IMG/VR virus record: IMGVR_UViG_3300017756_000057
Coordinates: 1-32,056 of that record
DNA from: a virus
Strand: one strand, 5' to 3'
DNA: 32,056 nucleotides
Under the pieces are notes generated by a model that did not search any database, was not told the origin of the DNA, and saw only the letters and a program-made list of their open reading frames with translations. Shown piece after piece: positions 1-32,056 of the stretch. Both the position numbers and the translations under genes were made by a program. Every line of letters begins with the position of its first letter. The first letter of the stretch is position 1.

Positions 1-110
1 AGCACGCCGTCAAGGCTGACCTTAACGTCTGCTTGTTTGATATATGGGAATGTAAAATTAAAAAGGGACGTAGTACCGTCCCCTGGAATAATATGTTGGG
101 TAACAGCCAT
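1..110 (-). CDS. Tail fibre protein, N-terminal fragment (T7 gp17-like), cut by the window edge
   Basis: Only the first 36 or so codons are inside the window. The reading frame starts with ATG at 110, three bases after the stop of the gp16-like gene, and stays open to base 1. The visible peptide contains FNFTFPYIKQADVKVSLDGV, which resembles the N-terminal virion-anchoring domain of T7-type tail fibres (an F-x-F-P-Y type strand followed by a V-x-L-x-G-V strand). In T7 the fibre gene also directly follows gene 16, so position and sequence agree. The receptor-binding part lies outside the window and cannot be judged. Confidence 0.8.
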   Translation of the reverse strand, partial: MAVTQHIIPGDGTTSLFNFTFPYIKQADVKVSLDGV

Positions 111-112
111 TT

Positions 113-3100
113 TTAATCAGAAGGAAATCTTAGTGCGTCTTGACGGCGGACAAAGTCTTTGTCAAGTTTAATTTTTCCTTGGAGAGCTTCATCAAGTCGT
201 TGCTGAAATGCCCGAGATGTTGGTGTCTGTCCTAGTCGCATAACGTTTTTAGCAGCCTTACCATAGGCACTAATACGTCGCATCAATTCTTTGTAAACGG
301 GAGTATCTGATTCATCTTGTCCAGACTCGATTCGTAAATCGGAGTTGGGCTTATCAACAAGCTTATATTGATCACTATTAAAGTAATCGAGGAGATCTTT
401 CCGAAGCTTGCCGTCACCAGCCTTAATCAGTTCGTACTCAACCATTTCTTTGTTGGTGAGGTCTACATCGTCCATAGTCCTCATCTCCTCATCAATGTTC
501 ACCCCCGCATCAAACAGTTTTTTGTGGACAGGATCGGTGCGATTTTGGGAGAACCGGAGACCAAGAGGAGAGGCCATATTGAATAGAGCCAACAGGTTGC
601 CACCACCAACCCCATAACCGTCACGAGTGAGCGCCTCGCCTGTGAGCGGGTCTGTACGTGCGGGAAGGGTTGATGAGATACCAACACCACCATTTTTCTT
701 GATGAACCAAGACCACATCGGTTCAATGGCAGAGCGGTGCTCACGAATGTACGGGTCAAGAATTTGTCCCACCTGACTACGTGCCCCAGAGAAAGGAACA
801 ATGCCACGGGCAACGTTGGCACCTACATCCTTAAGACCGCCACCTTGAGTTGTGAGGATTTCAGCTGCACTAGCCACCTGAGCCAAAAAGCTTTTATTGA
901 TAATGTTTGAGCCAATAGCTGCAGCCGCAGTATCAAGACCCAACTCACCCTCAACTCCAAGGGCTCCAATGTCAGCAAACAGACCGATGATGGTGGTTGC
1001 GGGTTCCAATCCTTGGTAGTTGACCTCTCCACCAAAAGGCAGTTTCAAGGTGAAGGGTTTGTTACCAGATAGACGCCATTTTTTGTTGTCTTCTGCATTA
1101 AGTGGTCCTGCACCAGTCAACACACCAGCAGCGCCCATCGTGGTTGCAGAAGCACCAATCACATAGGACATTGCCTCTTGACCGTCACGCATTGCCCGGT
1201 AGTAGGCAGAGCCGTTTTTGTAAGCCTGGCTACGCTTTTTCATGTAGCTAGAGAGGCCAGGTGTGAGGCCCAAGGCACCCTTGAGGATCATTGAGGGCGT
1301 TTTAACAAAGGTCAGTCCCACTAGACGACCACCAGGCATAGAGGCAAGCTGGTTGAGGCCCTTAGTCAAAACATCTGAATCTTGGAGGCTTTGCTGGAAT
1401 GTAAAGACCTTTGAAAGCTCTTCAGCCTCAGGGTCAATCAGTGTGAGTTTGTCTTCAGCAAACACGTCAAGCTCGTGTTTTGCCTTGTACTGTTGAACCA
1501 ACTCAGCAAACTCTTCAGAAGATTTGGCAGTCAGAGGACGATCACCAAGGGTTGCCATTGCATCTTCAACCGCACGGCGGCTGATGATCTGACGCCCAGC
1601 AACAACTTTGAAGAAACTATCGACAGTACCCATTGCCCGCATCATGGGGCTGAAGAATGGGCTAAGAAGGATTTTTCTTAGGTTGATAGCTGTAGAAAGA
1701 AAAGTTTCCGCCATCCAGTCCAACTCACCATTATTGGACATGGCCTCAATCTTTGCCATCTTTTTAGTCAGTTCTTCGTCCCAGACCTGATAGTTGGGTG
1801 AGTCGAAGTCAAGACCTTTGACGTTGTTGTTCCAAATGCGAGGTAGGAGATCAGTCATCTCCATATATGTCTCGTAAGTAGCTCCCAAAGCCGCTACAGC
1901 CTGCCTGCGAACCAGCTCTTTACTCTTACCCGGCAAATGGGTGCCGAGAAGGGCTAGAAGGGGATGACCGGTTGACTGGTAAAAGTTACCCCAGAAGTTC
2001 CTAGCTTGAGTAGCAGGGCCAGACAGAATAGAGTTGATGTAGAAACCATCAAGGTTTTTGACGTTGGCAGAGTACAGTGCTTTTGCAACGTCTAGGGTAT
2101 TGGCAGGCGTGTTATGCGAAAAGGCCAAGGTCTCGATAGCCCGTTTCATTTTATTGGCTGCAGCTTTGGGGTTTGTTCTGATCAAATCACCCATAGCCAA
2201 CATACGCTTGTACATCAGCTCTTTACGAGCCAATATGTCGTTGTTGCGGTTGATAAGCTCGTCTAAAAGCTCACTATTTTCAGGCAACGCCTTAGATCCC
2301 GTGTTCTGGGCAATGTACTTACGCTCATTAAGATGAGATCCAACGGCTGCGTCATCGCCTTTCAAGAAATTAAATAGAACAAGAAAACGTTCGTTAATAC
2401 GTTCTAAGTTCATCTGAACTTCAGCAGCACCCTCCTTCATCTGATTAGTAGATTGCTGACTAAGTTCTTTAATCTCAGGCAGCATCTCCCGAATGACGCG
2501 ATTCATTGCTTCGCGCCCCTCGATGCTGGTGATAAAGAAACGCCCATCGTTCATCTGGGTGCCAAAATCGGGATTGCTACGCAAAGCTGCATCTAATTCG
2601 TTTCCATCCAGACGCTTGATTTCAGCGACAAGGTCATCTGTAAGTTGGCTTTGCATAGCCTCCACAACTTCTGACTCAGTACGGCCAGGAATCTTTGCTA
2701 GTTGCTCACTGATTGATCTAAGGGTGAGGTACTTGTCACTGTCCCTAGCCAATGAGCGTATGTTTGCTTCAGTAAGGGAAGAGGGTGTGGGTCTAGCAGT
2801 ACCGACGTTGGACTCGGTGCGGGGAGGGTTGCTGCCCAGGGGGGCTCGTGCCTTGGTGGGAATCAGTTGATCAGATTCCTTACCAGCCTCCATCGCTTGT
2901 TTGCGAGTGGTGGGTTGAATAACCTCTGCCTTTTGAACGATCTCATCAACCTTTTCAGGGGGGATGTCTGGGTCGTTCTTGGCTTTGATCTCTTCAGCCT
3001 TGGCTTTGAACTCAACGTCTTGCCCGTTGAATCGGGCATACATTGCCTCACGCTCCAGTTCTAGCTGTTTGAGCATCTGACGAGCCAGGATCTGTTCCTG

Positions 3101-4831
3101 GAACAGGGGCTCTAGTTCTTGACGTTGGGCAGCAGCAGCCTCGTCAGCAGCCTTTGCCTCAGCCTTGAGACCCTCTACCTGCTTGTTTAGACCCTCAACA
3201 GTGTCGATAGACTCATCAATAGGAGCGGGTCGTTCGACGTTGGGTAGACGCTTGAGCAGGTTTTGCTTGACCGTTGTGTCAGGGCCTTCCTGAATGGATT
3301 CAATAAGTGCATCTATGTTTCCACTGGTTAATCCCTTGACACGGCGACCAGCTGTGATGGTGATGCCCCGAGGGAGAAGTTTGTTGTCTTTTAGATATTT
3401 GACTTGATAGGCAGACAGGTTGAGCGTAATTGTCTGAGTAGCCTCAAGATCTGCCTGACGAGGAGCGTCAAGTGATCGAACCTGTAGATCTTCAATGTCA
3501 GCAGCCCGACGACCACTCACAGTAGATTGCTGAGTCAGATTTTCAGACAGTTCCTCAACCCGAAGGTCGAGATCAGAAGACATTTGCTGTGCATCAGCAA
3601 TGTTACGGTCGATCTGATCCATCTGGCGCTGCAGACCAGGCCAAGACAGACCATCAATCACCTGCTCCTCAGGATCACCACCAAATTTGACAGTGTTATA
3701 GGTTTTGTCGATCAGGTTTGCGGCACCAAGGGCGCGTGTACGGGCTTGTAGGTACTGGACAATGCCGTTGTCGCCCTGAGCTGCCTGTTCGATCAGGTTG
3801 TTGAGGGGTTGCCGAGCATCTTCTAGGGCACGAAGAGCAAAGTCTTGCTGGACTTTGAGTGTGTAATTAAGAGTCTTACCAAACTGATCCTCTGCATAGG
3901 TCTTAGCCAGAAGGTTATTCAAACGGCCACGAGCCTCAAGAGCCTTTTGTGATGCCTTGGGGTCTTGTTTGACACCAGGAAAATACTTGCGACCAACTGG
4001 TGAAGACCGAAACTTAGACCACAGTTTCAGATCACGGATAGCATCAATAGCTTTACCACCAACAGCTTCAAACAATGCGCCCTCCAGACCATTCAATGTA
4101 CGGTTGTGGATGGGGTTATTGTCATCAGAGGTCTGGAACATCTGCGTCCAGGGGGTGCTACCGACGAGAGTGCTGTCTTCACCCGTACCGTCAGAGCCAA
4201 TAAAGTCTTCTACAAAGCCGGTAGCTGCTCTTCCACCTGCAAGACCAAGAACTGTTTTGCCCGTACCAAGTTTGGCAAAGGGACCAATGCGGCTAAGTTG
4301 CCGCGAATTGATAACATACCGTCCAAGAGTACGGACAGCTTTGCCCCATGATGTGTTGTTTTCTCGAACAAAATTAAAGTCTACGTTTGCGAAGTCGTTA
4401 TCAACCTCGGGAAGAACGCTAAGAAGGTCTCCAGGAAGATTGACAACACCCTCAGCAAAGTCTTCGACCGCACCAAAACCTGCACGAATCAATTCACCAC
4501 CAATACTGGTGCCTTGATCGATCTGTTCTTCAATGGCTTTCGCGCGTTCACCAGCAATAGCGCGATTTGTGGCAGCGGCTTCACGAATTTCGTCAGCATC
4601 ACGCTCATCAAACGCATCTACAATTCGTACTGCAGCCTCGTTTAAAAACTGCCCGACAGGATTGTCGATTTCAACAGGGGCGTATGGACCCAACTGCTCA
4701 GATTCCTGCTCCTCCTCAGGCTCTTCAGAAGAGGTTTCTAGGCTAACTTTCGGTTGTTGCGCGTTATCTAGTTGTTCAGCGAGTGGAATCGGTTCCACTT
4801 CTTCGTAGCCAGCAGGCAGTTCAAAAGGCAT
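113..4831 (-). CDS. Internal virion protein D, gp16-like (DNA ejection channel)
   Basis: This 1572-residue protein is the largest in the window and occupies the place of T7 gene 16, between the gp15-like gene and the tail fibre. T7 gp16 (1318 residues) is ejected into the cell first and helps form the channel that carries DNA across the envelope. The N-terminal 60 residues are very rich in Glu, Gln and Pro. Long helical, charged stretches fill the middle (roughly residues 400 to 900). The last third contains Gly/Ala-rich segments that could insert in membranes. I do not see the lytic transglycosylase motif that T7 gp16 carries at its N terminus; a lysozyme-like domain sits in the neighbouring gp15-like protein instead. 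The assignment rests on size and gene order more than on recognisable motifs. Its start at 4831 follows the gp15-like stop by two bases. Confidence 0.8.
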   Translation of the reverse strand: MPFELPAGYEEVEPIPLAEQLDNAQQPKVSLETSSEEPEEEQESEQLGPYAPVEIDNPVGQFLNEAAVRIVDAFDERDADEIREAAATNRAIAGERAKAIEEQIDQGTSIGGELIRAGFGAVEDFAEGVVNLPGDLLSVLPEVDNDFANVDFNFVRENNTSWGKAVRTLGRYVINSRQLSRIGPFAKLGTGKTVLGLAGGRAATGFVEDFIGSDGTGEDSTLVGSTPWTQMFQTSDDNNPIHNRTLNGLEGALFEAVGGKAIDAIRDLKLWSKFRSSPVGRKYFPGVKQDPKASQKALEARGRLNNLLAKTYAEDQFGKTLNYTLKVQQDFALRALEDARQPLNNLIEQAAQGDNGIVQYLQARTRALGAANLIDKTYNTVKFGGDPEEQVIDGLSWPGLQRQMDQIDRNIADAQQMSSDLDLRVEELSENLTQQSTVSGRRAADIEDLQVRSLDAPRQADLEATQTITLNLSAYQVKYLKDNKLLPRGITITAGRRVKGLTSGNIDALIESIQEGPDTTVKQNLLKRLPNVERPAPIDESIDTVEGLNKQVEGLKAEAKAADEAAAAQRQELEPLFQEQILARQMLKQLELEREAMYARFNGQDVEFKAKAEEIKAKNDPDIPPEKVDEIVQKAEVIQPTTRKQAMEAGKESDQLIPTKARAPLGSNPPRTESNVGTARPTPSSLTEANIRSLARDSDKYLTLRSISEQLAKIPGRTESEVVEAMQSQLTDDLVAEIKRLDGNELDAALRSNPDFGTQMNDGRFFITSIEGREAMNRVIREMLPEIKELSQQSTNQMKEGAAEVQMNLERINERFLVLFNFLKGDDAAVGSHLNERKYIAQNTGSKALPENSELLDELINRNNDILARKELMYKRMLAMGDLIRTNPKAAANKMKRAIETLAFSHNTPANTLDVAKALYSANVKNLDGFYINSILSGPATQARNFWGNFYQSTGHPLLALLGTHLPGKSKELVRRQAVAALGATYETYMEMTDLLPRIWNNNVKGLDFDSPNYQVWDEELTKKMAKIEAMSNNGELDWMAETFLSTAINLRKILLSPFFSPMMRAMGTVDSFFKVVAGRQIISRRAVEDAMATLGDRPLTAKSSEEFAELVQQYKAKHELDVFAEDKLTLIDPEAEELSKVFTFQQSLQDSDVLTKGLNQLASMPGGRLVGLTFVKTPSMILKGALGLTPGLSSYMKKRSQAYKNGSAYYRAMRDGQEAMSYVIGASATTMGAAGVLTGAGPLNAEDNKKWRLSGNKPFTLKLPFGGEVNYQGLEPATTIIGLFADIGALGVEGELGLDTAAAAIGSNIINKSFLAQVASAAEILTTQGGGLKDVGANVARGIVPFSGARSQVGQILDPYIREHRSAIEPMWSWFIKKNGGVGISSTLPARTDPLTGEALTRDGYGVGGGNLLALFNMASPLGLRFSQNRTDPVHKKLFDAGVNIDEEMRTMDDVDLTNKEMVEYELIKAGDGKLRKDLLDYFNSDQYKLVDKPNSDLRIESGQDESDTPVYKELMRRISAYGKAAKNVMRLGQTPTSRAFQQRLDEALQGKIKLDKDFVRRQDALRFPSD

Positions 4832-4833
4832 AA

Positions 4834-7527
4834 TTAGTAACGATTTAGGTCATCAATAAGTGCTTGTTTTCGCTTCGCATAAAGCGAGTGGTGGTAACGC
4901 ATCCAGCTCTCTTGTGCAGCTACAAGCTGTTTATCACTTGGATTAGCGGCAGTAATAGCGGCCCAAACATGGCCATATTGGGGATCGTTTTCGTATGCGC
5001 GAAGTTCGGACATAGCAAACTGCATTTGCACAGTCGGATCGCTTACATCTTTGCCTTCCTTTTCAGCAAAGGCTATTAATGCATCTTTGCGGCTATTCCG
5101 ATGGGCAAACAGGCCAAGACCTGTAGGTTTGCCGTTTTCAAAGTCATGCTCAGCTTTTGGATTGCCGCCTGACTCAGCCATCATCACATGGGAGAACCAA
5201 ATAGCACCACGCCGTGAAAGACCTTGATTGATGGCAAAGTCCATAGCGTCTTGCTGCGATACACGCTTTGTGTATGGAGACACCACAATTGTGGGTTCTG
5301 GGTCGTTAATTTGACCCGGCATACCCCATAGTCCAGCTTGGTTTCCAAGAAACTCTCGCGGGGTTACATTTGCCTGAGTAGCCAGATCACGGACAAGAGG
5401 ATCAATTTGTCCGGTTTTTTCGTAAGCGTTTACGAATTTAAGGATCTCAGGCGGCGTTAAAAAGACACCAGTCTCGGAATCGAGACGCCCAAGCCGCCCA
5501 GAGCGAGCAGAAGCACGAGCCTTTTCGCCAGTGAAGAATACTGCATTTCTATTTTGATTCGGTATTGATTGGGGTTTGAAGTTAACTGCATTCTCCGCAC
5601 CAAACTCAAACTCGTCGTCGGATTGACGTAGCTCAGGAATAGAGTCTGTTTTGTCGTCAAATACGATTTTATCTTCGAGTAAGTCAGTTTGCCTTGAAAG
5701 CCAGTCCTTCATAGCGTCGGCGTTCTTATCGCCCTGTCCATCAGTGACCCAAGCTTGGAAACGAATCTCTAGCTGCTCTTGTCGATTTCTAATAACAGCA
5801 TTTACCTGTTCTCTCAGCTCAGGTTTTTGGTTTAGTTGAGCCTCAGTAATAGACGGCCTCAGAGACTGAATTTTAAGCTTCTGAGTTTCAAGAGTGGTTT
5901 TATACAGAGGATGGATGGTCGCCAATTTCTCAAAGGAATTAGCTGCCTTGGCAATGCGGTCTTTCTCAGATTGCGGCATACCAGGGTTCAGTGCAATCCT
6001 CTGCCGGATAAGCTCTGGTGTCAGACCTGGGGTGGAAAGGAACTCATCATTAGAGTTGATAACAGCTGTCAAGTTGCTTGCCTTCTGTTTACCCAACCAT
6101 TCCCTAAAAGCACCACGTTGTTTAAGTGGAAGGTTTTCAGATTGGTCCCAATAATACTGACGACGTTCAGTAAGAACTGAAACATCAGTAATGGTTGCTA
6201 GTTCCTCTTGAGCAGAGGCCTTCAGACGTTCGCCCAATTCTTTTGCTGCCTCATCTGCAGCCTGCGCCTGAGCTTTGTCAAAGGTTTCTTGATATTTCAA
6301 ATAATCACTTATCACGTCTTGACCAGCGGCCAGCAATCTTTCGTCTGCTTTGATTGTTGTGACAAGTATATCTAGGGCAGTCATGTCCCCAGATTCATAG
6401 GTATCAGCTTTTAGATCATTAAGCACATCACCAAGATTCCTAGAGAAATTTTCTGGATCCTTAGAGAACAGTTGGAGCAGCATGTTGGGCAAATCTGCCG
6501 CAAACTCGGAACTTTTAGATGCTGTGCGGATCTGATTTCGAGCCAGACCAATAGATGACTCGACAGTAAACTTTTGGTTAGCCTCGTTAAACTCGGTAGC
6601 AATTTGCAGCTGTGATGTGATCAGTGTCTTTGCTAGATATTTGTTTTGAATCTCAGCAGGCAGGCTAGTAAGACCACGTTCGATCATGAAATCAATAGTC
6701 TTCTCTTGCAAGAAAACCTGTAGCTTCTGATCTGCATTTGGGTCACCAAAGTTCAAGACACCAGCCGCAATGGCGTCTTCCTTGGCTTGCTGTAAGTAGC
6801 CCTTTAATTCTAAGCTGTTCTTGATTGCAATACCTTCCTGAACACCATAGGCATAGAAGCCGTTGTGGGATCGAAGGTTTGTAGCATCGTTTGGTTTGCC
6901 CTCAACATCTAGTTGACGTGCTTCATTATCCAAACGCATACCCGTGGCTACACGGGCATCTTGCGCCACATTGAGTACATCGTTTCCTGCCCCGAAGTTA
7001 CGGAGCATTCCATCTAGCTGACCCTGTGCTTGTAGGCGTTGGTTAGCGAGATTGATCTCCTCGGCCTTTTGCTTGTAGAGCGTCTCAGAAAAATTAAGAA
7101 GTTGATTTCCAAAATTAGAGAGAGACTTTGCTTCCTGAGAACTAAATTGCTGCTGCAGCTGGTTACGGATGATCTCTTGCGAATTCTGCATCCGGCGGAT
7201 TTGATCCTCCTGTTGCATTTGCATCCGCTCACCCTCAAGCTCTTGGCGACCGAGGATTTCGTTTGCTTTGGCTGCTAGTTGTTGGTTAGTGCTGAGGTTT
7301 GCAGACTCAAGGCGTTGTTGCTGAATAGCTGTCTCATCCAGAATTTGATTATTAAAGTTCTGGAACCGCTGAGCAGCGTTACGTGCTTCGTGGGCACTTT
7401 GTAGTTTTTGATTTTCTTGGCGGGCTAACTCTGCCAGTTGCTTAGTTCTATCTGGGGCACGGAGATCTGAACGAACAGACGACTGCCGCCCCCGCATCTC
7501 AATAGAGCGGAATGGAGTGTTACTCAT
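4834..7527 (-). CDS. Internal virion protein C, gp15-like, with C-terminal phage lysozyme domain
   Basis: The gene encodes 897 residues in the position of T7 gene 15 (747 residues), between the gp14-like and gp16-like genes. The first 200 residues are Gln/Arg/Glu-rich and probably coiled coil. The middle is helical with no recognised enzyme motif. From about residue 765 to the end the sequence resembles the phage tail lysozyme (Phage_lysozyme2) family. A helix leads into MAESGGNP with the likely catalytic Glu at 785, followed by a G-L-G-L-F segment, an R-x-D-A-L-x-A-F helix and a Q-x-Q-F-A-M-S-E-L helix. Such a domain would locally cut peptidoglycan during DNA ejection. In T7 the muralytic domain is on gp16, so here it appears to have moved to the neighbouring ejection protein. 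The start codon overlaps the stop of the gp14-like gene at 7527. Confidence 0.85.
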   Translation of the reverse strand: MSNTPFRSIEMRGRQSSVRSDLRAPDRTKQLAELARQENQKLQSAHEARNAAQRFQNFNNQILDETAIQQQRLESANLSTNQQLAAKANEILGRQELEGERMQMQQEDQIRRMQNSQEIIRNQLQQQFSSQEAKSLSNFGNQLLNFSETLYKQKAEEINLANQRLQAQGQLDGMLRNFGAGNDVLNVAQDARVATGMRLDNEARQLDVEGKPNDATNLRSHNGFYAYGVQEGIAIKNSLELKGYLQQAKEDAIAAGVLNFGDPNADQKLQVFLQEKTIDFMIERGLTSLPAEIQNKYLAKTLITSQLQIATEFNEANQKFTVESSIGLARNQIRTASKSSEFAADLPNMLLQLFSKDPENFSRNLGDVLNDLKADTYESGDMTALDILVTTIKADERLLAAGQDVISDYLKYQETFDKAQAQAADEAAKELGERLKASAQEELATITDVSVLTERRQYYWDQSENLPLKQRGAFREWLGKQKASNLTAVINSNDEFLSTPGLTPELIRQRIALNPGMPQSEKDRIAKAANSFEKLATIHPLYKTTLETQKLKIQSLRPSITEAQLNQKPELREQVNAVIRNRQEQLEIRFQAWVTDGQGDKNADAMKDWLSRQTDLLEDKIVFDDKTDSIPELRQSDDEFEFGAENAVNFKPQSIPNQNRNAVFFTGEKARASARSGRLGRLDSETGVFLTPPEILKFVNAYEKTGQIDPLVRDLATQANVTPREFLGNQAGLWGMPGQINDPEPTIVVSPYTKRVSQQDAMDFAINQGLSRRGAIWFSHVMMAESGGNPKAEHDFENGKPTGLGLFAHRNSRKDALIAFAEKEGKDVSDPTVQMQFAMSELRAYENDPQYGHVWAAITAANPSDKQLVAAQESWMRYHHSLYAKRKQALIDDLNRY

Positions 7528-8549
7528 TAGTTCATATATTCTGCGATAGTGTTAAGTTTGAGACCAGGACCACCTGTGGTGGGAGGTTTTTTAATCATTG
7601 CATTAGCACTCATACCAGCAGAAACTCCACTCAGAATGGAGCTTCCAATACCAGCCACCAGACCAAGCGTGGAGGGCCTAGGAGACGCTGTTGGCATTGC
7701 TGCATAGCTTGGCCCCTGAAGCGGACCAGGATCGTCCATAAAGCTTGCAAATACCGGTTTAGGTGCGTATTCAGAAAAGACTGGCGGTGTTACATCAGGC
7801 AGGCTGAGGGGTTCAGTAGGTCGAGGGATAATCGAAGCTATTGCCTCTGCATCTTTCTGTGCCTGTTCGAGGAAAGCGTTCGTACTATCGGCATAAAAAT
7901 CTTCAACAGCCATCGAGTAATTACGCTCTGCCATACGCATATCACGTCCATACTTGGCACCTTCGTTTAAAACACCAAGTCCGATACTTTGACCACTGCG
8001 ACCAGAAGCAAGAATTGCCCCTTGAGCTTGAATACTAGAGACCATAAGACGCTCAGCTTCAAAAGCTCTCTGAGCCTTTGCATTAAGTTTTTTATTTTGA
8101 GCCTCTTCAAGCCTAGCGTTGACGTTTAGTACGTTAAGTTTCTTTTGGTTTTCAGCTCGCGTTTCAGAAAGTATTGCCTGGTTGAGCTGACTTTGGAATT
8201 GAAGTTGGTTTTGAAGATTAGTAAAATTATTTTGCTGCTGAGTCATGAGGTATTCACGTTGAACACGAGCATTAGCAGCGTTAGTTTGCTGGGTATTTAG
8301 AACCCATTCATTCAAAGTTTTTTGGTTAGCGATATTGATCTGTGCATTCTGCTGCTCCATAGCGAACAGCGCCTGCGACTGGGCAAAGGATGCCTGTTGT
8401 TCAGCAGCTCTATTGGCTGCCTGCATTTGATTAAAGGCTTGGGTATCTGCGAAGGATGCAGCCTCTTGCTGTTGTTGATAACCAGCAATAGTCTGAACAC
8501 CGCCAACAACTGCAGTTGCAATACCCAAACCAATTACGGGATCGCACAT
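7527..8549 (-). CDS. Internal virion protein B, gp14-like
   Basis: A 340-residue protein in the place of T7 gene 14 (196 residues). A short Gly/Ala/Val-rich hydrophobic segment at residues 5 to 23 is followed by a long Gln/Asn/Ala-rich coiled-coil region (about 25 to 170). There is then a Pro-rich linker and a second Gly/Ser/Ala-rich hydrophobic segment near residues 290 to 320. This pattern, with hydrophobic ends around a helical core, fits an ejected core protein that forms a pore in the outer membrane, as proposed for T7 gp14. Its start lies 16 bases inside the end of the gp13-like gene and its stop overlaps the gp15-like start. No enzymatic motif is visible. The identification is by gene order and composition. 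Confidence 0.8.
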   Translation of the reverse strand: MCDPVIGLGIATAVVGGVQTIAGYQQQQEAASFADTQAFNQMQAANRAAEQQASFAQSQALFAMEQQNAQINIANQKTLNEWVLNTQQTNAANARVQREYLMTQQQNNFTNLQNQLQFQSQLNQAILSETRAENQKKLNVLNVNARLEEAQNKKLNAKAQRAFEAERLMVSSIQAQGAILASGRSGQSIGLGVLNEGAKYGRDMRMAERNYSMAVEDFYADSTNAFLEQAQKDAEAIASIIPRPTEPLSLPDVTPPVFSEYAPKPVFASFMDDPGPLQGPSYAAMPTASPRPSTLGLVAGIGSSILSGVSAGMSANAMIKKPPTTGGPGLKLNTIAEYMN

Positions 8550-9019
8550 AGTTTGGCAAATTCAACGTAAGTAAGACGTTTTGGACCTACGGGCACATAA
8601 CACAAACGCTTGAATCCCAGCATGTGTAGGAGCTTTCCGTGCATCCTATTTCTGGGATCCATAATGTTATGGAGCATTGTGTATTTTTGACCTTCTAACC
8701 ACTTCTTTGCTTCTTTGAAGAAAAGAATGGGCATTGTCTCCACAGCAGGTGTGGTGAGCATCCATACACGTCCTATACCATTGTCTTCTTCAACCACACC
8801 AGCAAAGCCTGAAAGCGCTCCGTCTGGGTTAAAGAAACAAATTGGGTCTTTAGACAATGCAACGCTCATAGGAAGGGCGTAAAAAGGGGGGTGTCCAAGA
8901 CCCTCCAATTCCCGTCTGTCTTCCCACCTGAGCAGCCCGGAACTTTGCCAGGCCAGCTCAACTGTAGCGGGAAGAATATATTTAGATTTGTCTGATTCCT
9001 TTAGTGGTGTAGGTTCCAT
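8534..9019 (-). CDS. gp13-like internal protein with GNAT-type fold
   Basis: The frame is open from 9163, but I place the start at the ATG at 9019 (161 residues). The upstream part reads only through the end of the tail tube B gene, whereas MEPTPLKES begins a normal-looking protein that overlaps that gene by 38 bases. The sequence has the layout of a small acetyltransferase-like (GNAT) domain: a strand with GFAGVVEED, then GRVWMLTTP, a helix with FFKEAKKWLEG, and a final NRMHGKLLHMLGF helix-strand segment. Cyanophage and T7 genomes carry a protein of this kind between genes 12 and 14. T7 gp13 is 138 residues and is needed for normal virion assembly. Whether this one retains acyl-CoA binding is unknown. 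Confidence 0.75.
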   Translation of the reverse strand: MEPTPLKESDKSKYILPATVELAWQSSGLLRWEDRRELEGLGHPPFYALPMSVALSKDPICFFNPDGALSGFAGVVEEDNGIGRVWMLTTPAVETMPILFFKEAKKWLEGQKYTMLHNIMDPRNRMHGKLLHMLGFKRLCYVPVGPKRLTYVEFAKLCAIP

Positions 9020-11375
9020 ACCATGTTGCAGCGATGAAAGAAACAGGGAACGGTGTGTTTGATGTGATGGTGACATCGGCATCAGTACCCTTCCCATAGA
9101 CAGGGATGTTGTTATCAATGATTTCAGGCAATGGTGCAGAGCTTGCCTTATAGGAGTTTGCAATCGTTTGTGGAAAGCTGTAACTCTTTGCGGAGCGTCC
9201 TACAAGCGAGACACTTGCATCGAAAGGACCTGAGTCAGAGCTTTGAATAACGAGTCTGGTAACTCTAGGGATATTGACCACATCAGCTTGGACACTGCCA
9301 GAGGCTTGAGCACTCTTACGGAAGAATTTAGGAAGGCCAATAGTTGTGGTGTATTGGTAGCCAAGAGTGATTTTGCTTGCCCCAGTTCTATTGCCCAAGA
9401 TTTCTACATAGTCATCAACACCATTGTTTCCGTGGGTAGGGTTGATGTATAGAGTGCCTTTAATATCGCTGGTGTCGTCAACAACAACCACTGGAGTTAG
9501 CGTTGAATCGTAGGTGTTGGTTGGAAAGAAGACTCTAGTTTTATCGTTAGCTGAGTCATAAGCAACAGTGAGATTACTTGTAAACAAATCCAACCGATAC
9601 TCATAGTCAATACCATTAGTATTAACAGCCGTACCTTCGACATCAGAAATAACAGTACAAGTGGACAGACATACTGCGTTCTGTTGGGAGGTCACAAAGA
9701 AGTATTTATCGTGATTGGTGGCCTGGAGGAGACACTCGCCAGGAAGCAACCATCGCAGCCAAGCAGCCATCACACGCTCAGTGCCGCTATTGAAGTATTT
9801 AAAGACGTACAACTCATCCGGGTCATCGTTTCCGAGGAACGTGACCATAGATGCAGAGGTATTAGCAACAATAGAACGGAGATCTCCCGGCACATAGTTA
9901 GGAGCTGTTCGAGACAAATCAGCTCTGGTAGGCCGATTGTCCACAGAGGTAACAACCATCTCTGTCACCTGGGAGTATTTCTGGTTTTCATCAACATAAA
10001 TAATTGATGTACCAGTTTCTACAGGTGAGATGTTGGTGTTATTGGGGAGTGTGCTGAATGCTTTGATTTGGGCGGTTTTAGGTCCGAAGGAATCAAGATC
10101 AGACGTGAGCATGAACTGGGCATGTTCAGAAAAGATCAAAAGACCTAGCTGGTCGCCAATCGCATACCGCATCGAAACAGGCCTCAGGGACCCAGAAGCC
10201 AGGTCAACAACGTCTTCGTCGGATGTAGTCAAGGCAGACACCCGGAACATATTGAAGAAGTTTCCTGGTTGAGAGCAGATCACGTTGGTTCCTGCCAGCA
10301 ACACAAGACGGTTGCGGAAGAAACTCATCCCTGTGATTGTTTGTTGGACAAACGTAGGCATAGGGTTGGTCTCGTCATCTCCCACCCGTCGCTCAACCCA
10401 GTAGAGATCCTCGTCAGCCTTATCGGCTTCATTTAGGGATCGGAAAGTAAAAGTACCGTTTGACTCACGAATGATTGCGTGAGGCATTGTGTCGGGGTCA
10501 ATGTTGGTGACAATGCCCGGAGCAACGGTTTCCTCCCAAGCACCCACACCTGAGGTTGCTGTACCGTCAACGACAAACTTGACGAAGTAATCGTCAGCTT
10601 GACTTCTGTCTAGGTTCTGTACTTTAAGAACCATATCCTGAACACAAGATCCAGGAAGGTCAGCAACGTCCCTCACACTGCCTTTGAAGGCTTGCAAGGA
10701 AGTAGCCGACAAACCCCCACGAGCCTCAATGGTGAAGTCAGTGCTCTTGGTGATATGAATAACGTTGGCGATCTTAGTAACTGTGTAAGTATTAGGAATC
10801 TGAGATGCCAGGTTATCAATAATCAGACGAACACTAATAGTTCCAGTAGCTGGGGTTGTATAGGCATAGTTGGTGCCATCAAGAGTGAGAGTATACTCAG
10901 TCCCGTAACTAACAACCTGTAGAACAATCAGTGCTTCTGGATCACGGGTTGCGCTAGTAGTCGAAAGAGTGGTTACAGTTTTAGTCCTATTAAGGACAAA
11001 GTTGTAGTCATTGATCTGCAGCATCTCGAAGTCTGATTCTGCTACGCCAGCGACGTAAGCAGTTGCTGCAGCGGTTTGGGGATTGACAGTAGCCTGAACA
11101 CCATTCGTGGCATTCCAAACCCGCAGCTGACCCGCTGGGCTGAATTGCCCAATGTATTGCTCAGTCGAATCTCTAAATATAGAGAACCACCGACCATCTG
11201 CTGTGGCGTTAGGGAGCTGTGAGACAAGCTTCAAGCCCGGTCTACGGAGCAGCCCATAGGTAGGGTCGGGATGACAGTTATCGGCCTGTGTGAGCTGTCC
11301 TGGGAGCTTTAGAGAGTCAGGCTGCTGCGAGAAGCCCCCTAGGAAATTAGGGATTCTTTGTGATACAGAAGCCAT
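8982..11375 (-). CDS. Tail tubular protein B (nozzle), gp12-like
   Basis: At 797 residues the protein is almost the same length as T7 gp12 (794) and lies directly after the gp11-like gene with overlapping stop and start codons at 11375. The N terminus (MASVSQRIPNFLGGFSQQPD) is the characteristic opening of this family, with the G-G-x-S-x-Q-P-D motif. The remainder is rich in beta-strand-type sequence with many Thr, Val and Asn residues, as expected for the six-fold nozzle that closes the short tail and to which the fibres attach. The gp13-like gene begins inside its last 38 bases. I see no truncation. Confidence 0.93.
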   Translation of the reverse strand: MASVSQRIPNFLGGFSQQPDSLKLPGQLTQADNCHPDPTYGLLRRPGLKLVSQLPNATADGRWFSIFRDSTEQYIGQFSPAGQLRVWNATNGVQATVNPQTAAATAYVAGVAESDFEMLQINDYNFVLNRTKTVTTLSTTSATRDPEALIVLQVVSYGTEYTLTLDGTNYAYTTPATGTISVRLIIDNLASQIPNTYTVTKIANVIHITKSTDFTIEARGGLSATSLQAFKGSVRDVADLPGSCVQDMVLKVQNLDRSQADDYFVKFVVDGTATSGVGAWEETVAPGIVTNIDPDTMPHAIIRESNGTFTFRSLNEADKADEDLYWVERRVGDDETNPMPTFVQQTITGMSFFRNRLVLLAGTNVICSQPGNFFNMFRVSALTTSDEDVVDLASGSLRPVSMRYAIGDQLGLLIFSEHAQFMLTSDLDSFGPKTAQIKAFSTLPNNTNISPVETGTSIIYVDENQKYSQVTEMVVTSVDNRPTRADLSRTAPNYVPGDLRSIVANTSASMVTFLGNDDPDELYVFKYFNSGTERVMAAWLRWLLPGECLLQATNHDKYFFVTSQQNAVCLSTCTVISDVEGTAVNTNGIDYEYRLDLFTSNLTVAYDSANDKTRVFFPTNTYDSTLTPVVVVDDTSDIKGTLYINPTHGNNGVDDYVEILGNRTGASKITLGYQYTTTIGLPKFFRKSAQASGSVQADVVNIPRVTRLVIQSSDSGPFDASVSLVGRSAKSYSFPQTIANSYKASSAPLPEIIDNNIPVYGKGTDADVTITSNTPFPVSFIAATWYGTYTTKGIRQI

Positions 11376-11980
11376 TAGCGCATAAGGGTACGGAACGGTT
11401 GATAGCCGGTGTAGCTATTGAGGCCATCTGGCTGGCCAAAGATGTTGGGTTTAGCGGTCTGCGTGTCGTACTCGATGCAGATGGCTCGTGTAGTTGACTC
11501 GTCAGTAGAAATAAGTTGAACCAATTCCTCAGAGGTAACTAGGCGGCTTGCATAAATACGCGAAGCCCTAGCAGTGATGTACTCCCTGTAAGGCTGAGGA
11601 CAGGCATCAAAATCAAAGTTCCAGACAACGTCGCAGTAAAGAGTTTCATCAAACTCAAAACTATGCTTTTCTTTGTTGTAGAACTTTCCTTGGCGTTCGA
11701 CGACAAGCATCTTGTCACTGCCGTGCTTAGAGAAGGACAGCGTGAAGCTGATGAGGTTGTCAGGAACAGGGATTCTATTGTCGTTTTCCCTAGGAAAAGG
11801 GTATTCGAGTTCGGTATTGAAGTTCCACCCCTCAGCAAGGACATTCCGCGTCGTCTCTTCCAAGATGGCTTTGGCTGTAAAGACCTCAGGGTTGTCGGTG
11901 TCGAGGGTGGTAACAGCCGCTCCGCCGATGCAGGAGAGCATCTGGTTTACGGCATCTAGGACAGTAGTACGTGCGGTCAT
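11375..11980 (-). CDS. Tail tubular protein A (adaptor/gatekeeper), gp11-like
   Basis: The 201-residue product matches T7 gp11 (196 residues) in size and position. It begins with a helix containing VLDAVNQMLSCIGG, followed by ILEETTRNVLAEGWNFNTE, which is typical of the gp11 family. It ends with helices around YITARASRIYASRL. The protein forms the ring between the portal and the nozzle. It is the first gene after the terminator that follows the capsid gene, so it would be expressed by readthrough or from a promoter in the short spacer (11981 to 12022), which also holds a small hairpin. Confidence 0.93.
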   Translation of the reverse strand: MTARTTVLDAVNQMLSCIGGAAVTTLDTDNPEVFTAKAILEETTRNVLAEGWNFNTELEYPFPRENDNRIPVPDNLISFTLSFSKHGSDKMLVVERQGKFYNKEKHSFEFDETLYCDVVWNFDFDACPQPYREYITARASRIYASRLVTSEELVQLISTDESTTRAICIEYDTQTAKPNIFGQPDGLNSYTGYQPFRTLMR

Positions 11981-12005
11981 AAGTGCTATTTAGCTGAGTG
12001 TGGTC

Positions 12006-12021
12006 GTCCCGGTCTGGGGAC
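12006..12021 (-). other. Small hairpin between capsid terminator and tail tube A gene
   Basis: A perfect 5-bp stem (GTCCC with GGGAC, loop of six) follows the capsid terminator by one base on the minus strand and lies 26 bases before the gp11-like start. It could be an RNA processing site or a 5' stabilising hairpin for the tail mRNA. Only the stem is seen; the role is inference. Confidence 0.4.
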
Positions 12022-12022
12022 T

Positions 12023-12046
12023 AAAAAAGAGGGGCCGTAGCCCCCA
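12023..12046 (-). terminator. Rho-independent terminator after the major capsid gene
   Basis: On the minus strand a GGGGC stem pairs with GCCCC around a TACG loop (a stable UNCG-type tetraloop) and is followed by TCTTTTTT. It starts within 10 bases of the capsid stop codon. T7 has its main late terminator in the same place, just after gene 10. Confidence 0.85.
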
Positions 12047-12051
12047 AATAA

Positions 12052-13068
12052 TCAAACGTTGCGGAATGCACCAGCCACAGAAACGCGGACAGCGCCTGCA
12101 CCCATAGCCAGACGGCCTACAATCAGGTCGCCCTGATACATGATGGAAACGTCGGAGCCAGAGGTTTGCACAGAAGGACCGATTGCTTCCACGCAAGCCG
12201 CAGCATCGCGGTGGAAGATGAGACCACAGGAGTTCGCGAAGTCGGTGGCATCACCGTAATCGTTCTTCTCGTTGGTGGTATCGGTGTTCTCGATGGTAGT
12301 ACCAGTGCCAACGCCATACTTACCCAGGAAGGGGATGTTGTTGGACTTGTAGATCTTGATACCAGCGATCTCGTACAGACCTTCGCCGGAAGTCAGGTTG
12401 CCCTGGGTGTTTCCGAGGTCGCGGTTGAGGATATTGGTGTCTACAGAAGAGATCAAGCTGTAGTATTGACGGGGGCTAAGCACAGCCACACGGCCATCCT
12501 TAGGAGCAGACCGTTCGTCGAGAACAGCTGCAGCTTCAAAAAAGCCGTCCACGAGTGCTTGAGCGTCATACTCTTTGTTTGCACCCAGGTTGACTTCAAA
12601 GCCACCGGGTTCGCCGGTCACAGCAGCAGTAGCTTCAGCGGCTTGATCCAGCACACGGAAGATACGGCGGTCATAATGTTCGGCCAGAGATTGACCGATT
12701 TGACGGGCGATTGGACCACGAATATCGTAGTGAGCAAGAACTTCGTCCAGCTCATATACGAAGGCTTGGCTAACAAGCAGCTGGTCAACAGTGATGGTGG
12801 TTTCTGCTTGCTTAGGAGCGCCATCAGTACCAGCGCCGTTACCCAACAGGGGGGTGCCCGGCGTATGGAAAGATGCACTCATAGCCCCAGTGTGGATGAA
12901 CTGGGCCTCTTTGCCTGAGGTCAGAGTGCGGCTCTGAACAAGGGGCTTAGCGATAAGGCTGTTACGGAAAGATTCATAGACCTCACCCGTAAACAACTTC
13001 AACAGGAGGGCGCGAGAGTCGCTACCCCCATTAGACGCGCCGGGGCGCGTAAGGAGCATGTTTGCCAT
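12052..13068 (-). CDS. Major capsid protein, gp10-like
   Basis: A 338-residue protein close to T7 gp10A (345 residues), located between scaffold and tail tube A and followed immediately by a terminator. The sequence has the HK97-fold major capsid layout. A mobile Gly/Ser-rich N-terminal region is followed by an E-loop region near residues 40 to 75 with SRTLTSGKEAQF, then a long spine helix with IARQIGQSLAEHYDRRIFR. Beta-rich P and A domains end in IGPSVQTSG and a basic C terminus. There is no sign of an extra Ig-like domain or of a programmed frameshift product. The gene has its own AT-rich leader of about 70 bases, in keeping with strong late expression. Confidence 0.95.
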   Translation of the reverse strand: MANMLLTRPGASNGGSDSRALLLKLFTGEVYESFRNSLIAKPLVQSRTLTSGKEAQFIHTGAMSASFHTPGTPLLGNGAGTDGAPKQAETTITVDQLLVSQAFVYELDEVLAHYDIRGPIARQIGQSLAEHYDRRIFRVLDQAAEATAAVTGEPGGFEVNLGANKEYDAQALVDGFFEAAAVLDERSAPKDGRVAVLSPRQYYSLISSVDTNILNRDLGNTQGNLTSGEGLYEIAGIKIYKSNNIPFLGKYGVGTGTTIENTDTTNEKNDYGDATDFANSCGLIFHRDAAACVEAIGPSVQTSGSDVSIMYQGDLIVGRLAMGAGAVRVSVAGAFRNV

Positions 13069-13137
13069 TGTTAGTTAATAATTTAAAATAGACCGTTTAT
13101 TTGCTATCTATTTAAGAGATCTCTATTGTCTAAGTAT
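13069..13137 (-). promoter_or_regulatory. AT-rich leader and probable promoter region of the capsid gene
   Basis: This stretch is much more AT-rich than the flanking genes. It contains the palindrome AGAGATCTCT (13115 to 13124) and, on the minus strand, AATAGATAGCAAAT (13099 to 13112). The latter matches 11 of 14 bases of a site at a similar distance before the ribonucleotide reductase gene. A late promoter here would match the T7 layout. No factor or start site can be proved from sequence. Confidence 0.5.
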
Positions 13138-13371
13138 TCAGTTGGAAATAAATTTATTCCGATATGGGGTATCGCGTTGGCGGCCCAAGATCTCGGGCTG
13201 GTTTTTTACAAGGCCCAAAGCTTCCTTCATACGGCTAAGAGGGAATCGAACCCTCCCGAAACACCAGTAGCCGTCTTCCTTAAACCATTCCTTTCGGGGT
13301 TTGCGTTGAAAGATGGGGCCGCTCACGCGCTGACACCCCTCTAGCCATCTCTCGTGGCGAGTAACGTTCAT
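13138..13371 (-). CDS. Unknown 77-residue protein between scaffold and capsid genes
   Basis: The frame starts with ATG 18 bases after the scaffold stop and ends just before the AT-rich capsid leader. The product is basic and aromatic (five Trp/Tyr among the first 37 residues), with no hydrophobic segment. Codon choice looks like that of the neighbouring genes, which argues that it is real. I do not recognise a family. A complication is that codons 33 to 48 overlap a DNA segment able to fold like a tRNA acceptor/T-arm minihelix (13231 to 13274), so part of this interval might instead be structural. The last codons run through the palindrome AATAAATTTATT (13147 to 13158). Confidence 0.55.
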   Translation of the reverse strand: MNVTRHERWLEGCQRVSGPIFQRKPRKEWFKEDGYWCFGRVRFPLSRMKEALGLVKNQPEILGRQRDTPYRNKFISN

Positions 13372-13389
13372 GAAGTTAGTGTTTACTAC

Positions 13390-14262
13390 TTACATGAGAT
13401 CCCCAGAACGGGCGAGCTTTTGCTCGACATCCATTCGATAAGCGGGATCATCGCGGTAACGAGGATCAGAGATAGCCCTGGAAAGTTCTGCCTGGCTACG
13501 GAATCCAGGCTCAGGACGTACTGCCCTGTTCCCAGACACCTGCTTACCCTCGAAGCCGTTGGACTCGACGTATTTCGATCGAAGTCCCTGGACTGCCCAA
13601 TATACGGAATTGGGGTCTCCACTGGTGACAACTGCGTCATAGGCAGCAATCTCCTCAGGAGCTAGTGCATCGCCAGCCCAGGCGATCATCTGTTGATATG
13701 GCTCAGTACCACCAACAGACCCCATGATCCGGTCAACGTCTTCCTGGGGCATTGCACCAGGCTCGGGATCGCCTTTGGAGCTATTGACGTATTGAACCCA
13801 TTGCTCAACCAGTTCTTTGCTGTCTAGCTGAGCCAGCTTCTCAAGAGTGTCCGGGGAAAGCTCTCCGCCCTCTTCATACTCCTGGCTAGCTGCCTCCAGG
13901 GCTTGATAGGTCTCTGATTGCTCTTCGACCTCCTCTTCACCCTGATCATCACCAGACTCTTCCTCAGAAACCTCTCCAGTGGGTTCTTCAGTGGTGGTCT
14001 CTGTGGCGTCTTCCTGGGAACGTTCCCCAAGCTTTTTCTGAAGCTCCAGGTACGCCTTCTCAAGCTCCTCCGCAGATTTGTACTTACCCGCATAGCGCGA
14101 GCTTTCCTGATCAGCTTTTCGAGCATCCTCATAGGTTTGTTCCTGTGCTGCCTCTTGGGCTGCGATGAGACGCTCGCCCTCAGCTAGGGCTTTGACCTCA
14201 GCTTCCTTACGGGCAGCCTCAGCCGATTCATCAATGGGGTTAAAGGTGTTGGTGGTAGCCAT
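13390..14262 (-). CDS. Capsid scaffolding/assembly protein, gp9-like
   Basis: A 290-residue, strongly acidic protein (T7 gp9 is 307) between the portal region and the capsid gene, which is the standard place for the scaffold. The first 140 residues are dominated by Glu, Gln, Ala and Lys and are predicted to be helical, including a long run of acidic residues at about 95 to 120. The C-terminal part is mixed and contains a basic segment with FRSQAELSRAISDPRYRDD, of the type that binds the capsid shell in other scaffolds. It starts in a TAATG overlap with the small gene upstream. Scaffold proteins diverge quickly, so composition and position carry most of the weight. Confidence 0.88.
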   Translation of the reverse strand: MATTNTFNPIDESAEAARKEAEVKALAEGERLIAAQEAAQEQTYEDARKADQESSRYAGKYKSAEELEKAYLELQKKLGERSQEDATETTTEEPTGEVSEEESGDDQGEEEVEEQSETYQALEAASQEYEEGGELSPDTLEKLAQLDSKELVEQWVQYVNSSKGDPEPGAMPQEDVDRIMGSVGGTEPYQQMIAWAGDALAPEEIAAYDAVVTSGDPNSVYWAVQGLRSKYVESNGFEGKQVSGNRAVRPEPGFRSQAELSRAISDPRYRDDPAYRMDVEQKLARSGDLM

Positions 14263-14447
14263 TAGTTGTGTTTTACTCGGACAGAATTAACTCGTGCTCC
14301 CGTTACACGTTGGGAGTTGGGTTGTCCCACACGGGACGCCGCAATGGTGGGTCGAATCTTGACTTGCGGTTTGTATTTGTTATCAGGCTCCTGCGGGGCC
14401 GACTGGGCCTTCCGCTGGGGGGCCTTGCGGGGCTTCTTCTCCTCCAT
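14262..14447 (-). CDS. Unknown 61-residue basic protein overlapping the portal gene
   Basis: The frame begins 65 bases inside the 3' end of the portal gene and ends in a TAATG overlap with the scaffold start, so it exactly bridges the two genes. The product is Lys/Arg/Pro/Gln-rich, appears disordered in the first half, and has no hydrophobic segment. It could be a small virion-associated or assembly factor, but no family is recognised. The tight bridging argues for a real, translationally coupled gene. The overlapping DNA also codes for the Pro/Gly-rich portal tail. Confidence 0.6.
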   Translation of the reverse strand: MEEKKPRKAPQRKAQSAPQEPDNKYKPQVKIRPTIAASRVGQPNSQRVTGARVNSVRVKHN

Positions 14448-16056
14448 CTTCTAATGCTTCTCGGATACGTGGGTTTTTCTCAGGGTCAGCAAGCGGGGAC
14501 TTAGCCAGCGAGCCTGCCTGTTGGATAAGAGCCTGTTGCTGCTGCTGTTGCATTGCCGCCTCAGACTCAGCTTGTCTATCTTCAGGTGTCTTGACGAGAC
14601 CCAGATAGTCGATACCAGCCGCTGCAGCGAGACGTTTGATCGCCTCGTCTGGGTTGATATAGGAAGCCATTGCCTCCGGCCCAAGGGTCTGGGCGATTGT
14701 CTGCATAAACAGCATCAACGCCTCACGGTCTTGGCCGCGACCAACACCTTCCAGACCAGCGACAACTGTCGGGAATACAGCAGGTTTGCCGTTGAACTTA
14801 GGCAGCTGGGGCAACATACGCTGACGTTGCAGGACTAGCAGCTTCCGGGCGATATACGGAGCCAGAAGATCTGTCTGCAAAGATGACAGAATTCCGCCCA
14901 ACTGTTCATTGAGTTCTTGTTGGGTGGCTCTGATTTCTTCAGCTGTTGTGCGTTCACTATTGCGGGCAGTGAAGATGAGAAATGCTTCAGACAGACGTTG
15001 AGTCAGCTGTTGCACCATGTCAAAAGCTGTACGGAAGTCCGCCGCTTTATTCGATTGAATCACGCCCACATCGTCGGGTCTTCCCTGAATGATCGCACCG
15101 TTACCAGCTTGAGCGAGTTGATTAGGTTTTGTAGTTGCTGATGGCGACAAGGTAAAGACAACCTTTGCCGCTGCAGCACTACCTTCAACCAAGCTCTGCA
15201 TAAGAGCATCTAGGGACTGAAGATCACCACGAAACTCGTCAATTCTGGACCTTCCGTAATCTTCGCCATCGACAACATTGAACCTAAGGGCCAAATATGG
15301 CGATGCGTTTTTAGGTGCTGATGATTCAGAACCTTCAATGATCTCACCGTCAACTTCCTGATACCAACGCCAGGAGCCTTCTACCAGCTTGACACAGGTA
15401 TAGACAGCAACATCGTTGCCGTTGGAATCAAGTTTGAGATCAGCAGGAATGTCACCTCCACCCTGCTCACCAACGTGGTTTCCTGGCTGCATACCAGGAC
15501 GCTTGGTGCGATACTTCTCCGGCAGGAACTGGGCGTCAATAGCCTCTACGGTGATGATTTCAGTTACCTGTCCGTCTCCATCCCGATTAACTACATAGCG
15601 GTCGAGAGGATAAATCTTTAGGCCGTGCTTACCCATATAGACCAGCACATTGCCGGCCACTACAAGGTGTTTCATTGCCTGATGCAGCATGACGCGGTCA
15701 GCCTTATCGGCTATTTCCTGCATCACCACACGCTCCATTTTGGACAAGACCAGATCAATCTCTGAGCGAGCTTGTGCATCAATGTCGGGGTCCTGAGCTA
15801 GTACCCCGTCTTGTATCTGTAATTTAAAAAATTTTGCATTGACAGGGAAAAGGCTCAACATGAGCTTTGCTGCCATTGTATTTACGCCGCGAGATCCTTG
15901 TGACTGCCAAGGGACGTGCAACTTGTTTCCGCTCGCATGACCGCTAGGCGGCATGAGATAGGGAACACTAAGTTTTGCACATTCCCTAGCAGCATCTAGG
16001 AAGTTAGTTCTGTTTGCAGACAGCCGGGCGTATTTGGCTGATACTGTTTCGTGCAT
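14383..16056 (-). CDS. Portal protein (head-tail connector), gp8-like
   Basis: A 557-residue protein matching T7 gp8 (536 residues) in size and position. The N terminus has the family layout: a helix with KYARLSANRTNFLDAARECA, then LPYLMPPSGH-like turns (here SVPYLMPPSG) and QSQGSRGVNTMAAKLMLSLFP. The centre carries the DYGRSRIDEF segment and SDSERTTAEEIR-type sequence (here NSERTTAEEIRATQQELNEQ). These are strong markers of T7-type portals. The C-terminal 60 residues are Gln-rich and then Pro/Gly/Ala-rich, and probably disordered. The protein forms the dodecameric DNA gate and packaging vertex. The stop of the upstream coiled-coil gene and this start overlap at 16056. Confidence 0.95.
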   Translation of the reverse strand: MHETVSAKYARLSANRTNFLDAARECAKLSVPYLMPPSGHASGNKLHVPWQSQGSRGVNTMAAKLMLSLFPVNAKFFKLQIQDGVLAQDPDIDAQARSEIDLVLSKMERVVMQEIADKADRVMLHQAMKHLVVAGNVLVYMGKHGLKIYPLDRYVVNRDGDGQVTEIITVEAIDAQFLPEKYRTKRPGMQPGNHVGEQGGGDIPADLKLDSNGNDVAVYTCVKLVEGSWRWYQEVDGEIIEGSESSAPKNASPYLALRFNVVDGEDYGRSRIDEFRGDLQSLDALMQSLVEGSAAAAKVVFTLSPSATTKPNQLAQAGNGAIIQGRPDDVGVIQSNKAADFRTAFDMVQQLTQRLSEAFLIFTARNSERTTAEEIRATQQELNEQLGGILSSLQTDLLAPYIARKLLVLQRQRMLPQLPKFNGKPAVFPTVVAGLEGVGRGQDREALMLFMQTIAQTLGPEAMASYINPDEAIKRLAAAAGIDYLGLVKTPEDRQAESEAAMQQQQQQALIQQAGSLAKSPLADPEKNPRIREALEDGGEEAPQGPPAEGPVGPAGA

Positions 16057-16619
16057 TATTCAAGTGGGCGAATTTGTGCAATAGTCAAACCTGCAGCACG
16101 TCCGCCAGCTGCCTGACCAATGCCCAGATTCTGAGCACCTTTTGAAGTCAGTTTATTCTTAAGTTTACGTGTACCGGTGCGTCTAGCCTTTTTGGTCTTT
16201 TGACGTTCCGTGCTCTTCCGAATCGTTCCTGACTGAGTAGCAGCATCATAACTACGGCCACGATTGACAGCCTTTTCAGCTTCGACACGAGCACGCTCCT
16301 CAGCAGCACGGGCGGCAGCCATTTGTTGGGCTTGGGCTTCTTGGGCCCGTTGGAATTGTTGTTGTTGTGCAGCAGCTAATGTAGCTGCTTGTTGTTCTGA
16401 GGCACGCCTGGCCTCTTCAGCACGTCGATTGGCGTTTTCTTGTGCAATACGAAATTGCTCAGCCTGTTGTGCTGCACGGCGTTCGTTTTCAATACGTTGC
16501 TCCTCCATCTGGCGCTCAAAGTTTGCTTGCGCTTGACGTTGAGCTTCCTCTTGCCTTTTACGTTCTTTTTCAGCCCGTTTTTCAGCCTTTCGGCGTGAGC
16601 TTCCTCCACCACCACACAT
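16056..16619 (-). CDS. Coiled-coil protein of the head-gene cluster, unknown role
   Basis: This 187-residue protein begins MCGGGGSSRRKAEKRAEKE and continues with about 110 residues of uninterrupted Ala/Glu/Gln/Arg-rich helix, predicted as a long coiled coil. It ends with a very basic stretch (about residues 135 to 160) and a Gly/Ala tail. It lies directly before the portal gene. T7 has small virion-associated genes (6.7 and 7.3) in this neighbourhood, and a similar role in the tail or core is possible. The repeat-rich sequence prevents confident family assignment. Start and stop are tightly packed between neighbours (2-base gap upstream, 1-base overlap downstream). Confidence 0.75.
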   Translation of the reverse strand: MCGGGGSSRRKAEKRAEKERKRQEEAQRQAQANFERQMEEQRIENERRAAQQAEQFRIAQENANRRAEEARRASEQQAATLAAAQQQQFQRAQEAQAQQMAAARAAEERARVEAEKAVNRGRSYDAATQSGTIRKSTERQKTKKARRTGTRKLKNKLTSKGAQNLGIGQAAGGRAAGLTIAQIRPLE

Positions 16620-16621
16620 GG

Positions 16622-16810
16622 CTAATCATTGTCGAGTTTTGCTTTAAGCAGCCGAACTATGGAAAGTTGACCCGCCTTGTAAGCAAGCTCACGAGGGTCG
16701 GTCAGATAATCAGGATAGACATCTGGAAATAGTGCATCTAGTTCAGCCACAAGGCCCCGAAGAGACCCCGATGTAAGGGTCTCCAGGCCAAGATCTTTAG
16801 TATCAATCAC
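16622..16810 (-). CDS. Unknown 62-residue protein after ribonucleotide reductase
   Basis: The ATG overlaps the stop codon of the ribonucleotide reductase gene (four-base ATGA overlap), so the two are likely co-translated. The product is acidic and mostly helical, with no cysteines and no membrane segment, and contains DPRELAYKAGQLSIVRLL in its second half. No function is recognised. Its coupling to the reductase suggests nothing specific, since small genes of this sort often join the metabolic and structural blocks of podoviruses. Confidence 0.65.
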   Translation of the reverse strand: MIDTKDLGLETLTSGSLRGLVAELDALFPDVYPDYLTDPRELAYKAGQLSIVRLLKAKLDND

Positions 16811-19080
16811 TTAGGTGATTTTTCAGCGAATAGACATTTGTCGGAATCACAAGCCGCAGGACCCTGTGCTTCGTCCTTGCCAGGTGCAAACGATTGCATT
16901 GCAAGTCCGAAGTCGTTGGTGATGCGGCGGGACAAGACCCCAGTTTGGAGGTCCAGGTATTCCTTCTTAGTAATAGGTTCAAACGGCAGACGCGGGAACG
17001 TTTCGTTTGCATCAAACCGTGCCAGCAGAGCTGCAGAGATGTAGCCCTGGTCCTTTTCGATCGACTCGTGGATCAATTTGGACAGGTCTTCAATCTCATT
17101 CTCACGGAACTCAAGGGTTGCTGAAGTGTTGTGAGTGGTATAGAAGGTTTGAACCTGCATATAGAACTTGTACTGAGCTTCGATAGTGAAGGCATTGATA
17201 TCAATTTCATCGCAGCCAGGCAAATCAGCCCACGGAGTTTCACTAGGAATCTCTACGAGCCACTCAGTACAACGGGGGTCACGGGGGTCGTCCAGCAAAG
17301 CGCCAGTTTCGTCCCGATCAGATTGGGAGGGGATAATCTTGTAGCCATAGGCCTCACAGGCCAGTGCCACAGGATCGTTCTTAGCGAAGGTGATGCGACG
17401 AATGAATCGGGCAGCCTTCGGGGGATGCCAGCCGGGGGCGGCTCCAGTGAGGAGACTCTTAGTACCAGCGGGCTGGACAGTTGTCGTCCGGTTAGGACAA
17501 CGGAGACCGTGTTTCTTGCAGTATTCCGCCACGGTGTCTTCGACAACACCACGCCAACGGCTCAGGTATTCAGCCTCAGCACGGGCAAAGATGTGACCGA
17601 CAACGGTATCTGGGCGACCTGCTTTCCACCACTCCAGCCATTCGTAGCCAAAGCGCAGGACAAAGAAGTCAAACAGACCGGTGAAGCTGACACCGACGAT
17701 GGGGTCCACAGAACGGCTGTAGCGGTAACGATCAACAGCAAACTCGTGATGCAGAAGAGCTGCAGCAGCAAGACCAGCGGCTCGGAAAGCATCGTCTTGG
17801 GCTTTGTCGTCTGTGGGGTTGATGGTGTTGAGATGGACCTCGGCCAGGTTGCAGTGGAAGTCCTTGCCGAGAATCTCTCCACAAGGGTTCAGGCCATAGC
17901 GACCCATCCGGTGGTCAAGTTCTCGCTTGCCCTGTCCCCGCTCAAGGCGGTCCAGGTAGGCACGTCCCTCGTCAATGGACTGCTCATAGCGAGACAAGAA
18001 CTCGTCACGTTTTTCGTCGGTGTCCAGCAGGTCACGGTTAGAGCGTGCGATTGCCTCGGGGGCGTACTGGATCGCACCTTCGCCGCTATAGAACTGCTTA
18101 GTTACCGCATCCTTGATCTCATCAAAGGTTGGCTTGTGGTGATAAACGCGGGTGTGGTTGGCCATCCGCAGAGCATCACGCTCGGGGTCAATACGCCATT
18201 TTCCGTCTTCGCCCTGTTGCCAGAGGTTGTCCTTTGCTACCGCTGCGAGCTGGTCTTCGCTATCGAACTGCCGCATTCCGGCGCTTCGACGGACGTTGCC
18301 AGCTACAACTGCAAGAGAAGATTCATCTAGCAGTAGACAGCATTCAACAGAGGTAAGTTTACGCCCGTATGCCTTACGGAGAACTTCTCCAGCGCGACGA
18401 TAGAAGTGGGCGAGTTTGACGGGGTTTGCTACACCACCGAAACCTTTGATAGGGGTGTCGGGTGGACGGACGTTGCTCAAATCAACAGTGACATGATCAA
18501 CGCCCCAATCCGACTCAGTTGCGAGTTTCAGAAGGAATAGAAAAGCGTTCACCCAACCTTCCCGGCTGTCGCCAACATAAATAGTTGCGCGACCCTTCTC
18601 AGTAATGTGCAGCCGAGTGCGCTCTTCACGGGGCTCTGGAGCCTCTCCGATGTTCTCAAGAACGTCGAGATAGTAGGTATGACTGATTTCTGGGAGCTGA
18701 TCAATACAGCGCGGCTCCAGGATGGCACCCGTACCAGAACCCATCATCAGCAATTCCATCTGGAGAGGGAATGCGTGGATGTCATAGGTATCGGTTGAGG
18801 TGCAGTTGTAAGCACCAGAGAAGTTCTTCTGTTGCTCAATCCATTCAGTACCACCGACCCACAGCCAACGGCCAGAGGGCAAGGAATGAAGGTTCTGCAT
18901 CTGGTCTCGAACCAGCATCTCCTCTTCAGTTGTGAATTTACCGACCTTGCTTAGGCCGTTTACACAACGTTCAACAACATCATCCCAATGCTCTTTCCCA
19001 CCGTCAACGCGACGGCTGTAGGTACGGTAAAAGACAGGGTTAGCGGAAGGAGCTTTTTCAGGAAAGTTGCTCTTGCTCAT
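16807..19080 (-). CDS. Ribonucleotide reductase, class II monomeric, adenosylcobalamin-dependent
   Basis: The enzyme reduces ribonucleoside triphosphates to dNTPs for phage replication. At 757 residues it matches the Lactobacillus leichmannii type (739). Visible active-site residues are Cys93 in the YNCTSTDTYD segment, the NPCGE motif with Cys400 and Glu402, and Cys410 (the likely thiyl-radical cysteine) in FHCNLAEVHLNT. The C-terminal redox pair is CDSDKC (Cys744 and Cys749). Spacing of these residues agrees with the family, and no intein interrupts them. The enzyme needs a B12 cofactor made by the host, and picocyanobacteria make pseudocobalamin. A leader with a hairpin separates the gene from thyX, so it may be a separately controlled start of the next transcription unit. 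Confidence 0.96.
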   Translation of the reverse strand: MSKSNFPEKAPSANPVFYRTYSRRVDGGKEHWDDVVERCVNGLSKVGKFTTEEEMLVRDQMQNLHSLPSGRWLWVGGTEWIEQQKNFSGAYNCTSTDTYDIHAFPLQMELLMMGSGTGAILEPRCIDQLPEISHTYYLDVLENIGEAPEPREERTRLHITEKGRATIYVGDSREGWVNAFLFLLKLATESDWGVDHVTVDLSNVRPPDTPIKGFGGVANPVKLAHFYRRAGEVLRKAYGRKLTSVECCLLLDESSLAVVAGNVRRSAGMRQFDSEDQLAAVAKDNLWQQGEDGKWRIDPERDALRMANHTRVYHHKPTFDEIKDAVTKQFYSGEGAIQYAPEAIARSNRDLLDTDEKRDEFLSRYEQSIDEGRAYLDRLERGQGKRELDHRMGRYGLNPCGEILGKDFHCNLAEVHLNTINPTDDKAQDDAFRAAGLAAAALLHHEFAVDRYRYSRSVDPIVGVSFTGLFDFFVLRFGYEWLEWWKAGRPDTVVGHIFARAEAEYLSRWRGVVEDTVAEYCKKHGLRCPNRTTTVQPAGTKSLLTGAAPGWHPPKAARFIRRITFAKNDPVALACEAYGYKIIPSQSDRDETGALLDDPRDPRCTEWLVEIPSETPWADLPGCDEIDINAFTIEAQYKFYMQVQTFYTTHNTSATLEFRENEIEDLSKLIHESIEKDQGYISAALLARFDANETFPRLPFEPITKKEYLDLQTGVLSRRITNDFGLAMQSFAPGKDEAQGPAACDSDKCLFAEKSPK

Positions 19081-19178
19081 GGAACCAAACAGCGTTTAAT
19101 TGATTTAATTTCTGATCTATTAGGTGAAAGGACGAAACCCATCCTTTCAAGTGGCCGACTGTGATCTCTACACAGCCA
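19081..19178 (-). promoter_or_regulatory. Leader region of the ribonucleotide reductase gene
   Basis: This 98-base gap is one of the few longer spacers. Next to the reductase start it is AT-rich. On the minus strand it contains AATAGATCAGAAAT (19108 to 19121), similar in sequence and in distance from the start codon to the site before the capsid gene. Further upstream is a hairpin (19126 to 19148). A promoter or processing site is likely but not shown. No clear ribosome binding site is visible. Confidence 0.45.
19126..19148 (-). other. Hairpin in the reductase leader
   Basis: On the minus strand GAAAGGA pairs perfectly with TCCTTTC over a nine-base loop. No T-run follows, so it is not a typical rho-independent terminator. 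It could protect the 5' end of the mRNA or be a processing site. Confidence 0.45.
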
Positions 19179-19820
19179 TCATCCGTCGTCTCTATTGAAG
19201 GCGGCGGAGGCGATTGTTGGGAATTGTTCATACATTATTTCTTTGATTTGTTCAGCAATCTGTCGATGCTCTAGTTGCGTTTCAGAAGCGGCTCTCACTT
19301 CGATGTAGTGAATCCAAGAACGCAAAGTACCGTGCATATAAAGACGGGTTGGTGAAGCGAGTGGTAGCACCTCTCTTGCCGTCTCTTTAGCCACACCTAG
19401 CTCAAGCATGTGGTCATACAGCTCGATGCAGTTGTTAAAGCAGACTTGTGTCTTAATTTCTAAATCTTGGAGCAGATGCTCATCGAGATCATCAATAGAA
19501 TTTTGACGGTTTTTGGTGTCTTGCCTGCGATAATTTGGTAGCTTGGGACTTTCAGTTACAGCAGCATATCGCTGACTAAATTCCTGAAAAGAAAAGCTTC
19601 TGTGCCTTAGAAGTTGTGCAGAAATGGCACGAGTAGTTTCTATCTCAACACACATAGAAGCCATCTCAAATGGCGACCAGTGTTTGTGTCGGATCAAATA
19701 CTTGAGGAGTTTCTCTCCGTTTTGATTCCATTTTTGAGAAGCAGGGTTTGACACCCTCGCCATATAGACGATTAGCTCTTCTGCTTCATTGGTGCGGTGG
19801 ACAAGCGATACGGTTCTCAT
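19179..19820 (-). CDS. thyX: FAD-dependent thymidylate synthase ThyX
   Basis: ThyX makes dTMP from dUMP using methylenetetrahydrofolate, FAD and NAD(P)H. The 213-residue protein carries the ThyX signature RHRSFSFQEFSQRY at residues 72 to 85 (RHR followed by the spaced S and SxRY). It also has the C-terminal RSWIHYIEVRAASETQLEHRQ-type segment, which holds nucleotide-binding residues. The length is normal for the family. The start overlaps the MazG-like stop (ATGA), which places it in one operon with the other nucleotide enzymes and just before the ribonucleotide reductase. Together they raise dNTP and especially dTTP supply during infection. Confidence 0.97.
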   Translation of the reverse strand: MRTVSLVHRTNEAEELIVYMARVSNPASQKWNQNGEKLLKYLIRHKHWSPFEMASMCVEIETTRAISAQLLRHRSFSFQEFSQRYAAVTESPKLPNYRRQDTKNRQNSIDDLDEHLLQDLEIKTQVCFNNCIELYDHMLELGVAKETAREVLPLASPTRLYMHGTLRSWIHYIEVRAASETQLEHRQIAEQIKEIMYEQFPTIASAAFNRDDG

Positions 19821-20155
19821 ACCAATTCAATGAGAGATGGCGGTTGATAGTTTTTGCCCTTCAAAACCTTGCCCTGTTCATCTTTAACAGGGGCACCGTT
19901 TTCAAGTTTGCTCATGTTGCTCGCGTGAACTCTGTTCAGAGCCTCGTCCAGGTCCCACCCGCAAGCTGCTGCAAGTTGATAGGCCACATACGCCACATCT
20001 GCCAGTTCCTTTAGAGCATTTTCTCGGGCTCGTTTGTTGTTTAGATCGAATGCCAGTGCCCGTGTCGCCTCGCATAACTCGTCAGACTCCTCAGCGATCA
20101 AACGGGTTTGCAAAGCTAGAATCGCCACCGAAGGAATCCCCACAGGCTGCGTCAT
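19817..20155 (-). CDS. MazG-like nucleoside triphosphate pyrophosphohydrolase
   Basis: The frame is open from 20194, but the ATG at 20155 is preferred because the minus strand shows AGGAACTG just before it. The resulting 112-residue protein has the all-alpha NTP-PPase layout: RLIAEESDELCEAT (metal-binding EExxE-type helix), ELADVAYVAYQLA (second acidic helix), and the DEALNRVHASNMSKLENG segment common to MazG-like and dUTPase-like members. Such enzymes cleave (d)NTPs to monophosphates, and in cyanophages they have been proposed to tune nucleotide pools. The gene overlaps the DUF3310 gene by 65 bases and thyX by 4. Confidence 0.85.
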   Translation of the reverse strand: MTQPVGIPSVAILALQTRLIAEESDELCEATRALAFDLNNKRARENALKELADVAYVAYQLAAACGWDLDEALNRVHASNMSKLENGAPVKDEQGKVLKGKNYQPPSLIELV

Positions 20156-20393
20156 ACAGTTCCTGAATTCGATCGCGTTTTGCAGGTGTGTCATTAGATT
20201 TAAGAGCGATTAGTTTTTCGAGATAAGTTTTGGCTTTCAGCAGGTCGTCAAGCTCAGTCTCACCAGACTTTCGGCCAGCTCGAATAACGTACTTAAGAAT
20301 GTTGCCTTTGAAATAGCAAAGGTCATTTTCGTGAATGTAATCCCAGACCTCGATCAGGGCGGTCTTGTAATGATCAGGGTTCTGTTTACTCAT
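20091..20393 (-). CDS. DUF3310 protein (T7 gp1.7-like nucleotide kinase family)
   Basis: I place the start at the ATG at 20393 (MSKQNPDHYKT), giving 100 residues, because the upstream extension to 20441 is AT-rich and unlike protein. The motif DHYKTALIEVWDYI, then CYFKGNILKYVIRAG(R) and a DLLKAKTYLEKLI helix, is the DUF3310 signature. In T7 the gp1.7 protein of this family phosphorylates dTMP and dGMP. Here the domain is nearly all of the protein, so catalytic activity cannot be assumed. It leads the block containing MazG-like and ThyX, which fits a role in nucleotide metabolism. Confidence 0.85.
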   Translation of the reverse strand: MSKQNPDHYKTALIEVWDYIHENDLCYFKGNILKYVIRAGRKSGETELDDLLKAKTYLEKLIALKSNDTPAKRDRIQELYDAACGDSFGGDSSFANPFDR

Positions 20394-20584
20394 TTGTAAC
20401 GGTGCAATAAAAAGAACAATTTGAATCGCATCTTCATGCAAAAAAGAGCAGTATTGATCCGCAGCAATTTGAGACGCAAGAATGCATACTCAACTACATT
20501 TGGTTCAATAATGATGATGGCAGCAAAAATAATAAAAGCGTAAAAGCAATAAGCATTTACGGAGTGAAGAGAATAGGTTTGCAT
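20390..20584 (-). CDS. Possible 64-residue membrane peptide or AT-rich spacer
   Basis: Between the exonuclease stop (20557) and the DUF3310 start (20393) lie 163 bases of AT-rich DNA. One frame on the minus strand is open from an ATG inside the exonuclease end. It encodes a peptide with a strongly hydrophobic stretch at residues 11 to 27 (AYCFYAFIIFAAIIII) followed by a basic, Leu/Phe-rich tail. It could be a small single-pass membrane protein. The hydrophobic character may equally be a by-product of T-rich DNA. No ribosome binding site is clear. A promoter for the nucleotide-metabolism block in this spacer is also possible. Confidence 0.3.
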   Translation of the reverse strand: MQTYSLHSVNAYCFYAFIIFAAIIIIEPNVVEYAFLRLKLLRINTALFCMKMRFKLFFLLHRYK

Positions 20585-21279
20585 TTGTCGGCATCCCAGT
20601 CATCTGAGGAAAGAATGGTCGCTAGCCGGATATTGGTGATCGCATCCTGTTCCGTAAGACCAGCCTCTAAGTAAGTCTTGAGAACAGCCTCGTAATAATT
20701 ACCGTCCTTGACTTTTTTGAGGATTGCCTCGGCTTTTTTGGGTCCACACTGCGGAACACCTTTGTAGCCATCAGTTGAGTCGCCGGTCAAACTTTGCATC
20801 CACCGCTTTAGTTCAGCGGCTTCTGGGGTCTGCGTGAACTCCTGTTTACCATTCCAAATACGGCAGGGAAATTGCTCCAGGTCCTTATCAGGGGAACAAA
20901 GAACAAACCTTTTGTATTTGCCAGAGGTAGCCGCAATCCCAAGAAGATCATCTGCCTCAAGCCCTTCGACCTGCTCCGACTTCCACGTTTCCATTGCCCA
21001 CCGCTTGAGTTTTTTGTAGCCGCAAGGTTTTCTCTTAGTGCGGTTGCCCTTATACGTCTCACAAACCTCCTTACGGAAATTTGTCGTGCTAGTGAAGTAA
21101 AGGACGCACTTACCCGTGTCGAACCGAGTAAGAAGATCGTTAATGGCTTGAGTAACAACACGTTTTCCAGTGGTGAAATTGCCTGTGATGATTGTGAGTT
21201 CTGGATCAAAGTCCAGCTCCTCCTCTGCAGCAGCGGCTGCTTTGTAGACGATGGGATCACCGTCAACCAAAAGAATCAT
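20557..21279 (-). CDS. 5'-3' exonuclease, T7 gp6-like (FEN family)
   Basis: A 240-residue flap/5' exonuclease-like protein (T7 gp6 is 300). Acidic metal ligands are visible in MILLVDGDPI at the N terminus, EGLEADDLLG and SPDKDLEQF in the centre, and TGDSTDGYKG near residue 170. This is followed by the helix-hairpin-helix GVPQCGPKKAEAIL that grips duplex DNA. In T7 the enzyme removes RNA primers, degrades host DNA for nucleotides and generates recombination ends. The gene overlaps the end of the endonuclease VII-like gene by 17 bases. Confidence 0.93.
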   Translation of the reverse strand: MILLVDGDPIVYKAAAAAEEELDFDPELTIITGNFTTGKRVVTQAINDLLTRFDTGKCVLYFTSTTNFRKEVCETYKGNRTKRKPCGYKKLKRWAMETWKSEQVEGLEADDLLGIAATSGKYKRFVLCSPDKDLEQFPCRIWNGKQEFTQTPEAAELKRWMQSLTGDSTDGYKGVPQCGPKKAEAILKKVKDGNYYEAVLKTYLEAGLTEQDAITNIRLATILSSDDWDADKCKPILFTP

Positions 21280-21688
21280 TGGTGGTGCGGGTTAAATACC
21301 GCCAGGCGCTATAGACCGTATGAGGGTTGTCATCAAACTTTCCCAGTGCAAGGTTGCAGTCATTGCAGATGTAACCCCGGAACTGTTTGGTGAAATGACA
21401 GTGATCTAAGACCCAGTGGGTGGTGTGTTTACCGCAGACGGGGCAAGGTCCAGGAGGTGGTGCTGGATTGTCTCGCTTGAGTTGCCGCCGAATGTTCTGC
21501 ATTTCATTGCCGCACATCCGACAGGTATTGCGTCTGCCTGTGGTGCCTTTCTGGGAGAAAAGTGGGAACTCATCGAGTGGCAATGTGTAGCCACACTTTC
21601 GACACTGCTTAGTGGGTGTCGGCCCAGTTGGTTCCTGTTTGGACGTCGCAGTCGAGAGGAACCCTAAATAGAAAGGAATGCTCAACAT
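21263..21688 (-). CDS. Recombination endonuclease VII-like HNH nuclease
   Basis: The 141-residue protein has two zinc-knuckle pairs (Cys29/Cys32 with Cys56/Cys59, and Cys82/Cys85 with Cys108/Cys111). It also has the endonuclease VII core: VLDHCH (Asp95, His96, His98), then RGYICNDCNLALG with Asn112. T4 endonuclease VII resolves Holliday junctions and debranches DNA before packaging; this protein may do the same, or may act as a homing-type nuclease. The only in-frame ATG is at 21688, so the gene overlaps the 3' end of the DNA polymerase gene by 80 bases, an unusually long overlap for this genome. The extra N-terminal zinc pair is common in phage and mobile relatives. A T7-type resolvase is also encoded nearby. 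Confidence 0.88.
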   Translation of the reverse strand: MLSIPFYLGFLSTATSKQEPTGPTPTKQCRKCGYTLPLDEFPLFSQKGTTGRRNTCRMCGNEMQNIRRQLKRDNPAPPPGPCPVCGKHTTHWVLDHCHFTKQFRGYICNDCNLALGKFDDNPHTVYSAWRYLTRTTNDSFG

Positions 21689-23372
21689 CTTTCATTGCCA
21701 TTTTTATTAGATCTGACGCCATCTCAACGTGGTCGGGGTGGACGCTTAGTTGCATCTCATCGTGGACAAAGGCCATTGGCCAATAGTCGATCTTTGCTTC
21801 CTTGAGAAGTTCGTTAGCACGGACAACCCAAGCTTTTGTGATCGACGATCCACATCCCTGGAGCAGCGTATTGAGTGCTGCGTGAGCCTTCCTAACTTTG
21901 AGGGGACGGCCATCAATCCCCCGCAAATAACCAGACTCAGCTTTTGACTGGACAGCAGTGACTAGCTCCTTAAAGCCATCAATACCTGTCAGCAGTTTCT
22001 CTTTAAGTTCTGCCCCACGTTTGGCAGCATCTTTCTTACTAGCGCCTGCACATAGGCCTAATTTGGTTGAACCCGAACCGTACAACATCGCGTACGTTAT
22101 TGTCTTCTGGGTCCGTCTATCGACGCCCGCAATGTCCGCCATTTTTTGGTGGATGTCACCCTCAACGACTTCTTTGCCAAATTCGGTGTTCCCGAATCCC
22201 GCGATGTAATGCGATAAGCATCGCAATTCGAGGCCTGAGGCATCACTGCCAAGCTGTATTCTTCCGTCACCAGGATGGAAAAGTTCACGGTATTCGTGTT
22301 CAGAATTTACTTGCGCGAGGTTGGGACGAACATGACAATTTCGCCCAGTCACTGTATTTAAGAAGCAAGAATGATGGATCCGGTTATCAGATTCGACAAG
22401 CTTCAGCCACGCATTCCTACCTTCACTTAGCTGGCCTAGGGCCTTCTGCAGTTCCAGTAGACGTGCGAACTTAAGTGCCTCCTCTGTGCCGATCTCTTTC
22501 AGCACCTTTTCGTCGATCTTTGGGCGGCCCGAGTCGGTGAACTCGGTAGGCTCCCAGCCACGAAACTCTTTGAAGGCGAAAGCAATGTGATCACGGCTGG
22601 TCGGACTGAAGTCCTTGATCCGCGTCATCGAAGCTCCCGCTACATAGCCCCGTGTCTTGTTATCTCTGGCAGGTGTGAACTCGTTTCCTTTGACGAAAGC
22701 AAAGGTTGAGCGCATCTCGTCGGAAAACGTCTCCAGCTCCACACGGAGCTTGCTCTCCAGTTGTTGTGCTTTTTTGATGTGAAAGGGAAACCCTTCCATC
22801 TCCTGCCAGGTCATGATCTTGGCGCAGGCGTGCTCCAGATCAATCGACTGCTGATACTTCTCAATCCGTGGCTCGAACAGCTTGACCAGGGGAAGGTTGG
22901 CTTTTACGTCAGCAACGCAATACTCCAACATCTCCGGGGTGTAGGTAGACCAATCACCGTCTAGCTGCTTACCAAACTCAGATTTGAAAACGCCGAGTCT
23001 GAACCCCCATGACTCCAAACTGTGACGCCCGTAAAGGTTTCCGGGCATGTTTGCCGGACGAGCCCGCAGGTCCCGATCGAGCATGTCATTGAAGAACAAG
23101 CGCGACAGGATCAAGGTGTCATAAACCTTGCACCGAGGGTGGAAATAAGGAACGATCGATTGGATTGCGGGGATGTCAAAGCCCCAAAGGTTGTGCCCCC
23201 ACAGCTCATCAGCTTCCATCAGAAAGGTCAAACCTTCGTGGATGGGTGACTCACGGCCCGTGTCGTCGAACCTGTAGACGGCTCCTATGTCAATGTCCAG
23301 CACCACAAGGCAATGGATCACAGACATTTGACGCAATAGGCCATCTGTTTCGATGTCGAACAGTAACCTCAT
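21609..23372 (-). CDS. DNA polymerase, family A, T7 gp5-like
   Basis: A 587-residue replicative polymerase with an N-terminal 3'-5' exonuclease (LLFDIETDG with Asp6 and Glu8, and the WGHNLWGFDIPA segment). Its polymerase motifs are A (DASGLELRCLSHY), B (KTITYAMLYGSGSTKLG) and C (VHDE, about residues 536 to 539). It is shorter than T7 gp5 (704). Part of the difference is in the thumb. The T7 thioredoxin-binding insertion is only partly present: the TRGYVAGASMTRIKDFSPTS segment matches its second half, but most of the basic Pro/Gly/Lys-rich first half is missing. The gene starts in an ATGA overlap with a thioredoxin-fold gene that might supply the processivity partner. Confidence 0.97.
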   Translation of the reverse strand: MRLLFDIETDGLLRQMSVIHCLVVLDIDIGAVYRFDDTGRESPIHEGLTFLMEADELWGHNLWGFDIPAIQSIVPYFHPRCKVYDTLILSRLFFNDMLDRDLRARPANMPGNLYGRHSLESWGFRLGVFKSEFGKQLDGDWSTYTPEMLEYCVADVKANLPLVKLFEPRIEKYQQSIDLEHACAKIMTWQEMEGFPFHIKKAQQLESKLRVELETFSDEMRSTFAFVKGNEFTPARDNKTRGYVAGASMTRIKDFSPTSRDHIAFAFKEFRGWEPTEFTDSGRPKIDEKVLKEIGTEEALKFARLLELQKALGQLSEGRNAWLKLVESDNRIHHSCFLNTVTGRNCHVRPNLAQVNSEHEYRELFHPGDGRIQLGSDASGLELRCLSHYIAGFGNTEFGKEVVEGDIHQKMADIAGVDRRTQKTITYAMLYGSGSTKLGLCAGASKKDAAKRGAELKEKLLTGIDGFKELVTAVQSKAESGYLRGIDGRPLKVRKAHAALNTLLQGCGSSITKAWVVRANELLKEAKIDYWPMAFVHDEMQLSVHPDHVEMASDLIKMAMKDVEHSFLFRVPLDCDVQTGTNWADTH

Positions 23373-23659
23373 AGCTCCATAATCTCCAATGCTTTACGGA
23401 AGAACGGGACAGTCAAAAGGTCTTCATCGCAGATGCGTGTGACCTCTTCGATCTGTGAGTTAAAGATCAGAAGTGTTGGGAAGGTCTTGATCTTGTAAGA
23501 CACCAGGATCGCGTTGTGGTTCTGATGAAACAACACGCTGATCAGATGGCGACCTTCAGTTCCCCACAGGGCTTCATCAGCAGCATGTTTCAGGTGCTGA
23601 TGTTTGTTGTAGTCAAGAACAAGAACCATGTGATTGGGCTTAAACGATCCCAAATTCAT
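23369..23659 (-). CDS. Thioredoxin-fold protein lacking the CxxC active site
   Basis: The frame is open from 23908, but the upstream part only reads through the primase-helicase gene. I place the start at the ATG at 23659 (96 residues); the ATG at 23629 (86 residues) is the alternative. The second half follows thioredoxin closely: SYKIKTFPTLLIF holds the family's cis-proline strand (Pro61 in the P-T-L-L-x-F pattern), followed by a strand and a final helix with PFFRKALEIM. The first half gives strand VLVLDY and a helix. Where thioredoxin has WCGPC, this protein has NKHQHL, so it cannot do disulfide chemistry. It overlaps both the primase-helicase gene (20 bases) and the DNA polymerase gene (ATGA), so it is probably co-translated with the replisome. 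Confidence 0.75.
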   Translation of the reverse strand: MNLGSFKPNHMVLVLDYNKHQHLKHAADEALWGTEGRHLISVLFHQNHNAILVSYKIKTFPTLLIFNSQIEEVTRICDEDLLTVPFFRKALEIMEL

Positions 23660-25229
23660 ATTCTTGATCGCTCTCTTGCCCTTTGACTGAAACCATTCGC
23701 CCGGTCTCAGCGTTATACGAGAGCTGACCCGATGAGCCAGTCGAACCATTAAACCTGTTCTTGAGGGTTTTAAGCTTTGCCATATTTTCTCCTGCCGATA
23801 CATTTCTCTGCAGGCTGACAACAATGTCAGACAGTTGCGCCACGCTGTGCGAGCCGCGTAGATGGGAAAGCGAGATGTCCATCGCACCATCCTCGTGACC
23901 TTTGTCACCAGTAGTCCTCCTGAGATGGCTAATAAGAATCAGACCGATTCTTGTTTCCTCGACAAAGCTTCTGAGCTTGGTCATTGATTCGTCCAGCATC
24001 TTTCTCTCGTCGTGTGCTGCGTTGCCCGACAGCAGAATCGACAAGTGATCAAGAATGATCCACTGAACATTTTTCGCTTTGACTAGGTATCTCATGTCCG
24101 CGATGATTGCATCGGGGTCACAACTACCAAAGCCGTCTCTCAGGAACACACGTCCTGATCCGACACTCTTATCAAAGGCATCTCTAAAAAGATCCTCATC
24201 AATGGAGTTGTCGAGGTGAAGAGGCTTGTTCGCCTCCACGGTCATGAGCCGTAGACCAGTTCGCTTTACGCTTTCTTCGAGAGCGATGTAGCCAACGTTG
24301 AACCCTTGCTGAACAAGGGACTGACACTGTTCACCACAAAAGGTGCTCTTGCCTCCACCGGTTGGGGCCGTGAGAAGAACAAGCTCCGAGAATCGAAGAC
24401 CACCAGTAACGGTATTGAGATCATCGACAAACCAATCAGCATCCCTGCCAACCGTTGGCGCACGTAAAGCATCAAAGAGGTCTCGTCCATCAATAATTTG
24501 TTTCGGCGTATATGGGGCTGCATTCCATATCGCCTGACGGATAGCCTCAGCATCACCGGCTTGAAGGGCTTCACTAGCGTCCTTATACCCAGCGAGGTGG
24601 GCGATCAGACATTTGTCAGGTGGAAAGAGAGAGGCGCATTTGATTGCTGCCTGCTGTCCGGCATCGTCTTGGTCATACATCAGAATTATCTGATCTGCCT
24701 CAAGACAGAACTTCAGGTTGTTTTGAAGATCCTTGTAGGCACCGGCAGCCCCACTAAAGATGGAGACCACCGGCCACTTGGGCCTGGCCTCCCAGATGGC
24801 GAGGGTGTCCATTTCGCCCTCTGAAATAACGAGAGTCTTTTTGTGACCTCCAAAGAGGTTCTGGCCGAACAGCCGTTTCTCAGCGTTCTTGCCAACCCAG
24901 CGGAAGTTCTTTTCCTTATCACGCTCTTTGTAGCCGACCACTTGGCCGGACTCAGCGGTGTAAGGGAAGCGTAATCGTGGCCCTTCAGCCACACGCACAT
25001 TGAACTTTTTGCAGGTGTCGAGAGAGATCTTGCGAGATCGAATCGCCCGATGCTCTCCTGTGTAGGAAAAACCCGCGTTGGTGGTTACGCGGGAATCATC
25101 AGCGGGTGTCAATTTTTCGCAGGAGTAACAGAACGAATGACCATCGCTGTAGATAGTCAAGGCATCGCTAGAGCCACAATCTGGACAGGCGATGTGTGAC
25201 TCAACGGGATAAGACTCCTCATCCCTCAT
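23640..25229 (-). CDS. DNA primase-helicase, T7 gp4-like
   Basis: A 529-residue bifunctional protein (T7 gp4A is 566). It starts with a zinc-binding primase domain (Cys15, Cys18, Cys34, Cys37). This is followed by a TOPRIM-like region with SEGEMD (Glu137) and the acidic MYDQDDAG motif (Asp186 to Asp189). The C-terminal RecA-like helicase has the Walker A motif APTGGGKST (288 to 296), the catalytic Glu319 in ALEES, the Walker B region WIILDH (Asp394) and an arginine-rich end. The tail is acidic and contains an EYEF motif, comparable to the gp4 tail that contacts the polymerase. Only one start is evident, so a separate helicase-only form as in T7 is not obvious. It is followed directly by the thioredoxin-fold gene. 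Confidence 0.96.
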   Translation of the reverse strand: MRDEESYPVESHIACPDCGSSDALTIYSDGHSFCYSCEKLTPADDSRVTTNAGFSYTGEHRAIRSRKISLDTCKKFNVRVAEGPRLRFPYTAESGQVVGYKERDKEKNFRWVGKNAEKRLFGQNLFGGHKKTLVISEGEMDTLAIWEARPKWPVVSIFSGAAGAYKDLQNNLKFCLEADQIILMYDQDDAGQQAAIKCASLFPPDKCLIAHLAGYKDASEALQAGDAEAIRQAIWNAAPYTPKQIIDGRDLFDALRAPTVGRDADWFVDDLNTVTGGLRFSELVLLTAPTGGGKSTFCGEQCQSLVQQGFNVGYIALEESVKRTGLRLMTVEANKPLHLDNSIDEDLFRDAFDKSVGSGRVFLRDGFGSCDPDAIIADMRYLVKAKNVQWIILDHLSILLSGNAAHDERKMLDESMTKLRSFVEETRIGLILISHLRRTTGDKGHEDGAMDISLSHLRGSHSVAQLSDIVVSLQRNVSAGENMAKLKTLKNRFNGSTGSSGQLSYNAETGRMVSVKGQESDQEYEFGIV

Positions 25230-25380
25230 TACTCAGCGTGTCAAAAACAACAGTCTCAAAGAAATTAAGCTCTTCGTCCATTGCGGGGAGGATGTCTTCT
25301 GTTGGGACACCCATATCAAGAAAGTGATTCACCAAAGATTTGGTGGCACGTCGGACATAGTCCTTGAAAGGATCAGTCAT
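25219..25380 (-). CDS. Unknown 53-residue protein between endonuclease I and primase-helicase
   Basis: The open frame extends to 25413, but the ATG at 25380 (MTDPFKDYVRR) gives a compact start overlapping the endonuclease stop by 8 bases, and I prefer it. The stop overlaps the primase-helicase start by 11 bases. The peptide is mainly helical with an acidic second half. In T7 this slot holds the gene 3.5 amidase, which also damps the phage RNA polymerase; this protein has no amidase motif and is far too short for one. No function is recognised. Confidence 0.65.
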   Translation of the reverse strand: MTDPFKDYVRRATKSLVNHFLDMGVPTEDILPAMDEELNFFETVVFDTLSNEG

Positions 25381-25726
25381 CGAACCAGTCGGGTGGAATG
25401 TTGGGCCAGACACATGCTTGGAACCCGTGTTTTTCTGCCCAGCTCACGTAGGTGTGCTTGGAGTTTTTAGAGAGTTTGTTGTCTCTCATAAACACGAATC
25501 GAATATCAAGGTCTGGATGTTGGTCCTTAATCGCTATATGCTTTCGTCGATCTGATGGCTTCAGAAAACCTTTGGTCTCTAAATAAATACCATTAGGAAG
25601 ACAAAAGTCTGGCGTATATGAGCAGGATAACTGGTAAGTAATTTTAGAGGGCTCATACAAATATGTATGGCCCTGTTTATCGAATGACTTTGCTACCTGC
25701 TCCTCAAATTTGGAGCGGAAGCGCAT
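25373..25726 (-). CDS. Endonuclease I, T7 gp3-like Holliday junction resolvase
   Basis: The 117-residue enzyme aligns easily with T7 endonuclease I (149 residues). SKFEEQVA holds the first catalytic Glu (8 or 9), SYTPDFCLPNGIYLETKG carries Asp40, Glu50 and Lys52, and DRRKHIAIKDQHPDLDIRFVF follows as in T7. It resolves branched DNA and helps break down host DNA. The basic C-terminal extension of T7 is missing, so the protein ends soon after the conserved core at the PPDWFDD tail. Its start overlaps the stop of the upstream small gene by one base (25726). Confidence 0.96.
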   Translation of the reverse strand: MRFRSKFEEQVAKSFDKQGHTYLYEPSKITYQLSCSYTPDFCLPNGIYLETKGFLKPSDRRKHIAIKDQHPDLDIRFVFMRDNKLSKNSKHTYVSWAEKHGFQACVWPNIPPDWFDD

Positions 25727-25917
25727 CAGTATTCATCCATGATTTTGGAAACGATCTCTTCGACAATCTCCGTGACAGCGCGTTGAATGTCATATTTGAA
25801 GTCGCTTTTGTCAGCCTTGTATTTGGTGACAATGATGGGAGGCAACTCAATATCGAGTGTGCCTTTCCAGATACCAGTGATCTCGTCCCGAGAGACAGTG
25901 AACTCGTGGTTAGCCAT
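25726..25917 (-). CDS. Unknown 63-residue protein after SSB
   Basis: The start overlaps the last base of the single-stranded DNA-binding protein gene and the stop overlaps the start of endonuclease I, so it is firmly embedded in the replication operon. The peptide begins with a beta-type half (EFTVSRDEITGIWKGTLDIE) and ends with an acidic helix (TEIVEEIVSKIMDEY). There are no cysteines and no membrane segment. I do not recognise the family. Location suggests an accessory replication or recombination role, but this is inference. Confidence 0.7.
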   Translation of the reverse strand: MANHEFTVSRDEITGIWKGTLDIELPPIIVTKYKADKSDFKYDIQRAVTEIVEEIVSKIMDEY

Positions 25918-26486
25918 TAGAAATCCTCGTAAGCTTCAGCGTTTGCGCCAACAGCGGCTTTTGGTGATGGTGATGCAGCTACAAACCCTGCAACAGGTTC
26001 CTTCGCAAACATCTCGACAATGTCTTCGGCAGACATTTCACCTGAGTCGCTTACGGCTCCAGCTACAAGTTCAATAACTTGAACGCCCAAAACCTTAATA
26101 GTCGTTCCAATAGCAGGTTTGGTGTACGGTTTTTGATCGCAGATGATGCGGACCTTGGTCCCTTTTCGGATTGATTCACGAGTAGGTTTGTCAAGAACTT
26201 GACCATCTGTGTCAACAAAGACAAGATCAGGGCGAGGGGTATCGCCGCCAAAGCTGTACTTGACGAGACCATCCTCATCCCATTTACGAGCGTTAATCGT
26301 CACTCGATTTGGGTGGGGAACTTTGCTTTTTGCCCAGTCGATTAGACCGTCATAGTCATGTTCGACTTGCTCAAGAACATCCGATGGGATCTTGAAGCTA
26401 AAGCACATGTTGTTGTACTTACCTCCCGGTTCACCGACATTGATGAATCCGTCGAGGGTGGTGTTAAAGGTGTAGCGATTAGCCAT
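25917..26486 (-). CDS. Single-stranded DNA-binding protein, T7 gp2.5-like
   Basis: A 189-residue protein between RNA polymerase and endonuclease I, as in T7 (gp2.5 is 232 residues). The OB-fold part includes GKYNNMCFSFKIP and KVRIICDQKPYTKPAIGTT strands. The C terminus becomes acidic and ends in EAYEDF with a terminal Phe. In T7 gp2.5 the acidic tail with its final Phe contacts the polymerase and primase-helicase, and the same ending here supports the call. The protein coats single-stranded DNA and promotes annealing during replication and recombination. Confidence 0.92.
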   Translation of the reverse strand: MANRYTFNTTLDGFINVGEPGGKYNNMCFSFKIPSDVLEQVEHDYDGLIDWAKSKVPHPNRVTINARKWDEDGLVKYSFGGDTPRPDLVFVDTDGQVLDKPTRESIRKGTKVRIICDQKPYTKPAIGTTIKVLGVQVIELVAGAVSDSGEMSAEDIVEMFAKEPVAGFVAASPSPKAAVGANAEAYEDF

Positions 26487-26492
26487 GAAAAA

Positions 26493-26621
26493 TTAGCGGC
26501 CTTGACCGCGTGTCTTTTTGCGTCCGTGGTTTGGCAGTGAGTGCCGGCCCTGCCCCTGTTTAGTTTTTTTGGGAGGACCGGGTTGCCACTGAACCTTGGA
26601 GAGTGATGTCCGAGATTTCAC
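26493..26621 (-). CDS. Small basic 42-residue protein between RNA polymerase and SSB
   Basis: This gene is easily missed because it is short and starts with GTG. The GTG at 26621 overlaps the last base of the RNA polymerase stop codon (TAGTG) and the frame ends six bases before the SSB start, so it fills the gap exactly. The peptide has a QWQPGPPKKTKQGQGRHS segment and a RKKTRGQGR ending, is strongly basic and has no hydrophobic stretch. I recall similar short basic peptides with PPKKT and RGQG segments in marine phages, but this cannot be checked here. An RNA- or DNA-binding role is plausible from composition alone. Confidence 0.7.
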   Translation of the reverse strand: MKSRTSLSKVQWQPGPPKKTKQGQGRHSLPNHGRKKTRGQGR

Positions 26622-28954
26622 TAACAGAAGAAATAAGGCGAGTCGTTCACCTCATCAACATCCAGATCTCCGACCATCAGATCGTCAGGTACTTCGACCC
26701 CGATCTGTTCTGCCCATTCTTTGAGGGGCTCGCCTTTATACATCTCGGCGTGATGCAGACGAATCTCCCGAGACAAAGCGTCCATGTCACATGACCTGGC
26801 CATCACACAATCGTGGATGGAAGTCCAGGGTTTATCCCAGCAGGAAAACGTGAACATGAGTAGGGCTGAGTCCCAGCTGTGTACCAGATTTGGCGACGAA
26901 GCTGAGCAGTGGTGGTTCACATCAACCTCACCGGGGCCTAGGTAGACACTGGCGGTGATGCGACCCACGCCCATGAGGTGGGTGTTGACTCGGCGGGTGA
27001 TTGGTTTCCGCAAGTCCTGACGGACAATGAAACCTGCAGGAGTGACCCACTGGAGATGCTCTGAGCCAGGCTTGTTCATATTTTGACGGACCACCTGTTT
27101 GATCCAGTTCATCACCTTGATAGGACCAGCAAAGACCTCAGGAATTGCGTGTTCGTAGATGGCAGTAGTGATCTCGGTAAGTAAACCTTTCTCACTCAAA
27201 TCTCTGCCTTGTTCTAACAACGCATCCCGAACATGGCCGCGGCTTGTGTGCCTACTAATCCCATATGGTAAGCACATAGTTGTTCTTTTGGTCACCTTGC
27301 GATTTAGCCAATCGCGGACCTCAGGACGTACATGTGCCTTTGCCTTTTCAGCAATGATCGCGTAGGCATCGACAGGCTTATCTGTCTTACAAACGTTGAC
27401 CAGGCTGGCTGCTGTCCGATCCATTGTCGCACTGCTGAGATGCTGTAGCCCTGAGGCGGTGGCATCTACCCCGATCATCAAACCCGACGTGGACTTGGTG
27501 CAAGCGAGACAACATTCAAACCATTCAAAGCAAGCCTGAAGAAAGCACCAGGGCTCATCAGCGTTTGCCCAGAGGTTCATGTTGCCAATGGGGTCAGTGG
27601 CGATTTCAGTGATGAGGTTGGGGTGAGATTCAGTCCATTCAATCCGTTCACTTAGCGTTGCTTTATCCAGCCCATAGCAGGTGGCAACGTGGAAGGCTAC
27701 CCAAAATCTATTAACGGGTCCTTCATCTGCAAAGAGATAGAGTGACTTTTCTGGGTCACATCCTTGCGGTGTAAGTGTGGGCTGAACGAAATAAATTCTT
27801 CCCCGGTAGTCGTAATTAGCGCAGAGCCATATACGAGGCTCGTCAATGAAACGTTTGGCGATATACATCACCTCAGTTGTCCTGACGTTCTCTCGTTCGA
27901 GCTGCGCGTTTCTGTCTTCAAGCTCCCGACGTTTGCGCTTGTACTCCCTGATCTCTTCTTCGGACGATGACTCGGTTAGATGATTGTGAATCTCTTTCCG
28001 CTCTTGTCTTTTGAATTTTCCGATCGAGATCATGTTGCGGAAGCAATGCTCCTGCACCTCGTACACACGCCTGTCGAGCTTGTAGGCGGTCTTCTGAAGA
28101 CGATTGACCATCTCCAGTGGCAGTTCCCCCTGCGGTAATGTGCAACCCCCGCGCACAAGCCTGTAGCCACGTTCAACGCCTGTTAGGTATCCACCAATGG
28201 ACTCATTTGTCCAATCAACAGGCTCATGAACCATTGGCCAAAGGCAGCTAGCAAGCTCCCTAGCCCGCTCCATGATTTGATCCTTGAGGTCAAGGAACTC
28301 ATTAGAGAAACGGACGATCGTGGCCCGTCTGCGCTTGCTTTCCTGAGCTGTCTGGGTGGAGAACCAACCCCGTGCCCTTTGGATGCACTCAATCAGCCAG
28401 GCACCCACCTCGTGGAGTGTGGTGGTTGACCACGTATCCCAGGCAATGCCTTTGTCATTGAATCCCTTGCGGAAGACCGTCAGTTTTTGACGGCTGCCCG
28501 TAGAAGCGTGAAACCTACCCTCGATGTTGTGAAACAGTTTTGGGTCCTGCTCCTGGTAGAAGCGCAGCCGTAGCTCGGACTGAACCGAGTGACCAACACG
28601 GGTGCAAAGCGTGATGTATGTCGGCCGCGACTCCTTACCCAACACATCCAGGCAGGTTTTCATTGCCAGTAGGGCAAGAACCTCTGGTTCACACTCCCCA
28701 ACACATGACCTGACAGCCGCGTAGTGCTTGCCTGCCCGACCGTTGCCGATCTGGGCTAGCCGCTCAGCGACCACGTCGGAGCACGCGGATAAATGCCCAT
28801 TGAGGGCGTGTTTACCCCACACCGCTGACGAGGCATAACTGCGTTGTTCGGCTCTCGTCGTTTTCGAATTAAGACGGGCGAGGGCCTCCTCTTTTTGCTC
28901 GACTGTTTCAAGGTGAAGCTGACGTGAGTACGGATCAACTTGTGTTTCGGTCAT
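26621..28954 (-). CDS. Single-subunit DNA-directed RNA polymerase, T7 gp1-like
   Basis: The 777-residue enzyme (T7: 883) transcribes the phage genes from phage promoters. Motif A is GVDATASGLQHLS with Asp497, and motif B is VTKRTTMCLPYG with Lys556 and Tyr564. The HSWDSALL segment and motif C (SIHDCVMA, Asp715) follow. These correspond to T7 Asp537, Lys631, Tyr639 and Asp812. The N-terminal region is shorter than in T7 but no motif is missing. The C terminus ends in PYFFC, whereas T7 ends in FAFA. The gene is preceded by a 52-residue acidic protein and a terminator, so it probably starts a new transcription unit downstream of the integrase region. Its target promoter cannot be proved here, but repeated motifs are listed separately. 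Confidence 0.97.
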   Translation of the reverse strand: MTETQVDPYSRQLHLETVEQKEEALARLNSKTTRAEQRSYASSAVWGKHALNGHLSACSDVVAERLAQIGNGRAGKHYAAVRSCVGECEPEVLALLAMKTCLDVLGKESRPTYITLCTRVGHSVQSELRLRFYQEQDPKLFHNIEGRFHASTGSRQKLTVFRKGFNDKGIAWDTWSTTTLHEVGAWLIECIQRARGWFSTQTAQESKRRRATIVRFSNEFLDLKDQIMERARELASCLWPMVHEPVDWTNESIGGYLTGVERGYRLVRGGCTLPQGELPLEMVNRLQKTAYKLDRRVYEVQEHCFRNMISIGKFKRQERKEIHNHLTESSSEEEIREYKRKRRELEDRNAQLERENVRTTEVMYIAKRFIDEPRIWLCANYDYRGRIYFVQPTLTPQGCDPEKSLYLFADEGPVNRFWVAFHVATCYGLDKATLSERIEWTESHPNLITEIATDPIGNMNLWANADEPWCFLQACFEWFECCLACTKSTSGLMIGVDATASGLQHLSSATMDRTAASLVNVCKTDKPVDAYAIIAEKAKAHVRPEVRDWLNRKVTKRTTMCLPYGISRHTSRGHVRDALLEQGRDLSEKGLLTEITTAIYEHAIPEVFAGPIKVMNWIKQVVRQNMNKPGSEHLQWVTPAGFIVRQDLRKPITRRVNTHLMGVGRITASVYLGPGEVDVNHHCSASSPNLVHSWDSALLMFTFSCWDKPWTSIHDCVMARSCDMDALSREIRLHHAEMYKGEPLKEWAEQIGVEVPDDLMVGDLDVDEVNDSPYFFC

Positions 28955-28987
28955 TTATTTGGAGGGTTGGTTGCGCGAGTAGATGAA

Positions 28988-29146
28988 CTAAACGTCGTAA
29001 AACTTGTCTTTTTCCCTGTAAAACAATTCTTCTATTTCTTCGTCGGCGATAAACGGCAACCGACCATGTGCGAGATAAAAGGAATAGTCTTCAGCAGACA
29101 ATTCGTCTATTTCTTCCTGAGTCAAATACCCATTAGATTCTGTCAT
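28988..29146 (-). CDS. Acidic 52-residue protein just before RNA polymerase
   Basis: A short gene whose ATG lies at 29146, 33 bases from the RNA polymerase start at its other end. The product has 15 Asp/Glu against 4 Lys/Arg. It seems to be built of two related halves, each with an EEI(D/E)EL element (near residues 11 and 36). No membrane segment or cysteine is present. Very acidic small early proteins in phages sometimes mimic DNA or bind host enzymes, but nothing here fixes the target. A copy of the repeated GTGGGAGTGA element and a terminator lie directly upstream, so it is probably the first gene of the RNA polymerase transcription unit. Confidence 0.75.
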   Translation of the reverse strand: MTESNGYLTQEEIDELSAEDYSFYLAHGRLPFIADEEIEELFYREKDKFYDV

Positions 29147-29161
29147 TACTCACTTGCAGAA

Positions 29162-29171
29162 GTGGGAGTGA
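29162..29171 (-). promoter_or_regulatory. Repeated element GTGGGAGTGA, copy 4 (upstream of the RNA polymerase unit)
   Basis: One of four identical 10-mers found only between 29162 and 32055. On the minus strand it reads TCACTCCCAC. It lies between a terminator (29184 to 29206) and the acidic protein gene, exactly where a promoter or operator for the polymerase unit would be expected. On the minus strand it continues TTCTGCAAGT, similar to copy 1. Confidence 0.55.
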
Positions 29172-29183
29172 AGCCCCCTATTG

Positions 29184-29206
29184 AAAAACCGGGCTTACGA
29201 CCCGGT
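29184..29206 (-). terminator. Rho-independent terminator upstream of the RNA polymerase unit
   Basis: On the minus strand ACCGGG pairs with CCCGGT around a seven-base loop and is followed by TTTTT (counting the last stem base). It would end transcripts coming through the integrase and the structured interval before the polymerase unit begins. Confidence 0.8.
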
Positions 29207-29413
29207 CGCTTGCATTGATGACAGGTGAGGCTAGTTAGAACCTGAATGTAATGAAACGAACAGGTTCCCTGGTCTACACAGGGTTTCATGATTTTGAAAG
29301 CGGTCATCAACATGACCGGGCAGGGCTTGCAGGCCCCCTTGGCTGGGGTGGTAGATCCGCGTAGTTCGACGGATAGCCCGTTCTAACGGGGCAATGTCAG
29401 GTGTCAACCCCAG
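29184..29413 (-). ncRNA. Candidate structured RNA between attP and the RNA polymerase unit
   Basis: This interval has no convincing gene but many perfect stems. An outer 7-bp helix (29343 to 29349 with 29407 to 29413) encloses two hairpins (29355 to 29359 with 29370 to 29374, and 29377 to 29381 with 29386 to 29390). Then come GGGC/GCCC (29323 to 29326 with 29333 to 29336) and CGGTCAT/ATGACCG with a four-base loop (29301 to 29318). Next are CCCTG/CAGGG (29267 to 29283) and AACCTG/CAGGTT (29239 to 29266), and finally the terminator stem. The terminator's T-run sets the likely strand. It could be a non-coding RNA, a long structured leader, or DNA sites for integrase or replication proteins. A minus-strand frame (29231 to 29509) stays open through it but starts inside the tRNA antisense. 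Confidence 0.5.
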
Positions 29414-29442
29414 CGCCCGTGTTGTATCGTTCACCCCGTCAC

Positions 29443-29524
29443 GCACCAGTGGCGGAATTGGTAGACGCGCATGTTTCAGGTACATGTGCCTTCGGGTGTG
29501 GGAGTTCAAGTCTCCCCTGGTGCA
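29443..29524 (+). tRNA. tRNA-Leu (anticodon CAG), complete
   Basis: The 82-base gene folds as a class II tRNA. The acceptor stem is GCACCAG with CTGGTGC, followed by discriminator A. The D-arm is around GGCGGAATTGGTAGACGC, and a 5-bp anticodon stem (CATGT/ACATG) has loop TTCAGGT with anticodon CAG at 29477 to 29479. There is a long variable arm (TGCCTTCGGGTGT) and a T-arm GGGAG/CTCCC with TTCAAGT. CCA is not encoded. It is the only gene on the plus strand and its 3' end lies 3 bases from the integrase stop codon. In T7-like cyanophages with an integrase, the attachment site is part of a host tRNA-Leu, so the gene probably serves for integration and may also support translation. Confidence 0.93.
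29470..29524. other. Probable phage attachment site (attP core) in the 3' half of tRNA-Leu
   Basis: Tyrosine integrases commonly recombine in the anticodon to 3'-end part of a tRNA, and the integrase gene ends 3 bases away. Phage genes lie on both sides, so this is an unrecombined attP. The exact core needs the host tRNA sequence. Confidence 0.5.
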
Positions 29525-29527
29525 TTG

Positions 29528-30451
29528 TCAGAGCTTGTTCATCGCTTGACGCATAGCGTCATCGGATGGCTTGCAATACCGCAGGGTCGTTTCGACTTGT
29601 TTGTGCCCCATTAGCTCCATGATCTGTCTCGGGTGTGTCACCTCACCGAGCCACGTAGCGAAGCTGTGCCGCAGGCTGTGCCACACGTAGTCCTCGTTAA
29701 AGCCCGCTTGTTTGCGGACCCTTTTGAAGGCCCCGTACAGCTGATCTTTGTTTGTCCAGTCGCGTCCGAACAGTGTTGCCTGGGGGTGTGACCTCTCGCA
29801 GCGGTTGCGGAGGAGGTCCTCAATCCTGTCCGTGATCGGAATGGAGCGGCAGTCCTTGCCCTTGGTCTTGAGGTGGGCTTTACCGCCGACCCAGACGCAT
29901 CGCATCATCCAATCAATATCGGAAACCTTCAGCTTTAGGAGTTCCCCTTGGCGGACCCCTGTGTAAGCTGAGAAAAGGAGAGCATCGGCTAGGTCCGGTC
30001 GATGGAATACGTCAACCGCCACGAATGCGAGCTGTTCGACTTCTTCCTTCCCGAAGAATGTGTACCGGTGCTCTCCCTCCTCACCCTTTTCAAACTTGGG
30101 TGGTTTCACATTGCACAGGCCTTGGTCCCGGCAGAAGTTGACCATCGTGGTCCCGGCACTGAGTACCCGGTTGAGTGTTGACTCAGACCACTCGGGGTGG
30201 TCGTCTTTCAACTCCTCTTTTTTCTGGGTCCACCACGCGCCCTTTTTGGCCCTGATTAAGGGAGTGGAGTAGCCAGCGACAGCCATCCAGTGATCCATGT
30301 TGATCTTGGATGTCTTTTCTGACGCCTTGCCATTCCACTTGTGCCGCCACGTATATCGGGCAGCTTCACCGAACGTTTCTATGTCGTCGATGTCATTGGT
30401 GGGAGTGACGGTATCTGCTGATACCTTCCGTTTTTTGGTGCTGGTAGGCAT
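29528..30451 (-). CDS. int: Site-specific integrase, tyrosine recombinase
   Basis: A 307-residue tyrosine recombinase with an N-terminal SAM-like core-binding domain (about 50 to 115) and a complete catalytic domain: Arg167 in YTGVRQGELL, a Lys in the KTKGKD turn (195 to 199), the HSLRHSF box (His258, Arg261), His283 in MGHKQ and the nucleophile Tyr292 in TTLRYCKP. No active-site residue is missing, so the enzyme should be functional. It lies next to a complete tRNA-Leu gene in the opposite orientation, the usual int-attP pair, which suggests the phage can integrate or once did. One copy of the repeated 10-mer lies inside its 5' part (30399 to 30408). Confidence 0.95.
   Translation of the reverse strand: MPTSTKKRKVSADTVTPTNDIDDIETFGEAARYTWRHKWNGKASEKTSKINMDHWMAVAGYSTPLIRAKKGAWWTQKKEELKDDHPEWSESTLNRVLSAGTTMVNFCRDQGLCNVKPPKFEKGEEGEHRYTFFGKEEVEQLAFVAVDVFHRPDLADALLFSAYTGVRQGELLKLKVSDIDWMMRCVWVGGKAHLKTKGKDCRSIPITDRIEDLLRNRCERSHPQATLFGRDWTNKDQLYGAFKRVRKQAGFNEDYVWHSLRHSFATWLGEVTHPRQIMELMGHKQVETTLRYCKPSDDAMRQAMNKL
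30399..30408 (-). promoter_or_regulatory. Repeated element GTGGGAGTGA, copy 3 (inside integrase gene)
   Basis: The third identical 10-mer lies in codons 15 to 18 of the integrase. It has the same orientation as the others. In this position it could act on transcription of the integrase itself or be a coincidence of coding. Confidence 0.4.
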
Positions 30452-30467
30452 TACGTGATTGTGAGTT

Positions 30468-30797
30468 TTAGAGGTGTTGAACGATGAGATCAGCCAGCAT
30501 TTCGCCCTTGGGTGTCAACGTCAGGACGTTTTGCTTCCAATACACGGGGTTAGTGTCGATCTTGATCAGAAAGAGACCATCAGACCCGTCAGCCTTCTTA
30601 GGTCCTAGCCACTTCACCATTCGGCTGCAGCTTGATTCGCTCATTCCTGTCACCTTTTGCATGTCCTGCTGCAAACAGCCCGGATGGGCAGCAACAAAAC
30701 AGAAAACCTGCAAAAGCTGAAGAGGAGGGTTTGATCCTGCTGCAACCTTGAACTGGTTGACTGCAAGGCAAAGGGTGCCTAGATCAGTCAGAACCAT
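30468..30797 (-). CDS. MarR-like winged-helix transcription regulator
   Basis: A 109-residue DNA-binding protein. The helix-turn-helix is formed by CLQQDMQKVTGMSESSCSRM (about residues 41 to 60). The wing follows with NVLTLTPKGEMLADLI, a sequence typical of MarR-type regulators. The dimerisation helices are short, so it is a minimal version. It lies 16 bases before the integrase start and shares the direction of transcription, so it may control lysogeny-related genes. A 15-bp palindrome 17 bases before its start codon (30814 to 30828) is a candidate self-binding site. Whether it is a repressor or an activator cannot be told. Confidence 0.85.
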   Translation of the reverse strand: MVLTDLGTLCLAVNQFKVAAGSNPPLQLLQVFCFVAAHPGCLQQDMQKVTGMSESSCSRMVKWLGPKKADGSDGLFLIKIDTNPVYWKQNVLTLTPKGEMLADLIVQHL

Positions 30798-30813
30798 TAG
30801 CGAGAGTCAAAAC

Positions 30814-30828
30814 TGTTCAACATGAACA
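30814..30828. promoter_or_regulatory. Palindromic candidate operator TGTTCAACATGAACA
   Basis: A perfect inverted repeat of six bases per arm with a three-base centre lies 17 bases before the MarR-like gene. MarR-type dimers bind such palindromes and often regulate their own genes. The link to this regulator is inference from position. Confidence 0.5.
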
Positions 30829-30859
30829 CTAGGGGAATTTTGACATTGGTTTCGTAGCA

Positions 30860-31228
30860 TTAGTCACGATCCTCAACAAAGATCGAGATCTCCCATTCGA
30901 AGTTCGATTCCAGTCGAGTCAGCAGCTGTACCAAGGCTTTTGCCTTGTCTTCTTGGTCTCGGGAGACATACCAGACCATTCTTTCCTTAAACGTGGCGTT
31001 TTCGGAATAAGAATCGTTTTCCTGTTCTTCAGGATCCATCGGTTTCGGGGGTGGGAGTGATAGAGGAAAAAGGGTTTGAAGCTCGGTCTGAATTGCGTCA
31101 CGCTCATGACACAGCGCGTCAAGTTCGACGCTGTTAGGGGTGGTGATGGATTCCCGATACACGTTGAGAATCCGACGATTCAAAGCTGCGAGCCGACTAG
31201 CGGTTTCGTAGATTGGCTTTTGAAGCAC
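30860..31228 (-). CDS. Unknown 122-residue acidic protein
   Basis: The frame begins with GTG at 31228, because an in-frame stop lies shortly upstream and no ATG occurs before codon 64. The N-terminal part is a helix with ASRLAALNRRILNVYRES, followed by a second helix rich in charged residues. A Pro-rich break (LPPPKPMDPEEQE) comes next, and an acidic second half ends in EISIFVEDRD. There are no membrane segments. An internal ATG at 31038 lies just after a copy of the repeated 10-mer (31051 to 31060), so a shorter product starting there is possible. Function unknown. Confidence 0.65.
   Translation of the reverse strand: MLQKPIYETASRLAALNRRILNVYRESITTPNSVELDALCHERDAIQTELQTLFPLSLPPPKPMDPEEQENDSYSENATFKERMVWYVSRDQEDKAKALVQLLTRLESNFEWEISIFVEDRD
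31051..31060 (-). promoter_or_regulatory. Repeated element GTGGGAGTGA, copy 2 (inside the 122-residue gene)
   Basis: On the minus strand it reads TCACTCCCACCCCCGAAACC and is followed closely by an in-frame ATG (31038). It shares more than the 10-mer with copy 1 (both continue CCCC after a shared AT in front). Confidence 0.45.
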
Positions 31229-31275
31229 TGGATTCTAGTTCAGCTAAACGGGTTAGTTGATAAATTTAAGCTTTC

Positions 31276-31467
31276 CTACTGATTAGCAAGCTCGTAGACC
31301 TCAGGAGTCGCAACGAAAAGCAAAGAGTCATCATCGGGATGACAGGTAGCAACAGGATCAGGTGCGGTGTCATGGTCATGGTGTGCAAATACCCCTGGGG
31401 CTGTGAAAGCAAGAGCAACAACGGGAACCACGAAACCGATGATTCGTCCGGCTTGTAGAAGATTCAT
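31276..31467 (-). CDS. Small exported His/Asp-rich peptide with signal sequence
   Basis: The frame is open from a GTG at 31521, but that start sits in a terminator T-run, so I choose the ATG at 31467 (63 residues). The protein then begins with a classic signal peptide: a short N-region with Arg, a hydrophobic core (IIGFVVPVVALAF) and the cleavage-type sequence GVFA before HHDHD. The mature part of about 35 residues starts HHDHD, has one Cys and many Asp and His residues, and ends PEVYELANQ. It would be exported to the periplasm and could bind metal. Possible roles are envelope modification or exclusion of other phages, but no family is recognised. Confidence 0.65.
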   Translation of the reverse strand: MNLLQAGRIIGFVVPVVALAFTAPGVFAHHDHDTAPDPVATCHPDDDSLLFVATPEVYELANQ

Positions 31468-31521
31468 TAAGTTTTGGCCCTGATTAAGGAGCGCGTGATG
31501 GTGAGCGGAGGAATGAGGCAC

Positions 31522-31560
31522 AAAAAAAAGGGGCTATACCTAGTTGTGGGTAGGCCTCTT
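31522..31560 (-). terminator. Rho-independent terminator after the 98-residue gene
   Basis: On the minus strand AAGAGGC pairs with GCCCCTT (one mismatch) and the inner TACC pairs with GGTA over an eight-base loop, followed by a run of eight T. It begins at the stop codon of the 98-residue gene and would separate it from the exported peptide gene. Confidence 0.65.
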
Positions 31561-31855
31561 AAAAAATCAGAAACCCGTCAATCGTCACAGGTAGAAAGGT
31601 CTTTGAACTTTTGTTGTGTGACCAGCAAGTGGGATGAGTCAACTCATCAATCGTGATTTCGAGTTCACTCAATAGGTTGCAAACGAGCTGATCTTGCGGG
31701 GTCCATTCGTCTTCCCCTTGTGAGAACTGCTTACGGGTTTCGGCGTGAGCCCAGCAGAGAGCAATAACCCGGCGGCGGAGGCCGTCGTTTTTGTTTAAAG
31801 CCTTGATGTAGGCCTTCCCCTTCTGCTTGTGTTCGTCTTTGGTTGCGGTCGTCAT
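31559..31855 (-). CDS. Unknown 98-residue protein
   Basis: The ATG overlaps the stop of the next gene upstream (ATGA at 31852 to 31855), so the two form a pair. The N-terminal 20 residues are Lys-rich, followed by helices with RRRVIALCWAHAETRKQFSQGEDEW and DQLVCNLLSELEITIDEL. The C terminus is hydrophobic (TFLPVTIDGFLIF). No family is recognised. Small leftmost genes of T7-like phages often act against host functions, but there is no sequence evidence for that here. Confidence 0.65.
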   Translation of the reverse strand: MTTATKDEHKQKGKAYIKALNKNDGLRRRVIALCWAHAETRKQFSQGEDEWTPQDQLVCNLLSELEITIDELTHPTCWSHNKSSKTFLPVTIDGFLIF

Positions 31856-32034
31856 CGTTTGGAATTGAGGAGCTGGAGGGTTTGGCGGATGTGAATCTGA
31901 TGCCGATACATGGCCAGGGCGTTGCCTGTGAGGTCGGCAACCTTTGAAGGGTCTGCAAGTGCAGCCAGTGCCTGAGCCTTGCTGTTGTCAATGTTTTGCT
32001 GGACCTGTCGCCAGCCGATGAAGTTTTGGCCCAT
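31852..32034 (-). CDS. Unknown 60-residue protein at the right edge
   Basis: A small, Gln/Ala/Leu-rich, probably helical protein starting 11 bases after a copy of the repeated 10-mer (32046 to 32055). It overlaps the 98-residue gene by four bases. The protein has no cysteines or membrane segment. No family is recognised. It is complete within the window. Confidence 0.6.
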   Translation of the reverse strand: MGQNFIGWRQVQQNIDNSKAQALAALADPSKVADLTGNALAMYRHQIHIRQTLQLLNSKR

Positions 32035-32045
32035 GAGTTGCAGGG

Positions 32046-32055
32046 GTGGGAGTGA
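32046..32055 (-). promoter_or_regulatory. Repeated element GTGGGAGTGA, copy 1 (upstream of the first gene in the window)
   Basis: On the minus strand it reads TCACTCCCACCCCTGCAACT and is followed by ATG at 32034. Copy 4 shows nearly the same arrangement (motif, CTGCAA, then ATG), which supports a function at gene starts. Confidence 0.55.
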
Positions 32056-32056
32056 T

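Follow-up and report, generated by a model that had tools for sequence, protein, structure and literature searches.

The hairpin-rich stretch that lies between the integrase and RNA polymerase genes of this T7-like cyanophage is best explained as an attP region that targets the anticodon loop of the host tRNA-Leu(CAG) gene, with an adjacent complete tRNA-Leu(CAG) serving as a replacement; we put the probability of this reading at roughly 0.7. The position of the stretch, the core sequence, the loss of the tRNA half that relatives carry, the complete tRNA, the failure to restore the host gene, and the terminator all come directly from computation. Throughout, the window refers to the whole 32,056-nucleotide stretch of DNA analysed, an IMG/VR virus record of a T7-like cyanophage.

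Organization of the integrase locus

Read leftward, the window carries an integrase gene (30451-29528), a tRNA-Leu(CAG) gene on the plus strand, the hairpin stretch, a terminator, a small ORF (29146-28988), and the RNA polymerase gene. The product of the first (29528..30451, minus strand) is a tyrosine integrase of 307 aa that matches Pfam Phage_integrase (PF00589, E=3e-24) and shares 54-56% identity with the integrases of S-CBP2, S-CBP42, and S-TIP28; a Pfam search found no separate arm-binding domain in it, a search that a divergent domain could escape. The T7-like RNA polymerase (26621..28954, minus strand; 777 aa) is 54% identical to that of S-CBP2, the phage whose integrase is 56% identical to the window's. 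The small ORF between the terminator and the RNA polymerase gene (28988..29146, minus strand), read from the sequence, begins MTESNGYLTQEEIDEL; S-CBP2 and the G288 provirus described below have related small ORFs in the equivalent position. A palindrome-like sequence, ACTTGCAGAAGT, is located at 29152-29163 between the terminator and this ORF, and downstream of the L045 integrase gene TTTGCTATAGCAAA and TTTGCCACTGCAAA flank the terminator of that locus; these three sequences are possibly operators of a MarR-like gene that adjoins the integrase gene (window 30797-30468).

An earlier note on this DNA had described an array of stems at 29184-29413 that lacks a convincing gene and ends in a terminator, and inspection of the sequence bears this out: the stems are where they were said to be, no convincing gene was found within the stretch, and the final stem is a leftward terminator that points at the RNA polymerase gene. 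All of the stems in the stretch 29184-29414 are given on the minus strand. An 8-bp stem, GCTGGGGT/ACCCCAGC, pairs 29414-29407 with 29349-29342, and further stems lie at 29390-29377, 29374-29355, 29336-29323, 29318-29301, around 29283-29267, and at 29266-29239. The intrinsic terminator (29184..29207) consists of the hairpin ACCGGG..CCCGGT (29206-29188) and a TTTTT run (29188-29184). It is near-identical in S-CBP2-type relatives, other relatives have different stems at an equal position, and in L006 the T-run 3' of the stem is poor.

The hairpin stretch occupies an attP position

Among 80 related integrase loci, most carry the 5' half of a tRNA-Leu gene 85-130 nt past the integrase stop codon. 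This half is in the orientation of the integrase gene and ends in the anticodon loop, with the CAG type ending in TTTCAGGT. The distance from TTCAGGT to the terminator in CAG-type relatives is 25-48 nt (mode 31), and the terminator stems vary among the phages. The window lineage has TTCAGGT 32 nt ahead of its terminator and no other sense copy in that stretch, and because this is the spacing seen in the family, the hairpin stretch occupies the attP position. We propose ATTCAGGTTCT (29237..29247, minus strand, reading from 29247 to 29237) as the attP core on the basis of its spacing to the terminator and the presence of an identical 11-mer in the independent lineage L247. Within it, TTCAGGT (29246-29240) is identical to the loop that holds the anticodon of host tRNA-Leu(CAG), so that 7 bp are shared with the host gene. 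A core of seven bases is very short, and its presumed assignment rests on position and recurrence; a core site here also leaves the existence of the hairpins upstream of it unexplained. The window lineage has lost the tRNA half and kept the anticodon-loop core. A DNA role in integration, which the earlier note listed as an alternative, is the best fit to these data, given the attP position and a core whose distance from the terminator is that seen across the family.

In 23 of the 24 distinct half-tRNA CAG attPs, an extended -10 promoter precedes the tRNA start by 40-65 nt (shuffled sequences would give 0.5), and in half-tRNA attPs a leader hairpin lies between this promoter and the half (for example in L021, L022, L024, and L029). 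Besides the half itself, the half-tRNA phages thus appear to provide a promoter from which the restored tRNA could be expressed. Promoter, 5' hairpin, core, and terminator follow one another in the window in the same order as in the half-tRNA attPs. One other locus, L080, has the 3' part of tRNA-Leu(CAG) in place of the 5' half, at most about 170 nt past the integrase stop codon, and in simulation its tRNA is restored at the opposite junction.

Two further leads were discarded. A recurrent host 22-mer at the core falls in a protein-gene region without a tRNA, and the pattern ATCCGTCGAANNACGCGGAT matched two unrelated contigs, inside genes and by chance. BLAST searches with the stretch gave short chance hits only among 399 genomes of the host order and nothing credible among annotated phages, so a host origin of the stretch is unsupported.

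Simulated integration does not restore the host tRNA

We joined attPs in silico at TTCAGGT with the tRNA-Leu(CAG) genes of nine hosts and scored the junctions with ARAGORN. For each of the nine half-tRNA phages tried, tRNA-Leu(CAG) was regenerated in 9/9 hosts. The window, L013, L018, L019, L045, L046, and L247, which have cores of 7-11 bp, restore it in 0/9 at either junction, and each of these contigs has a complete tRNA-Leu(CAG) oriented against its integrase gene. A canonical T7-like cyanophage attP shares about 36-42 bp of identity with tRNA-Leu and restores the gene, and the window shares 7 bp. The CAG tRNA pattern is single in 12 of 13 host genomes; host tRNA-Leu(CAG) genes (L255-L260) have anticodon stems CTAGT/ACTAG or CATGT/ACATG around an identical TTCAGGT loop. 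Losing the CAG tRNA is not necessarily lethal, as tRNA-Leu(UAG) might read CUG. A search of 399 genomes of the host order found no integrated copy of the window lineage.

A T7-like provirus at tRNA-Leu(CAG)

In the cyanobacterial genome G288, from the host order, a T7-like provirus of canonical type, about 45.5 kb long (G288:C12:2526-48103; L248, L253, and L254), is flanked by cyanobacterial genes, a fasciclin-like gene on one side and murA, tRNA-Leu(CAA), argD, and folC on the other. One end of the provirus carries the integrase gene, a leader, and a restored tRNA-Leu(CAG). At the other end, the promoter and 5' half of the host tRNA gene are joined to the P' arm, a terminator, and a small ORF resembling that of the window. 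In this provirus a member of the family sits exactly at the tRNA-Leu(CAG) anticodon loop, which supports the site assignment. The layout also suggests a role for the terminator in separating the host tRNA promoter from the phage genes. Like the window, the provirus has an integrase of this family and a terminator between the P' arm and the small ORF, with TTTCAGGT as its core; it differs in that the host tRNA is restored, the integrase is 38% identical to that of the window, and the RNA polymerase gene is upstream of the integrase gene. Elsewhere this genome has another integrase of the family, an incomplete one (G288:C48:7204-7806).

A complete phage-encoded tRNA-Leu(CAG)

The complete tRNA-Leu with anticodon CAG (29443..29524, plus strand; ARAGORN, and Rfam tRNA at 53 bits) is divergent from the integrase gene and adjoins its stop codon. 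A probable -10 element of its promoter, TATCGT (29425..29430, plus strand), lies 12 nt upstream; L006 has TATGTT 11 nt upstream of its tRNA, and host tRNA-Leu genes have TATGTT or TATCGT upstream. A pattern search found a complete tRNA in only three lineages: window/L005/L013/L006/L007, L045/L046/L244, and L247. Every contig found with a complete phage tRNA lacks the half, and the half-tRNA loci tested lack a complete tRNA. Compared with L045 and L247, the tRNA has compensated pair differences in its acceptor stem around a body that is the same or nearly so, a pattern that favors a functional molecule and speaks for selection on the phage tRNA as a working tRNA. The shared body suggests either common descent or exchange between lineages. 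In the integrase tree the window lineage stands apart from L045 and L247, and with a p-AU of 0.096 for a single clade, on long branches, a single origin of the complete-tRNA layout is neither shown nor rejected. The anticodon arm was dropped as a phage-specific mark, being found also in 19 of 399 host genomes, in six of which, on inspection, it belongs to a host tRNA-Leu(CAG) with a GCGGAT acceptor.

Many phages carry tRNAs for translation or against host defence, and the tRNA here could serve in the translation of CUG codons or replace a tRNA cut by a defence system, its proximity to the integrase gene being incidental and the integrase perhaps idle. The CUG share of leucine codons in the RNA polymerase genes argues against codon supply, as it is lower in the window (0.21), L017 (0.15), and L045 (0.17) than in the half-tRNA phage S-CBP2 (0.43). 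Neither role accounts well for the fact that all of the lineages with a complete tRNA lack the half and keep the short CAG core, and we regard this explanation as distinctly unlikely; tRNAs in the context of defence have been discussed elsewhere (PMC10865867).

It could also be supposed that the complete tRNA-Leu, which the earlier note equated with attP, acts as such through extended identity with a host tRNA gene, and that the hairpin stretch is only a P arm with integrase arm sites. The tRNA does adjoin the integrase gene as in classic attPs, and the stretch contains ACCTG-containing repeats. However, 339 genomes of the host order contain no match to the 3' end of the tRNA, even with one mismatch allowed, its orientation is opposite to that of half-tRNA attPs, and Pfam reports no arm-binding domain in the integrase, for which reason lambda-type arm sites, which the ACCTG repeats had brought to mind, were set aside. 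The tRNA has no counterpart in those 339 genomes and is probably no conventional attP; we consider the supposition very improbable.

Conservation and folding of the hairpin stretch

The stretch was found in just four distinct versions, those of the window, L005, L013, and L006, the last of which is also present in L007. Between the window and L006, 81 of 90 positions are identical in a block around the proposed core (29211..29300, minus strand) and 29375-29355 is well conserved, with the sequence between these near 44-48% identical; identity at fourfold-degenerate sites is 48% in the integrase gene and 47% in the RNA polymerase gene. The conserved islands are TTGAC-N17-TAGAAC (minus strand), the hairpin at the expected transcript start, and the 90-base block around ATTCAGGTTCT. 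The first is part of a leftward promoter-like element, TTGACA - 16 bp - TAGAAC (29380..29407, minus strand), in which GGGTTGAC and TAGAAC are invariant in all four relatives, within a segment otherwise about 44% identical; a generic promoter scan did not score this element. The 5' hairpin, ATCCG...CGGAT (29355..29374, minus strand), is at the predicted transcript start and is invariant in all four bar two loop bases. It is hardly credible that the stretch is GC-rich intergenic filler with an ordinary terminator. The stem statistics given below are of only moderate significance, in keeping with chance, but the 81/90 identity around the core, against 47-48% at fourfold sites, and the conserved promoter-like elements argue against this.

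The stretch has four perfect stems of 6 bp or more (loops of 3-30) against 1.2 expected, a count reached in 17 of 500 dinucleotide shuffles, and ten stems of 5 bp or more against 4.9 expected (reached in 9/300 shuffles), a modest excess over chance. For the window, the folding z ranges from about -2.4 to -2.7 for the minus strand and from -2.7 to -3.0 for the plus strand; in the relatives and the other complete-tRNA lineages it is mostly -0.3 to -2.0, with only the plus strand of L013 (-3.1) as low. The fold is only modestly unusual, and weaker in relatives. When the eight stems are compared with L006, two compensatory double changes fall in one stem and a single one in the outer helix; two further stems are broken in L006, and there is hardly any variation in the remainder. 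The stem with two is the hairpin CGGTCAT/ATGACCG (29301..29318, minus strand), which in L006 also has two broken end pairs. The multi-branched outer helix described in the earlier note is present, but it is weakly kept, with two of eight pairs lost in L006, which is 77% identical. The three double-change pairs all come from this single divergent relative, and shuffles reach as many in 9/500; covariation is thin. The Rfam search that the note had proposed as a check, run at gathering and relaxed thresholds, matched only the tRNA in this region and no known structured RNA family.

These data bear on the earlier note's main proposal, a free-standing structured regulatory RNA, here a minus-strand molecule of about 190 nt that would be made from its own promoter and run from about 29374 to the terminator at 29184; it could, for example, act on the RNA polymerase operon as an attenuator or in trans. 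The conserved TTGAC-N17-TAGAAC, the invariant hairpin at the predicted start, and the terminator all favor it, as do the double changes in hairpin 29318-29301 and the modest stem excess, which gives the proposal partial support. Against it, only three double-change pairs are seen, in one divergent relative in which two other hairpins are broken, the folding z is ordinary in most relatives, Rfam provides no match, the sequence is not common to the other complete-tRNA lineages, and the best conservation surrounds the attP core, loops included. We consider such an RNA unlikely.

A model for integration with a replacement tRNA

Beyond these observations, we infer that the integrase uses the core, that the phage tRNA rescues the host, and that the stretch is transcribed. 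The integrase would cross over at TTCAGGT, the host anticodon loop, as its position, its recurrence, and the provirus suggest. Leftward, the attP region would consist of the promoter, the 5' hairpin, more hairpins, the 7-bp core TTCAGGT, a 32-nt P' arm, and the terminator, followed by the small ORF and RNA polymerase gene. Half-tRNA relatives would supply the 5' half with its own promoter, such that integration restores the tRNA. In the window lineage the half is lost, and in silico the apparently single host tRNA-Leu(CAG) gene would be split and left unrestored, with predicted junctions of the host 5' half, TTCAGGT, and TCTAACTAGCC on one side, and ...TTACA, TTCAGGT, and the host 3' half on the other. 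In place of the lost host tRNA, the cell would use the complete tRNA-Leu(CAG) of the phage, which is oppositely oriented and has a promoter of its own, and the terminator would insulate the phage genes from the host tRNA promoter after integration. The conserved promoter, hairpin, and terminator point to a transcript of about 190 nt that crosses attP in the free phage, and the hairpins would belong to a transcribed attP leader that has been remodelled and would not form an RNA family in their own right.

Inverted TTCAGGT sites, the attP core (minus strand) and the anticodon loop of the phage tRNA (plus strand), flank the segment from 29246 to about 29480. There is a very slim chance that the integrase inverts this segment, switching between the rescue-tRNA form and a half-tRNA-like form that would bring the phage tRNA's 5' half up against the P' arm, as in half-tRNA relatives. 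If true, the inversion together with the conserved promoter would constitute an invertible attP/tRNA/RNA switch.

Relation to known integration systems

T7-like cyanophages are abundant and behave as lytic phages, yet integrate into tRNA-Leu. Their integration into tRNA-Leu requires both integrase and attP, and no stable lysogens were obtained in the tests made (PMC8776855). Given integration without stable lysogens, the benefit of a rescue tRNA is uncertain. Like that of the window, the attPs of P-SSP7, S-TIP37, and S-CBP2 (PMC8776855) adjoin the integrase gene and have a tRNA-Leu anticodon-loop core, and S-CBP2 also shares the terminator spacing, the downstream small ORF, and the RNA polymerase gene. 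These attPs have a long tRNA-Leu match (39 bp in S-CBP2, computed here), whereas the window has 7 bp and a complete tRNA. Matches of 39 and 42 bp to tRNA-Leu have been reported in two cyanophage contigs (PMC3861242).

The closest parallel is tRNA-dependent lysogeny, described for the actinobacteriophages Fionnbharth, LeBron, and Gaia, the last of which has an 8-bp core in tRNA-Leu-CAA (PMC10865867), and documented mainly in actinobacteriophages so far. We would place the window lineage in this class on sequence features only. Both use a tyrosine integrase and an attB in the anticodon region of a host tRNA gene, with a short, non-restoring core (7-11 bp here and 8-17 bp in the actinobacteriophages) and a complete phage tRNA of the same isotype; in both, close relatives restore the tRNA and lack one of their own (PMC10865867). 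The half-tRNA relatives here carry a 5' half and promoter, in contrast to the 3' half of the actinobacteriophages (PMC10865867). The window lineage also differs in being a T7-like cyanophage, in having its tRNA between the integrase gene and the attP core, and in having no known lysogen.

Those who described tRNA-dependent lysogeny asked how frequent it is outside the actinobacteriophages (PMC10865867), and our reading, if true, extends it to T7-like cyanophages. Three lineages that trade tRNA restoration for a complete tRNA imply selection for host translation after integration, and integration is thus no mere accident. What makes the system interesting is this recurrent exchange, among T7-like cyanophages, of tRNA restoration for a rescue tRNA.
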